Below, piece by piece: positions 1-64,000 of a DNA stretch of 64,000 nt (its first letter is position 1; each line of letters starts with the position of its first letter). The DNA is from Psychrobacter urativorans. GTDB taxonomy: Bacteria > Pseudomonadota > Gammaproteobacteria > Pseudomonadales > Moraxellaceae. The notes beneath the pieces are model-generated. The model saw nothing but the letters and a program-made list of their open reading frames with translations. It ran no database searches and had not been told where the DNA came from. The DNA is taken from NCBI RefSeq assembly GCF_001298525.1, contig NZ_CP012678.1, positions 744,001 to 808,000 on the forward strand, in the 5' to 3' direction. Made by a program: the position numbers and the translations under genes.

Positions 1-252
1 GTTGGGAGTTAGGTATTAAATAGAAAAACTATCGTATTAACTTTGATTATATTTTTTTAACTCTACCGACAAAATTTCTACACTTAAATCAATAGTAGCT
101 GAAGAACCAATTCAGGTTACAATCAGCATTTGTTATTAGGAATATAGTGATAGAGATATTAACCAAAGAAAAGAACCATGTTTTTTGTATATCTATTTAT
201 CAGTTACTCAATTACCTAATTGTAATATTTTCAGTCATAAGCACCAGTCATT
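1..252. other. AT-rich spacer at left edge, no gene seen
   Basis: This stretch lies downstream of the epimerase gene. It is AT-rich and I see no open frame of useful length, no clear terminator hairpin and no repeat in it. The capsule gene cluster may continue to the left of the window. Confidence 0.5.
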
Positions 253-1299
253 TTACTTTAAAAAATTTATATACCAAGGCATTGCTATTGCAATACCTTC
301 TTTAATTACAAATTCAGGATTATAGCCAAGTAAGGTTTTCGCCTTTGTCACGTCTGCTTGTGAATGACGAACATCTCCTACTCTAAAATCACGATATATT
401 GGTGCTTTATGATGTTTAATACCATTTTTCTGCAGTGATAACTGAATATCCTCATATAACTGATTCAGCGTCGTGCGACCACCCACTGCTACGTTGTATA
501 CCTGATTTTTAGCATCATCTTTTGCTGTTGCAGCCAAAATGTTAGCCTGTACTGCATTATCAATAAAATTAAAATCACGGCTAGTTTCACCATCACCATT
601 GATAAATACATCATCGCCATTAATCATTGCTGCAGTCCACTTAGGGATAACTGCAGCATAAGCACCATCAGGCGTCTGTCGTTTACCAAAAATATTAAAG
701 TAGCGTAAACCAATACTATTAAAGCCGTAAGTGCGAGCAAATACATTGGCATATAACTCATTGACGTACTTAGTTACTGCATATGGCGATAGCGGATTAC
801 CTATGGTATCTTCGACTTTAGGTAGTGCCGGATGATCACCGTAAGTTGAACTACTCGCTGCATAGGTAAAACTTGAAACTTTAGCATCACGGGCTGCAAC
901 TAACATATTTAAATAGCCACTGATATTCGTTTCATTAGTGTTAATAGGATCTGCAATAGAACGTGGTACCGATCCTAATGCAGCTTGATGCAGCACATAA
1001 TCCACCTCTTGACAAGCTGCCTTGCAGTCTTCGAGATTGCGAATATCGCCTTTAATAAAGCTAAAACCTGACCATTGTTTAGGAGTCACCAGACTTCGCA
1101 CTTCATCTAAATTATGCTGAAAGCCAGTAGCAAAATTATCTAAACCAACTACTTTTTGATTAAGTAATAATAAAGTTTCGAGTAAGTTAGAACCTATAAA
1201 ACCAGCTACACCAGTAATTAGCCATGTTTTTGGTTCATTTTCCAGCGTTAGCCTTATTCTCTCATAGGTATTTTGTGTTTGGAGCGACATTATAGTCAT
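253..1299 (-). CDS. wbpP: UDP-N-acetylglucosamine 4-epimerase (WbpP/Gne type)
   Basis: An extended short-chain dehydrogenase/reductase of 348 residues that interconverts UDP-GlcNAc and UDP-GalNAc in the cytoplasm for surface polysaccharide synthesis. The N-terminal NAD-binding motif [12 protein letters not shown] is near residues 30-41. The catalytic Ser/Tyr region shows [10 protein letters not shown] followed by [13 protein letters not shown] (YxxxK), and the protein ends [10 protein letters not shown] as WbpP proteins do. It is the last capsule gene in the window, 24 bp after the dehydrogenase gene. With that enzyme it would give UDP-GalNAc and then UDP-GalNAcA. A second in-frame ATG at 1290 is an alternative start. 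Family assignment is strong; exact substrate preference is inferred. Confidence 0.9.
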
Positions 1300-1323
1300 T
1301 TTTCTTATTCTCTAAAAAGGCTA

Positions 1324-2601
1324 TTAAAGGCGAATATCAGTATCATTTCTTGCAAAGAGATACTTTAGATCGTAGAGGACATGATTATCTTTACCTAGAG
1401 CTCTAATATTATCTACTCCCATTTTGCTAAATTCTTGATGCGCGACTGCTAAGATAATACTGTCATATTGATTAGTTAATGGCTCGCTAATAGGAGTGAC
1501 ATTATATTCACGCTGTGCTTCAGCTTTATTTACCCAAGGATCATAAATATCGACCTCAATATTATACTCTTGTAGCTCATGCGCAATATCGATAATTTTG
1601 GTATTGCGCACATCAGGACAATTTTCTTTAAAGCTAAGTCCCAGTATTAATACCCTCGCCCCTTCAACTTGAATACGTTTTTTTATCATTGTTTTAATAA
1701 GTTGGGTAGTTACGTATGCACCCATACCATCATTAAGACGTCTGCCAGCAAGAATAATTTCTGGATTATAACCAATAGCTTGTGCTTTGTGAGTCAGGTA
1801 ATACGGATCAACACCGATACAGTGCCCACCTACTAGACCTGGTCGAAATGGTAAGAAGTTCCACTTCGTTCCAGCCGCTTTTAAAACAGCTTCGGTATCT
1901 ATATTCATTTTATTAAAGATAACAGCCAACTCGTTGATTAGAGCGATATTGACATCTCTTTGTGTATTTTCTATAACTTTTGCCGCTTCTGCTACCTTAA
2001 TAGAAGGTGCTTTGTGTGTACCTGCAGTAATGATTAGGTTGTATACCTTATCAACAAAGTCGGCGATTTCAGGAGTAGAGCCTGCAGTTACCTTTAAAAT
2101 ATTAGTAACACGATGTTCCTTATCTCCTGGATTGATACGCTCAGGACTATATCCTGCATAAAAATCTTGATTAAAAACTAATCCAGAAAAATTTTCCAGT
2201 ACCGGAATACAGACTTCTTCAGTCGCACCTGGATATACTGTAGACTCGTAGACTACAATATCATCTTTTTTAAGCAGACTACCGATAGCAGCGGAAGCTT
2301 TTACTAGAGGAGTCAGGTCTGGTTGCTTATATTCATCGATAGGTGTCGGCACTGTTACGATAAAAAAGTTACAGTCTTTCAGCGCCTGAATATCTGAACT
2401 ATAGCTCAAGTGCAGTGCTTGAGAAAGTTCTTCATTATCCACTTCTAAAGTATGATCTATACCTAATTTTAATTCATTAATGCGGTTAGTATTAATATCA
2501 AAACCGATCACTGAATGTTGCTTTCCAAATTCAACTGCCAACGGCAGTCCTACATAGCCTAGGCCTATCACAGCTATTTTAATATTATCGATATCTATCA
2601 T
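1324..2601 (-). CDS. tviB: UDP-N-acetylhexosamine 6-dehydrogenase (WbpO/TviB type)
   Basis: A UDP-glucose/GDP-mannose dehydrogenase family enzyme of 425 residues that oxidises C6 of UDP-GlcNAc or UDP-GalNAc to the uronic acid with two NAD+. The Rossmann motif [14 protein letters not shown] is at residues 9-22. The catalytic cysteine sits in [12 protein letters not shown] near residue 260, and a second Rossmann-like C-terminal domain follows ([19 protein letters not shown]). It stands between the membrane dehydratase and the 4-epimerase genes in the capsule operon. The pairing with a WbpP-type epimerase suggests UDP-GalNAcA as product; substrate choice cannot be read from sequence alone. Confidence 0.9.
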
Positions 2602-2666
2602 AAAAACCCTTTGAATAATGTTACCAGTAATGATTGATGATGTGTATGAGCAGTAAAATCATATCG

Positions 2667-4640
2667 CTATGTAGGCGTAGACCCTTCTTTATAACCAGCA
2701 ACGAAATGTTTAAACTGCTGTTTTAGCCATATAACATCATGCTGGCGAGCTTTATCAGTCAACTCAGATAGTGTCTGCTCTATATCGCTTAATGGGAAAC
2801 CATGCTCCATCGCCTGCATTATTAGTGGATGAGTGGTATCCTCAACATTATCTTCACCAATAATTAACTCTTCATAGAGTTTTTCACCAGCCCGAAGGCC
2901 AGTAAAGACAATTTCTATATCACCATCAGGATGATTCTCGTCTTTAGTCTCGCAGCCACTTAAGTGAATCATGCGACGGGCCAAATCAACAATTTTGACT
3001 GGTTCACCCATATTCAGAACAAATACTTCACCACCAGATGCCATAGCTCCAGCCTGAATCACTAGATTTGCTGCCTCTGGAATAGTCATAAAATAGCGTG
3101 TAACATCTGGATGTGTGACTGTTATAGGGCGCCCTTGCTCGATTTGTTTAGTAAATACTGGAACCACAGAGCCAGATGAACCGAGAACATTTCCAAACCG
3201 CACCATACTAATGCAAGTTTGACTACTAGTTTGGCTTAGTCCTTGACATACCAGCTCTGCTAAACGCTTAGTTGCGCCCATCACGTTGGTTGGGCGCACT
3301 GCCTTATCAGTCGAAATAAGTACAAATGTAGCCACTTTTGCTTGAATAGCAGCACGAGCACAGTGATAAGTACCTTTAGTATTGTTAATAGCACCCTCAA
3401 AAGGATTATGTTCGACAAGAGGTACATGCTTGTATGCAGCCGCATGATATACGGTCTGTATATGATAAGTCTTAAATATTCTAACGAGATTATCCTCATT
3501 AGTGACATTACCAATAATAGCAACTATATCAATATCTTGATACTGAGGATTATTAGCTTGCTTGCCAACAAGCTCTTGATGAATACTATATAAAGCATAT
3601 TCAGACAACTCATAGAGCACTAGGCATTTTGGTTTATTTTTGATAATCTGCCGACATAACTCACTACCGATAGAGCCACCTGCACCAGTAACTAGCACAT
3701 ATTTATTGGTGATGTTTTTTTGTAATAATTTTTCATCAGGCTCAACTGTCTGCCTATCTAAAACATCTAATATATCTATATTACGCATATTGCTGACAGT
3801 GACTTTTTCATCAGCAATCTCTTGCAGACTAGGTAATTCTTTAATTTTGATAGAAATATTTGCCAGTTTATCGATAATATACCTTTTATGCGTGCGGCTT
3901 ATAGAAGGCACAGCTAAAAATACTTGGGCAATATCTAGCGTATCCACCATATCAACAAGATCACTAGCAGCGTAAATCCTTTTCCCCAAGATATAAGCAC
4001 CTGTTAGCTGCGGATTATCATCAACAAAAGCAACTACATTATACTTATGGGAATCTCTAAGCCCATCAAATAATTCTCTACCCGCAAGACCAGCACCATA
4101 AATAACCACATTATCATAATCACTAATGTCTTTACTACGCGGTGTTCGTTTACCTTGCCAGCGTGTTAATAGCTCTTTAATCGTTAGGCGACTATTCCAT
4201 AACCAAATAAAGAATAAGAACAGATAAAAAATAGGAATAGAACGCGGTATGATAGGCATCCAGTCTAAATAAAGAATAGCCTCATAAATAATAATCAGTA
4301 CAGCAAACAACTGCAACACACTTCGCATTACCGTGTCAAAAAATACTCTAGCGACGTTTTTATAGAAACCTATTAGATACAATCCGATAATAGGCATGAC
4401 TGCATAAAGACCTAAAGCAACAGGACTAATATGATTGTCTATATAACCAAACCTAAGTGCTAATGCAAAATACAGACACACGCCTGCCATAAAAAAATCA
4501 GCAGTAATCAAAATAGTCTGTTTGACACTACGTGGTAGTGCTAATAAATACTGAGCACTACGGTATAGCCAATTATTAGTATCGCTAGCATTACTAACGG
4601 ATGTCTTATAAGTATGATTAAGCTCTGAACTCATAAACAT
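2667..4640 (-). CDS. membrane-bound nucleotide-sugar 4,6-dehydratase (WbpM/CapD family)
   Basis: About 657 residues. The first 150 hold four hydrophobic segments, followed by a CoA-binding-like/Rossmann domain (VVIYGAGLAGREL) and a C-terminal SDR domain with TGAGGSIGSELCRQI. The catalytic region STDKAVRPTNVMGATKR has Met in place of the usual Tyr of YxxxK, as in WbpM/PglF-type UDP-GlcNAc 4,6-dehydratases. The enzyme makes a 4-keto-6-deoxy sugar used for sugars such as QuiNAc, FucNAc or bacillosamine derivatives. It follows wzc closely. A TTG at 4649 extends the frame by three codons, but the ATG at 4640 (GAGCG just upstream) is the better start. Which final sugar is made depends on genes outside this window. 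Confidence 0.88.
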   Translation of the reverse strand: MFMSSELNHTYKTSVSNASDTNNWLYRSAQYLLALPRSVKQTILITADFFMAGVCLYFALALRFGYIDNHISPVALGLYAVMPIIGLYLIGFYKNVARVFFDTVMRSVLQLFAVLIIIYEAILYLDWMPIIPRSIPIFYLFLFFIWLWNSRLTIKELLTRWQGKRTPRSKDISDYDNVVIYGAGLAGRELFDGLRDSHKYNVVAFVDDNPQLTGAYILGKRIYAASDLVDMVDTLDIAQVFLAVPSISRTHKRYIIDKLANISIKIKELPSLQEIADEKVTVSNMRNIDILDVLDRQTVEPDEKLLQKNITNKYVLVTGAGGSIGSELCRQIIKNKPKCLVLYELSEYALYSIHQELVGKQANNPQYQDIDIVAIIGNVTNEDNLVRIFKTYHIQTVYHAAAYKHVPLVEHNPFEGAINNTKGTYHCARAAIQAKVATFVLISTDKAVRPTNVMGATKRLAELVCQGLSQTSSQTCISMVRFGNVLGSSGSVVPVFTKQIEQGRPITVTHPDVTRYFMTIPEAANLVIQAGAMASGGEVFVLNMGEPVKIVDLARRMIHLSGCETKDENHPDGDIEIVFTGLRAGEKLYEELIIGEDNVEDTTHPLIMQAMEHGFPLSDIEQTLSELTDKARQHDVIWLKQQFKHFVAGYKEGSTPT

Positions 4641-4664
4641 AGCGCTCAACTGTTTGTGTAATAT

Positions 4665-6890
4665 CTATTTGTTACTACCATATGCATAACTGTAATTATA
4701 GCTGTATTTGCTCATCAGACCTTGTTTCACATCATTGAGGATAATACCATCTACTCGTACGTTAGCTTTATTAAGCTGTTTTATCGCATAAACTAGCTGA
4801 CCCTCTATCGATTTTTCGTATCGAGTCACCATCAGTACTTTATCCGCATATTGTGACAATATTATAGCATCGGACGCTGCTAATATCGGCGGCGAATCAA
4901 TGACAATATAATCGTAATAAGCGTTTAATTGTGTCATCAAACCTCTAAAGCTATCGCCAGCAAGTAACGATACAGGGTTATGCGGATGTTTGCCTCGAGG
5001 CATAAAATCAATATGATCCATAGATGTAGAATGGATAAAATCAGCTAGATTATCATCTACTTGGAGTTCATCATTTTTCTGAGATAAGTAATCTGCTAGA
5101 CCATTATCTTGATCCATATTAAATATCTTATGTAGCTCACCCAAACGCATATCTGCATCTATAACTAAAACCTTAGTGTTAAGCTGACCAAATACCTCAG
5201 CAAGATTTGCCGATATAAACGACTTACCAACGCCTGGACTCTCACCTGAAATTAGTATTACTTTAGCACGTTGGCCTGCTTTACCTTCTTTTGGCATACC
5301 GAACATCAGATGTGTTCTTAGGCTTTTTATGGCTTCGTAGCTTAAGCTGTTACTATCAACATAAGCTAATAAGCGATTTGGTGCTTTTTTATTCTTTGAT
5401 AACCTTGATAGTAATGGTGAGCTTGGAATCGTTGCAATAACTGGTACACCAGTTTTTGTTTCCAAGCGTTCAGAGTCTTTGACCGTACTTTTAAGCAAGT
5501 TTTTAAGCAAAACCAAAGTTGCTCCTAGGAATGTCCCTAGTATAGTAGCTAACAGTATAATTAGCTTTTTATTCGGTGCAATAGCTCTATAGGTACTGAT
5601 AGGCGAATCAATGATACGTGCATAACCAATTTGCCCTGCTTTGACAATTTTTAACTGCTCATAGTTTTTGAGCATGGTCAGATATATTTCTCTATTAATA
5701 CCTGTGTCTTCTGATAGCTTTAAAAACTCTCTTTGTATATTTGGTAACCTTGTAACTCTATCGTCTATTTCTTGTTTTTTATTATTCAAGACTTTTAATT
5801 GTTCATTTATTTGAATAACTAGTGGATGATCTTCTGTATAATAAGTGATTAAATCTGCTTTTTTAAGCTTTAAATCATTAATCTGAGAATCAATTTTAGA
5901 GTTTTCGGAGAGTAATAGTCCAGCTTCTTGACCAATGTCGATTGTGCCATATTTCTCACGGAACTCATTAAATACTTTCTCGGAAGCTTCAAGCTTTTGT
6001 TTTAACGCTGGAATTTGCGTTTCCATAAAGGTAAGTGTTTTAGTAGTTTCTTCAGATCCGCGCGATTGGTTCTGACCTACATAAGATAAAATAATTTGAT
6101 TTAATATTAAGCTCACTTGCTGCTGATTTGAACCTGTTAGAGATAGCTGAATAATACCGGTCTTATTACCAAGTTCTTTCACAATTAAAGCACCGTTTAT
6201 GGCATCGGTTGTGTTCTGTAATGACTGTTTAGTAATAGTAATAGGGTGATTATCATTAGGCAGGTCAGTGACAGTAATTTGGATGATACCATCTGAACCT
6301 ATAAAGCGATTCAGTTGATTCAGTTGTCCCTTAAAATCATCAAAACCGTTACTAAGTATAAATCCTGTTTTAGATTTCACTAAGGTAAAAGACTGATTTA
6401 AATACGCTTGCGACACATTAAATTGTCTTATTTGCACTGGTCCATCTTCGGTATCAAGTATCACGCTTTCAGGACTATTCACTTGCGTATCGGTACGATT
6501 ATTTTTTATTCTATCTAATTTATTAATGGTAGGATCATTTAATCTTATATCTAAGTGTAGTAAGTCAACTACGGGTTTTAATATCATACGTGATTTTATT
6601 AGTTCTGCTTCTGTCTGAGCAGGACTCACATCTGGCGACACTAAATCTGAAATATTTGAGCCTAATGCCGACACTCCTTGAAACTTATTATCAATCTGTA
6701 TTAGAGCATCTGACTTAAAAACAGGATTCAGATAACGGCTATATAACACACCTATAACCAGCCCTAAAAACGCAAAAAGTAATAGCGTCTTCCAGCCGCG
6801 TAATAAACCTAGCAGTAAAGCTAATAAGTCAATCTCATCGTTATCATTTTCGGCAATAGGCTTTGAAAATTTATTTGATTCTGTATTCAT
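4665..6890 (-). CDS. wzc: capsule polysaccharide co-polymerase and tyrosine autokinase Wzc
   Basis: A 741-residue inner-membrane bacterial tyrosine kinase that works with Wza and Wzb to polymerise and export group 1-type capsule. It has a Wzz domain with a first membrane segment near residues 35-53, a long coiled-coil periplasmic part, and a second membrane segment near 440-463. The cytoplasmic kinase domain follows, with Walker A SGESPGVGKS (near 555), Walker A' VLVIDADMR and Walker B DYIVIDSPP. The tail at 729-737 alternates tyrosines (YSYNYSYAY), the autophosphorylation cluster. It begins 13 bp after wzb. Confidence 0.95.
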   Translation of the reverse strand: MNTESNKFSKPIAENDNDEIDLLALLLGLLRGWKTLLLFAFLGLVIGVLYSRYLNPVFKSDALIQIDNKFQGVSALGSNISDLVSPDVSPAQTEAELIKSRMILKPVVDLLHLDIRLNDPTINKLDRIKNNRTDTQVNSPESVILDTEDGPVQIRQFNVSQAYLNQSFTLVKSKTGFILSNGFDDFKGQLNQLNRFIGSDGIIQITVTDLPNDNHPITITKQSLQNTTDAINGALIVKELGNKTGIIQLSLTGSNQQQVSLILNQIILSYVGQNQSRGSEETTKTLTFMETQIPALKQKLEASEKVFNEFREKYGTIDIGQEAGLLLSENSKIDSQINDLKLKKADLITYYTEDHPLVIQINEQLKVLNNKKQEIDDRVTRLPNIQREFLKLSEDTGINREIYLTMLKNYEQLKIVKAGQIGYARIIDSPISTYRAIAPNKKLIILLATILGTFLGATLVLLKNLLKSTVKDSERLETKTGVPVIATIPSSPLLSRLSKNKKAPNRLLAYVDSNSLSYEAIKSLRTHLMFGMPKEGKAGQRAKVILISGESPGVGKSFISANLAEVFGQLNTKVLVIDADMRLGELHKIFNMDQDNGLADYLSQKNDELQVDDNLADFIHSTSMDHIDFMPRGKHPHNPVSLLAGDSFRGLMTQLNAYYDYIVIDSPPILAASDAIILSQYADKVLMVTRYEKSIEGQLVYAIKQLNKANVRVDGIILNDVKQGLMSKYSYNYSYAYGSNK

Positions 6891-6903
6891 AAATAGTCAC
6901 TAC

Positions 6904-7332
6904 TTAAATTTTATTAAACCACTGATCTAAGCCATCAATAATATCTTGTTTGGCCGTCTCAAACGCTGACTCACTATGCCCATAAGGATCGGCAATATCT
7001 ATGTCAATCCAGTGTCCGATTCTAAAGGTTTTACCTCGACAATGTGGCCATTGATCTTCAATCCATTTAGTTTGGTTGATTGACATGGTAAAAATCAAAT
7101 CTGCTGTCACTACCAGCTCTTCGCTGATTTGTTTAGCAATATGATCACTCATATATATATTGCTTGCTGCCATAACTGCCATTGCCTTGGCATCAGCATG
7201 ATGACCAACCACTGCAGAAAGACCAGCGGAATCAATATGCTTTTGTGGGTATTGACGCTCTAAAAGGGCCGCAGCTATTGGGCTACGACATATATTGCCC
7301 ACACATACTACTAAGATATTAGTAAAGCTCAT
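6904..7332 (-). CDS. wzb: low-molecular-weight protein tyrosine phosphatase Wzb
   Basis: A cytoplasmic phosphatase of 142 residues that dephosphorylates the tyrosine cluster of Wzc, so that Wzc cycles during capsule assembly. The P-loop VCVGNICRSP (CX5R) is at residues 9-18, and the general-acid loop DIADPYGHS is near residue 115. Size and motifs match the family. It lies between wza (15 bp upstream) and wzc in one operon. Confidence 0.95.
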   Translation of the reverse strand: MSFTNILVVCVGNICRSPIAAALLERQYPQKHIDSAGLSAVVGHHADAKAMAVMAASNIYMSDHIAKQISEELVVTADLIFTMSINQTKWIEDQWPHCRGKTFRIGHWIDIDIADPYGHSESAFETAKQDIIDGLDQWFNKI

Positions 7333-7347
7333 AATATATATTGCTAC

Positions 7348-8424
7348 CTATAGACTTGATAAACTTCTAACTGCAGATGTAGATGGTAGTAATGAACTAA
7401 TAACGCGATTCCAACGGGTTAAGCCAGTGGGATCAACATAAACAATATCGTTTGCCTGCATCTCAAAACGATTAGCGAGTGCAAAGCTGGTGATTGCTTG
7501 CATATCAACGTAATAAATATTGGTATATTGAGAGTTAGGATTATCACGAACCACATATATCTTAGCGGCATTCGCAGTTCTGGAGTCAAGACCTCGCGAC
7601 TCACCTAAGACCTGCGCCAAACTAATTCCTTGCTCAAGAATAGGTACAGGTTCCACTTTGCCAAACTCACCTAATACATAAACTTTATTACGACTTTGGC
7701 TATTAACATGAATGGAATCACCATCTTGCAAATAAATTTGGTTAGCTGATGATCCCATTTGTCTTAATGACTGCAACCCTATATTATAATTAACGCCTTT
7801 ACGGTTTAGTACAATATTATTTGAATCGCCAGTTGGGCTTGCTCCGCCTGCCATAGAGATTGCGCTATATAACGAGACTGGTGCATCAGCAATGCTAAAT
7901 TCTCCAGGCTTATTGACTTCACCATCAATAAAAAACTTATTGCCACGATAATCAGTAATCTTTACTTGTGGGTCTGAGTATTTAAGATAGCGTTGTAACT
8001 GTCCACGTAGGTTAGCGGTAAACTGCGGCACACTGACCCCACTTGCTTTAATACGTCCTATCAGCGGAAACTGAATAAAACCCTGCTGATCTACGGGGTA
8101 TCCTGATGTACCAGCAGATGTGATATCCGGATAACCAACTAAGATAATGCTTAGAACATCACCTTGAGCAATACGGTAATCTGTTCGAGCAGACATCTTA
8201 ATTAATCGCGACAAGTCGTTAATAGGGCGAACTATTTGCTTAGGCGGTAGCGTTGCCAAAGTTAATGGTTGTACATTGAACTGAATGCCATTATCAGCTG
8301 TGAAAGAGCCACTAGGCGGCAATGCACCAGAATGAAGACCAGAATTAAGAGTAGCTGTACAACCAGAAAGCAGGCTGATGAGTATTAAACATGCTGCACT
8401 TAAGAGCTTGTTTGAGAGTCGCAT
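7348..8424 (-). CDS. wza: outer-membrane polysaccharide export lipoprotein Wza
   Basis: Wza forms the outer-membrane channel for capsule export. From the ATG at 8424 the protein has 358 residues. Its lipoprotein signal peptide starts MRLSNKLL and ends in the lipobox LLSGC (Cys 22), followed by a polysaccharide-export domain (TDYRIAQGDVLSIILVGYPD) and SLBB-type repeats (FFIDGEVNKPGEFSI; VYVLGEFGKVEPV). The frame is open upstream to a TTG at 8445 and an ATG at 8439, but the lipoprotein signal fits best from 8424. It is the first gene of the capsule operon. The spacer upstream carries a 14-bp inverted repeat and a likely extended -10 promoter. Confidence 0.92.
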   Translation of the reverse strand: MRLSNKLLSAACLILISLLSGCTATLNSGLHSGALPPSGSFTADNGIQFNVQPLTLATLPPKQIVRPINDLSRLIKMSARTDYRIAQGDVLSIILVGYPDITSAGTSGYPVDQQGFIQFPLIGRIKASGVSVPQFTANLRGQLQRYLKYSDPQVKITDYRGNKFFIDGEVNKPGEFSIADAPVSLYSAISMAGGASPTGDSNNIVLNRKGVNYNIGLQSLRQMGSSANQIYLQDGDSIHVNSQSRNKVYVLGEFGKVEPVPILEQGISLAQVLGESRGLDSRTANAAKIYVVRDNPNSQYTNIYYVDMQAITSFALANRFEMQANDIVYVDPTGLTRWNRVISSLLPSTSAVRSLSSL

Positions 8425-8444
8425 AGCAAAGAGCCCCATGAACA

Positions 8445-8485
8445 ATAAAGTTGTAAATAAATAGTAAATTCATTTACAACTTTAT
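8445..8485 (-). promoter_or_regulatory. 14-bp perfect inverted repeat in the capsule-operon leader
   Basis: The arms ATAAAGTTGTAAAT (8445-8458) and ATTTACAACTTTAT (8472-8485) are exact reverse complements separated by 13 bases. The structure sits 20 bp upstream of the preferred wza ATG and downstream of the predicted promoter, so it would be transcribed as a leader hairpin. It could instead be a protein-binding dyad. No long T-run follows on the minus strand, so it is not a classical terminator. Confidence 0.6.
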
Positions 8486-8513
8486 AATTACATTAATAGC
8501 AAAAATAATCGAT

Positions 8514-8522
8514 ATTATAACA
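8514..8522 (-). promoter_or_regulatory. putative extended -10 promoter for the capsule operon
   Basis: On the minus strand the sequence reads TGTTATAAT, a TGn motif followed by a perfect TATAAT. No good -35 box lies 17 bp upstream. Initiation here would give a leader of about 80 bases that contains the inverted repeat at 8445-8485. This is pattern matching only. Confidence 0.4.
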
Positions 8523-8896
8523 TAAGTTGCCTAAAATTAATCATTTTTTACGTTTCATCTGCATAAAAAGCGCTTTTCTAACTTATTGTTTATATTTAAA
8601 TCAACTTTAATCTATAAATTACATCTTAGTATGATTTTTTCAGAAGAAAAATACTTTATAGACAAAAATATAGCTTATAAATTTTGTTTAACTCTTTATA
8701 AACAGTATTATTACTTATATCGTAAGATTTAAATGAATTTCCTCTATAGCTTAAGGAAGCTCACAACACGCAGCCAGTTTCTTTTTCTTAGGAAACAGGA
8801 TAATTAAATTATAATTTGTACTAAATAGCGTATAATATTCCTTTTTTATATCTATACATTGAGAAATGTATCCCTAACCGATTCAAGGAAATCATT
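8523..8896. other. AT-rich divergent spacer between the capsule operon and rluB
   Basis: This spacer separates two divergent transcription units. A TATAAT at 8831-8836 may be the -10 of rluB, though no convincing -35 lies at normal distance. A small dyad, ATACATT-GAGA-AATGTAT (8854-8871), lies in the presumed rluB leader. I looked for a JUMPstart/ops element on both strands and did not see one. No gene is apparent. Confidence 0.5.
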
Positions 8897-9814
8897 ATGA
8901 AAGATGAAAAACTGCAAAAAGCCCTCGCTCGTATGGGTCTTGGTTCACGCCGTCAGATGGAAGAAGTCATCAAATCAGGTCGCGTAACCGTCAATAATGC
9001 GCCTGCTACTATTGGTGATCGTGTCGAGCAAGGCGATGAGATTCGCGTTGATGGTCGTCAAATTAAATATACGGCTGAAAATGAAAAACGTCGCCGCGTG
9101 TTGGCTTATTATAAACCTGAAGGTGAAGTTTGTTCTGCTAATGATCCAGAAGGTCGTCCAACGGTATTTGAGCGCCTGCCAAAACTTACCCATGATCGCT
9201 GGGTGATGGTTGGACGCTTGGATATCAATTCTACTGGTCTATTATTATTTACTAATGATGGCGAGATGGCGCACCGTTTGATGCATCCATCAAGTGAAGT
9301 AACACGCGAGTATGCCGTACGGGTATTGGGTGAAGTAACCCCAGCTATGGCACGGGCGATGACTACAGGCGTGATGTTAGAAGATGGCTTAGCCAAGTTT
9401 GATGACATCAAAGAAGGCGGCGGTGAAGGCGTTAATAAGTGGCATCATGTCAAACTTAAAGAAGGGCGTAACCGTGAAGTACGCCGTTTATTTGAGTCAC
9501 AAGGTCTTAAAGTCAGCCGTTTATTACGCACCAGCTATGGAGATATCGCGCTACCAAAAGAGTTGCGCACCGGTCGTTTCTTAGAGTTAGATAGAAAAGA
9601 CATCAATATTCTGACTGATTTGGTAAGTTTACGTCCACGTTATGGCACAGGTCTACATGGCGCTGCGAAACGTAAGCAAGAACGTATTAAAGAGAAGCCT
9701 TTAAAAGCGCGCCGTAGTGAAAATACGCGTAGCAGTACAGCGAAACCTAAGAGTAGCGCTAGCCCTGCCAGCCGCGGCTCACGCAACACTCGTGATCGTA
9801 ACACGCAGCGTTAG
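8897..9814 (+). CDS. rluB: 23S rRNA pseudouridine synthase RluB
   Basis: It isomerises a uridine in the peptidyl-transferase region of 23S rRNA (position 2605 in E. coli). An S4 RNA-binding domain occupies about residues 1-60 (LQKALARMGLGSRRQMEEVI). The RsuA/RluB catalytic domain follows, with the aspartate in GRLDINSTGLLLFTNDG. The last 60 residues form a basic, Ser/Arg-rich tail. AAGGAA lies at good distance before the ATG. The gene stands alone and ends at a bidirectional terminator. RluB is preferred over RluE/RluF from the S4 domain and basic tail. Confidence 0.88.
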   Translation: MKDEKLQKALARMGLGSRRQMEEVIKSGRVTVNNAPATIGDRVEQGDEIRVDGRQIKYTAENEKRRRVLAYYKPEGEVCSANDPEGRPTVFERLPKLTHDRWVMVGRLDINSTGLLLFTNDGEMAHRLMHPSSEVTREYAVRVLGEVTPAMARAMTTGVMLEDGLAKFDDIKEGGGEGVNKWHHVKLKEGRNREVRRLFESQGLKVSRLLRTSYGDIALPKELRTGRFLELDRKDINILTDLVSLRPRYGTGLHGAAKRKQERIKEKPLKARRSENTRSSTAKPKSSASPASRGSRNTRDRNTQR

Positions 9815-9865
9815 TACTTGATTGCATAGTCTTTCATTGCATAGTACTTGATTGCTAAGTCTTAA
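9811..9865. repeat. degenerate 15-bp tandem repeat over the rluB stop codon
   Basis: Three related 15-base units, ATTGCATAGTCTTTC (9821-9835), ATTGCATAGTACTTG (9836-9850) and ATTGCTAAGTCTTAA (9851-9865), follow a partial unit TTAGTACTTG (9811-9820) that contains the rluB TAG. TAGTACTTGATTGC recurs exactly at 9812-9825 and 9842-9855. Confidence 0.7.
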
Positions 9866-9877
9866 AATGATTCGTTA

Positions 9878-9916
9878 AAAAAGCTACCAATGGTAAATTA
9901 TCATTGGTAGCTTTTT
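9878..9916. terminator. bidirectional rho-independent terminator between rluB and the 9955-11133 pair
   Basis: AAAAAGCTACCAATG (9878-9892) and CATTGGTAGCTTTTT (9902-9916) are perfect reverse complements around a 9-base loop. T-runs on both strands fit convergent transcription of rluB and the minus-strand gene ending at 9955. Confidence 0.88.
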
Positions 9917-9954
9917 ATTGTACACACTAGACTTTCATTTCATAAAGTTAGTAT

Positions 9955-10539
9955 TTAATTATGACTATTTAAATAGTTCTTCATCACCCGTAATTCTTCT
10001 AAACTCTGTGTTTCAAGCTTTTCTAATAGACGATCTAAGCGTCCTTCGATAGTATCCAGAGCTTCTTGTAACAATTGGCTGGCTTCAGTGTGTTTAACAT
10101 TCTCAGTCGTAAAACCAGAATTTGTATTGTTTTTAACATTTAATAAACGGTTATTAAAACCGAGCAAACGATTGTGACTGGCTAACATCTCAGGCAACCG
10201 TGTATATAATAGCTTCTGCAGTAAAAATTGCTCTTCGCTCAGTACTGGTGTTATTTTTTGCAATTCTAAACTTTGCTGGTCGTTATGATAGGTAGCCAGT
10301 TTTTTATCAATGCGCTGCAACTGACGTAACTGTCGCTCTGGTAGGACGCTTAAATGCTGCGTGTTTAACGTTAATTGTTGCCAGGTTATAGTCGCTAACG
10401 ATAATGGCTGATTAGGATTTTGATAAATAAGCACACCAGGAGTAATACCGACTATTTTATGCAGCGCATGCCAGCCTTTTCTACCCAAGTATAGAACCGT
10501 AACTGTGGTTATTACTATCATACCAAGCAGTGTAATCAT
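9955..10539 (-). CDS. hypothetical membrane-anchored protein
   Basis: I do not recognise this 194-residue protein. Residues 1-18 form one hydrophobic segment (MITLLGMIVITTVTVLYL) followed by basic residues (GRKGWHALHK), so the soluble part is probably cytoplasmic by the positive-inside rule. The rest is Leu/Gln-rich and likely helical, with heptad-like stretches (LPERQLRQLQRIDKKLATY; LLQEALDTIEGRLDRLLEKL) that suggest a coiled coil. It begins 30 bp after the 187-residue membrane protein gene on the same strand, and both share the same architecture. They probably form a two-gene operon ending at the terminator at 9878-9916. Confidence 0.7.
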   Translation of the reverse strand: MITLLGMIVITTVTVLYLGRKGWHALHKIVGITPGVLIYQNPNQPLSLATITWQQLTLNTQHLSVLPERQLRQLQRIDKKLATYHNDQQSLELQKITPVLSEEQFLLQKLLYTRLPEMLASHNRLLGFNNRLLNVKNNTNSGFTTENVKHTEASQLLQEALDTIEGRLDRLLEKLETQSLEELRVMKNYLNSHN

Positions 10540-10569
10540 GCTTACTGATCGCTCCTTACGCTATGTAAT

Positions 10570-11133
10570 TTATACATGACTGTCTTCAGAGATTGGATTA
10601 TCAAAGCGCTGCTGTAAATAACGATTGGTGACCAATAGCTTCTGTCCATCTTGATGATAAGAAGCATCGAGCAGATCATCGAACTGCGCATTAATCGTCC
10701 CCAGTACTTCTAAAAGCGCTTCTTTGCCCGTGACATCAGAGTTTTTAATCTTCGTATTGTCAGCGCGTGCGCCTTCTAAATCATAGAGACGGCGATAGTC
10801 AGCGACTGCTTGCGGAATATGTTTATCCATTAAATTTTGAATCATGATATAAGTTTCGGTGACCGCATCTTTGTCATTAATTTGACCATCATTATTGGTA
10901 TCACCATAAATCACGCGTAGCTTCTCACCTTTTTGATTGATTTGGGCAAGTGCATTTTTTACGGCTTCTGGTAAGCCTTTTTCGGGAATATATCCCAATT
11001 GTGGCATGGCTTTATATTCTAGCATTTTCGGTGCGGTAACTTTTTTGATGCCACGATAACCCAGATAGATGCCCGCAGCGGGCAGCACACCATATAAGAC
11101 AAACATCACGAGCATGGCGGTTATTTGGGTCAT
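10570..11133 (-). CDS. hypothetical membrane-anchored protein with EF-hand-like loop
   Basis: An unrecognised protein of 187 residues. One membrane segment spans about residues 5-25 and is followed by RGIKK, suggesting a cytoplasmic soluble domain. Residues 78-89 read DTNNDGQINDKD, with Asp/Asn at positions 1, 3, 5, 9 and 12, Gly at 6 and Ile at 8, which matches a calcium-binding EF-hand loop. The remainder is helical and charged. It is the first gene of a likely pair with the gene at 9955-10539; both have an N-terminal anchor and a helical body. Calcium binding is inferred from the motif alone, and a single EF-hand may be structural. Confidence 0.7.
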   Translation of the reverse strand: MTQITAMLVMFVLYGVLPAAGIYLGYRGIKKVTAPKMLEYKAMPQLGYIPEKGLPEAVKNALAQINQKGEKLRVIYGDTNNDGQINDKDAVTETYIMIQNLMDKHIPQAVADYRRLYDLEGARADNTKIKNSDVTGKEALLEVLGTINAQFDDLLDASYHQDGQKLLVTNRYLQQRFDNPISEDSHV

Positions 11134-11360
11134 TCGGGTTTCCTTATTATTGAGGCGTCATTACTGAGTTCTCTTTATTATAGTTATTGAGTGCTATTAA
11201 TCACGCACTATGCGCTTATTAAACAAAGAAATCGAGGTAAGTTAAACCCTTATATTGTTATACATTGCAGTGCTTATGTTAAACCATCACCATCAAATCA
11301 CATTTATCCTATGCCCTAGTGCTTATCCATTACTAATAATTACCCATTAGATGAAAATTT

Positions 11361-11963
11361 ATGCTTGCTACTGATTATTTTTCCGGCTTCTTGCTTGGAT
11401 TGTCGCTGATTTTTGCTATTGGCTCACAAAACGCTTTTGTCCTAAAGCAAGGGTTAAGGCGCGAGCACGTCTTTTTAATTTGCTTATTTTGTGCGGTAAG
11501 TGATGCCTTATTAATATCAGCAGGTGTAGCAGGATTTGGCGCGGTAACGGCACGCTATCCACACGTGGTTGATATGGCAAAAATTGCTGGAAGCTTATTT
11601 TTATTTGGCTACGGCCTGCTAAGCTTATACACCAGTATTACCTTCTCCCACGCGCTAAGCGCTGATGGACAAGCTGTCACCAGTTTAAAAAAAGCACTGT
11701 TATTATGTTTTGGCTTTACATGGCTAAATCCGCACGTTTATTTAGATACCTTGGTGCTGGTTGGCATGGTTTCAACGGGAGCAGGTAGCAAATTACTGTT
11801 TGCCAGCGGTGCCGTCAGCGCCTCATTTTTCTTCTTTTTTGCATTGGGATATGGCGCAAGGCTATTAACACCGCTGTTCGCAAAGCCAAAAGCGTGGAAT
11901 ATACTGGATGCACTGGTCGGCGTACTGATGCTGTACTTGGCATGGCATTTATATCAAAGCTGA
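11361..11963 (+). CDS. LysE/ArgO-family amino-acid exporter
   Basis: A 200-residue inner-membrane protein with about six hydrophobic segments, the usual size for LysE/ArgO. The N-terminus (FAIGSQNAFVLKQGLRREHVF) matches the LysE signature GPQNAFVxxQGxRR, with Ser where Pro is common. Members export basic amino acids such as arginine or lysine; which one is exported here cannot be decided. It is monocistronic and convergent with marC. No LysG/ArgP-type regulator gene is adjacent. Confidence 0.85.
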   Translation: MLATDYFSGFLLGLSLIFAIGSQNAFVLKQGLRREHVFLICLFCAVSDALLISAGVAGFGAVTARYPHVVDMAKIAGSLFLFGYGLLSLYTSITFSHALSADGQAVTSLKKALLLCFGFTWLNPHVYLDTLVLVGMVSTGAGSKLLFASGAVSASFFFFFALGYGARLLTPLFAKPKAWNILDALVGVLMLYLAWHLYQS

Positions 11964-12048
11964 TATTATTTTTGTAAATTATCAATTAAATACTTCGTCA
12001 CAGCAGACCTGATACGCTCACCATGTAGTCGTGGAATAATAGAAAAAA

Positions 12049-12690
12049 TTACACTAAATTAGGGAATAGCGTGCGTAAACCACTAACAATAATTTCAATG
12101 GCAACCGCAGCTAGCAGCATACCCATAATCCGGCTCATGATATTCAGCCCCGTATCACCAAGCACGCGGCTGATACGCCCTGCTGCCATCAAGGCTAAAT
12201 AACAAAAGATACTAATCAGTAAACCAGCAATAATCACCGCGGAAACGCGCAGGACACCGGATATCTGCGAAGAATAAATAATCACCGTTGAGATGCCGCC
12301 CGGGCCAATCATCATCGGGATCGCAAGTGGTACGACTGCTGCTGCAGTACTTGGCGGCTGGTCATGAATATTACCCACATCAAAATTTTCTTGATCAGGT
12401 TTGACTGGATTGCCCTCGCCATTCATCATATTAATGGCGATTAGAAATACCAGAATACCACCTGCCATTTGAAACGAGCCAATCGATATACCCAATACTT
12501 TGAGCAATGACTCGCCAGCTAAGGTAAAAAAGCTGATGGTAATAAAAATAGTTAAACAGGCAATACGCGCAACTTTACGTCGATTGGTCATCGAGTAACC
12601 GCGTGTCAAATCTAAAAACAGCGTCAACGCGCCAAACGGATTAATCAGTACCATAAAGGCTAGAATAATTTTGATAATCTCAGTATCCAT
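12049..12690 (-). CDS. MarC-family integral membrane protein
   Basis: A 213-residue polytopic inner-membrane protein with six predicted hydrophobic segments. Family marks are LINPFGALTLFLDLT near the start and PLAIPMMIGPGGISTVI in the middle. The biochemical role of MarC proteins is not established, and an early link to multiple antibiotic resistance was not upheld. It stands alone between argO-like and nadC. Confidence 0.85.
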   Translation of the reverse strand: MDTEIIKIILAFMVLINPFGALTLFLDLTRGYSMTNRRKVARIACLTIFITISFFTLAGESLLKVLGISIGSFQMAGGILVFLIAINMMNGEGNPVKPDQENFDVGNIHDQPPSTAAAVVPLAIPMMIGPGGISTVIIYSSQISGVLRVSAVIIAGLLISIFCYLALMAAGRISRVLGDTGLNIMSRIMGMLLAAVAIEIIVSGLRTLFPNLV

Positions 12691-12854
12691 CTGACGCTCA
12701 CTTTTTCATCGGCAAAAAGATAAGGTCATCGTGCGTGTGCAGCGATGACCCAGTAGTCTGTTAGCAGTGGCATTGTAACATAGGCAGATAACCTAATTAA
12801 ATCATTAACTTCACATGATTTTTGCCCACTTTTCCGATAGAAGTAATTTTAAAG

Positions 12855-13715
12855 TTACGCACTAAAATCAAGCCCAATATCAAGCGCAGTCGTGCTATGA
12901 GTCAGATAACCCATCGCGATAAAATCAACGCCTGTTTCGGCTACGGCTCGAACGCTATCTGGCGTAATCCCACCTGACGCCTCTGTCTTCGCTCGACCTT
13001 GACACATAATGACCGCTTGGCGCAATAATTTAGGCGGCATGTTATCCAATAATACCAAACTAACACCTGTATCGAGTGCCAATTCTAATTGCGCTAAAGT
13101 ATCTACCTCGACCTCAATTGGTATCAAGTGTCCCGCAAATTTTTGCGCCTGCTTAATAGCGGTACTGATGTCGCCAGCAATAGCGATATGGTTGTCTTTA
13201 ATTAAAATGGCATCATCTAAACCTAAACGATGATTGCGTCCGCCTCCGCAACGTACCGCATATTTTTGGACGGTGCGCAGTCCCGGAATGGTCTTACGGG
13301 TGCAGGTAATTTGTGCCGGATAATCTGCCACACTATCCACAATTTGCCGTGTAGCCGTTGCGATACCGCTCAGATGCGTCATAAAATTCAATGCAGTACG
13401 CTCGGCGGTCAATAGATGACGCGCATTACCACGGACAGTTGCTAATACTGTGTCTGCCGCGACTGTTTCTCCATCGCTAACCGCAGCCACAAACTCAATA
13501 TGGGCATCAACTAAGGCAAATGACAAACGTGCTAAGTCCATACCGCAAATCACACCTGCTTGCCGCGCTTTAATCTCTAATTTTGCTTGCATCTCTACTG
13601 GAATCGTCGCCTGCGAGGTCACATCACCACGCCGACCCAAGTCTTCAAGTAATGCCACCTCCACTAACGGCTTGAGTAATACCTCATCCAATGCGGGCTG
13701 TACTTTATCTGTCAT
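12855..13715 (-). CDS. nadC: quinolinate phosphoribosyltransferase (decarboxylating) NadC
   Basis: It converts quinolinate and PRPP to nicotinate mononucleotide, CO2 and PPi, the step joining de novo synthesis to the shared NAD pathway. At 286 residues it is normal size. Visible family blocks are LLEDLGRRGDVTSQATIP, ERTALNFMTHLSGIATAT, CTRKTIPGLRTVQKYAVRCGGGRNHR and EASGGITPDSVRAVAETGVDFIAMG. It lies 173 bp downstream of the NadQ-like regulator gene on the same strand, and an imperfect copy of the NAD-cluster dyad lies 38 bp upstream of its start. Confidence 0.96.
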   Translation of the reverse strand: MTDKVQPALDEVLLKPLVEVALLEDLGRRGDVTSQATIPVEMQAKLEIKARQAGVICGMDLARLSFALVDAHIEFVAAVSDGETVAADTVLATVRGNARHLLTAERTALNFMTHLSGIATATRQIVDSVADYPAQITCTRKTIPGLRTVQKYAVRCGGGRNHRLGLDDAILIKDNHIAIAGDISTAIKQAQKFAGHLIPIEVEVDTLAQLELALDTGVSLVLLDNMPPKLLRQAVIMCQGRAKTEASGGITPDSVRAVAETGVDFIAMGYLTHSTTALDIGLDFSA

Positions 13716-13753
13716 ATTTGACCCTTTTTCGGCTCTTTATTAATATTAATTAC

Positions 13754-13774
13754 TTAAACTCAAAATGAGCATAA
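13754..13774 (-). promoter_or_regulatory. putative NadQ-type operator upstream of nadC
   Basis: TTAAACTCA-AAA-TGAGCATAA is an imperfect version of the perfect dyad found before nadA. The right half is identical and seven of nine bases in the left half match. It lies 38 bp upstream of the nadC start, where a repressor could block transcription. Ligand and binding are inferred from context. Confidence 0.65.
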
Positions 13775-13888
13775 ATATAACGTAAAGTGCAGTAGCTCGC
13801 AAGATAAGAGAATCATTTATTTATATCTTCTCACTATCTGAACATCAGTATAAAAAATAATATTCTATTCAAAACTAATTACGTGAAG

Positions 13889-14929
13889 CTATTTACGTTT
13901 GGGCAATTTGCTATCCATCAGTAAGCTTTGTAATTCAATATCATGGCGAAAACGATATAACTTCGCTGGGCGACCACGTTGAGCGTTACTACTGCCACCT
14001 GTTGGTATGACTAAATTTTGGGAATCCAGCAGACGGCGAAAGTTTTGCTTATGCAAAGGTACGCCGGATAATGCTTCAACACTTTGCTGTAACTGCGACA
14101 AGGTAAAGATATCAGGCATCAAGCCAAAAATAAGCGGTTGGTACTCTATTTTTGCCCGCAACCTCGAGATGGCGGTAGCAATCACACGGCGATGATCGTA
14201 ATACATCGGCACCCCTATCATCTGTGACCAATCCATAGGTAATTTATTAGGCTGATACGTTGGCGCTTCTGGAATCAAGCCTGCTTCATAAAGCATCTCA
14301 TAACGCAGAAGCACATGCTCTGCAACCCACTCAGTAGCTTCACCCTTATAACACTTATCATGCACTACCTGATAATTACTCTTGTCAGCGTCATCTTCTT
14401 GTCGTGTGTCTATCGGCTCCGAACTCATTCCCCAACATAAGCGAATACGTTGCCTGCGACGGTACTGCGCTGCCTCATCATTAGCACTCTCTGCCCACGC
14501 CAATAACGCCGGTAAAATCAAACGTGTAATGATATCAGGCGTGCCAGTTAAATGATTTTCCCACGGAAAATAGTCATACCAATCGCGCCATAATGCTTGG
14601 CTTTGTAGCTTAGTCGTTTGTGTTTCTTGCACGAGACCTAAATAGCTGACATACACCAACGCATGACCATCAATATTGCGCCGACTGGTATCGACAAAGG
14701 TATATAACTGCTCTAAATAACCCAAAGGCTGCTGCGTCTGTTCTTCCACCCACTGGCGTACACCCGCCTGTAACGAGCGATGCAATGGCATCAAAGGTCC
14801 ATTAGGTAAAAGCTTACCTTGATCAACTGTTAAAACACGCGCCGTATGGTCGGTAATAGCAATAAGCACCGCGACCACTTCTGTCGTGCCACTGCCCTGC
14901 TGATGCGCATGCGAATAAGACAAAGTCAT
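13889..14929 (-). CDS. nadQ: Nudix-like/winged-helix transcriptional regulator of NAD synthesis (NadQ type)
   Basis: A 346-residue regulator. Its N-terminal half resembles a Nudix domain (VVAVLIAITDHTARVLTVD; LQAGVRQWVEEQTQQPLGYLEQLYTF) but shows no intact Nudix box GX5EX7REUXEEXGU, so it probably senses rather than hydrolyses a nucleotide. The C-terminus has the winged helix shared by NrtR/NadQ regulators (FTLSQLQQSVEALSGVPLHK; NFRRLLDSQ; RGRPAKLYRF). The gene sits between nadC and the divergent nadA-nadB operon, and a common dyad precedes nadA and nadC, which argues for a local repressor of quinolinate and NAD synthesis. NadQ rather than NrtR is my choice from length, the lost Nudix box and the target genes. 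Confidence 0.8.
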   Translation of the reverse strand: MTLSYSHAHQQGSGTTEVVAVLIAITDHTARVLTVDQGKLLPNGPLMPLHRSLQAGVRQWVEEQTQQPLGYLEQLYTFVDTSRRNIDGHALVYVSYLGLVQETQTTKLQSQALWRDWYDYFPWENHLTGTPDIITRLILPALLAWAESANDEAAQYRRRQRIRLCWGMSSEPIDTRQEDDADKSNYQVVHDKCYKGEATEWVAEHVLLRYEMLYEAGLIPEAPTYQPNKLPMDWSQMIGVPMYYDHRRVIATAISRLRAKIEYQPLIFGLMPDIFTLSQLQQSVEALSGVPLHKQNFRRLLDSQNLVIPTGGSSNAQRGRPAKLYRFRHDIELQSLLMDSKLPKRK

Positions 14930-15107
14930 AGTATTCCGTAATTACCCTTTATATCTACTAATTGATTCATGCTGTTATAAAACAGCATGCTCGTAATAAA
15001 AATCAGTATAGCGTGAAAGCGGTTTTGGATGCGGTTCTATCATCGTCATCACCCGTTATTAGTATGACAAAAACTGATATTAAGTCATAAATAATATAAA
15101 AAATCAC

Positions 15108-15135
15108 TTGTAGTTATGCTCAAAATGAGCATAAT
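15108..15135 (+). promoter_or_regulatory. putative nadA promoter overlapped by operator
   Basis: A weak -35 (TTGTAG, 15108-15113) and a -10 (CATAAT, 15130-15135) are separated by 16 bp. The perfect dyad at 15114-15134 fills the spacer and most of the -10, an arrangement expected for repression. The -35 match is only three of six. Confidence 0.45.
15114..15134. promoter_or_regulatory. perfect NadQ-type operator dyad upstream of nadA
   Basis: TTATGCTCA-AAA-TGAGCATAA has two exact 9-bp inverted arms around three bases. It lies 99 bp upstream of nadA and 184 bp from the divergent regulator gene, so it may serve both. A related copy precedes nadC at 13754-13774. I did not notice another copy of the core CTCAAAATGAG in the window. 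Confidence 0.75.
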
Positions 15136-15233
15136 GAAATTATCTTACCTTTATTTACTCTTTCACTCTGCTTTAGCTGACTTATTTTTTAGTGGCTCAT
15201 TGATTATCGCTAACGCACCAGAGGCTTACACCT

Positions 15234-16373
15234 ATGAAAACTTATCCCTATGACGCGCCCATTTTAAGCACTGACAATCGTATTGCTATTAAGATGAACA
15301 TTGAATATGCCAAAGCTAAGATGCCGGCAGATTTGCCACGCTCTGAGCGACTTAAAGTTGAAGCGAACATTAAGCAGCTATTAAAAGATAATAATGCGGT
15401 GCTAGTGGCACATTATTATGTTGACCCGTTTATTCAAGATTTAGCACTGGCAACGGGTGGCTGCGTGGGTGATTCACTAGAAATGGCACGTTTTGGACAA
15501 GCGCATAGTGCGCAAACCTTAGTGGTTGCAGGCGTACGCTTTATGGGTGAATCGGCAAAAATACTCAGTATGGAAAAAACGATATTGATGCCGGATTTGG
15601 AAGCTGAGTGTTCGCTGGATTTGGGCTGTCCTATCGAAGAGTTTTCTGCTTTTTGTGACGCGCATCCTGAGCGGACGGTGGTTGTTTATGCCAATACCAG
15701 TGCGGCAGTCAAGGCGCGCGCGGATTGGGTAGTGACCTCTTCAGTGGGTATTGATATCGTGCGCCATTTACATGAGCAAGGCGAGACCATTATTTGGGGA
15801 CCAGATAGACATTTGGGAAAATATATTGCGCGCGAAACGGGTGCAGATATGCTGTTATGGCAAGGTTCATGCATGGTGCATAATGAATTTAAAGCCACGG
15901 AACTGCTGCAATTAAAATCAGAATATCCAACCGCTAAAGTCTTGGTACATCCTGAATCGCCTGATAGTGTGGTGGCGCTTGCCGATGTGGTCGGCTCAAC
16001 CAGTAAGTTGCTCCAGTCAACCTACGAGATGGACGCGGACACCTTTATTGTAGCAACGGATTTGGGTATCTTGCACGAAATGCAAAAACGCTCACCGAAT
16101 AAACGCTTTTTAGCCGCACCGACCGCAGGCGAAAGTGCCAGCTGTAAAAGCTGCGCCTTTTGTCCATGGATGGCGATGAATGGATTGCAAGGTATTGAGC
16201 AGTGTTTGATTAACAATAGTGGTGAGGTCACTCTGACACCTGAAACGGCAGATGCGGCTAGAAAACCATTACAGCGTATGCTTGATTTTGCTAAAGACAA
16301 CCAACAACGAGTCGCTACAAGTGGTGATTTGGTCACTGACCGTCCTTTATTTACCAATGTCGGAGCTGCGTAA
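15234..16373 (+). CDS. nadA: quinolinate synthase NadA
   Basis: A cytoplasmic 4Fe-4S enzyme that condenses iminoaspartate with dihydroxyacetone phosphate to quinolinate. The 379 residues include the family blocks [26 protein letters not shown] and [18 protein letters not shown]. Likely cluster cysteines are in [22 protein letters not shown] and [13 protein letters not shown]. The nadB start follows one base after the stop codon, so the two form an operon. The iminoaspartate made by NadB is unstable, which explains the tight pairing. Confidence 0.97.
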
Positions 16374-16374
16374 T

Positions 16375-18234
16375 ATGAAGGCGCTATTGGCAGATAATAG
16401 CAGTACATCTATTGATACTGACGTTTTGATTATCGGTGCAGGATTGGCAGGATTAAGTACCGCATTATGTTTGCCAAAGTCATTAAATATTACGATATTA
16501 AGCAAAGCTGCGTTGGAGAGTTGTTCCAGTCACTATGCCCAAGGCGGTATCGCAGCAAGCTTGGATGAAAATGATACCAGTGCTGCCCATGTGGCCGATA
16601 CCTTAACTGCCGGTGCAGGATTATGTACTATTGATAATACCACGCAAATTTTAAGTGCTGGGCAACAGGCAGTACAATGGTTATGCGATCAAGGCGTACC
16701 TTTTACCAAAATTCCGCTAAGTGATACTCATCAAAGTCTCAATGCAGTAAATTCTAGCGCTGATTTAAAAACGGCTGATTTACATTTAACTCAAGAAGGC
16801 GGTCATGGCTGCCGACGCGTTGCACATGCAGACGATGCAACAGGTCGTCATATTATGCAAACGCTTTCGGCACGAGTGCAAACGTCTACTAATATCACCA
16901 TATTGCCTTATCTTGAGGCGCTAAGTTTGCTGACCGAACCAAATGCTAATACTAAAACGCAAATAACAAGTGACTTAAAAGATAAGCATTGCCAAGGTGC
17001 GATTGTCTTTGACCATCACAATCAACGTCAATTAAATTTTCGTAGTCGCGCAGTCATATTGGCAAGTGGCGGCTTAGGACAATTGTTTCAACGTGCCAGC
17101 GCCCCCAATGTTTGTGTGGGCGATGGCGTCATGATGGCATGGCAAGCAGGCTGCCGCCTAGCCAATTTAGAGTTTGTGCAGTTTCATCCGACAGGCTTGG
17201 CATTAGGCGATAGCAGCTTTCTAATCTCAGAAGCGTTGCGCGGTGAAGGCGGTCACCTATATTGCCCGAAATCAGGCGTGCGCTTTATGCTAGATATTGA
17301 CAGTCGAGCAGAACTTGCCCCACGAGATATTGTGGCGCGTGCCATTGCTGAGCAAATTCATAATAACGGCTTAGGCTATGTGCATCTTGATGTCAGCCAC
17401 TTGCCAGCAGAATTTTTGCGTGAGCATTTCCCGCAGATTTATCAGACATTATTAGCGCTTGGCATTGATATCACTATTGATCCTATTCCTGTTGCACCTA
17501 CAGCGCACTATAGTTGCGGTGGCGTAGTGACTTGTACCAATGGCTTAACCGATGTGCAAGGATTATACGCAGCGGGCGAAGTCGCTTATACCGGTCTACA
17601 TGGCGCAAATCGCTTGGCAAGTAACTCTTTATTAGAGTGCGTGGTTATCGGTCGTAATATCGCCGCGCACTTGCCAACATATCTGCGCTCTGCTGATTGG
17701 GACTCTGTAGAACTTACCAATACTAAGTCGATTCACTTACCCTCGTCTAGCCTAATGACTGAGCATAACTATAATAGTAATGGTAAAGCTCAATCTACTA
17801 TCAGTACTATTGAGGATATTAATGACATTACTGCCAAGCTAAAAGCCTTAATGAGTCAGAATATGGGTATCACTCGCAGCGCTGAGTTATTAGTACAAGC
17901 TCTCGAACAAATACAAGGTTGGCAAGAAAGCATTCGACTTTCAGGTTTAGATGATTTAACGGGTTTAAGCAATATAGACAGCGTAGATAATACAACCACG
18001 CCTAACCATCTGATTCAGTTTCGGTTAGAGCGCCAACTACAATTAGCCACGCTCATTGTTCAATCAGCGTATCAGCGCTATGAAAGTCGTGGCGGGCATT
18101 ACCGAAAGGATTATCCTGATTTAGCCAATAAACCGATGATTAGTGTCATTGAACCTGTCACGGATAAAGCAACCCACCTAAATGCTACCTCAGCGTGGTT
18201 ATCCACACCCTTTCCAGTAACGAGTTGTGCTTAG
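16375..18234 (+). CDS. nadB: L-aspartate oxidase NadB
   Basis: An FAD enzyme that oxidises L-aspartate to iminoaspartate, the first step of de novo NAD synthesis. The frame is open further upstream inside nadA, but the ATG at 16375 (GGAG just upstream, one base after the nadA stop) gives a normal N-terminus with VLIIGAGLAGLSTAL near residue 20. That start gives 619 residues. Other marks are SSHYAQGGIAASL, EFVQFHPTGLAL, PTAHYSCGGVVT, LYAAGEVAYTGLHGANRLASNSLLE and the C-terminal ESRGGHYRKDYPD. It is longer than the E. coli enzyme (about 540), with extra sequence after the catalytic domain. Confidence 0.96.
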   Translation: MKALLADNSSTSIDTDVLIIGAGLAGLSTALCLPKSLNITILSKAALESCSSHYAQGGIAASLDENDTSAAHVADTLTAGAGLCTIDNTTQILSAGQQAVQWLCDQGVPFTKIPLSDTHQSLNAVNSSADLKTADLHLTQEGGHGCRRVAHADDATGRHIMQTLSARVQTSTNITILPYLEALSLLTEPNANTKTQITSDLKDKHCQGAIVFDHHNQRQLNFRSRAVILASGGLGQLFQRASAPNVCVGDGVMMAWQAGCRLANLEFVQFHPTGLALGDSSFLISEALRGEGGHLYCPKSGVRFMLDIDSRAELAPRDIVARAIAEQIHNNGLGYVHLDVSHLPAEFLREHFPQIYQTLLALGIDITIDPIPVAPTAHYSCGGVVTCTNGLTDVQGLYAAGEVAYTGLHGANRLASNSLLECVVIGRNIAAHLPTYLRSADWDSVELTNTKSIHLPSSSLMTEHNYNSNGKAQSTISTIEDINDITAKLKALMSQNMGITRSAELLVQALEQIQGWQESIRLSGLDDLTGLSNIDSVDNTTTPNHLIQFRLERQLQLATLIVQSAYQRYESRGGHYRKDYPDLANKPMISVIEPVTDKATHLNATSAWLSTPFPVTSCA

Positions 18235-18269
18235 CAATTCCAGTTTTTAACCTTTGTTATGTTACAATC

Positions 18270-18310
18270 GCAGGCTTAGTACCATGTTAGTACCACTGTT
18301 ACGAGCCTGC
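18270..18310 (+). promoter_or_regulatory. small inverted and direct repeats just upstream of lysO
   Basis: GCAGGCT (18270-18276) and AGCCTGC (18304-18310) are reverse complements. Between them TTAGTACCA occurs twice (18276-18284 and 18287-18295). The right arm ends four bases before the lysO ATG and takes the place of a ribosome-binding site. A TACAAT (18263-18268) could be the -10. The structure could limit translation; function is unknown. Confidence 0.4.
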
Positions 18311-18314
18311 CACC

Positions 18315-19226
18315 ATGCAAAACCTAGTCACCTTAGTTCTTGTCTTAATGCCTTTATTTATCGGCTTTGTTATCCCTTCACATCCGTATCTTAGTAAGGT
18401 TGCTGATAAAGGTTTAACGTATCTGGTATTTGTTATCTTGACCCTTATCGGTATTGAGCTGTCGCAAGTGCAGGGGCTTGGCAGTCAGTTGGGCGAGATT
18501 ATACTGTATGTGGCGGTGCTGTCGGTGCTCACTATCGGTACAGGTCTGTTAGCGCTAATGCTATTTGACCGACTGCGCCCTTGGCATGCCAAGAAAACCG
18601 CTGTTAAAGGTCAACATCATCCGGTCAGCATCCGCGGCAGTTTGATACAACTCAGCTGCGTCATTGTTGGCTTTATCATTGGGCATTTTTTGCCGACTGC
18701 TTATTTGCCTCATGATTCCACCATGACGGTAATGCTAATGCTGCTCATATTACTCGTTGGTATTGGGCTTAAAGGTTCAGGCATTACCTTAAAAGAGGTG
18801 ATGCTGAATAAACGCGGCGTAGAGATGAGTGTCGTCTTTACGGTTGCGGTATTGGTGGGCGGTTTGATGTTTGCGATGCTATTTACCAATGTGTCATGGA
18901 CAAAAGGACTAGCACTCGCGTCAGGCTTTGGCTGGTATTCGCTATCGGCGATTGTAATGACGGACGCTTATGGCGCGATTTGGGGCAGTGTGGCGCTGTT
19001 CAATGACTTAATCCGTGAGTTTTTCGCGCTGATATTTATACCGCTTGTTATGCGTCAATATCCAACCTCAGCGGTGGGGCTTGGCGGGGCAACCAGTCTT
19101 GATTTTACCTTGCCTGTTATACAGCAATCCGGTGGATTGATTGTCGTACCGCTTGCGATTAGCTTTGGTTTTATTATCAATATTGTCTCGCCAGTGCTGA
19201 TGGTAGTGTTTTCGGCGTTGGGATGA
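18315..19226 (+). CDS. lysO: lysine exporter LysO family protein
   Basis: A 303-residue polytopic membrane protein of the LysO (formerly YbjE, DUF340) family, which exports L-lysine in E. coli. The N-terminal repeat (IGFVIPSHPYLSKVADKGLTYLVFVILTL) and the C-terminal block LASGFGWYSLSAIVMTDAYGAIWGSVALFNDLIREFF are typical. Length agrees with E. coli LysO (about 299). A small inverted repeat precedes the start. It is the second putative basic amino-acid exporter in the window, after the LysE-type gene at 11361. Confidence 0.9.
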   Translation: MQNLVTLVLVLMPLFIGFVIPSHPYLSKVADKGLTYLVFVILTLIGIELSQVQGLGSQLGEIILYVAVLSVLTIGTGLLALMLFDRLRPWHAKKTAVKGQHHPVSIRGSLIQLSCVIVGFIIGHFLPTAYLPHDSTMTVMLMLLILLVGIGLKGSGITLKEVMLNKRGVEMSVVFTVAVLVGGLMFAMLFTNVSWTKGLALASGFGWYSLSAIVMTDAYGAIWGSVALFNDLIREFFALIFIPLVMRQYPTSAVGLGGATSLDFTLPVIQQSGGLIVVPLAISFGFIINIVSPVLMVVFSALG

Positions 19227-19283
19227 GGATTTAATCTACTGTAAGAAACTATCTAAAATTTAAAGTAGCTTTCATTGATTCTG

Positions 19284-20234
19284 CTACTCATTCCACAAAC
19301 TTTTAGTAATTCTACCTGTTTGAATATAAATACCAACTTGATCGATAAAAGATTCAAAATCCTTGTTTTCTTCAGTGATTCGATTAATAGATAACCAGTC
19401 AATATTAGTACGCTCACGAGCTGGAATCAATATCTGACTATCGAATAACGATTGCGTATTCAATATCAATACGCCAATTCCGTGCAAACCTGCGAGCATT
19501 TGTAGTTCACTCTCTACTGAGGAATCCAATCCTGTAGCAACTAAATAAGCATAGTTAGCCCAACTAGAATTCGAAACTGCTTGAAAGAAGCTTCTGCGTA
19601 CATTACTTTTGTTTAAATCTTTTTTAACCTCAAACGACCAAAGCCTTACAAAAGCATCATTACTATTACGTACACAATCTCGCACAACACTAGACCAATT
19701 TTTATCTAACGTTTCTAGCGCTACAATATCAGGATGTAGCCAGTGGTTTCCACCTGCACCTTGGGTATTTCGCGATTTTCTTTCGTCAATTCGTCTACAG
19801 AACAAACCTGTTTCTTCTGCCAAGAATTTAATTAATAATGGATATAGGTCATGCTCATTTAAATCAGGGACGAGATTACTAGCAATTTTACATTCAGACT
19901 TCGTCTGAATGTTTAGCACATCAAGTGTGGTTTGTTGTATTGAATCATTAATAATAACTGGGTTTTCTGACCAATAATATAATCTCGGTCTTGGTCTATC
20001 TTGAGTAGCTATATTCGAACACTGTTGCTTAGCTGTTTGTGTTCGACTTCCACCAACTTCAGCAGCCAATTGAGTTACAAGATCATTGTAAGTTTTATAC
20101 CGTGGATTTTTTTGTTTTTCTTTCATTTCAGCCGGATAACGACTTATAAAAAACTCAGCAAGCTCACGAGCAGTAAAAGTACGATCAGGATTTTCTTTAA
20201 GCGTTTCAATAATCATTTCTACTCTAGTTTTCAT
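19284..20234 (-). CDS. HrgA-like protein: helix-turn-helix plus putative PD-(D/E)XK nuclease
   Basis: A 316-residue protein resembling COG2958/HrgA proteins, known in Helicobacter as a restriction-associated gene. Residues 1-90 look like a HARE/winged-helix DNA-binding domain (TFTARELAEFFISRYP; YKTYNDLVTQLAAEVGG). The C-terminal half carries HPDIV (Asp 169) and FEVKK (Glu 202, Lys 204), which fits the D-X30-ExK core of the PD-(D/E)XK fold, with Glu 140 as a further candidate. No methyltransferase or toxin partner is adjacent; the neighbours are lysO (convergent) and ubiquinone genes. The gene looks more AT-rich than its neighbours by eye, which may hint at transfer. Nuclease activity is inferred. 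Confidence 0.7.
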   Translation of the reverse strand: MKTRVEMIIETLKENPDRTFTARELAEFFISRYPAEMKEKQKNPRYKTYNDLVTQLAAEVGGSRTQTAKQQCSNIATQDRPRPRLYYWSENPVIINDSIQQTTLDVLNIQTKSECKIASNLVPDLNEHDLYPLLIKFLAEETGLFCRRIDERKSRNTQGAGGNHWLHPDIVALETLDKNWSSVVRDCVRNSNDAFVRLWSFEVKKDLNKSNVRRSFFQAVSNSSWANYAYLVATGLDSSVESELQMLAGLHGIGVLILNTQSLFDSQILIPARERTNIDWLSINRITEENKDFESFIDQVGIYIQTGRITKSLWNE

Positions 20235-20328
20235 ACAATCTCTTTCTTAATCTTACTCATATTATTTGTAAATAGTCCACGAACTAAGCCGACAGTTATT
20301 ATTCATTTAGTTATTAGATCATTCATTT

Positions 20329-21624
20329 TTAAACCCCACTAGCCTTTTTAGTAAATAGCCGCATTAATGGTTTAATTTTGCTTACTCGATACATACCTTC
20401 ATTACGTATCTGCTGAATAGGACGCAGTTGCGCCAGCTCGCCAGCAAACAGCCAGTTAAGGGCCGAAAAGCTATGCATCATCAAACTGTTGTGCGGTCGA
20501 CGTAGACGCTCATACAGTCGTAAGGTTTGATTGGCACCCCAAAGCGTACCGCCACTACGGGCAAAATCATGTAACAGCTGCTCGCTTAATACTGCTACGT
20601 CAAGCATACCCAAGTTCAATCCTTGCCCCGCTAATGGATGTACGCCATGAGCGGCATCACCAATCAAAACCAAATTATCCGAGATATAGCTGTTCGCTTG
20701 CTGCGCGGTTAATGGAAAGCTGTCAATCGATTCTATCTGGCTGATAGCGCCCAATTCATAACTGCTGGCAGCCGCCAATTTATCAGCAATCGTGCGCGGT
20801 GATTCGGTTAAATAATCCAACGCTTGATTGCGTGGCAGTGTCCAAACGATAGATTGCCAATGTTGTGGCTGGGCTTTATCCGCATCGGTGATATCGGCAA
20901 GCGGCAATAATGCAAGCGTGCCTGTTGGCAACATAGCTTGACGGGCAGTTGCCTTGTGCGGCTTTTCAGTTTGAATGGCGCAGCAAATTGCCGTTTGCTT
21001 ATAATCTAAGGTATCCAGCTCAATGCCTGCTTGCCTACGTACAAATGAGCCACGCCCATCCGCACCGACGAGTAATTTTGCGGTAATAACTGTATTGTCA
21101 CTCAAAGTGACACGGTAACCGTGCTGACTTCCTTGCCAATCCATTTGCACTACTTTCTGCCCAGCAATGACGGTTAGGTATTCACTGATAGCTGGGTCGT
21201 GCAAGCATTGCCACAATGCGTACTCAATAACGGCTGGCTCAACCATGCTACCCAATAATTCAGACGTAACATTGGCTTTATCATCGCCATCATTATTATC
21301 ATTACGTTCACCAAGCTCATTTTCACCAAACAGTAGCTCACCAATACCATCACGCTGCCATACTTGCATTTGCGTATAGTCAGCTTTGCGCCCTGATGTC
21401 GCAATTTTTTGCCATGCACCGATATTTTCGAGGAGCCTAATACTGGCTAAGCTTAGGGCATAGACCCGTGCATCGCGCTGCTGCAATTTATCTACCCAAT
21501 CCTTTTCGCTGCGTTTTGGATGGGCATCAATTAAGGTTACGGGCAGCTTGGCTTGCGCCAGTTTTAATGCCAAACTTGCGCCAACAATACCGCCACCAAT
21601 AATTAGCGTATGGTTATTTTGCAT
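20329..21624 (-). CDS. UbiH/UbiF/VisC-family FAD-dependent hydroxylase
   Basis: A flavin monooxygenase of 431 residues that probably hydroxylates the ubiquinone ring. FAD-binding motifs are LIIGGGIVGASLALKLA at the start, VGADGRGSFVRRQAGIE in the middle and LIGDAAHGVHPLAGQGLNLGMLD near residue 320. It lies 108 bp downstream of ubiH on the same strand. The GDAAH form of the motif is nearer to UbiI/UbiF than to UbiH, so C5 (UbiI-type) or C6 (UbiF/UbiM-type) hydroxylation are the main options. The position of attack cannot be settled from sequence. Confidence 0.85.
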   Translation of the reverse strand: MQNNHTLIIGGGIVGASLALKLAQAKLPVTLIDAHPKRSEKDWVDKLQQRDARVYALSLASIRLLENIGAWQKIATSGRKADYTQMQVWQRDGIGELLFGENELGERNDNNDGDDKANVTSELLGSMVEPAVIEYALWQCLHDPAISEYLTVIAGQKVVQMDWQGSQHGYRVTLSDNTVITAKLLVGADGRGSFVRRQAGIELDTLDYKQTAICCAIQTEKPHKATARQAMLPTGTLALLPLADITDADKAQPQHWQSIVWTLPRNQALDYLTESPRTIADKLAAASSYELGAISQIESIDSFPLTAQQANSYISDNLVLIGDAAHGVHPLAGQGLNLGMLDVAVLSEQLLHDFARSGGTLWGANQTLRLYERLRRPHNSLMMHSFSALNWLFAGELAQLRPIQQIRNEGMYRVSKIKPLMRLFTKKASGV

Positions 21625-21732
21625 AACATATCCTTTATTAATTAGACTTTATAGAGAGCATCGTAAGCAGCTATTAAACCGACCTTTTTTAAGCAGTCAT
21701 CATTTTTTACAACGTTCATTATTATCAAAGCT

Positions 21733-23055
21733 CTAAGATTTTAAACCCATCGCATAATTAGCAACTAGCGGCTTAATATTGGGTAATTTATCAAAGGCCA
21801 GTAATGCAACGTTACGTGCCAGCTTAATTGCCGGATTGGGATGGGTAAAACCATGGACGACGGCATCACAAAAGCGAATGACGCGTTTTTGGTCTGATTG
21901 CCGTGATTTCTCGTAGCGTTTTAGTAGTGTTGGGTCGCCAATGTCAGCGCCTTTTAGAACTTGGGCGCTGATCATTTGCGCCAGTACGTGCGCATCACGC
22001 ATACAAAGATTAAAGCCTTGACCCGCGACCGGATGCAAAGTGTGCGCTGCATTGCCCATAATGACGCAGCGTCCTTGTACTTGTTTGTCTGCCAATACAC
22101 GCGTTAATGGATACGCACCGCGACGACCAGCAGCAACAAACGTGCCTGCGCGTTGCCCGAATGCCTGCTGCAAAGTCTGTAAGAAATGTTCATCATTTTC
22201 TAAATACTGCGTTTCTTCGCCTGTCGGACATACCCAAACTACTGAGCGTCTGTAACCTTGTTGATAGTCATCATTACCATCGCCTTCTGGATCGGTCAAT
22301 GGTAATACCGCTAAAGGACCTGCGGGGCTAAAGCGCTCAATCGCACTATGTTCATGTGGTTTATCGGTTTGAACCACACCGACAATCGCCGTTTGCTGAT
22401 AATCATAAGTTGTTGTACCGATATCAAGAAGCTGACGCACCGTAGAATCACGACCGTCACAAGCAACCAAGAGACTTGCCTGCAATTCTTGCTCATGCTC
22501 TTCTTCATTATAATAATTAAAGCGCAGTTTGACCCCAGTCGCTTGTTGCTCAACCGCAGTGACATTGGCATGATCGATAATCGTAATCAGCGCATCATTT
22601 TGCGCGGCTAATAATAGTTTGCGCCCAAGCCACGCATTTTCCATCACTTGCCCAAAGGATTCAACTTGCTCATCTACTTTATTCAACTGCGCACGCCCAA
22701 AACTACCTTGCTCGCTAATTTGTACGGCATCAATGCGGCAAGCATGGCTTTGCAATGCTGACCACAAACCAATCTCTTGATAAATCTGCACCGTGCGCCG
22801 TGATAGCGCAGTATTACGACTGTCTAAATAGTGGCTGCGTGTTTCATCGTCATTGGGGCTAATCGTCGGATAGCTGTTCTTTTCCAGCAAAGTGCTAGCA
22901 ATACCATGATGTGCCAACAGTAGCGCAAAGGACAAACCCACATGTCCACCACCAACAATAAGCACATGCTGATCCGTGAGTGCTGCTGCATGAGTAGAGT
23001 TTGATTGATTAGAAGACTGCTGATCACTTGCTGCATTTGATGCGATATTTATCAT
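21733..23055 (-). CDS. ubiH: 2-octaprenyl-6-methoxyphenol hydroxylase UbiH
   Basis: A 440-residue FAD monooxygenase for ring hydroxylation in ubiquinone synthesis. It shows VLIVGGGHVGLSFALLLAHHG (near residue 31), VACDGRDSTVRQLLDI and IMGNAAHTLHPVAGQGFNLCMRD. The GNAA-TLHP variant of the last motif is typical of UbiH. An N-terminal extension of about 28 residues rich in Ser/Gln/Asn precedes the first strand. Together with the next gene it supplies two of the three hydroxylases; ispB at 47885 makes the side chain. Confidence 0.87.
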   Translation of the reverse strand: MINIASNAASDQQSSNQSNSTHAAALTDQHVLIVGGGHVGLSFALLLAHHGIASTLLEKNSYPTISPNDDETRSHYLDSRNTALSRRTVQIYQEIGLWSALQSHACRIDAVQISEQGSFGRAQLNKVDEQVESFGQVMENAWLGRKLLLAAQNDALITIIDHANVTAVEQQATGVKLRFNYYNEEEHEQELQASLLVACDGRDSTVRQLLDIGTTTYDYQQTAIVGVVQTDKPHEHSAIERFSPAGPLAVLPLTDPEGDGNDDYQQGYRRSVVWVCPTGEETQYLENDEHFLQTLQQAFGQRAGTFVAAGRRGAYPLTRVLADKQVQGRCVIMGNAAHTLHPVAGQGFNLCMRDAHVLAQMISAQVLKGADIGDPTLLKRYEKSRQSDQKRVIRFCDAVVHGFTHPNPAIKLARNVALLAFDKLPNIKPLVANYAMGLKS

Positions 23056-23629
23056 CTTATGTTTCCTATGATGCGTGGCTTAATGCGTTTTCATAACGCC
23101 ATTTATGACCGCGTACAACGGTTTATTAGCTTATATTTTTTATGTGTATGGATTTGATATTGAAGAAATGACGGCTTAAATTGCCAATAATAACTCAACA
23201 GATTACCACAAATTATTGTCCACTCCCTATACTGACGAGTATAACCGGCAACGATTAGAAACTAAGGAAAAATCAGGTTGCCAAGTGGTTGCAATCGACA
23301 TACAAAAACCGTCCTGTCCAGCGCGGCAATGGCTTGAAATTTAAAAACTATCAACCATAATAAAGTAAATGCTTATCTGTCTGTCATTATTAATTCCAAT
23401 CCACTATTAATGTCGCTATAAATTTTGTCCTCTTTTAAAAAACATAGTAATACAGCGTTAACTTTCAATTTATTAGCCTTTTAAACCCATTAGCCTTTTT
23501 AAATGTAATAACTTTTTGAAATTAATAATAGCGTATCAAACACTCTCTCTATTCAGCCCATTAATTATGTCATTTATCAAACAATACTTACTATCGATGA
23601 CATAGGGCATTTAATAAAAGGATAATCAC
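23056..23629. other. divergent spacer between ubiH and phoH, no gene seen
   Basis: The region must hold promoters for ubiH (minus) and phoH (plus). I find only short open frames (for example a 29-codon one from 23069) without support. It contains a 17-bp imperfect duplication, ATTAGCCTTTTAAA at 23472-23485 and ATTAGCCTTTTTAAA at 23489-23503. GGCAAC and GTTGCC form a weak dyad near 23250-23285. Confidence 0.5.
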
Positions 23630-24733
23630 TTGACTGCTTCCATGAGCCGCCACGTAAAAATCGAATTTTTAACTCCAGCCCAGCTAAAAACGGTACTTGG
23701 GGAATACAACAACAACTTAAAATATCTGCAAGAGCGTCTCGATATTAAAATCAGCCAACGCCAAGGAGATTTCACTATAAGCGGTGATTTATCAGACGTT
23801 GAGCGTGGCGAACTTATCTTATATAAACTGGTCGATGAAGCGCAAAACTCAAAGAATATTAGCCCAGAAGAGCTGCACCTGATTATCCAATCAAGCCTTG
23901 CACGTGATAAAGATGTCGATGATGATTTACCGACTCCTGACATGAGCGATGAAGAGAATTTAGATGCGCCCACTGACTTTACCCCAATCGGTCTTCGTAC
24001 TCGTAAAGGTAAAATCATCCCACGCGGCGGTAATCAACAACGTTATGTAAAAGATATTCTGTCCTCTGATGTGTCCTTTGGTATTGGTCCTGCCGGTACG
24101 GGCAAAACCTATCTCGCGGTTGCCTGCGCGGTTGATATGATTGAACGTAATGAGATTGAGCGTATTTTGCTAGTACGACCAGCGGTTGAAGCAGGCGAAA
24201 AACTGGGCTTTTTACCCGGTGATTTAACCCAAAAAATTGACCCTTACTTACGTCCATTATATGATGCACTATATGAGATGATAGGCTTTGATAAAGTTGG
24301 CAAAATGATTGAGCGCCAAGAGATTGAGATTGCGCCGCTCGCTTATATGCGTGGGCGTACGCTGAATAACTCCTTCGTAATTTTGGATGAGGCGCAAAAT
24401 ACCACCCCTGAACAAATGAAAATGTTCTTAACGCGTCTAGGCTTTGGCTCACGTGCCGTGATTACAGGGGATATCACACAGGTCGACTTGCCACGCGGCA
24501 CCAAGTCAGGATTAGCGCAAGCGATGGAAATTTTGAGTGATATTGAAGAAATTCGTATTACTAAGTTTGACTCAAAAGACGTGGTACGCCATCAATTGGT
24601 ACAAAAAATTGTCGAAGCATACGATGCGTTTGATGAAAAAGAAGAAACTCTCAACGAAAAACGTAAACAAGAACGCTTTATTGCTGAGCAAGCGCGCAAG
24701 AAAGCAATAGCAGATGCCGCTGCTAAGTTATAG
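23630..24733 (+). CDS. PhoH-like ATPase (YbeZ type)
   Basis: A 367-residue cytoplasmic P-loop ATPase. Walker A GIGPAGTGKTYLAVA lies near residue 150, Walker B is FVILDEAQNTTPEQMKMFLTRLG, and the sensor-like block is VITGDITQVDLP. The N-terminal 100 residues include a KH-like RNA-binding stretch. YbeZ proteins work with the ribosome-maturation RNase YbeY, whose gene follows here. The start is probably TTG at 23630, because AAAAGGA lies 7 bases upstream; the next ATG (23642) is 19 bases from that site. A terminator separates it from ybeY. Confidence 0.92.
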   Translation: MTASMSRHVKIEFLTPAQLKTVLGEYNNNLKYLQERLDIKISQRQGDFTISGDLSDVERGELILYKLVDEAQNSKNISPEELHLIIQSSLARDKDVDDDLPTPDMSDEENLDAPTDFTPIGLRTRKGKIIPRGGNQQRYVKDILSSDVSFGIGPAGTGKTYLAVACAVDMIERNEIERILLVRPAVEAGEKLGFLPGDLTQKIDPYLRPLYDALYEMIGFDKVGKMIERQEIEIAPLAYMRGRTLNNSFVILDEAQNTTPEQMKMFLTRLGFGSRAVITGDITQVDLPRGTKSGLAQAMEILSDIEEIRITKFDSKDVVRHQLVQKIVEAYDAFDEKEETLNEKRKQERFIAEQARKKAIADAAAKL

Positions 24734-24777
24734 CGCATACTGTTAAAGCCACTATGTTAAACATCTCACTGTAAAAA

Positions 24778-24808
24778 CAAAAAACCGGATATCATATTCG
24801 GTTTTTTA
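24778..24808 (+). terminator. rho-independent terminator after phoH
   Basis: AAAACCGGATAT (24781-24792) pairs with ATATTCGGTTTT (24794-24805) with one G-U wobble, and a T-run follows. It lies between phoH and ybeY, so ybeY may have its own promoter or depend on readthrough. Confidence 0.75.
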
Positions 24809-24854
24809 TGGTTTTATTTTAATAAAATAAACGACATTACCAAAGGGTATAATA

Positions 24855-25457
24855 ATGAGCCAATCTAATAATGAAAATTATAATATGAATAATACCGATA
24901 CGAACAATTTAGACTTATATGAGATTACGATTAGTGCCGCCGATAGTATCGATGCTGAGCTGATTAATAGCTTCTATTCAGAAGAAACTCTCTACTCTGT
25001 ATTAGGCGCAACGTTAGACTATATAGCTGAGCGTATGAATACAGGTCTTGTCCTGCCCTACTTTGCGGATATTGATAACGCAATATGGGCAGAAAAAGTA
25101 AAAGGCTTAGATATTTATATCACTGATGCTGTGGAAGGGCGTGAGCTCAATGTAGAGGCACGTGGCAAAGACTATCCAACCAATATTTTATCGTATCCAA
25201 GCGAGATGCCGGCAAGCATTATTGAGTTGATGTCCACATTACCGTTAGGTGAGTTTATTATCTGTCACGAGGTCGTTGTACGCGAAGCGGCTGAACAGGA
25301 CAAAACTATTGAGCAGCATATTAGCCATTTATTGGTGCATGGTATTTTGCATTTACTGGGCTTTGATCATGAGCTTGGACAAGCTGAGCAGGATGAAATG
25401 GAAAGTTTTGAAATTGATATTTTAGCGCAATTAAACTTGCCTAATCCTTACCTTTAA
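24855..25457 (+). CDS. ybeY: endoribonuclease / rRNA maturation factor YbeY
   Basis: A metal-dependent RNase needed for 16S rRNA 3'-end processing and ribosome quality control. The zinc-binding signature HxxxHxxxxxH is clear in HGILHLLGFDHE, and NILSYPSEMP is the other conserved block. At 200 residues it is longer than E. coli YbeY (155) because of an acidic, Asn-rich N-terminal extension. It follows phoH, the usual partner; corC and lnt are not next to it here. Confidence 0.95.
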   Translation: MSQSNNENYNMNNTDTNNLDLYEITISAADSIDAELINSFYSEETLYSVLGATLDYIAERMNTGLVLPYFADIDNAIWAEKVKGLDIYITDAVEGRELNVEARGKDYPTNILSYPSEMPASIIELMSTLPLGEFIICHEVVVREAAEQDKTIEQHISHLLVHGILHLLGFDHELGQAEQDEMESFEIDILAQLNLPNPYL

Positions 25458-25511
25458 TCCTGCTCATTTTTCTGACTTATGCTTGTGACTTACATTAATT
25501 GCTTATAACAG

Positions 25512-26396
25512 TCACTTTTCTTTATGCAAATTATCCAGCGGTGGCTTGGGCGTTTGCTCTTTATTCACCAGCTGCTCTAACCCTTTAACATGAACACTGC
25601 GCTGCGGAAAGGGCATATCGATTTTATTATCATCCAATGCATATTTAAACTGCTCAAGCAAATCACACTGCATACTCCACCAGTCATCATTGCTCGTCCA
25701 AACATTGAGGGTCAAATCAACGGAGTTATCGCCCAAATTGGTTACCCGAACAATGGGCGCAGGTTCACTAAGTGACATGGCATTGCTATTCGCCAATTCC
25801 AGTAGGATATTTTTTGCGGTTTTTATATCGGCATCATAGCCAATACCAATGGTAATATCGACGCGGCGATTGGGCAGCGTCGTATAGTTGATAACGGCTG
25901 AGGTAGTGATACTGCTGTTCGGAATGATGATGTCATGATTATTAACCGTCGTCATATGGGTATTGACTAAGGTAATCTCTTTAATCGTGCCCGTAAATTC
26001 CTTAATCTGCACGTAGTCGCCACGTACAAAGGGGCGAAAGGTTACAATCATAATACCCGCTGCAAAATTTGACAGTTGATCCTTTAATGACAGTCCTATC
26101 GCAACCGCAGCACCGCCCAAAATCGCAACCACTGAAGTGGTATGTACGCCAACTTTATTCAGCGCGGCAAGGACAATGATGACCAATAATATGCCGTATA
26201 ACAATCGACTTAAAAAGTTCGCGGCTGTATGTTCTATACGGCTACGCACCATCAATCGATTGGCAAAATTGACCACTTTGTGAGCCAGCCAGCGCCCAAA
26301 TACAAAAATAAGCAACGCAATAATGACTTTAAATAATAAGCTCAAGCCATTTTCGGTGAGTGTTGCCACATCAAGGGTAAATCCTAAAAATTCCAT
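25512..26396 (-). CDS. small-conductance mechanosensitive channel (MscS family)
   Basis: A 294-residue inner-membrane channel, close to E. coli MscS (286). Three N-terminal hydrophobic segments end in the pore helix with its Gly/Ala pattern (VVAILGGAAVAIGLSLKDQLSNFAAG). The beta domain (FRPFVRGDYVQIKEFTGTIKEITLVNTHMTT) and the alpha/beta domain follow. It releases solutes on hypo-osmotic shock. It is convergent with ybeY. Confidence 0.93.
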   Translation of the reverse strand: MEFLGFTLDVATLTENGLSLLFKVIIALLIFVFGRWLAHKVVNFANRLMVRSRIEHTAANFLSRLLYGILLVIIVLAALNKVGVHTTSVVAILGGAAVAIGLSLKDQLSNFAAGIMIVTFRPFVRGDYVQIKEFTGTIKEITLVNTHMTTVNNHDIIIPNSSITTSAVINYTTLPNRRVDITIGIGYDADIKTAKNILLELANSNAMSLSEPAPIVRVTNLGDNSVDLTLNVWTSNDDWWSMQCDLLEQFKYALDDNKIDMPFPQRSVHVKGLEQLVNKEQTPKPPLDNLHKEK

Positions 26397-26648
26397 AATA
26401 GCTCGTTGTTCTATCTTTTGTATAAATGGGTTTTAAACGTGGTATATCTTATAAAATATGTTTATAAGTAAGTTATTTAGGTTATTTGCTACAATACGCG
26501 CCTATCCGTTTTGCACCAAACTATTTTGCTATATACTCTTTTTCTTAGCTACTTTGTAAGCTATGGATTTAATGACTTTTTTTGACATGTCATCTTTTAT
26601 CAGGGACGATAACCTAACATTTTGTAATCATATATAAGGATCATAAGT

Positions 26649-27401
26649 TTGAGTGATTTTGAAGACTTTTTTGATAATCTCGACTACCGTTTTAGCGAGT
26701 CTTTTAGTGAAGGCTGGGATAGCCTAACCCAGACCATAAAAAAACTATATAACAAAACCACTGATAAACTTGATGATGAAATTCGGCTGCCAGTCGCGCA
26801 GAAATATGTCAATGACGCGTTGCAAAAATTTGTCACTGACAATGTAAAAGCTATTTTAGAGCTACGTGTTGAGCTGCATGAACAATGGTTTCGGCTGTAT
26901 TGCACTATTAACGTTGCAGGCATTTATGTTGAGGTTGCGAGTAACTTTAGGCTCGTTCATGCCCAGCTTGATCGTAATGTGCAACGCTTTGTCTTTGGGC
27001 AATTAACTTATACTGATGTGCTCAACTTGCGCTGTGAATCTTTTTTCAAGCGCCAAGGTATCAAATTGGCGATTTGGTTTTATCATAGTGTCCTTAAAAA
27101 GGATCCACTAGGCGTTATTTTAACTTACATCAATATCGCTCGTGCTAAAGAAGACATCATTTATCTAGACATTCATCGCTGGCTAAAAAAGAACCAAAAG
27201 ATTATGAGCACGTTACATAAAGTGCAAGTGAACTATGGCGAGGTTGAAGAAGAACAACTTATCCTTAAAACCCAAGTAAACTATCGAGACCTCTTAGGTA
27301 CAAGCAGCGGTGAAAATATCATCAACGATGATGATGAGCCAGAATTGATGAAAGGTCCAATCAACCCTCTAGGTGATGCTACAGAACCCAGTCAAGCTTA
27401 A
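26649..27401 (+). CDS. hypothetical protein, 250 residues
   Basis: I do not recognise this protein. It has no clear signal peptide or membrane helix. The N-terminus is acidic and aromatic (DFEDFFDNLDYRFSESF), the middle is mixed helical/strand-like, and the last 40 residues are acidic and Pro/Gly-containing, likely disordered. The start is TTG at 26649; AAGGA lies 8 bases upstream and there is no ATG near the beginning of the frame. It stands alone between the mscS-like gene (divergent) and fpr (convergent). Confidence 0.7.
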   Translation: MSDFEDFFDNLDYRFSESFSEGWDSLTQTIKKLYNKTTDKLDDEIRLPVAQKYVNDALQKFVTDNVKAILELRVELHEQWFRLYCTINVAGIYVEVASNFRLVHAQLDRNVQRFVFGQLTYTDVLNLRCESFFKRQGIKLAIWFYHSVLKKDPLGVILTYINIARAKEDIIYLDIHRWLKKNQKIMSTLHKVQVNYGEVEEEQLILKTQVNYRDLLGTSSGENIINDDDEPELMKGPINPLGDATEPSQA

Positions 27402-27462
27402 ACCAAGCATAAATAGTGTCTATCAAAAATAGTGCTTATAAAGATGGCTTCTCTCCATTCAT

Positions 27463-27505
27463 ACGCCGTAACCGTAAGATTCATTCGATAGCGGCGTTTT
27501 ATTTT
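27463..27505 (+). terminator. possible terminator after the 26649 gene
   Basis: ACGCCG (27463-27468) pairs with CGGCGT (27492-27497), followed by TTTATTTT. The loop is long (23 bases) and the stem short, so support is modest. Confidence 0.35.
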
Positions 27506-27512
27506 CTTGACT

Positions 27513-28334
27513 TTACCAATAATTCTCTACGGCAATATTGCCCTCACCGCGGCGATTCATCACCAAGCCAAGCGTTTTTAACGCCTCTTTAGTGTCATCA
27601 ACCATTTCGGGATTGCCGCACACCATCACATGAGCGCTATCAATCTCCAGCGCAATGCCAGCCTGTTGTTGCAGTGTTCCTTCTAATAATAGCTTGGGCA
27701 AACGTGCGCCTAACGCACCGTCAACGGGTTCTCGTGTGACAATGGGCACAAAAATCAAGCGTGCAGGATTGTCCACCAGTAAGCCAAAATCATCTTGTAG
27801 CTGCTTAATTTTATCCACATAGGCCAATTCATCAGCCGTTCGCGCACTGTATGCCAACACAATATGCCCATAATCTTGCCAGGTTTGCAAATCTTGCAAC
27901 ATCGATAAAAAGGGCGCTAAGCCAGTACCGGTAGCCAATAGCCATAAATCTTTGGGCAGCGGCTGCTGATAACGCGCTAAAGTCAAAAATCCAAATGGCA
28001 TGGTATTGAGCAATAACTCATCGCCCACTTGTAAGTGCTGCAACTGTGAAGTAAATGCGCCATCAGGAATCACAATAGAGAAAAACTCCAGCACCTCATC
28101 AAAAGGCGATGACACAATAGAATAAGCCCGAAAAACATCTTCATCCGGTGCGTGTTCTGATTCTTGTGTGTCTTGGTGCTGATGATACTTTAAGCGACTT
28201 GGGTTCACGCCCAAGCGTACAAATTGTCCAGCCGTAAATTTAAAGCTATCGGGGCGCGTGACGGTAAAACTAAAAAGATTGGGCGTCCATGTGGTTTTAC
28301 TGAGCACGGTTACCGTTTGAATAGTATCACTCAT
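27513..28334 (-). CDS. fpr: ferredoxin/flavodoxin-NADP+ reductase Fpr
   Basis: An FAD enzyme of 273 residues that moves electrons between NADPH and ferredoxin or flavodoxin. The FAD site RAYSIVSSPFDE and the NADP site LLATGTGLAPFLSMLQD are clear, then MVCGNPEMVDDTKEAL and a C-terminal NIAVENYW ending in an aromatic residue, as in subclass I bacterial Fpr. A short His/Gln-rich insert (HQHQDTQESEHAPDED) makes it longer than E. coli Fpr (248). It is monocistronic. Confidence 0.93.
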   Translation of the reverse strand: MSDTIQTVTVLSKTTWTPNLFSFTVTRPDSFKFTAGQFVRLGVNPSRLKYHQHQDTQESEHAPDEDVFRAYSIVSSPFDEVLEFFSIVIPDGAFTSQLQHLQVGDELLLNTMPFGFLTLARYQQPLPKDLWLLATGTGLAPFLSMLQDLQTWQDYGHIVLAYSARTADELAYVDKIKQLQDDFGLLVDNPARLIFVPIVTREPVDGALGARLPKLLLEGTLQQQAGIALEIDSAHVMVCGNPEMVDDTKEALKTLGLVMNRRGEGNIAVENYW

Positions 28335-28408
28335 AATAATTAGTCACTTATAGGTATGAATCTGTATTTTTGTTAGAAAAACAATCAAAGGTTTATAAGA
28401 AAATTACA

Positions 28409-28455
28409 TAAAAAAAGATGCGCCAAGTTTATCATAAACGTGGCGCATCTTGGTT
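28409..28455 (-). terminator. strong rho-independent terminator of the nuo operon
   Basis: AAGATGCGCCA (28415-28425) and TGGCGCATCTT (28441-28451) form an 11-bp perfect stem. It extends after one A-G mismatch by GTTTAT/ATAAAC. Reading the minus strand, a T-run follows the hairpin. It lies about 70 bp past the nuoN stop codon. Confidence 0.85.
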
Positions 28456-28523
28456 TTCTATCCGTAATCGCTCAATAAGAGCGCTTATTCACAGTAAATT
28501 ATCTATCAGTTATCACGTCAACC

Positions 28524-30002
28524 TTACCAAATGCGAGCCATATTTGACCACACGATTAAGCTATTAGGTAGGATACCAAATAAGATAACCACGACTGTCA
28601 CCGCAATCACCATGATACCGCCCATACGCATACCCCATTGCCCAGTAACGTCAAACTCAATAAACTCTTTTGGACGTTTAAACAGGGTTAACATCACACG
28701 CAGATAATAGAACAAACCAATAGCACTACCTAAGATAATCATGGCTACTAAGAACCAGTTGGTGCCTTGAACTGCTGCAAGTATGGCAAATAGCTTAGTA
28801 ATAAAGCCTGCCGTTAGTGGGATACCGGCTAATGACAGCAGCATAATGGTCAGCACCGCTGTTAATACCGGACGGCGCCAAAATAACCCTTGATAATGTA
28901 CCAATTCGTCCGCTTCACCTGACTGGCGATAAGGGCTCGACATCAAGGTCACGACACCAAATGCCCCGATAGAGGTAAAGGCATAAACCGCCATATACAT
29001 ACTAGAGATACTATCAGCGGCACTGCCAATACTGACGATAACCACCATCACATAACCCATATGGGCAATAGAAGAGTAACCGAGTAAGCGCTTAAGATTG
29101 GTCTGACGTACGGCTAATACGTTACCGATGAGAATAGATAAGGTCGCCATGACCATAATGAGCATCTGTACCGATGGTAACGCTAGCAGCGCGCTATCAA
29201 TTAAGAAGCGAATAGCCAGTGCCATCATCGCCACTTTAGTCACGGATGCCAAATAAGTCGCAACAGGAGCAGGTGCACCTTCATAAACGTCAGGCGTCCA
29301 CGTATGAAACGGCGCTGCCGATAACTTAAAGGCAATACCAAACATCATCATTGCCGCACCCACTATTAATAGCGGTGACTCATACATAGTCGCTAGCTGT
29401 ACACTAATCTGCTTAAAGCTTAATGAGCCCACTTGCGCATATATAAATGCCATACCCATTAATAATGTCGCCGATGCCGTCGCTGATAATACTAAATACT
29501 TAAGCCCCGACTCAAGCGAACGGTCGCGTAAAAAGGTGTAAGCCAATAGACCATATAACGGTACCGACAGCAGCTCTAAACTCATAAAGAATGCTGCCAT
29601 ATGCTGCGAGCATACCATTAACAACGCACCAGTGGTCGATAACAGCATGAGCAAATACAGCTCATCTTTATTGTCTTTTAGGTTCATCAAATAAGCGTAC
29701 GACAGCGTACAACACGCCAGCGCACAGATAAAAATAACTACCATATTAAACTGAGCAAAGTTATCAATCACAAATAACTGCTCAGCTTGTGGTACGGCTG
29801 AACCGCTACTGATAACCCCACCTATTTGCGCCAGTAGCGTAAACAGACCGATATTCAGCCCTACCACTGTAATGGTGCCAGTGACCACATGGGAGCGTTT
29901 AATCGTGATAGCAATCATGACTAACAGCACGGTAATGACTACCGCAATGATTGGCGCATAAGGCATCAGCCTCATCAAATCATTCATCGTAAATTCATTC
30001 AT
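28524..30002 (-). CDS. nuoN: NADH-quinone oxidoreductase subunit N
   Basis: An antiporter-like membrane subunit of complex I, 492 residues with about 14 hydrophobic segments. The Mrp-antiporter family core is visible (LSAAPFHTWTPDVYEGAPAPVATYLASVTKVAMMALAI is the conserved region, with its key Lys residues, and LLGYSSIAHMGYV follows). It is the last gene of the nuo operon, three bases after nuoM, and is followed by a strong terminator. It takes part in proton pumping. Confidence 0.96.
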   Translation of the reverse strand: MNEFTMNDLMRLMPYAPIIAVVITVLLVMIAITIKRSHVVTGTITVVGLNIGLFTLLAQIGGVISSGSAVPQAEQLFVIDNFAQFNMVVIFICALACCTLSYAYLMNLKDNKDELYLLMLLSTTGALLMVCSQHMAAFFMSLELLSVPLYGLLAYTFLRDRSLESGLKYLVLSATASATLLMGMAFIYAQVGSLSFKQISVQLATMYESPLLIVGAAMMMFGIAFKLSAAPFHTWTPDVYEGAPAPVATYLASVTKVAMMALAIRFLIDSALLALPSVQMLIMVMATLSILIGNVLAVRQTNLKRLLGYSSIAHMGYVMVVIVSIGSAADSISSMYMAVYAFTSIGAFGVVTLMSSPYRQSGEADELVHYQGLFWRRPVLTAVLTIMLLSLAGIPLTAGFITKLFAILAAVQGTNWFLVAMIILGSAIGLFYYLRVMLTLFKRPKEFIEFDVTGQWGMRMGGIMVIAVTVVVILFGILPNSLIVWSNMARIW

Positions 30003-30005
30003 GAC

Positions 30006-31631
30006 TTAACGTGCCTCCATTGCATCAAGTAACTGCGACGCATCTACTTGTGTCACCTGACTATTAACATACGCATTATTAATCCACTGCATCGCATGAC
30101 TTGACGTATCAAGGAACGGCTGCGGATAAAGCCCAAGCCATACTAATCCCATCGCTAACAAGAGCAGTAATGACAACTCGCGCTTGCCCAAATCTTTTAG
30201 GCGACGCTCAGGTAAACCGTGTGACTTAGTCTCATGTAACGCCACTTCTTTAATATTGTTCGCCCCAAAGAGCGCACGATGAATCAAAATAAGCGAATAC
30301 AGACCAGCTAAAATCAAACTGAACGTTGCCAATACCACAAATACTGGATAGTCAGCGAACGAGCCGAACAGAATCATAAACTCGCCGATAAAGTTCCCGG
30401 TACCCGGTATACCTAATAACGCGGCACAGAAGAACATGAGTATCGGCGCATAATAACGGAACTGCCCCCACATACCACCCATCAAGGTCAGATCGCGAGT
30501 ATGCAGACGCTCATAAAGCTGACCGGCCATAATAAATAGCGCCGCTGAGCTTAAACCATGTGCCAACATCTGAATCATCAGACCCTGTAAGCTTAGTAAA
30601 GTTCCGGCATAAATCGCCAACACCACAAACCCCATGTGCGAAATACTGGTATAAGCCAGCAAACGTTTCATATCGGTTTGCATAAAGGCTAGCCATGCGC
30701 CATAAAAGATACCAATCGTACCTAAGGTCATAGCAATCGGAGCAAACTCATGCGATGCCGCTGGAAACAACGGTAACACAAAGCGAATCAAACCATAAGC
30801 CGCGGTCTTAATCAGTACCCCTGCCAAATCCACCGAACCCGCTGTTGGTGCTTGCGCATGCGCATCAGGCAACCAACCATGGAAGGGAATAATCGGCAAC
30901 TTAACCGCAAAGCCAATAAAGAAGCACAGCATAATCGGATATTCCCAGCCGCCAAGAGGCGTACCGAGCAAATCATTATAATTAAAGCTAACTGCACCGC
31001 GATAGGTGTAATTAATAATCACCAAGATTAAAATGCCGATAAGCATAATAAGCCCAGACGCTTGGGTATATAAGAAGAACTTGGTCGCCGCGTATTCTTT
31101 GGTTTTGCCCGGTACATCATGACCCCAAATGGCAATCAAGAAGTAGATAGGCACCAACATCATCTCCCAAAAGAAGAAGAATAAGAACATATCAATGGCT
31201 AAGAAAACACCGATAACACCGCCCAAACTCCACAATAAGTTCAGGTGGAAAAACCCTACACGACGTTGAATCTCATTCCACGAACAAGCAACCGCAGCAA
31301 CCCCTAATAGTCCTGTCAATCCAACCATCAATAGCGATAAACCATCCATCGCTAAATGGAAGCTAATACCAAGGCTTGGTATCCACGGCACACTAAATTG
31401 AGCAACCCATGGCACCGCAGCATCAGGTGCTATCACCTGTTTACTCATGCCTGAGAAATCACCAAGCTGCCATAACGCTATCGATAGCGCAAAGGTCAGT
31501 ATCATACCGATCAAAGCAATCCAGCGCGGCAGACGTTTATTAACCCGCTCAACTAACCAACATAGCAGACCCGCTATAAACGGCACTGCGATTAATGCTG
31601 GTAGCATCCACGTTTGTTGTAACTCTATCAT
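30006..31631 (-). CDS. nuoM: NADH-quinone oxidoreductase subunit M
   Basis: The second antiporter-like proton-pumping subunit, 541 residues with about 14 membrane segments. The family core reads KLPIIPFHGWLPDAHAQAPTAGSVDLAG, and LLAYTSISHMGFVVLAIYAG follows. A conserved Glu lies in FFFFWEMMLVPIYFLIAIWG. It begins one base after the nuoL stop codon. Confidence 0.97.
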   Translation of the reverse strand: MIELQQTWMLPALIAVPFIAGLLCWLVERVNKRLPRWIALIGMILTFALSIALWQLGDFSGMSKQVIAPDAAVPWVAQFSVPWIPSLGISFHLAMDGLSLLMVGLTGLLGVAAVACSWNEIQRRVGFFHLNLLWSLGGVIGVFLAIDMFLFFFFWEMMLVPIYFLIAIWGHDVPGKTKEYAATKFFLYTQASGLIMLIGILILVIINYTYRGAVSFNYNDLLGTPLGGWEYPIMLCFFIGFAVKLPIIPFHGWLPDAHAQAPTAGSVDLAGVLIKTAAYGLIRFVLPLFPAASHEFAPIAMTLGTIGIFYGAWLAFMQTDMKRLLAYTSISHMGFVVLAIYAGTLLSLQGLMIQMLAHGLSSAALFIMAGQLYERLHTRDLTLMGGMWGQFRYYAPILMFFCAALLGIPGTGNFIGEFMILFGSFADYPVFVVLATFSLILAGLYSLILIHRALFGANNIKEVALHETKSHGLPERRLKDLGKRELSLLLLLAMGLVWLGLYPQPFLDTSSHAMQWINNAYVNSQVTQVDASQLLDAMEAR

Positions 31632-31632
31632 C

Positions 31633-33507
31633 TTATACCACCGTCATAATTACCAGCACCAACAGCACAGCGACACCCAAGCCAAAGCTTGTAGCATAGC
31701 CTCGAAGTGACCCCGTTTGCGTCGCAGACAACGCTTTATTACCCGCTGATACCAGCATTGGCAATATATTCCACATTTTATCAATAGGGTCAGCTTTGAA
31801 TAAGCGACCAATGAGTAAAAAGGGTTTTACAAAAACGATATCGTATAGCGCATCGAAGCCCAAACCGTTATAACACCAATGATATAGCGCAGAACCAATA
31901 CGTGTCTGCTTAAAGCTTGTCAGCATCCGACCCTTATCCACCACATATAATAATGCCGCTATAATAAGACCCGCAAGCATGGCACCCATCGCAATAAATT
32001 CAGCCGTATGCTTATCATGTGCTTGATTGGCAACTTCTAATAAATGTCCAACGCTCTCTGGCAATACGCCCTGTAATGGTGGTGTAATGAATGCCCCAAC
32101 TGCCGTTGATAACACTAACAATACGCTAAGTGGCAACCAATACGACACGCCAGACAATTTATGTGCATGTGTCTTTTCTTCGCCAAAGAAGATAATCCAA
32201 ATCATACGGAACGTATAGATAGCGGTTAAGAACGCGCCAAACACACCCATATAAAACAGGAATTGATGACCGGTTGCATAGGCTTCCCAAAGAATCGCTT
32301 CTTTTGAGTAGAAACCAACCGTCACCCAAGGTATCGCCGCTAATGCACCGCCACCGACGATATAACACCAAAACACCAATGGTATCTTCTTACGCAAACC
32401 ACCCATCTTAAAGATATTTTGCTCATGGTGTACCGCAAGGATAACCGCACCTGACGATAAGAATAACAACGCTTTAAAGAAAGCGTGTGTCATCAAGTGA
32501 AAAATAGCGCCTTGCCATGCACCAACGCCTAACGCTAAGAACATATAGCCGATTTGACTCATGGTTGAATACGCTAAGATACGCTTAATGTCAGTCTGCA
32601 CCAATGCACAAAGTCCAGCGACCACTAATGTCAACGCCCCAACAGCACCAACCCAGTACAATAAAACACCTGGGGTTAATAAGAATAACGGATGCATACG
32701 CGCGATTAAATAAACGCCTGCTGTCACCATCGTTGCCGCGTGAATCAGCGCTGAAACTGGCGTAGGACCTGCCATTGCATCAGCCAACCACGAATGTAGC
32801 GGTAGCTGCGCCGATTTACCCATTGCCCCACCAACCAACATCATGGTCGTCAAAATCATGGTCGGATTATTCATATCGAATATTTGAGGCGCACGAGTAA
32901 TAATCTCTTGAATATTAAGCGTCCCAAATTCACGGAATAATAAAAACAATCCAAATGCTAAAAATACATCACCAATGCGAGTGATCGTAAACGCTTTGAT
33001 CGCCGCGCGACCATTGGCACGGTCTTGGAAGTAAAAACCAATCAGCAAGTAAGAACAAATACCAACGCCTTCCCAGCCAAGATATAATAATAATAAGTTA
33101 TCGCCTAACACCAATAACAACATGCTGGCGACAAACAGATTCATATAGCTAAAAAAGCGCCCAAAGCCGTCTTCGCCTCTCATATACCAAGCGGCAAAAA
33201 GATGAATTAAAAAGCCGACTCCGGTAACAACCCCGATCATCGTTAAGGCTAAGCCATCAAAACTTAACCCAAAGCTTGGCGCAAAATCACCAACTTGCAT
33301 CCACGTCCACATAGGAACTTCAACCACCGTACCCGCAGGCTGAGTGGTTAAAAAAGTATAACTGACGAATAATGTACATAGTGATGATAGCAACATGCTA
33401 CCCACACCCACTATTGCCGCTACCTGCTCACTGAGTTTGTCACGCATAAAGGCTAAAATCAAAAAGCCAATGAGCGGAAATATAAAGGTTAATGGTAATA
33501 AATTCAT
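31633..33507 (-). CDS. nuoL: NADH-quinone oxidoreductase subunit L
   Basis: The largest antiporter-like subunit of complex I, 624 residues. It has the family core SAQLPLHSWLADAMAGPTPVSALIHAATMVTAGVYL region and LAYSTMSQIGYMFLALG. The extended C-terminus includes the long lateral helix and a last membrane anchor (GLGVAVLLVLVIMTVV). It starts 4 bp after nuoK. Confidence 0.97.
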   Translation of the reverse strand: MNLLPLTFIFPLIGFLILAFMRDKLSEQVAAIVGVGSMLLSSLCTLFVSYTFLTTQPAGTVVEVPMWTWMQVGDFAPSFGLSFDGLALTMIGVVTGVGFLIHLFAAWYMRGEDGFGRFFSYMNLFVASMLLLVLGDNLLLLYLGWEGVGICSYLLIGFYFQDRANGRAAIKAFTITRIGDVFLAFGLFLLFREFGTLNIQEIITRAPQIFDMNNPTMILTTMMLVGGAMGKSAQLPLHSWLADAMAGPTPVSALIHAATMVTAGVYLIARMHPLFLLTPGVLLYWVGAVGALTLVVAGLCALVQTDIKRILAYSTMSQIGYMFLALGVGAWQGAIFHLMTHAFFKALLFLSSGAVILAVHHEQNIFKMGGLRKKIPLVFWCYIVGGGALAAIPWVTVGFYSKEAILWEAYATGHQFLFYMGVFGAFLTAIYTFRMIWIIFFGEEKTHAHKLSGVSYWLPLSVLLVLSTAVGAFITPPLQGVLPESVGHLLEVANQAHDKHTAEFIAMGAMLAGLIIAALLYVVDKGRMLTSFKQTRIGSALYHWCYNGLGFDALYDIVFVKPFLLIGRLFKADPIDKMWNILPMLVSAGNKALSATQTGSLRGYATSFGLGVAVLLVLVIMTVV

Positions 33508-33511
33508 GACA

Positions 33512-33919
33512 TCATCCTTTCATCTCACTGGCGCTATCGACATCAAGATGCCCACGCTTATGATAAAACTGCAATAATATAGCCAAACCAATTGAGGCTT
33601 CAGCGGCTGCTAAGGTCAAAATAAAGATAAACATAATTTGTCCATCTGGATCCATCCAGCGACTGCCTGCCACCACAAATGCTAACGCAGCGGCATTCAT
33701 CATGATCTCTAAACTCATCAGCATAAATAGAAAGTTACGCCGAACCATCACACCGCCCAGACCAATCGCAAATAAAATACCCGCCAATATCAACCCATGG
33801 CTCATCGGTATCATACCCAGTATATTTTGTGCGTCAGTCACAGGCTGTACTAAGCCTGCTACCTCGTGGGCAAACGGCGCAGTTGACACCTGTTGTGCCA
33901 CGCTCACTGCTTGTACCAT
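33512..33919 (-). CDS. nuoK: NADH-quinone oxidoreductase subunit K, N-terminally extended
   Basis: A small membrane subunit with three helices and a conserved Glu in [15 protein letters not shown]. At 135 residues it is about 35 longer than E. coli NuoK because of an N-terminal stretch before [17 protein letters not shown]. The upstream start is well supported: its ATG overlaps the nuoJ stop by one base (TGATG), and AGGAG lies 9 bases before it. An internal start at the methionine before SHGLIL would give a classic-length protein. Confidence 0.93.
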
Positions 33920-34620
33920 CAGTCAGACTCCTTGCGCGTGACTTTCTGCATACCCACATAATCATGGGGATCAACAGCCTTATATTCATAAGGTTCATTT
34001 ATCTCATTAACAGCTTCGTTATTCTCATTAGTATCATGGAGATATCTTTTAACGCCATCATCTCGTCTATCAACATTATGCTGATAATCAATCTCATCAT
34101 TTAGTGATTCTTTACCTAAATGATAAGCGGCTACCAATGCTGCCAGTAATAATAATGCCGCCACTTCAACCAACATCATATACTTACTAAATAATGCCGT
34201 ACCGACTGCTTTCGCGGGAATAGTAGCACCACCAATAACAGCAGCCTCATCATGATTGAGACCAATCAGGGCATACAGTATCACAGCAATAATAATCGTC
34301 AGTCCAGTTGGCACTGCCCACGTTTTAGCATCAAGCCATCCTTCTTCTTGGCGCTCATTTCTAATGCCTAAATTGAGCATCATAATTACAAAGACGAATA
34401 GAATTAGAATCGCACCAGCATAAACAATAATCTCAAGTGCCCCTGCAAACGGTGCACCCAGCACAAACATGATGCCAGCCACTGCCAGTAGCGACACAAT
34501 CATCGATAAGATGGCGTGCACGGGATTGGCATGAATAACGACGCGCAGACTGGCAAAAATAGCCACTGCTGCGAGTGCGTAAAACCCTACTAAATCAGGA
34601 TTGTTTAAAATAGTCATCAC
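33919..34620 (-). CDS. nuoJ: NADH-quinone oxidoreductase subunit J
   Basis: A five-helix membrane subunit of 233 residues. The third-helix region is conserved ([28 protein letters not shown]). The C-terminal 65 residues are hydrophilic and Asn/Asp/Glu-rich, longer than in E. coli NuoJ (184). The start is GTG at 34620, or the ATG at 34617 that overlaps the nuoI TGA. AAGGAG precedes both, and the overlap indicates translational coupling. Confidence 0.94.
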
Positions 34621-35165
34621 GGCAGCAAGCTCCTTAGATCAATAGGTGCAGCTTCGTTTTGTGCTGCGCCTTTCGGTTTATCTGCCACCGCCATACCGGA
34701 TACGCGATAATAGTTATAATCAGGATATTTACCCGGTCCTGAGATAAGCAAATGTTCTTTTTCATAGACCAAGTCTTGACGCACATATTCGCCCATCTCA
34801 AAATCAGGGGTCATCTGAATAGCAGTCGTGGGACACGCTTCTTCGCACAACCCGCAAAAAATACAGCGCGAGAAGTTAATACGGAAAAACTCTGGATACC
34901 AACGCCCATCTTCACGTTCCGCTTTTTGCAACGAGATACAGCCCACTGGACATGCCACCGCGCATAAGTTACAAGCGACGCAGCGCTCATCGCCATCAGG
35001 GTCGCGAGATAATATGATGCGTCCCCGAAACCGTGGTGGTACCGGTACCGGTACTTCAGGATACAATATGGTATCGCGTGGTCGTATCGCGTGGCTATTG
35101 ACCATCCACATGCTGCGAACAATGGTAAATACACCAATGACAGTCTTTTTTATCGTAGTAAACAT
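34617..35165 (-). CDS. nuoI: NADH-quinone oxidoreductase subunit I
   Basis: The 4Fe-4S ferredoxin-like subunit that carries clusters N6a and N6b in the peripheral arm. Both motifs are intact: [16 protein letters not shown] and [16 protein letters not shown]. At 182 residues it is the same size as E. coli NuoI. It overlaps the start of nuoJ. Confidence 0.97.
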
Positions 35166-35209
35166 GGGATTATTATCCTTATCAGCATTACTCTAGATCA
35201 TCCGCGAGC

Positions 35210-36253
35210 TTACAGCGTTGGAGAGAAAATCAAAATGACTGCCGCAGTAACCAATAAATTAATCAAGGTCACCGGTAGACAAACTTTCCAACCAAAATTC
35301 ATCACCTGATCATAGCGTGGACGCATGAGCGAACCACGAGCCAAAATAAACATGGTCATAAAGAACAGAGTCTTAATCATGAACCAAAAAGCAGGTGGTA
35401 CAAATGGAATATTTAAATTAAAAGGGGCAAGCCAGCCACCAAAGAACAGACAAGTCATTAACGCTGAAATCAGAACCACGTTGACGTACTCACCGATAAA
35501 GAACATACCAAATTTCATGCCAGAATATTCAACATGATAGCCTTCAGCAAGCTCTTGTTCTGCTTCTGGTTGGTCAAACGGATGTCTATGGGTAACCGCA
35601 ACACCCGCCACGACAAAGGTTAAGAACCCTAAAAACTGCGGAATAATATACCAGCCATCGGCTTGAGCTTCGACAATTTCACGTAGATTAAATGAGCCTG
35701 TCAACGCCACTACACCCATCAATGACAAGCCTAAAAAGACCTCATAACTGATGGTTTGCGCGGCAGAACGTAGTCCACCCAGTAGCGAGAACTTATTTGC
35801 GGACGCCCAACCACCAAACATCACCGCGTAAATAGCGATACCTGCCATGGCAAAGAAGAATAATATGCCGATGTCCCAATCTGCCACACCAAGTGTTGGC
35901 GATACCGGAATAATAGCAAAAGAAGCCAATGCCGTGAACATGGCAACTGCAGGCGCCAATGTAAAGATAAATTTATCAGTGAAATTTGGGGTCCAATCCT
36001 CTTTAAAGAAGATTTTGAGCATATCAGCGACTAATTGTAATGAGCCAAAAGGACCAACACGGTTAGGACCATAACGGTCTTGCCACAGTGCTAACATACG
36101 ACGCTCATAAATAATCATCATAGCAGCCACAATCACAACCACCAAAAAAATGACAATGGATTGTACAACCATAAATAGGATTGACCACGTCTCAAAGGTC
36201 ATCATATTAGCCAAAAAGCTTGGCACATCAGGAATAATACGAGTAAATGACAT
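35210..36253 (-). CDS. nuoH: NADH-quinone oxidoreductase subunit H
   Basis: A quinone-site membrane subunit at the junction with the peripheral arm. The conserved block [30 protein letters not shown] and the quinone-region acidic loop ([20 protein letters not shown]) are present. The frame is open upstream into nuoG, but AGGAGG lies six bases before the ATG at 36253, next to the nuoG stop, giving 347 residues starting [10 protein letters not shown]. That start is much better than the one at 36352. Confidence 0.95.
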
Positions 36254-36254
36254 A

Positions 36255-39200
36255 TTACACCTCCTGTGTGGTGGTCGGAGCAGCAGTGACGCTGTCAATA
36301 TTAAAATCAGCGTTAGCGCTCGCCATTGAAGCCATATCAACTTCCATTGCATCAGACATCGTAATCGGTGCAGCCACTTTACATATGGATGCTGGCATCG
36401 ATGGATGGATAATACTCACCTGTCCGACCGGATAGCCAATACAACCTTCTGCTAGATAATGTACCAGTTGCACAGGTAATACTATTTGCTGTTTATCAAT
36501 ATTAATCGCTAAATAGTCACCAGTGGAGACACCCCACTCTTTAGCGTCGTCCATTCCAATATGCCAACTGGCCACAGGCAATTGCTCAGCGACAACCGGA
36601 CTACGCGATGCCATCATTGAACTGGCATAAATATTATAGATAGGCACCAGTTTCGCCTGACCTTGTTGTATATCAGTCGTCGTCAATGACGTTACTTGTG
36701 GCGCTATATATTGACGCATTGCTAAACGTGCGACTTGATCAAACAGACGTACACCGGGATCGCCGTTCTTTAGGCTACCACCGACCTTGGTTTGATATTT
36801 ATTCCATGCTTGAGGCGAGTTCCAACCAGCCGATTGCGCAAATGGAATCATTGAGCTTGGCGTCTGCGTACCGCTATAACCTTCCATTGAAAAGGTCAAA
36901 CCGGTATCTAAATCTTTGGGTTGCATGGGCTCATGTACAGAAATTGGTGCACGCATTGCCGTACGACCTGAATAACGACGCGGCTCACGAGCAATCTTTA
37001 GACCGGTAATACGATAATCAGCATCAGGCGCAGCATTTTTAATACCGGCAAGCTTCGGATGCGTCGCTATTAAAGCGTCAATCACATCATCAAGCTGTGT
37101 CCAGTCAACATCTTTACCCAGCAAGCTGCTATGCACGGCATGCAACCAACGCCAACCTTCTTTAATACTGCTAAGCGGATGGTAATAGCTATTATCATAA
37201 ACTTGGAAAAAGCGCTGAGCACGACCTTCGGCAGAGACCAAAGTACCATCAGCTTCCGCAAAACTTGCTGCTGGTAATACGATATCTACATTTTTATGCC
37301 AATCAAACAATTGATGGTCAAGCACAATCACGGTTTTATCTGCCAGTAATTGTGTCAGCTTGTGTCCATCAATAGCATCTGTTAGCTGGTTTTCCGCCAC
37401 AATCACGACATCAAAATCAGTAGCTAACAGCTCTTCTACCGACTTGCCACCGAGCAGACAAACACCGACACTATTTGCATCTGTTACCGCAAGATAAATA
37501 CCTGCTTGGACATGATAATTGTTATTTTCATGTTTTAGCTCTAGTGGCGTTGCAGGTTTACGCTCAACATTATCTTGCGTATCGGCATTAACGCTCACTT
37601 CAGGTTTTGCAGCAAGCTCTTGATCATCAACTGGTTGCGCTTCAGCTTGCTGTTGTGCAGCACGAACTTTTGCATTATGCGCTTCAACTTGATGCTGCTC
37701 AGTCGCTTTAATAGCGCTACGTTTTTGCGTCAATGCTTGGGTAATTTGCGCAGCGGCTTCTATTAAAGCAATAGAAGATAAGCTGCTACCTGATACCACC
37801 AATGGCTTATCGGCTGTAATCAAGTCATAAGCAATTTGCTGTGCAAGCGCTTGCATCGGGTCAGTATCGGCACTTTGTTCTGTATTAGGCGCGACAATTT
37901 GTGCCATATCATCAGCTAAACTGGCAATTTCATCAGCGACTTTAAATCCCAGTGTGGTGATATCTTCGGGAGTCGCGACCACGCTGACTTTACTGATATT
38001 ATCAAGCTTGGTTTGAGTAACATCAATAATATAAACAGGGCTGAGCGCACCTTGGGCAATACGTTGTACCGGTTCAGCTAACCACGCTTGGGTTTGAACT
38101 GCCGCCGCCATTTTAAGCGCTTCGTTTTTCGCTGCTTGGCGTACTGACAATGCCACTCGTGATGACGTTTGAGTAATATCTTCACCCAAAATCAACACCG
38201 CATCATGACTTTCAATGTCAGTCATACCGGGATTATAAATACCCTCAGTGCTTAATACTTCGATACATTTATTGACCAAAGCTTGCTGTTGATGATTTAA
38301 ACCAGTGGAGAAGTTATCAAAGCCAACCAGATTTTTTAGGGCAAAGTTAGTCTCAAGACTGGCACGTGGTGAACCAATACCAATAACCTTTTTATCTTTA
38401 AGGCGTCTCGTCGTCTCATCCAGTGCGTAGTCAATATTAATTTCGACGTGTTTATCATTGATACGCTCAAGGGCTTGAGTTGGACGGTCTTCACGGTTGA
38501 CGTAGCCATAACCAAAACGACCACGGTCACATAAGAAATAACGGTTTACTTCGCCATTGTAGCGATTTTCGATACGGCGCAATTCGCCATAACGCTCACC
38601 CGCTGAGATATTACAGCCCGCTGAGCAACCATGGCAGATGCTTGGCGCATACTGCATATCCCATTTACGGTTATAACGCTCAGAATGGGTTTTATCCGTA
38701 AACACACCTGTTGGGCATACTTCGGTTAAGTTACCTGAAAACTCACTTTCAAACTGACCATCTTTATCACGACCAAAATAAACACGATTATTAGAGGCAT
38801 AAACACCTAAATCCTCGCCACCGGCGTAATCTTTATAAAAACGCACACAGCGATAGCAAGCGATACAGCGGTTCATTTCATGGGCAATAAAAGGACCAAG
38901 CTCTTGATTATGATGGGTACGCTTGGTGAAGCGGTAACGGCGAGTATTATGACCAGACATATAAGTCATATCCTGCAAATGACAATGCCCACCTTCTTCA
39001 CAGGTTGGGCAGTCATGCGGATGGTTGGTCATCAATAGCTCAACCATAGATTTGCGGAATGCTTTTGCTTCGTCATCGGTGACCGAGATATACATATCAT
39101 TGCTAGGTGCGACCATACATGACATGACTAAGCGACCGCGACCCGCTTCCATATCTTCTTTGGTCATGTATTGCTTAACCGCGCACTGACGGCACGAGCC

Positions 39201-39326
39201 TACCGAGCCGAGAGCAGGATGATAACAAAAATACGGCACATCAATGCCGAGTGACAAACACGCTTGTAGCAAGTTGTCCGCGCTATCTACTTCGACAGTG
39301 GTTCCATCAATATGTATGACTGCCAT
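36255..39326 (-). CDS. nuoG: NADH-quinone oxidoreductase subunit G
   Basis: The large iron-sulfur subunit of the NADH dehydrogenase module, 1023 residues. It carries an N-terminal 2Fe-2S domain ([20 protein letters not shown]), a His/Cys 4Fe-4S site ([12 protein letters not shown]), a second 4Fe-4S ([16 protein letters not shown]) and the N7-type site CHGCSAGC...C. A molybdopterin-oxidoreductase-like domain follows. It is about 110 residues longer than E. coli NuoG, partly because of an Ala/Gln/Glu-rich linker near residues 540-605 (gene positions 37510-37710). It starts 10 bp after nuoF. Confidence 0.96.
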
Positions 39327-39336
39327 GCCACTCTCC

Positions 39337-40761
39337 TTATTTCACGTCTAGCTGTTGGTTGGCTGCAGCATCAATGACCTCTACACCAACCGCCTGCGCA
39401 ATTTTTTGATCAAATTCAGGACGGAAATATTTAATTGCACTCATAAGTGGTTCCATAGCACCGGGTGCATGGGCACAAAAAGTTTTACCAATCCATAAGT
39501 CACGAGTCAAGCCTTCAAGCTTTTCTACATCGCCTACTTGCCCTTCGCCATCATTAATAGCGGTGAGTAATTTCACACCCCACGGCAAACCATCACGGCA
39601 TGGTGTACAAAAGCCGCACGATTCACGTTGGAAGAAGATTTCAAGATTGCGTACCAGTGGCACCATATCTTGCTCTTCATCAACGACCATTATCAGCCCC
39701 GTACCCATACGGCTACCCGCTTTTTGAATGGTATCAAAATCAACTACCGTATCTAAATGCTCGGCAGTTAAAAAGTCAGTAGAGGCACCGCCTGGTAACC
39801 AAGCTTTAAGTGTGCGACCTTCTTGCATACCACCAGCAAAATCTTCGATAATCTCGCGCGCGGTGTAACCAAATGGTAACTCCCATAAACCCGGATCATT
39901 CACTAAACCTGAACAACCGAATAACTTAGTACCTGGAGTTTCAACCACACCTTTGGCTTTTGGCAAATCTTGATACCATTTGCTACCATGCAAAATAATA
40001 GCTGACACGTTATGGAGGGTTTCAACGTTATTAACAACCGTTGGTCGACCCCATGCGCCTGCCACTTGTGGAAAAGGTGGTTTGGTACGAGGATTCGCAC
40101 GGCGACCTTCAAGACAGTTAATTAACGCCGTTTCTTCACCACAAATATAACGACCTGCGCCAGTATGCACATGCAAATCGAAGCTAAAATCTGTGCCTAA
40201 AATATTATCACCCACCAAATTATTGGCGCGTAACTCTTCAATTGCGGCATTCAAGCGTTCTGCTGCTAATATATACTCACCACGAATAAAGATATAACCT
40301 GCATTTGCTCCAATGGCATAGGCAGATATGAGCATTCCTTCGATAAGCTGAAACGGCAGACGTTCCATAAGCAAGCGGTCTTTGAATGTACCTGGCTCCA
40401 TTTCATCTGCGTTACATACTAAGTAGCGCGGTCCACCATCGGGTGGTGCCATCAATGACCATTTAATACCCGCTGGGAAACCTGCACCACCACGACCTTT
40501 AACCACGGCTTCTTTAATGGTGGTTAACGTGGCTTCTGGTGGTTGCTTCAAAGCCATCTTGAGCGCTTCAAAACCACGTAGGGATTCATAAGTGGCTAAA
40601 TCTAGCACCGCATCATGATGTGCCAAGCGCCACGTTAAGGGTTTAGTCTCACTGGTAGCGGTCGCCTTATCACCGTAAATGGCAATACGCTGATTGTTTA
40701 ATTGGCTTGGTGCTTTGCCTTGGCTGCGAAGAGCAATCTGCTCTGAAACGGTTAATCTCAT
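39337..40761 (-). CDS. nuoF: NADH-quinone oxidoreductase subunit F
   Basis: The FMN- and NADH-binding subunit with the N3 4Fe-4S cluster, 474 residues. The NADH/FMN loop is [17 protein letters not shown], the FMN region is [18 protein letters not shown], and the cluster motif is [15 protein letters not shown] with a later Cys in [11 protein letters not shown]. Its ATG overlaps the nuoE stop by four bases (ATGA), indicating coupled translation. Confidence 0.97.
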
Positions 40762-41267
40762 GCGTATAGCTCCAACAATTGAGTAACTTCATCAGGCTGC
40801 ACAGGACCATAGGTATCTTCATCAATCAATACCGCAGGTCCTTTATCGCAGTTACCCAAACAGCAAATCGGTAATAGCGTGAAACGACCATCGGCAGTCG
40901 TTTGACCATACTCAATACCCAGCTCAGTGCGCAAAGCGGTCGACAGCGCCTCATAACCAGTTAGGTAGCACGCCACGGAATCACAAATTAAAATCACATG
41001 GCGACCAACGGGCTGACGATAAATACGATTGAAGAAAGTTGCCACCCCATCAAGATCCGTAACAGGGATATCTAACATATTTGCAATCGCATTTACCTGT
41101 GCGTCATCCACCCAACCATTGCGCTTTTGCACAATTTTTAGTGAATCTAATGAAGCAGCTCGCGCATGTGGGTAATGGTGCATAAACTCATGAATTGCCG
41201 CAATTTCTTCGGCAGTTAGGATACTGGCCACATCTACTTTTGGCGCTTTATCGGTAACAATTTTCAT
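40758..41267 (-). CDS. nuoE: NADH-quinone oxidoreductase subunit E
   Basis: A thioredoxin-like 2Fe-2S subunit (cluster N1a), 169 residues. The cysteine ligands lie in [10 protein letters not shown] and [17 protein letters not shown]. It overlaps nuoF by four bases and lies 121 bp after nuoCD, a larger gap than most in the operon. Confidence 0.97.
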
Positions 41268-41388
41268 AATCTTTTTCTTTCCTCACTCATCACGCCGCTT
41301 ATCGTGTGATTGTCACACATTTGCTGCGATTTAGGGTGCTAGTTGGCGCTCATACTTTGATTAATTTGACGTTATATAAAATTAAACA

Positions 41389-43164
41389 TTAACGATCACA
41401 GTCAGCCATTACAATATCAATGGATGCCAGATACATAATAGCGTCGGATACCAGTGAGCCGTTAATCACCGATGGCATTTGCTGAATATGTGCAAACGTC
41501 GGTGTGCGAATACGCGTACGATAGCTCATAGTGGCGCGATCTGAGGTGATGTAATAGCTATTGAGACCTTTAGTCGCCTCTACTATCGTAGCGCACTCAC
41601 CTGCTGGCATGACCGGACCCCAAGAAACCGAGAGGAAATGGTTAATCAAAGTTTCAATATCATTAAGAGTACGGTCTTTTGGTGGCGGTACGGCTAATGG
41701 ATGGTCAGCTTTATAAGGGCCTGAAGGCATATTGTCCATACATTGACGAATAATACGCAGCGATTGACGCATCTCTTCAACTTTGACCATACAGCGATCA
41801 TAGGCATCACCGTTATGACCAATAGGCACTTCAAAATCGAAGTTTTCATAGCCCATATACGGACGTGCTTTACGTAAATCAAAATCTACACCAGTGGCAC
41901 GTAAACCCGCACCGGTCACACCCCAAGCCAATGCTTGCTTAGCATCATATTGAGCAACACCTTGAGTACGACCTTTAAGCACGCTGTTCTGCAATGCAGC
42001 TTTAACATATTCATCTAAACGCTTCGGCATCCAATCCAAAAACTCACGCACCAGACGCTGCCATCCGCGCGGTAAATCCATCGCTGTGCCACCGATACGG
42101 AACCATGCTGGATGCATACGGTAGCCTGTTACCGCTTCAATCACGTCATAGGCTTTTTGACGATCGGTAAACATATAGAATACCGGTGTCATACCACCCG
42201 CATCCTGAATAAAAGTACCGACAAATAGCAAGTTATTGGTAATACGGAAAAACTCACTCATCATCACGCGTATGGTCTCAGCGCGAGGAGGAATCGTAAT
42301 ACCCGCAAGCTTTTCAACTGACATGATATAGGGCAGCTCATTCATTACCCCACCGAGATAATCAATACGGTCGGTATAAGGAATATACGAGTGCCACGTT
42401 TGGCGTTCTGCCATTTTTTCAGCACCGCGGTGGTGATAGCCGATATCTGGAATACAGTCAACGACCTCTTCACCATCCAGCTGTAGTACCAAGCGGAATG
42501 CACCGTGAGCGGAGGGATGGTTAGGACCAATGTTCAAGAACATAAAGTCTTCATCGCGCCCTGAGCGTTTCATACCCCATTCTTCAGGCACGAAACGCAA
42601 ATTTTCTTGCTCATATTGCTGCTTGGCAGTATTCAAAAAATAAGGGGTGAATTCAGTCGCGCGCGCATGATACTCTTTACGCAGTGGATGCCCTTCCCAA
42701 TATTTAGGTAGCAGGATACGGGTTAAATGCGGATGACCGGTAAAGACAATACCGAACATATCCCACACTTCGCGCTCATACCAATTGGCGTTTGGCCAAA
42801 TTTTGGTTGCACTAGGGAGATTTAAGTCCTCTTCACTGAGTGCCACTTTAATACGCACATCACTATTACGCTCAAGAGACATCAAATGATAAAAGACCGT
42901 GAAGTCACTAGCAGGTAGCCCTTCACGATGTTGACGCAAACGCTCATCCATTGCCGATAAGTCAAATAACATGACATAAGGCTGAGGTAGCGTCCGCAGA
43001 TACATGAGTACATCTAACACATCAGCACGCGCCACCCAAACTGTCGGAATCTCATCGACAGTCTGCTGCACGACAAATTTGCCAGCATACTTATATTCCA
43101 GCTCTTGAATGACTGCTGGTACGGGCTTGATCTTAGGATCTGTATTTTCGACTACCGTGACCAT
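41389..43164 (-). CDS. nuoC: NADH-quinone oxidoreductase fused subunit C/D
   Basis: A fusion of NuoC (30-kDa, about residues 1-190, with [24 protein letters not shown]) and NuoD (49-kDa, about residues 205-591, with [22 protein letters not shown] and [14 protein letters not shown]). The total is 591 residues. NuoD helps form the quinone-reducing site with NuoB. The fused form is standard in Enterobacteria, Pseudomonas and Moraxellaceae. The protein ends MADCDR as complex I D subunits do. Confidence 0.97.
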
Positions 43165-43272
43165 GAATGACGTCTTCCTTCATTAATCATAACTGATTCA
43201 TCATAACTAGACTGTGATGAGCGCATAAAACGTTAAGGCTATTACTGCTACTGCGAATCTAAATGTATAAGC

Positions 43273-43941
43273 TTAAATACTGTCTGGACTGCGCAAATTT
43301 TTCACCGCGATACGATCCGCTTGCTTACGGTCACGTTCAGGAGTCATCTGTGGTTGATAGATACCCTGATCATTCACATGAATACCTAATGGACGGCGTT
43401 CTTTAGTAATCGACTCTTGTAGTAACATTAAAGCTTGAATCAACGCTTCAGGGCGCGGTGGACAGCCGGGTACATAAACATCCACAGGAATAATTTTATC
43501 CACCCCTTGTACGACTGAGTAAATATCATACATGCCACCTGAATTGGCACAGGCGCCCATCGAGATAACCCATTTTGGCTCAAGCATTTGCTCATAAAGA
43601 CGCTGGATAACTGGTGCCATTTTAATAAAGCATGTACCGGCAACAATCATCACATCCGCCTGACGTGGCGAGGCGCGAATCACCTCGGCACCAAAGCGTG
43701 ATAAATCATGCACAGCCGTCAAGGTCGTCGCATATTCTACGTAGCAGCAAGAAGTACCAAAGTTAAACGGCCACAATGAGTGCTTACGACCCCAGTTAGC
43801 AGTTGAGTGAACCAGGTCTTCTAGACGACCCATAAAGACATTTTTATTGACTTCATCTTCAAGAGGATCGCTGACCGTTTGGCGAGTCTGAGCAGGATAT
43901 ACCTCTGCATCAGGGTTGGCTTTTGTTAAGGTATATTTCAT
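43273..43941 (-). CDS. nuoB: NADH-quinone oxidoreductase subunit B
   Basis: It carries cluster N2, the last iron-sulfur centre before quinone. Cluster residues are in [20 protein letters not shown] and [12 protein letters not shown]. The frame begins at a TTG (43950), but the ATG at 43941 has AAGG nine bases before it and gives [10 protein letters not shown] with 222 residues. It lies 153 bp after nuoA. Confidence 0.96.
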
Positions 43942-44094
43942 AACATTCAACCTTTAAATTGTACCTAGCATGATAGCGACACTACTTATCATAGTTTTGC
44001 TATCCTACTAATAATATAGTTGCTACGAATTTTGCAAATATGATATCTAGTGATAAACCATGCATTAATGCCCGATGTACTTACTATTCATAGA

Positions 44095-44724
44095 CTAATG
44101 ACTGCGCTCAGCATTCGTATGTTGAGCAGAGACAGCAAAATCCACAGACGTAATATTACCTGTGGTATTGATATGATCAATGTTTTGTAGATGACGACGA
44201 TTGGCCTCAATATTATTTGAGACATTAATCTGCCCAGAAGATTGCGCCGGTATCTTACCCGTAGGGTCTACCATCAACTCATCAACACCATCAAACTTTG
44301 TAATATCGGCTAAATTAAAGCCAGCAGGTGCGGCATAAAGACGGATTTTTTTACGCATTTTATCTGCAGGTGCCCAGTTTAAAGCACCTAAACTTAACGC
44401 ATAGACCAGACCAATCAGCAAATCAATAACGAATGTGGTGGCGGCAATAAAGCCCGCCCAACCAGTTTCGCGTACCGAAACAGCATAAGTGTATAAGTAC
44501 AGCGCTTCTAAATCAAAAATGACAAAGAAAATAGCTACTAGATAGAATTTAGCAGACAAGCGAATACGGGCGTTACCGGCACCGACAACACCTGCCTCAA
44601 ATATCTCTTCTTTTTGTAAGCCATGAGAGCGTCCGCCAAGTAAGCGCGGAACGGTCAACATAAACACAACCAGACCGATTGCAGCTAGAATAAAGGCAAC
44701 TGCTGACCAATTAAAGGCAGACAT
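44095..44724 (-). CDS. nuoA: NADH-quinone oxidoreductase subunit A, C-terminally extended
   Basis: The first gene of the nuo operon. This three-helix membrane subunit (helices near residues 9-27, 64-84 and 95-115) has the conserved acidic loop between helices 1 and 2 (EEIFEAGVVGAGNARIRLSAKFYLVAIFFVIFDLEALYLY is the diagnostic region). At 209 residues it is about 60 longer than E. coli NuoA. The extra C-terminal part is hydrophilic and Asn/Ser/His-containing and looks disordered. Confidence 0.94.
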   Translation of the reverse strand: MSAFNWSAVAFILAAIGLVVFMLTVPRLLGGRSHGLQKEEIFEAGVVGAGNARIRLSAKFYLVAIFFVIFDLEALYLYTYAVSVRETGWAGFIAATTFVIDLLIGLVYALSLGALNWAPADKMRKKIRLYAAPAGFNLADITKFDGVDELMVDPTGKIPAQSSGQINVSNNIEANRRHLQNIDHINTTGNITSVDFAVSAQHTNAERSH

Positions 44725-45478
44725 GATAATACGTGCTCCTCACCCAATCGAGTGTCATAAGCATCGCTTGACTATCAATCATTATCGTGTGATAGCATAG
44801 CGGCGTAACTGACGCAGACGAAAACACAAAAATTTGTGTTGGTAATGACCAATTATCAAGATTATTGAAGAAAGATAGTGTAATACGACACTAACCATCA
44901 CTTTATCTAAACGCGCGAGGTTACTAATATAGTATGAGCGCTCTAAAGGTAAATTTAGAACCTACAGACCGAGTAGCTCATGATACGTCATCAGTATAAA
45001 ATAAAGGTGGCTTAGCTAGTGGCTGGTCATTAATCTTATCTTTTTGCAACGAAAAATAAACTTATTAAATCAATATTATACTCAATCATTTAATTGATTT
45101 AATAACTCATTATACGTGGTCAATAATATCATAATAACTGGCATAAACAGGTTATTTACTATACGCTTATCAAGGGTTAAAAGCCAGTTCTCAACGATAT
45201 TGAGAGATTTATATATATTAAAAAACATATATATGAAGCTAACAACTGCGCTATAGCACGAGCCCTAAGTTATCGCTGACTTTACAACCTATAAGCATAT
45301 CGCTAACCATTGAAAATACCCAAATAGTCTATGAGCCATTCAAAATAAGGGTTAACGACGCTTACTTATAATACACGCGGTAAATTAGCGCATATTGTAA
45401 ACCAAATATGGCTAATTGCAACCTATCACTGTGACTACTTGCAACAAATAATAATAGTCTGCCCTCACTCCATAATAG
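44725..45478. other. long spacer upstream of the nuo operon
   Basis: About 750 bases without a supportable gene. It must hold the nuo promoter(s) on the minus strand. An ATTATA at 45074-45079 reads TATAAT on the minus strand, but with a poor -35 and a leader of about 350 bases, so I do not call it. TCTCAA-CGATA-TTGAGA (45189-45205) is a perfect small dyad. An AT-rich near-palindrome lies at about 45209-45237. A small RNA or regulator-binding region is possible but not shown. Confidence 0.45.
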
Positions 45479-45530
45479 TGAGCAATAAAAAAGGCAAGCC
45501 GAGATCTCGGCTTGCCTTTTTTATTGCTCA
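45479..45530. terminator. 52-bp perfectly palindromic bidirectional terminator after lolA
   Basis: Two 26-base arms are exact reverse complements with no spacer; the centre is GCCGAGATCTCGGC and each side has a run of six T on its own strand. It lies 52 bp past the lolA stop and can stop transcription from both directions. Confidence 0.9.
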
Positions 45531-45581
45531 TTTAGACTTAACATCGTGCTAGCACTTATAAATCCACTTGCTCATTAATAA

Positions 45582-46277
45582 TTACTGATTAATAACGTCC
45601 ACACCCTTTGGCGGCGTAAACTTAAACTGGCTGCTATTAATGCTTGGATTCAACTTAATATTATCGTACTTAATCGTAGTGGTCTGACCTAAAGTATCGT
45701 TCAGCACCATCATCACTGGCTTGCCGCCATTAAAGCTCATTGATAAGCTTTTGAAACTGGCACTACTGGATTTAGGATAGAGTACATAGTAGTTCTTAGT
45801 GCTGTAAGGCTGAGTAATCTTGAAATTCTTATCGATTTTACTCGGATCACCAGATAATAATAGCGCTGGCGTATTACCCACTTGGTTATCAACATTCTGC
45901 TTCGTGGCTTGCTCTAAATCTTTATCAAAAATCCATAGCGAGCTACCATTCGCCACAATCAGCTGTTCTGATGGTGACTTGGTCTCCCAACGGAAATTAT
46001 TTGGACGCTGTACACTCATCACACCTTTAAACGTGCCACTACTGGCACCCGTGGTTGTTTGAGTGAAATTAGCGGTCATACTTTTGGTATTGGCTAACAG
46101 TTTATTTAAACGTTGGGCGGCGACTATATTTGTTGCAGGTGCAGCTTGAGCAGTTTGCGTCAATGCTACCATCGGTGCAGCGACGCCAAGCGTGGTCATT
46201 AAGATACCAGTTAACGCGCTACTCATCATCTTTTGTTTTACAGTAGGGGTTGGTTTTACTCGTATTGATAAAGTCAT
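45582..46277 (-). CDS. lolA: outer-membrane lipoprotein carrier protein LolA
   Basis: A periplasmic chaperone that takes lipoproteins from LolCDE to the outer membrane. The frame opens at 46325, but the ATG at 46277 has AGAGGA seven bases upstream and gives a 231-residue protein with a signal peptide ending near AQAAP. Mature features include LNKLLANTKSMTANFTQTT, GVMSVQRPNNFRWET and SLWIFDKDLEQATKQ, the LolA core. It is somewhat longer than E. coli LolA (203). It stands alone, with a perfect palindromic terminator downstream. Confidence 0.92.
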   Translation of the reverse strand: MTLSIRVKPTPTVKQKMMSSALTGILMTTLGVAAPMVALTQTAQAAPATNIVAAQRLNKLLANTKSMTANFTQTTTGASSGTFKGVMSVQRPNNFRWETKSPSEQLIVANGSSLWIFDKDLEQATKQNVDNQVGNTPALLLSGDPSKIDKNFKITQPYSTKNYYVLYPKSSSASFKSLSMSFNGGKPVMMVLNDTLGQTTTIKYDNIKLNPSINSSQFKFTPPKGVDVINQ

Positions 46278-46400
46278 TATATTTCCTCTCAGTATAAAAA
46301 TTTTAGTATAAAAATAGAATAACAATTAATAAGTCTATTTTCTAATGGATATGTTTTTCAAATAAGCCATATCTTCATTAAGGCTAAATATTATTCTTAT

Positions 46401-46430
46401 TTATTTTACGTCTACTTATTTTACGTCTAT
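46401..46430. repeat. 15-bp tandem duplication
   Basis: Two adjacent 15-base copies differ only in the last base (TTATTTTACGTCTAC and TTATTTTACGTCTAT). Confidence 0.8.
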
Positions 46431-46464
46431 TGCCTAAATCAGTAATATAAAGGCGGCGTATTTA

Positions 46465-46496
46465 TTTATTACAGTGCTGCTTTATTACAGTGCTAT
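46465..46496. repeat. 16-bp tandem duplication
   Basis: Two adjacent 16-base copies (TTTATTACAGTGCTGC and TTTATTACAGTGCTAT) differ in the last two bases. Confidence 0.8.
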
Positions 46497-46686
46497 TGAC
46501 TGATGAGCACAGTGTGCCAGTTTTTTTATTACGCGCCTAGTCATGAATTGCAATCAATACTACGGCTGCCATACACGCTTGTAACCATTACATTTACCCT
46601 TCTTTATTTCTATAATTCAAAAACCTGATAGCTAATGTTAATTTTTTTCTTTAATTACAGTCATATAGCTAATAAAAGACAAGCAC

Positions 46687-46726
46687 AAAAAAACCCCCAT
46701 TACCAATGAGTAATGGGGGTTTCGAT
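46687..46726 (-). terminator. rho-independent terminator after rpmA
   Basis: AAACCCCCATTAC (46691-46703) and GTAATGGGGGTTT (46710-46722) pair perfectly around a 6-base loop. On the minus strand the stem is followed by a T-run (A-run at 46687-46693 on plus). It ends the rplU-rpmA operon. Confidence 0.88.
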
Positions 46727-46793
46727 ACTGGCTAGACTGTCTTAATGAGTATTAAATAAATTTATATACTTTAAGTCAGTAGCAACGCAGTAT

Positions 46794-47051
46794 TTATGCT
46801 TCTTCAACCATCACGTAGCGACGGTTAAATTTACCTTTGGTCGCAAACTTCACTACACCGTCATTTAGTGCAAATAAAGTATGGTCACGACCCATGCCAA
46901 CACCTGCGCCAGCGTGGAATTCTGTACCACGTTGACGAACGATGATGTTACCAGCAACGATGGCTTGACCGCCAAAGATTTTTACGCCGAGCATTTTTGG
47001 GTTTGAATCACGACCATTACGGCTTGAACCGGCAGCTTTTTTATGTGCCAT
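46794..47051 (-). CDS. rpmA: 50S ribosomal protein L27
   Basis: A 85-residue ribosomal protein whose N-terminal tail reaches the peptidyl-transferase centre. It starts [19 protein letters not shown] and contains [21 protein letters not shown], both diagnostic. It lies downstream of rplU in the usual two-gene operon. Confidence 0.98.
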
Positions 47052-47145
47052 GAGAAAATCTCCTTGTTAATGTGACTTATCGCTAATGCGATAACTCTTA
47101 AGCATTTAGTGCGTTATTAATTATCAATAAACTGATAATCGTTAA

Positions 47146-47457
47146 TTATGCATTAATGGCTTTGATTTTTAACAAGGTGTACCATTGGCGGTGACCTTGC
47201 TCTTTGTGATAATGCTTACGACGGTTGTGCTTGACGATACGGATTTTTTCGCCGCGACCATGTTCAATCACTTCGACTTCTACGCTTGCGCCATCAACAA
47301 CAGGCTGACCGATTTTAACGGTTTCGCCGTCAACAACCATCAATACGTCGTTAAATGTGATGGTTTCGCCTTGTTCTGCTTTTAGTAGTTCAACTTTAAG
47401 CAATTCATCGACGACTACACGGTGCTGTTTACCACCAGTTTTGATTACTGCGTACAT
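47146..47457 (-). CDS. rplU: 50S ribosomal protein L21
   Basis: A 103-residue 23S rRNA-binding protein. It starts [14 protein letters not shown] and ends with the basic stretch [18 protein letters not shown]. It is the first gene of the rplU-rpmA operon. ispB lies divergently upstream, an arrangement shared with many gammaproteobacteria. Confidence 0.98.
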
Positions 47458-47884
47458 TGTCTAACTCCGCTTAACCCGTGTGCCGTGGCTGGCATCATAC
47501 CAACGCTTCGTCAACGAACACGACAGGGAAAAATTAAAGGCAAGATTTTACGGCTTTTTGCCTATAAAAGCAAGCCGCTCATCCAGTTTATAAAAGATAG
47601 TAATACTAATAAGTCTGTATTTAAGCCACGTTATTATAGCTTATGCAATCAGCAACTTACAATGTTTTATCAATGCGTTTCCATCCTTACCAATTTCATG
47701 AGTAATTTTTGCATGATGTTTTTGAGGCAAAATTTTAAATCTAAAATAGCACCGCCTGTCTGCTGTCACGCTTTAATCGCCGATTTGCATGATAAGCTAT
47801 GCTATTATAAGGGTATTAACGACCTTATCACGGTTAACTATAAAGCCCTTTCTCCTACTCTCATCTAAAATACGACTATTTACT
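47458..47884. other. divergent spacer between rplU and ispB
   Basis: The spacer must hold promoters in both directions. For ispB, TGCTATTAT (47800-47808) fits an extended -10 element with no clear -35. An open frame covers much of the region on the plus strand but overlaps the rplU start and has no protein-like features, so I do not call it. No structured L21 leader was recognised. Confidence 0.45.
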
Positions 47885-48910
47885 ATGACCAGTACTCCTT
47901 TGTCTAACGCTGCGAACTCATTATCCTCTACGCTAAACTACGCCGATATCCAAAGTATTGTCGCTACTGATTTTGACATTATGGATAAGCAAGTATTTGG
48001 CAGTCTGGATTCAAAAGTGCAGTTAGTAATGAGCGTTTCACAGCATGTTATCAATGCTGGTGGCAAACGTATGCGCCCACTCATTACTTTGTTATGTGCG
48101 CGGATGTTAAATGATGCCCCATCAGAGCAAGCGATGCATTTAGCAGCGATTACTGAAATGCTGCATACCGCAACCTTGGTGCATGATGATGTGATTGATG
48201 AGTCCAATCAGCGCCGTGGCAAACCAACGGCGAATGCCACATGGGACAATGCGACTGCGGTATTAGTCGGGGATTATCTGATTGCTCGCGCTTTTAACTT
48301 GTTGGTTGGCTTTCAAAGTTTGCCTTTATTACAACTGTTCTCAGACGGTACGTGCGATATTGCTGAAGGTGAAGTGTTGCAACTGCAACATCAGCACAAT
48401 CCAGCAGCGACAGAAAATGATTATTTAAATATTATTGATGGTAAAACTTCACGACTGTTTATGATGGCAACCCAAGGCGCGGCTATCTTGCAGGAACAAA
48501 CGCAATATTTACAGGCGTTAGCAGATTTCGGGCAGCATTTTGGTAATGCCTTTCAGATTATTGATGACGTGCTCGATTATAGTGGTGATAGCGAAATTAT
48601 GGGCAAAAACTTGGGCGATGATCTTGCCGAAGGTAAGCCTACGCTACCTACCATTAAAGCGCTTGAACTGCTAAAAGATACCGATAAAGAAGGTTATGAC
48701 AAGCTACGTATTGCCATACAAACGGGCAAAACGCCAAATGCGGAACAACTGATTGAGCTAGTGCGCGATTCTGGTTCACTTGAATATTGCAAGCGTCGTG
48801 CTTTAGAAGAAACCAAGCTTGCCCAGCAGGCGCTAAGCACCCTACCCGACAACCGCTATCGTCAAGGATTATACCAATTGACTGAGCTTGCCAGCGCCCG
48901 CTTAATATAA
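47885..48910 (+). CDS. ispB: octaprenyl diphosphate synthase IspB
   Basis: A polyprenyl synthase that makes the ubiquinone side chain from farnesyl diphosphate and isopentenyl diphosphates. Both aspartate-rich motifs are present: LVHDDVIDESNQRRGKPT (DDxxD) and FQIIDDVLDYSGD. The frame is open from 47789, but the ATG at 47885 (MTSTPLSNAAN) gives 341 residues, near the normal 323; the ribosome-binding site is weak. It supplies the pathway completed by the UbiH-family enzymes at 20329-23055. Confidence 0.93.
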   Translation: MTSTPLSNAANSLSSTLNYADIQSIVATDFDIMDKQVFGSLDSKVQLVMSVSQHVINAGGKRMRPLITLLCARMLNDAPSEQAMHLAAITEMLHTATLVHDDVIDESNQRRGKPTANATWDNATAVLVGDYLIARAFNLLVGFQSLPLLQLFSDGTCDIAEGEVLQLQHQHNPAATENDYLNIIDGKTSRLFMMATQGAAILQEQTQYLQALADFGQHFGNAFQIIDDVLDYSGDSEIMGKNLGDDLAEGKPTLPTIKALELLKDTDKEGYDKLRIAIQTGKTPNAEQLIELVRDSGSLEYCKRRALEETKLAQQALSTLPDNRYRQGLYQLTELASARLI

Positions 48911-49015
48911 TGTGAGCGAACCCATTTGACGTTGTAAATGCTTACGACTTCAGGTTCTCAACAGAATAGTTAATGTTCTATGTAAACAGGAAAATACAAA
49001 AACGAAGTTTGGGAC

Positions 49016-49064
49016 GCAAGCAAAGAAGATAGGTCGGTACAAAGCCACCTCCCTTTTTGCTTGC
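49016..49064 (+). terminator. possible structured terminator after ispB
   Basis: GCAAGCAAA (49016-49024) pairs with TTTGCTTGC (49056-49064), and a smaller GGT..ACC stem can form inside. The T-run after the stem is short, so this may be a terminator or simply a stable 3' structure. Confidence 0.4.
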
Positions 49065-49078
49065 TTTATTCACTTGTT

Positions 49079-49130
49079 ATTGACGACTGTGATTGACGAC
49101 TGTGATTGACGACTGTGATTGACGACTGTG
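49079..49130. repeat. 13-bp minisatellite, four perfect copies
   Basis: The unit ATTGACGACTGTG occurs four times head to tail without a mismatch (49079-49091, 49092-49104, 49105-49117, 49118-49130), followed by a partial ATT. It lies in the ispB-efflux operon spacer. Such identical short units are prone to slippage. Confidence 0.92.
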
Positions 49131-49490
49131 ATTAAAAGTTAAAGGCTATTAAAACAGTCACTTTTAAAACAAGCACTTTAGAAGACATCATTTTTTAAAC
49201 CACTCTTCATGACCTACAACCTATAAGCGTTGCAAAATCAATGTTTCTACTTAATTATTGCCAAAGCCCTAATTTTCTGCATCACTCACCTTTTTATCGT
49301 ATTTATACGTCATTTCTTATTTAGTTTTCTTCAAACTCATCTATACAACAAAATTTAACAATCTTCTCACTCATAAGTTATTGTATAGTTTCTTATACGT
49401 TTCTTCATGTAACGCTTGTGTTGTCGGTGTTTTTTACACATCATAAACATCAAAAGTAGGTTCAGTAGCACTACATAGGCTTTTTGGCGC
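49131..49490. other. AT-rich spacer upstream of the efflux operon promoter
   Basis: No supportable gene or clear structure is seen between the minisatellite and the promoter at 49491. The sequence is AT-rich with short hydrophobic open frames only. Confidence 0.5.
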
Positions 49491-49522
49491 TTGACTGTGG
49501 GGTAGACCCTATAGTTTATAAT
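49491..49522 (+). promoter_or_regulatory. MerR-type promoter with 22-bp dyad, upstream of the RND efflux operon
   Basis: TTGACT (-35, 49491-49496) and TATAAT (-10, 49517-49522) are separated by 20 bp. A dyad, ACTGTGGGGT-AG-ACCCTATAGT (49494-49515, eight of ten positions paired), begins at the ACT of the -35 and fills the spacer. Over-long 19-20 bp spacers with a centred dyad are the mark of MerR-family activated promoters such as those of ZntR and CueR. No MerR gene lies in the window. Confidence 0.6.
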
Positions 49523-49680
49523 ATGTGATTAAATTAATTTATTTATTCTATTGATGCACATCCAGCTGCTGTCAGCTGTTTGCCATCATGAATGAATACT
49601 ATTTTTTATATCTATCACGCTCAAATTTATCACCATACTTTTTATATTGTATCACTATTATATTATTACCGAGGACATTG

Positions 49681-51048
49681 ATGAAGCACTCTTATCTTGC
49701 GATTGTAATAGCATCTGTACTATCTGGAGCTGTACTGGTTGGCTGTGACAAAAAAGAGGACGCCGCTGGTGAGCAAGCCGCACAGCAGCAGATGCCGCCT
49801 GCCGTCGTCAACGTCCAAACGGTAACTCTTGAGACTGTACCTCAAGAGCAGACGTTCTCTGGACGTACAACGGCTTATGAAACTGCAGACGTGCGCCCAC
49901 AGGTCAATGGCATTATTGACGAAGTGCTATTCCGTGAAGGCAGCAGCGTGAAAAAGGGTCAGCCTTTATATCGTATCAATACTGATAACTACGCCAGCTC
50001 TATCACCAGTGGTCAAGCAGCTATCCAACAGGCGGAAGCCAACTATCAGACAGCGGTTGCTAATAATGCCAATGCTAAAGCTGAGCTGGTCAGTCGCCAA
50101 GCATCACTAGCTCAAGCACAAAATGACTTACAACGTCTGCAAGGTCTGGTGGCTATTAATGCTATCTCTAAGCAGCAATATGACCAAGCCCAAACAGCTG
50201 TTCGTACAGCACAAGCAGCAGTCGAAAGTGCCAATGCAGCTATCGGTCAATCACAAGCCGGTATTGAAAGTGCAAAAGCCGGTATTCAAACCGCAAAAGC
50301 AGGGTTACAAGCCAGCACCTTAGATTTCAATCGTACGATTGTGCGCGCACCAATCTCAGGTCGTAGTGATCGATCAAGCGTCACCGCCGGTACGTTGGTC
50401 AGTTCCGGTCAACCAACGCCTCTAGTGACCATTTCACGCTTAGACCCTATTTATGTCGATATCAGTCAATCATCATCTGAGCTACTTAAGCTGCGTCAAC
50501 AAATTACTGAAGGTAAAGCCCAAGCTGGCATGAATAGTGTTGAGCTCGTATTAGAAGATGGTTCTGTGTATCCAGTACGCGGACAACTCGCCTTGGCAGA
50601 AGCTAAAGTGGACGAATCTACAGGCGCGGTTACCCTGCGCGCGGTATTCCCAAATAACAGTGATATATTACTACCGGGTATGTATGTCAGCGCACGCTTG
50701 ACTCAAAGCGTCATTACTAATGCCGCTTTAGTCCCACAAAGTGCAGTGATGCGCTCGACCAAAAGCGAAACACAAGTTTATATCGTTGATGAAAAGAATA
50801 AGATTCAGGTACGCCCTGTCACTATTAATGGTACTTATAAAGGCCAGTGGGTGGTCACTGACGGTCTAAAGAGTGGTGATAAAGTGGTGGTTATCGGTGG
50901 TGCAAAAGTGAAACCTGAACAAGAAGTGGTCGCTAAGCCTTTGGAAAATCCAAATGCAGCACCTTCTGACCAAGGTACTCCTGCTAAACCTACTGCTAAT
51001 GCTGCTGCCAAAACACCGCAGCAAGCTGCACAATCAGCCGCCAAATAA
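49681..51048 (+). CDS. acrA: RND efflux periplasmic adaptor (AcrA/MexA family lipoprotein)
   Basis: The membrane-fusion protein linking the RND pump to the outer-membrane channel. From the ATG at 49681 (GAGG 7 bases upstream) it has 455 residues and a lipoprotein signal with lipobox LVGC (Cys 22). A barrel-sandwich domain (RPQVNGIIDEVLFREGSSVKKGQPLYRI), a long Ala/Gln-rich coiled-coil hairpin and a second lipoyl half (RAPISGRSDRSSVTAGTLV) follow. The frame is open to 49588, but that start would spoil the signal peptide. The C-terminal tail is Ala/Pro/Lys-rich. First of three genes. Confidence 0.93.
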   Translation: MKHSYLAIVIASVLSGAVLVGCDKKEDAAGEQAAQQQMPPAVVNVQTVTLETVPQEQTFSGRTTAYETADVRPQVNGIIDEVLFREGSSVKKGQPLYRINTDNYASSITSGQAAIQQAEANYQTAVANNANAKAELVSRQASLAQAQNDLQRLQGLVAINAISKQQYDQAQTAVRTAQAAVESANAAIGQSQAGIESAKAGIQTAKAGLQASTLDFNRTIVRAPISGRSDRSSVTAGTLVSSGQPTPLVTISRLDPIYVDISQSSSELLKLRQQITEGKAQAGMNSVELVLEDGSVYPVRGQLALAEAKVDESTGAVTLRAVFPNNSDILLPGMYVSARLTQSVITNAALVPQSAVMRSTKSETQVYIVDEKNKIQVRPVTINGTYKGQWVVTDGLKSGDKVVVIGGAKVKPEQEVVAKPLENPNAAPSDQGTPAKPTANAAAKTPQQAAQSAAK

Positions 51049-51083
51049 TTCCATTCAAAGCTAGGAAGACTTAGGGATTTACT

Positions 51084-54000
51084 ATGTCACGTTTTTTTAT
51101 TGATCGCCCTATTTTTGCATGGGTGATGGCTATCTTAGTCATGCTCATCGGGATAATATCTGTTATCAACTTACCGATTGAGCAGTATCCAGCGATTGCG
51201 CCGCCAACCATTTCGGTCAGCGCCAGCTACCCTGGTGCTAACGCTGAAACCGTTGAAAACTCAGTGGTACAGATTATTGAACAGCGTATGAAAGGGCTTG
51301 ATGGCTTGATGTATATGAAGTCATCGAGTGCTTCAAACGGTAGCGCTTCAGTACAGCTTTACTTTGAGAACGGTACAAATGCCGATACAGCGCAAGTTCA
51401 AGTTCAGAACAAATTACAGGCGGCAATGAGCTCATTACCTGAGCAAGTGCAGCGTCAAGGTGTCAACGTTAATAAAGCCTCTGATGGCTTTTTGGTTGTT
51501 ATAGGTTTTGTCTCCGAAGATGGCAGTATGGATCGTGCCGATATCGGTGATTATATCAACTCTAATGTCGTCGATCAGCTCAGCCGTGTTGAAGGCGTTG
51601 GTCAAGTACAAGCATTCGGTGCCGCGTACGCCATGCGTATTTGGCTCGATCCTGAACGTTTACGTGGTTATAACTTGGTGCCCTCTGATGTTGCCAATGC
51701 CATACGCGCGCAAAACGCACAAGTATCCGCAGGTCAACTCGGCGAAGCACCCGCTAATGTCGATGAACAAGTTATTAATGCGACCGTTACCGTACAAAGC
51801 TATCTAAAAACCCCTGACGAATTCAGAAATATTCTATTAAAAACCGATGTTTCAGGCGCGCAAGTCCGTCTAGGCGATGTTGCCAAGGTTGAAATTGGTA
51901 GTGAAAACTATAGTACTATTTCATTATTTAATGGTAAAGAAGCCGCTGGTCTTGCTGTTTCACTAGCAGGTGGTGCGAACGCGCTTGAAACCCGCGAATT
52001 GGTCGGTGCTCGAGTCGCCGAGCTAGAAGCCAACTTCCCTGTCGGTCTAAAATCAGTCATTCCTTACGACACTACTCCATTTGTACGCTTGTCTATTGAA
52101 CAAGTCGTTAAGACTTTAATTGAAGCGATTATATTAGTATTTATCGTCATGTTCGTCTTTCTACAGAACTGGCGCGCGACGATTATTCCAACACTTGCCG
52201 TACCCGTTGTATTGCTTGGTACTTTTGCAGTTCTATATGCGGCAGGGTTTAGTATTAACGTACTGACCATGTTTGCGATGGTATTATCCATTGGTCTACT
52301 GGTGGATGATGCCATTGTGGTAGTAGAGAACGTTGAGCGGATTTTGGAAGAAGACCCTCATATCTCTATTAAAGATGCCACGATCCAATCAATGGGTGAG
52401 ATTAGTAAAATCGTTGTGGGTATCGCGCTTATCTTATCAGCGGTATTCGTACCGATGGCATTCTTCGGTGGCTCAACTGGGGTGATTTATCGTCAGTTTG
52501 CAATCACGCTTATCACTAGCATGGTGCTGTCGGCTCTAGTTGCCCTTATTTTTACCCCTGCCCTTTGTGTGACCTTGCTCAAACGTAGCAAGAGCCATGA
52601 AAAAGGCAATAGCGAGCATCAAAAAGGTTTCTTTGGTTGGTTTAATCGCTCTTTTGCCAAAACCAGTCGTTCGTATGAAAACTTCGTTGGTAAAAGCTTC
52701 CGTCTTAAATGGGTATACTTCATCGTTTATGTCGCCATTATCGGTATTATGGCAATAGTTTTCTTACGTATTCCCGGCTCATTTTTACCAGAAGAAGATC
52801 AGGGTATTATGTTTACCGCAGTACAGCTGCCGGCTGGTTCGACCCTGAATGAGACGCAAGCAGTACTTGATAAAGTGAGCGCTTATTATAGTAGCCAAGA
52901 ACCAGATAATGTGGCGTCAGCGTTTACCATCGCAGGCTTTAGTTTTGTGGGACAAGGACAAAACGTCGGTATCGCCTTCGTAAAATTAAATGACTGGGCG
53001 GATCGTAAAGGTAAAGAAAACACAGCGCGAGCAGTATCTGATCGGGCACAAGGTTACTTCTTTACCCAAATTAACGAAGCAACTGTTTTTAATATTATCC
53101 CACCAGCCATTAGTGGACTTGGTAACTCGAGTGGCTTTGACTTGATGCTCCAAGATACTGGTAACGTTGGTCATGAAGGCCTACTAGAAGCACGTAATAT
53201 GCTGCTCGGTATGGCGGCTCAAAATGATCAAGTAGCCGGTGTGCGTCCAAACGGACAAGAAGATGCACCGCAGCTGAAAGTGGATATCAACCAAGAACAA
53301 GCCGCTGCTTATGGTTTATCGTTGGCAAATATTAATAGCGTCATCTCAACCGCATGGGGCTCAAGTTATGTCAATGACTTCGTAGATCGTGGTCGTATCA
53401 AGCGTGTGTTCTTACAAGGTGAGCCAAGTAGCCGTACTAACCCTAGTGATATCGGTAAATGGTATGTCCGTAATGACAGCAACGAGATGATCTCATTTGA
53501 TGCTTTCTCTAGTAGTAAATGGGAAACCGGTTCACCGGGTCTCACGCGCTATAACAGTTTAGCGTCAATGAATATTCAAGGTAGCGCCGCACCTGGTCTA
53601 AGTACGGGTGAAGCAATGAGTGCCATGGAAGCGATGGTCAAAAAACTACCGGAAGGCATCGGTTATGAATGGACAGGTCTGTCATTAGAGGAGCAAAAAT
53701 CAGGTGCTCAAGCGCCAATGCTCTATGCCATCTCTATTTTAGTAGTATTCTTATGTCTTGCTGCTTTGTATGAAAGTTGGTCGATTCCATTCTCAGTATT
53801 ATTGGTTATTCCACTGGGTGTTTTGGGAGCGGCGCTATTCACTTGGTTCCGAGACTTCTCCAATGATATATACTTACAAGTGGGTCTACTCACGGTAGTG
53901 GGACTTTCTGCCAAAAATGCCATCTTAATTATCGAATTTGCGAGGGATCACCAAGAGGAAGGTTATACCTTAAAAGAGGCAGTCATGCTCGCAGCGCGGC

Positions 54001-54350
54001 AACGTTTGCGTCCTATTGTCATGACCTCACTTGCCTTTGGTCTTGGTGTTGTGCCATTATTCATAGCAACCGGTGCCGGATCTGGTAGCCAAAACGCAAT
54101 CGGTACCAGTGTTCTTGGTGGCGTTGTCAGTGCCACTTTATTAGGGATTTTCTTTATTCCCATGTTTTATATTTGGGTGCGTAGTATGTTCCCTTATAAA
54201 GGTAACGATGGTAAGAATCCGCCTAATAAAGATGACGGCAATGAACCGACTGATCCTAATGACACACCAAATATGCCAACCAATGAGCGACAGAACACAA
54301 CTCCCTCTGAGAGTTATCAGCCTGTAAGCTTTGGAGATAATATACAATGA
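51084..54350 (+). CDS. acrB: RND multidrug efflux pump (HAE1 family, AcrB-like)
   Basis: The proton-driven inner-membrane transporter of the tripartite pump, 1088 residues. It has the start FFIDRPIFAWVMAILVMLIG, the proton-relay pair Asp 408/Asp 409 in GLLVDDAIVVVENVERI, and the matching Lys 944 in GLSAKNAILIIEFARDHQEEGYTLKEA's region. Twelve membrane segments and two large periplasmic loops are expected. The C-terminus has a hydrophilic, Asn/Pro-rich tail (about 45 residues). It follows the adaptor gene by 35 bp and overlaps the outer-membrane gene by four bases (ATGA). Substrates cannot be told from sequence. Confidence 0.95.
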   Translation: MSRFFIDRPIFAWVMAILVMLIGIISVINLPIEQYPAIAPPTISVSASYPGANAETVENSVVQIIEQRMKGLDGLMYMKSSSASNGSASVQLYFENGTNADTAQVQVQNKLQAAMSSLPEQVQRQGVNVNKASDGFLVVIGFVSEDGSMDRADIGDYINSNVVDQLSRVEGVGQVQAFGAAYAMRIWLDPERLRGYNLVPSDVANAIRAQNAQVSAGQLGEAPANVDEQVINATVTVQSYLKTPDEFRNILLKTDVSGAQVRLGDVAKVEIGSENYSTISLFNGKEAAGLAVSLAGGANALETRELVGARVAELEANFPVGLKSVIPYDTTPFVRLSIEQVVKTLIEAIILVFIVMFVFLQNWRATIIPTLAVPVVLLGTFAVLYAAGFSINVLTMFAMVLSIGLLVDDAIVVVENVERILEEDPHISIKDATIQSMGEISKIVVGIALILSAVFVPMAFFGGSTGVIYRQFAITLITSMVLSALVALIFTPALCVTLLKRSKSHEKGNSEHQKGFFGWFNRSFAKTSRSYENFVGKSFRLKWVYFIVYVAIIGIMAIVFLRIPGSFLPEEDQGIMFTAVQLPAGSTLNETQAVLDKVSAYYSSQEPDNVASAFTIAGFSFVGQGQNVGIAFVKLNDWADRKGKENTARAVSDRAQGYFFTQINEATVFNIIPPAISGLGNSSGFDLMLQDTGNVGHEGLLEARNMLLGMAAQNDQVAGVRPNGQEDAPQLKVDINQEQAAAYGLSLANINSVISTAWGSSYVNDFVDRGRIKRVFLQGEPSSRTNPSDIGKWYVRNDSNEMISFDAFSSSKWETGSPGLTRYNSLASMNIQGSAAPGLSTGEAMSAMEAMVKKLPEGIGYEWTGLSLEEQKSGAQAPMLYAISILVVFLCLAALYESWSIPFSVLLVIPLGVLGAALFTWFRDFSNDIYLQVGLLTVVGLSAKNAILIIEFARDHQEEGYTLKEAVMLAARQRLRPIVMTSLAFGLGVVPLFIATGAGSGSQNAIGTSVLGGVVSATLLGIFFIPMFYIWVRSMFPYKGNDGKNPPNKDDGNEPTDPNDTPNMPTNERQNTTPSESYQPVSFGDNIQ

Positions 54351-56179
54351 GTTTTCGTTCCTTTTTTACCCCTAACTCAGCCATCAAAGCAGTAGACTGC
54401 TCTACTGCTAGCATACGCCCAAATACAAGCACAATGCTGACAACGGCACTATTTACCGCAACTTCAAGAGCTGGTAAATCAGGGCGCTTGCTAGGCTTAA
54501 CGGCATTAGCCATGAGCATGGCAGCATGTAATACCATCCCTAAAGCGGATATGCGTCCGGTACTTGCTGAACCTAATTTACCGATTGAGCAAGCTTACGG
54601 TGCTTTTGACAAAGAGACTGTGAGTAGCGCCCAACAACAAAGCCTTGCCAGTCAACGCTGGCAGAATTTCTATAGCGACGAGCGTTTAAAAGGTCTTATT
54701 GCCCTCGGTCTTGAAAATAACAAAGACTTTGAAAATGCGCGCTTAGCCATTGAAAAAGCGCGTGCGCAATATCAAATTACCGATATTCGTGACTTACCAA
54801 GTATTAATGGTACAGCGGGCTATGCTCGTCAACGTCGGGCGAATCAAACGGGCGATAACTATAATGTAAACTTAGGTCTAGCCAATTATGAGCTCGACTT
54901 TTGGGGCAAAATTTCCAGTCTAAAAGACCAAGCATTGCAGAATTTTTTATCAACGACTGCGGCAAAAGATGCCACCCAAATCAGCTTAATCAGTAATATT
55001 GCGCAAAGCTATGCCAATTTAAGCTATAGCTTGGCGCAGCTGAAACTGGCGGAAGCAACCGTTGAAAGTCGTAATAAATCGCTGTTTATTGCCAATAAGC
55101 GCTTTGAGGCAGGTATTGATCCAAAACTACCTTCCCTACAAGCCAGTGCCTCATTAGAAAGTGCCAAACTTGCGGTATTACGTGCCCAAAGCAGTATCTT
55201 AAAGTCACGTAATGCGCTGCAATTTTTGGTCGGTGCACCTATTCCAAGTGGTCTAGAGCCAACGCCTGCCGTCAGTAATATTACTACCCATCAAATCTTT
55301 AGTGCCGGTCTACCAAGCGAATTATTACGTTACCGTCCTGATATTTTACAAGCAGAATATAACCTAAAGGCAGCAGGCGCGAATATTGAAGTAGCACGGG
55401 CGTCTTACTTTCCTTCTATCAGTCTTGCCAGTAGTATCGGTCTTGGCAGTAGCAGCTTGAACGACTTGTTTAAAGGTGGCGCAGTGGGTTGGTCCTTTGG
55501 ACCTAGTGTGAGTGTACCCATCTTTGATGGTGGACTTTTAGATGCTAATTATGATGTGGCGAAGATTGCACGTCAGCAAACGCTAGCAGGTTATGAGAAA
55601 TCTATCCAAACCGCGTTCCGTGAAGTCTCAGATGTGTTAGCAACGCGTGCCACGCTTGGTGATCAGCTCCTGTCACAATATCGTCTGCAAGATAACTTTG
55701 AGCAAACCTATCAAATTGCCGATGCGCGTTTCAAAGCGGGTATCTCCAATTATTTAGACGTTCTAGATGCGCAGCGCTCGTTGTTCTCAACTCAGCAAGG
55801 TATTCTTGACTTAGAGCTACAAAAAATCATTAGCCAAATTGAGCTCTATCAAGCGCTTGGTGGCGGTGCAAATCTTGACGTGCCAGCCATTATTCCTGTA
55901 CCGCAATATACGAATGTGGCGCAACTTGGTAATAAAGCCAGTAATAGTAGCGCCGAAGGAAAAGCAGCTTATGCTATCGATGCTGCCAGCTCTGCACGAG
56001 TAGCTACTGTGCAAGAAGCGGTCACGATTAAACAATCAAAAACACCAGCAACGGCTAAATTCAACCCAACGGCAGTCGTTGATGTGAATAAAGATGGCAA
56101 AATAGACGCGACCGTCGGTATTGTTACTGAAGAAACACCGGTTGAACAAGTGCCAGTTACGCCAATTATTAAACGTTAA
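54347..56179 (+). CDS. efflux outer-membrane factor (OprM/NodT family lipoprotein) with C-terminal extension
   Basis: The outer-membrane channel of the RND pump. The frame gives 610 residues, against about 480 for OprM. A long N-terminal stretch precedes the lipoprotein signal (GRLLGLTALAMSMAAC, Cys 61). The start at 54347 is favoured because its ATGA overlaps acrB; an internal ATG at 54434 would give a more usual signal length. The OEP repeats are clear (NFYSDERLKGLIALGLENNKDFENARLAIEKARAQY; LRYRPDILQAEYNLKAAGANIEVARASYFPSI). About 100 residues follow the normal end, including DVNKDGKIDATV (579-590), an EF-hand-like loop. Confidence 0.92.
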   Translation: MSFRSFFTPNSAIKAVDCSTASIRPNTSTMLTTALFTATSRAGKSGRLLGLTALAMSMAACNTIPKADMRPVLAEPNLPIEQAYGAFDKETVSSAQQQSLASQRWQNFYSDERLKGLIALGLENNKDFENARLAIEKARAQYQITDIRDLPSINGTAGYARQRRANQTGDNYNVNLGLANYELDFWGKISSLKDQALQNFLSTTAAKDATQISLISNIAQSYANLSYSLAQLKLAEATVESRNKSLFIANKRFEAGIDPKLPSLQASASLESAKLAVLRAQSSILKSRNALQFLVGAPIPSGLEPTPAVSNITTHQIFSAGLPSELLRYRPDILQAEYNLKAAGANIEVARASYFPSISLASSIGLGSSSLNDLFKGGAVGWSFGPSVSVPIFDGGLLDANYDVAKIARQQTLAGYEKSIQTAFREVSDVLATRATLGDQLLSQYRLQDNFEQTYQIADARFKAGISNYLDVLDAQRSLFSTQQGILDLELQKIISQIELYQALGGGANLDVPAIIPVPQYTNVAQLGNKASNSSAEGKAAYAIDAASSARVATVQEAVTIKQSKTPATAKFNPTAVVDVNKDGKIDATVGIVTEETPVEQVPVTPIIKR

Positions 56180-56222
56180 GCTTTAGTTTAGCGTTTAAAT
56201 AATCAATGACTAGCCTACAATC

Positions 56223-56250
56223 AGCCCTGCCAAATTGGTGGGGCTTTTTG
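56223..56250 (+). terminator. rho-independent terminator of the efflux operon
   Basis: AGCCC-TG-CC (from 56223) pairs with GG-TG-GGGCT (to 56245) around AAATT, followed by TTTTTGCTTTT. It lies about 45 bp past the end of the outer-membrane factor gene. Confidence 0.7.
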
Positions 56251-56360
56251 CTTTTAGAGACTAACTTTGGTTATAGTAGTCATACGGTATAGCGCACTAA
56301 TTTTTAAAAAGCGATTTTTATAACCCACACTGATATCACTATCTATCTCGTAAACCATAA

Positions 56361-57394
<1,034 letters not shown>

Positions 57395-57447
57395 ATTGAT
57401 TAAATTTATGGTAATTAAAACTTAGCTGACTGAATTTTAATTACCTT

Positions 57448-57494
57448 AAACGGCTGTATTACTAATATCTTGCTAGCAGTTAAAACAGCCGTTT
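57448..57494. terminator. bidirectional terminator between hemB and the 57503 gene
   Basis: AAACGGCTGT (57448-57457) and ACAGCCGTTT (57485-57494) are perfect reverse complements with a 27-base loop. A T-rich stretch follows on the plus strand. It serves convergent genes. Confidence 0.6.
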
Positions 57495-57502
57495 TCTCAC
57501 AG

Positions 57503-58021
57503 TTACTCGTGTCTCTCTATATCTCTTTCACGACAGCTCAATGCATAATAGTTGCCTGTCGGTGCTTGCGGTTTTTTGATACCAAGTTCTCTGAGATGAG
57601 CATTAAAATTGATTGGCTCAATTGAACATCTATTTTTTCTTGCAAAATCCTTTACGTTATTTAGACTGCCTTTTTGCTTAATGATAACACCTACGCCCGG
57701 ACTCACACAGCAACCAATATATGCTGACATATACTCTTCTTCAATTACTTTCAAATCATGCCCTAAGAAAGTTGCAGGTTTAAGTAGTAAATAATTATCA
57801 ATATAATCATAGCGAAAATCAGGTGCTGCTTTTATATAATTATTTCTCTTGTAGTTTCTAATGGCTACTCCTGAACTTTCATCTCGCTCGATATCACCTT
57901 CATTATCAAGCTTAATGGTCATTGATTTTAATAATCCAGCTTCAAGGTTAGAGGGCTGAGCCCTTGCTATGACTGGAACTACCATTGTTATGATTAAACT
58001 AAAGACTAAGTGAACTCTCAT
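57503..58021 (-). CDS. hypothetical secreted protein, 172 residues
   Basis: I do not recognise this protein. It has a standard signal peptide (MRVHLVFSLIITMVVPVIARA, cleavage likely before QPS), so it should reach the periplasm or outside. The mature part is about 150 residues with several cysteines (a CC pair in IGCCVSPGVGV, Cys in RKNRCSIEP and a late LSCRE), suggesting disulfides. It is convergent with hemB and divergent from rep. Confidence 0.7.
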   Translation of the reverse strand: MRVHLVFSLIITMVVPVIARAQPSNLEAGLLKSMTIKLDNEGDIERDESSGVAIRNYKRNNYIKAAPDFRYDYIDNYLLLKPATFLGHDLKVIEEEYMSAYIGCCVSPGVGVIIKQKGSLNNVKDFARKNRCSIEPINFNAHLRELGIKKPQAPTGNYYALSCRERDIERHE

Positions 58022-58299
58022 AGATTTATATTCCTGATATATTGATGATTTTTTGGTTTCTGTCTCATTAGAATGATAGCAAGGAAATAATCATTTAAGT
58101 TTTATAGATTAATCTGTATTTGAACCTACCGCTATCTCCTCCCCAATAATGCGCATTTTGCTTTATAATAGTGCACCTAATTTCCTACGCCTAATCACCC
58201 TATCTGATACGTTTTTCTGCATTTATGATGATGCCTTGTTCTTTATAATGGCATCACAGCGTCACCCCTCTTTTTTGCTTTTGCCTGACAGGTCATATT

Positions 58300-60333
58300 A
58301 TGAGTCAACTTAATCCCAAACAACAAGAAGCCATGCTCTATGTATCAGGTCCGCTACTGGTATTGGCGGGCGCAGGCTCAGGCAAGACGTCGGTTATCAC
58401 GCGTAAGATTGCCTATCTTATTGAAGAATGTAACATGCCAGCCGAACGTATCACAGCGGTAACATTCACCAATAAAGCGGCGCGTGAAATGAAAGCGCGG
58501 GTGAGTAAATTACTACCCAGTGAAAAAACACGTGGACTGACCGTTTCGACCTTTCACCAATTTGGCTTACAATTTTTACGCTATGAGCTGATACATACGC
58601 CACTCAAAGGCAACTTTTCTATTATGGATGGCGAGGACAGCAAGCGCCTATTGATGGAATTGATGATGCGCGATAACTTAAGTGGCGCTGAGAGTCGTGA
58701 ACTGGTCGGTAAAGCAATGAAATTTATCTCCGATTGGAAAAATGATCTGATTGATCCCGATAAGGCAATGGATACCTTAGACGATCCCGAAGATATGATT
58801 TTTGCGACGCTTTATGCCCTGTATGAGCGTAATTTACGCGCTTATAATGCCGTTGATTTTGATGATTTAATTGTCCTGCCAACCAAAATATTACGTGATA
58901 ATACGGAGCTGCGGGATAAATGGCAAAATCGTATTCGTTACTTGCTCGTCGATGAATATCAAGACACCAATACCGCGCAGTATGAGATGATTAAATATCT
59001 GGTAGGTCCACAAGGGCGCTTTACGGTGGTTGGTGATGATGACCAATCCATCTATGCATGGCGTGGGGCGAAACCTGAGAATATGGGATTATTAAAAGAG
59101 GATTTCCCTAAATTAAAAATTGTGATGCTGGAACAAAATTACCGCTCAACCAGTCGTATTTTGACCTCGGCAAATGCGGTGATTACCAATAATGAGCATT
59201 TATTTGAAAAGAAACTGTGGTCAGATAAAGGTCAAGGCGAAAAAATTCGTATTATTAATTGTCGTAATGACGATGATGAAGCGGAGCGCGTTGCTAAAGA
59301 AATTGTTACCCATAAACTGCGGTTTGGTAATGAATGGGAAGATTATGCCGTACTGTATCGCAGTAACTTTCAGGCGCGAATGTTAGAGGCGCAGCTGCGA
59401 CAATTACAAGTACCTTATAAATTATCCGGTGGTCAGTCCTTTTTTGCGCGTAGTGAAATCAAAGACATCATGAGCTATTTGCGTTTAATATTAAATCCTG
59501 AAGATGACAGTGCTTTTTTACGTATTATCAATACGCCCAAGCGCGGAATGGGTCCGGCAACCCTTGAAAAACTTGGTCTATTTTCACAAGAACATAGCAT
59601 CTCGCTGCTTGCCTCGTGTACCCATGCGGGTCTTGCTCATGTTTTACCGTCGAAAGCGTACGGTACTTTAAAAGCGTTTGGTGATTTTATTGAGCATTAC
59701 ACGCGCGAGTTGGATCAGCATCCTGACCCCGTGCCTATCGTGCGCCAAATGATTGATGAGACTGGCTATATTGATTTTGTGCGCGAGGATGCTAAAACGC
59801 CACAGCAAGAAAAAAATCGTATTGATAATATTGAGGTGCTATATACCAGTATTCAGTCGCTTATTAATCGCGCAGAAGAAGATGAAGATCGTACTATTGA
59901 TACTATTATTCGCAAACTGGTATTACTCGATATGCTTGAGCAGCAGCAAGAAGAAGAAAATACCAATAAAGTGAACCTCATGACGTTACATGCTGCCAAA
60001 GGTTTGGAGTTTAACTACGTTTATATCATGGGGCTAGAAGAAGAAATGCTGCCACATCGTAACTCCATTATGAGTGAAACGGTCGAAGAAGAACGCCGTC
60101 TGATGTATGTGGGCATTACCCGTGCGCGTCGTGAGCTGACGTTAACACTGGCAACGCAGCGACGCTCAGGAGGTCAGATGCGCGTGACTTCAGAATCGCG
60201 ATTTTTAGAAGAACTGCCTGAAGATCATATTGATTGGCCCGCCAAAGCGAAAAAGAAAAAAGCGATAAAAGATCCAGAAGCTGTTGCTGATGAGTATTTA
60301 GCCAATATTCGCGCGTTATTAGGCAAACATTAG
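58300..60333 (+). CDS. rep: ATP-dependent DNA helicase Rep
   Basis: A superfamily 1A 3'-5' helicase that helps replication forks pass obstacles; 677 residues, close to E. coli Rep (673). Motifs in order: LNPKQQEAM (Q motif), VLAGAGSGKTSVI (Walker A, near residues 20-32), TFTNKAAREMKAR, LLVDEYQDTN (motif II), VVGDDDQSIYAWRGA (motif III), LEQNYRST, LMTLHAAKGLEFNYVYI (motif V) and MYVGITRAR (motif VI). Rep rather than UvrD is indicated by length and overall sequence (for example GDDDQSIYAWRGAKPEN). Confidence 0.93.
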   Translation: MSQLNPKQQEAMLYVSGPLLVLAGAGSGKTSVITRKIAYLIEECNMPAERITAVTFTNKAAREMKARVSKLLPSEKTRGLTVSTFHQFGLQFLRYELIHTPLKGNFSIMDGEDSKRLLMELMMRDNLSGAESRELVGKAMKFISDWKNDLIDPDKAMDTLDDPEDMIFATLYALYERNLRAYNAVDFDDLIVLPTKILRDNTELRDKWQNRIRYLLVDEYQDTNTAQYEMIKYLVGPQGRFTVVGDDDQSIYAWRGAKPENMGLLKEDFPKLKIVMLEQNYRSTSRILTSANAVITNNEHLFEKKLWSDKGQGEKIRIINCRNDDDEAERVAKEIVTHKLRFGNEWEDYAVLYRSNFQARMLEAQLRQLQVPYKLSGGQSFFARSEIKDIMSYLRLILNPEDDSAFLRIINTPKRGMGPATLEKLGLFSQEHSISLLASCTHAGLAHVLPSKAYGTLKAFGDFIEHYTRELDQHPDPVPIVRQMIDETGYIDFVREDAKTPQQEKNRIDNIEVLYTSIQSLINRAEEDEDRTIDTIIRKLVLLDMLEQQQEEENTNKVNLMTLHAAKGLEFNYVYIMGLEEEMLPHRNSIMSETVEEERRLMYVGITRARRELTLTLATQRRSGGQMRVTSESRFLEELPEDHIDWPAKAKKKKAIKDPEAVADEYLANIRALLGKH

Positions 60334-60480
60334 TACCGCTTTTTTTAATGCAGTTTTTTCAATTTTAATGCAACTTTTTAAAAAAATAGACTTAAATTAC
60401 TACCTTTTATCAATGAAAGAGTATTTTTATTACATCCTCTTTTAACATTTACTTAATATTAACTTTGCCCTCATTTTGGA

Positions 60481-61887
60481 ATGCTTATGCCCACCGCCAC
60501 GCCTAGCTCTGAACGCTCTTTCAAGCTGGGAGACTATAATCCGCTAGAATATACGGCTGAATATAAGCTGCTGTATTTGCAGGATTTGGTGGCGGATAAG
60601 GCAACGGTTGCCATTGCTGAATTTTTAGCCAAGCAGTCTGAATACGAAATTGCTAATTTGCTGGAGTCATTTCCTAATCAAGATCGACTGCTGATTTGGG
60701 CGCAAGTTGCCGAACCTATTAAAGGTCGAGTGCTAGCTGAGCTAGAATTTGATACGCGCCAGCCATTAATGGAAAACTTCTCATCAACAGAAGTTTCTGT
60801 ATTTACCCAAGACCTTGATGCGCAGGATATCTCAGAGATTTTAGATACCGTTACTGAAACGGTGCGTACTTCGGTCATGGCAACGCTCGATGAAGATATT
60901 CGTATCCAAGTGAATAAGCTTGATACGTATGCCGATTGGGAAGTTGGCAGCTATATGGATCCGGATATTATTCAGGTACATGACGATATCAGTCTGCTAG
61001 AAGTACAAGAATGGCTGCGCAGTCATGTTGATTTACTGGATGACCAAAGCCAAGAGCTGTTGGTGGTTGATAAAAGCCAGCAATTATTAGGACTGCTGAG
61101 TCTCGTTGATTTAATTAAACACGACCAACATTCGTTAGTATCGAGCTTTATTGATAACGCCATTACTATTAACGACCGCCTAGATATTCAAGATGCCGCT
61201 GCGATTTTTCGTTCAGAAGATATCCGCTTTGCGCCGGTCATTAATAGTCACGGTGAGCTGGTTGGACAGTTAAATGGGGAAGATATCATGGAAATTATCC
61301 AAGACGATATCGACAGCACCATGAAAAATCTAGCCGGTGTCAGTCAAGACGAAGAGCTGTTCGCGCCTATTTTAACCAGTGCTAAAAGCCGTAGTATTTG
61401 GCTCGGTATTAATTTATGTACTGCACTCTTAGCCGCCATCGTCATTGGTCAGTTCGCAGCGGTGCTCGCAAAAGTAGTGGCGCTTGCCATTCTGATGCCG
61501 GTGGTGGCAAGTATGGGCGGTATTGCAGGCTCACAAACACTGACTGTGGTGATTCGTGGTATGGCGATGGGACAAATCGGTGGGTCTAACCGCTGGTGGT
61601 TATTTAACAAAGAGCTGTGGGTTGGCGCGATAAACGGTATCGTTTGGGCGATAATTATGGCAATAATTGCACAAATGTGGTTTCATGATGCTAAGATTAG
61701 TATGGTGATTGGCTGTGCTATTGCGATTAATATGACAGCTGCAAATGTCGCGGGCATTACCATCCCATTGATGTTAAAAAACATGAATATTGACCCAGCA
61801 CTATCCGCCTCCGTGATTTTAACTACCGTGACTGATATTGTAGGTTTTATGTCGTTTCTCGGACTGGCAAGTATCCTGTTGCTTTAG
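60481..61887 (+). CDS. mgtE: magnesium transporter MgtE
   Basis: A 468-residue Mg2+ channel/transporter. An N-terminal helical domain (about 30-140) is followed by two CBS domains (about 160-280, YMDPDIIQVHDDISLLEVQEWL and AITINDRLDIQDAAAIFRSEDI) and five membrane segments from about residue 300. The conserved pore region is MPVVASMGGIAGSQTLTVVIRGMAMG. A second ATG at 60487 is an equally possible start. No Mg-responsive riboswitch is recognisable in the 147-bp spacer upstream. Confidence 0.94.
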   Translation: MLMPTATPSSERSFKLGDYNPLEYTAEYKLLYLQDLVADKATVAIAEFLAKQSEYEIANLLESFPNQDRLLIWAQVAEPIKGRVLAELEFDTRQPLMENFSSTEVSVFTQDLDAQDISEILDTVTETVRTSVMATLDEDIRIQVNKLDTYADWEVGSYMDPDIIQVHDDISLLEVQEWLRSHVDLLDDQSQELLVVDKSQQLLGLLSLVDLIKHDQHSLVSSFIDNAITINDRLDIQDAAAIFRSEDIRFAPVINSHGELVGQLNGEDIMEIIQDDIDSTMKNLAGVSQDEELFAPILTSAKSRSIWLGINLCTALLAAIVIGQFAAVLAKVVALAILMPVVASMGGIAGSQTLTVVIRGMAMGQIGGSNRWWLFNKELWVGAINGIVWAIIMAIIAQMWFHDAKISMVIGCAIAINMTAANVAGITIPLMLKNMNIDPALSASVILTTVTDIVGFMSFLGLASILLL

Positions 61888-62020
61888 AATGTGCGCAGTA
61901 TAAATTTTTAAATGCAGCTTTAAATGTAAAACGGCACGTATTAAGATGTTGTGATTACATTCCTCTTTTCTATATAAAAAGCTATCAATAAAAATAGCCA
62001 AATCATTAAGTGAGCCTGTT

Positions 62021-62485
62021 ATGCAAGCGGTACAAGTTAAAGTCTTAAACCCTAAAATTACTCAAGATGCAGCATTCTCTCTACCCACACGTGCCACTGA
62101 TGGCTCAGCAGGTATTGACTTGCGGGCTTGTATTGATGAGCCTTTGATAGTCAAAGCGGGTGCAACGCATTTGGTAAAAACAGGTTTAGCCGTTTATATT
62201 CAAGACCCTAATTATGCGGGTATGATTTTACCACGCTCAGGGCTTGGGCATAAGCATGGCATTGTACTGGGTAATTTGGTCGGACTCATCGATGCTGACT
62301 ACCAAGGTGAGCTGATGGTCAGTATTTGGAATCGCAGCACAGAAGATTTCGTGCTTAATCCTGCCGAACGTATGGCACAGTATATTGTCGTACCGATTGC
62401 CCGCCCTGAGTTTGAAATCGTTGATGAATTCAGTGACGAAAGCGCGCGCGGTGCAGGTGGATTTGGTCATTCAGGTCGTCAGTAA
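62021..62485 (+). CDS. dut: deoxyuridine 5'-triphosphate nucleotidohydrolase (dUTPase)
   Basis: It hydrolyses dUTP to dUMP, keeping uracil out of DNA and feeding dTMP synthesis. The five trimeric-dUTPase motifs are seen: [43 protein letters not shown] and the C-terminal [12 protein letters not shown]. The 154 residues match the family. It precedes the phosphomannomutase gene by 89 bp, as dut precedes algC in Pseudomonas. Confidence 0.97.
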
Positions 62486-62574
62486 CCCAAGTTTATCTAT
62501 CTATATTTACAAAAAATGCGGTCGCGTAAACTCATTTAACGACCATTCATAGCGCTGATAAGGAGAATAAAGTA

Positions 62575-64000
62575 ATGACGCATTTTTCTGCGCAGCAATC
62601 CTTATTTCGTGCCTATGATGTGCGCGGTGCGCGGCAGCTTTTTACCTCTGAATTTATACAAGCACTGGGTAAATCCTTCGCCCAGCTTTATCAGATACAA
62701 AGTTGCGGTATAGAAGATAAACGCTTAAAAAACACTCATATAGAGAATCATCAGCCAGCTCCTAACCGTCATTCTACGCCACCCGCTAGACGTAACAATA
62801 CTGTCGTTATTGGCTACGACGTGCGCTGTAATAGTGATACGATTGCGCACACGCTTGCCAATATTTTAAGTAGTCACGCATTGACCGTGATTAATTTAGG
62901 TCTCATTACCACACCGATGATGGCATTTTGGGCTGAGCAATATGGCGGTCATGGCATTATGGTCACCGCTAGCCACTCAGAAAAAAATACCTTAGGGGTC
63001 AAATGGTTAGTAGCTAACGCTTCTCCCAGTAGCCAAGACATTCAAAATTTGTATCAGAAATTATTAGCTATTTATGATGCCAAAGCCAACTACTTTCAAA
63101 ACAGTCTCTCAATCAATACTCATTCTAATAATAGCTCTGAAAATAACCACGGTCTAAAAAGCTCCTCACAACCACTTACTATATCTGCCAACCGTATTAA
63201 TCACTTACCTACTACAAGGGTTGTGGGTGCTTATATTGAAGCGATTGCAGAAGTGTTTTCTTGTATTCATCAGCACAGTAATACGCGAAACAGTGATACG
63301 CAAATAACCCATGGTATTCAACCTTTATCTAAGCTCAATATCACGATTGTCATTGACTGTATGCATGGTGCGACCAGCAATATTGCTCAAGCGTTATTTC
63401 AGCGTTTTTGTCGTCAGGTCATTATGCTGAATGATACCCCTGATGGTAATTTCCCATTAGGTAATCCCGATCCTACCGAGCCTAATCGCCTTGCTGAGCT
63501 CCAACAAACGGTTATGATTCATGAAGCGGATATGGGCTTAGCATTTGATGGTGATGGCGATCGGCTGATGATTGTGGATAATCGTGGGAAGGTTGTCGCC
63601 CCCGACCATCTGCTCTATTTATTAGCGCAAGTGGCAATAACGGAGCGTCCGCTTTCTGCTGATGTAGACGCACCGCAGGTTTTGTTTGATGTGAAATGCT
63701 CTCATCATTTAACAAAGCTGCTCACCTCACTCGGGGCAACGCCAGTGATGACGAGAACAGGCAGTAGTTTGCTAAGGCAACAGCTCCAAGCTCGCGGCGC
63801 TCATGCTATATTTGCCGGTGAGCTATCGGGTCACTTTATCTTTAATGACGGTTATTTTATCGTTTTTGATGATGCGATGTATAGCGGCTTGCGGCTACTA
63901 CATTGGCTGACCCATTCCGTGTCAATAGGCACTATTCATCAATCAATAATGAATAAACAGACCGAACTTGGTAGCAATACTCCAAATTATTCAAAACCAG
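62575..64000 (+). CDS. phosphomannomutase/phosphoglucomutase (AlgC family), cut by the window edge
   Basis: The frame starts at ATG 62575 (AAGGAG upstream) and stays open for 475 codons to the edge. It interconverts hexose 6- and 1-phosphates for LPS and capsule sugars. Seen: the N-terminal FRAYDVRG, the phosphoserine loop VTASHSEKN (Ser 133), the metal loop FDGDGDRL (near 324-331) and the sugar-recognition loop GELSGH (Glu 416). The phosphoserine loop normally reads (A/G)SHNP; here NP is replaced by SE. Two polar inserts (about residues 46-76 and 180-225) lengthen the N-terminal part by about 80-90 residues compared with AlgC. The 3' end is missing. Confidence 0.85.
   Translation, partial: MTHFSAQQSLFRAYDVRGARQLFTSEFIQALGKSFAQLYQIQSCGIEDKRLKNTHIENHQPAPNRHSTPPARRNNTVVIGYDVRCNSDTIAHTLANILSSHALTVINLGLITTPMMAFWAEQYGGHGIMVTASHSEKNTLGVKWLVANASPSSQDIQNLYQKLLAIYDAKANYFQNSLSINTHSNNSSENNHGLKSSSQPLTISANRINHLPTTRVVGAYIEAIAEVFSCIHQHSNTRNSDTQITHGIQPLSKLNITIVIDCMHGATSNIAQALFQRFCRQVIMLNDTPDGNFPLGNPDPTEPNRLAELQQTVMIHEADMGLAFDGDGDRLMIVDNRGKVVAPDHLLYLLAQVAITERPLSADVDAPQVLFDVKCSHHLTKLLTSLGATPVMTRTGSSLLRQQLQARGAHAIFAGELSGHFIFNDGYFIVFDDAMYSGLRLLHWLTHSVSIGTIHQSIMNKQTELGSNTPNYSKP

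Follow-up and report, generated by a model that had tools for sequence, protein, structure and literature searches.

NadQ (COG4111) was named in a 2016 study (PMC5343134), the text of which places the regulator in the alphaproteobacteria and in several beta- and gammaproteobacteria, gives its DNA consensus (ttATRCTCannntGAGYATaa) for seven lineages, and describes nadABC as the core of its regulon, with nadQ often clustered with these genes. The word Psychrobacter is absent from the main text of that study. NadQ is also listed among the repressors of NAD genes in the relevant passage of PMC12421817, and the title of Minazzato et al. (2022) describes it as Nudix-like and ATP-responsive. A second described family is NrtR, the Nudix-related regulator of NAD genes, which has the C-terminal winged helix (PF21906) and NAD targets in common with the regulator reported here and differs from it in the N-terminal effector domain, as judged by alignment and by the text of PMC5343134.

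Here we analysed a window of 64,000 nucleotides from Psychrobacter urativorans (contig NZ_CP012678.1), for which a regulator of NAD genes, Nudix-like and with a winged helix, had been predicted together with matching dyads upstream of nadA and nadC. The analysis supported this prediction and assigned the regulator to a known family, NadQ (Table 1). nadQ is transcribed divergently from nadA, with one dyad in the shared spacer. Compared with the NadQ regulon (PMC5343134; PDB 7q91-7q94), the protein family, the DNA consensus, the targets nadA, nadB and nadC and the clustering of nadQ are all alike, and no essential difference was seen; the nadC operator is two bases off the perfect dyad, both in one arm. 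The system is thus an ordinary NadQ regulon of a kind already described. Building on the orthology, the sites, their conservation and their co-occurrence with the regulator, we consider it very likely that this NadQ orthologue binds the two dyads and represses nadAB and nadC, and that its Nudix-like domain senses ATP.

Table 1. Genes, predicted operators and putative promoter elements of the NAD locus, in window coordinates.
Feature	Position	Strand	Remarks
nadC, quinolinate phosphoribosyltransferase	12855-13715	-	TIGR00078 above cutoff
Predicted NadQ operator of nadC	13754-13774		16/18 match, asymmetric; one arm TTAAACTCA
Putative nadC promoter, TTGCGA-17-TATATT	13774-13802	-	-10 overlaps operator by one base; promoter scan overall no excess over shuffles
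nadQ, 346 aa	13889-14929	-	N domain probably Nudix-like, box degenerate by sequence; residues 268-327, winged helix of NrtR type
Putative nadQ -10, TATACT	15005-15010	-	In conserved block, ~103 bp from operator
Putative nadA promoter, TTGTAG-16-CATAAT	15108-15135	+	-10 overlaps operator right arm; conserved block, 76 aligned spacers
Predicted NadQ operator of nadA(B)	15114-15134		Perfect 9-3-9 dyad; fits published NadQ consensus
nadA, quinolinate synthase	15234-16373	+	PF02445 and TIGR00550 above cutoff
nadB, L-aspartate oxidase	16375-18234	+	TIGR00551 above cutoff; start 1 nt past nadA stop

A phmmer comparison with PDB entry 7q91 ('NADQ transcription factor') aligned both halves of the regulator (stretches 14-159 and 200-344) at an E value of 2.2e-79, and the NrtR_WHD domain PF21906 was recognized in its C-terminal part (E 2.9e-20, 72.6 bits, cutoff 27). 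Judged by its sequence, the regulator is NadQ (COG4111), an orthologue of the described protein. In the box region the E, E and G of the canonical Nudix box are replaced by H, Q and T; among the 80 rows of the sequence alignment with letters at the box positions, H and T occur in all 80 and Q in 76. By sequence, then, the box is degenerate in a conserved way, in agreement with the predicted lack of an intact Nudix box. It is very improbable that the protein is instead NrtR, the ADP-ribose-responsive Nudix regulator, even though it possesses the NrtR winged-helix domain and gives a weak C-terminal match to the corresponding NCBIfam model (NF050029, ADP-ribose-responsive), since this match reaches 55.1 bits against a cutoff of 400 and covers the C-terminal part only. 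Moreover, the N-terminal domain aligns with that of NadQ (7q91) at 137.7 bits, against 1.2 bits with 3gz5, labelled a MutT/nudix family protein, which we take to be an NrtR. The dyad motif at the locus is likewise that of NadQ, as given by the consensus in the text of PMC5343134.

The perfect 9-3-9 dyad that had been predicted for the nadA-nadQ spacer reads TTATGCTCA-AAA-TGAGCATAA, with nine of nine complementary positions between the arms, and fits the published NadQ consensus exactly. The copy before nadC was also found as predicted, with two mismatches over the 18 specified bases, and differs from the core ATRCTCANNNTGAGYAT at one position. Scanning of the window with up to three mismatches returned three dyad sites where shuffles would give 0.06; the third site (58812, three mismatches) lies within a 677-codon frame. 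Across the genome (2,931,580 bases), the nadA and nadC sites are the sole matches with at most two mismatches. Raising the limit to three gave eight sites, against one for the reversed-pattern control; five of the six sites with three mismatches fall into reading frames of at least 80 codons, one of which (holding site L007) has only 84 codons, and the remaining site (L008) is flanked by an AIR-synthase-type gene on one side and an AI-2E transporter gene on the other. With the looser core pattern ATRCTCANNNTGAGYAT, 121 genome sites were obtained at up to two mismatches, compared with 32 in the reversed control. Twelve of these have at most one mismatch, namely the two NAD operators and ten sites in frames, and 109 have two; 17 of the latter were positioned, with 14 in frames and three outside (L110, L115, L116). 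Owing to this excess over the control, the expected confinement of the dyad to the NAD locus holds for good matches (up to two mismatches of the full dyad) and does not extend to the looser core pattern.

Relatives were collected in one scan with the regulator, from which the best 80 of 254 confirmed loci were taken: 76 from Psychrobacter, three from Acinetobacter and one from Moraxella catarrhalis, the closest being Psychrobacter sp. GP33 with a NadQ 96% identical. With up to four mismatches allowed (a number reached by the nadC site of L074), alignment of these best 80 of 254 loci confirmed both sites, the motif being present in the nadA spacer of all 80 and in the nadC spacer of 79. One of the nadA sites (L084) was identified by reading and the other 79 by script; the script had missed it as the nadA start was extrapolated, and the site, at 3879 with one mismatch, falls between nadQ and the aligned portion of nadA. 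At the M. catarrhalis locus (L087), where the gap between nadQ and nadC measures only about 35 bp, no nadC site was found within four mismatches, and two similar loci (L138, L140) had none beside nadQ within three. The mean identity of the operators to the window was 0.98 (nadA) and 0.97 (nadC), against a median 21-mer identity in these spacers of 0.44 and 0.47, respectively, as calculated from 76 (nadA) and 77 (nadC) of 81 alignment rows; L082, L084, L085 and L087 were left out of both alignments, and L061 also of that for nadA on account of its length. At the nadC site, the altered arm TGAGTTTAA recurs in 61 of the 76 Psychrobacter loci among the best 80 of 254, and because of this retention the departure from a perfect dyad probably reflects tuning to a weaker site and not decay.

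In a family sample of 99 genomes, the regulator was detected in 24. All 18 genomes sampled from its own genus contain both the regulator and the sites, which supports a NadQ regulon in this genus; the assignment is useful for annotation and settles no open question. The other 15 genera have NadQ in only 6 of 81 genomes, a patchy occurrence that suggests loss or transfer. For the co-occurrence analysis we allowed no more than one mismatch to the motif TWATRCTCANNNTGAGYATWA, its R/Y positions following the published consensus and its outer W positions the relatives; it had been widened at these positions after the result of a stricter pattern was already seen. The motif occurs in 28 of the 99 genomes, that is in 24/24 with NadQ and 4/75 without (Fisher p 3e-19, uncorrected for kinship), and the stricter pattern in 21/24 and 1/75, respectively. 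The dyads might in principle be operators of another, unlinked regulator, with NadQ as a bystander, and we give this explanation next to no credence, as the presence of the motif tracks that of nadQ and the dyads fit the NadQ consensus that the text of PMC5343134 gives for seven lineages. Within the family, 43 of 50 motif matches lie within 600 bp of nadQ; the seven others, six inside frames of at least 80 codons and one outside (L154), were taken as chance.

Turning to the mechanism by which NadQ may act here, dimer binding, repression and the response to ATP are read from the family and from the position of the sites relative to the promoters. NadQ, probably as a dimer, would bind both dyads through its C-terminal winged helices. 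Repression of nadAB would follow from the placement of the nadA operator, which fills the space between the putative -35 and -10 elements, and repression of nadC from an operator just downstream of the putative -10; blocking of the polymerase would be the plain reading at both promoters. The N-terminal Nudix-like domain, having lost residues of the catalytic motif, may serve as a ligand sensor, and the ligand would be ATP according to the 2022 title cited above, in which case the genes for de novo NAD synthesis would be transcribed in keeping with the ATP level. The proposed overlap between the operator and the -10 of nadA is plausible, as the putative -10 shares bases with the right arm and the sequence there is conserved. 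On the other side, the putative -35 of nadA is weak and this promoter is missing from the list of a mechanical promoter scan, which yielded five promoter-like sites against 5.1 in shuffles and hence no excess.

The locus had further been described in the original prediction as a self-contained circuit. The autoregulation that this term may suggest was not supported, the operator being situated 184 bp from the nadQ start. A TATACT hexamer in a conserved block points to a nadQ promoter at a distance of about 103 bp from the operator, and autoregulation is therefore doubtful. Thus, although the divergent arrangement with a single operator in the shared spacer would suit a site that controls both genes and autoregulates nadQ in addition to repressing nadAB, we regard this extension as unlikely in view of the distances to the nadQ start and to the -10-like hexamer, and given that NadQ regulons include nadQ itself in some groups only, according to the text of PMC5343134.

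The number of operators before nadA varies among the relatives. Each of the 76 Psychrobacter loci among the best 80 of 254 has a single operator in its nadA-nadQ spacer. A pair of NadQ motifs at a distance of 31-34 bp, corresponding to about three helical turns, precedes nadA in eight of ten loci from the Acinetobacter or Moraxella side (L082, L085, L087, L136 and L138-L141; for example L082:3782-3836, L087:3825-3876 and L141:1268-1322) and a single motif in the other two (L084, L137), where the genus of L136-L141 is assigned only by likeness to named loci and some may represent the same species twice. One motif of the pair has two to three mismatches in five of the eight tandem loci. We tentatively propose, with more doubt than conviction, that the operator layout differs within the family, tandem motifs standing for cooperative or looped repression on the Acinetobacter/Moraxella side and single ones for simple repression in Psychrobacter.

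Several other features of the locus were considered as regulatory elements. A second perfect dyad in the nadA-nadQ spacer, of 9-4-9 form (CATGCTGTT-ATAA-AACAGCATG, 14968-14989, some 40 bp ahead of the start of nadQ), was evaluated as an operator or leader hairpin and rejected: within three mismatches it recurs only in the closest relative (L009, two mismatches) and is absent from the other 79 of the best 80 of 254 loci. It therefore stands outside the conserved system and is probably due to chance or lineage-specific. As to a regulatory RNA in the nadA leader, a search of 12800-18300 against Rfam gave one match, to the snoRNA sR55, which scored below the gathering threshold inside nadB and was taken as chance. 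An open frame of 39 codons (15134-15253), which has the operator's last base as its first, overlaps the nadA start; because the spacer alignment of the relatives shows poor conservation here, the frame probably does not encode a leader peptide. Finally, the nadA-nadQ spacer in a genome of Psychrobacter glacincola (L061:1833-4001) extends over 2168 bp, a length that suggests an insertion, and its operator (1920) still adjoins nadA.
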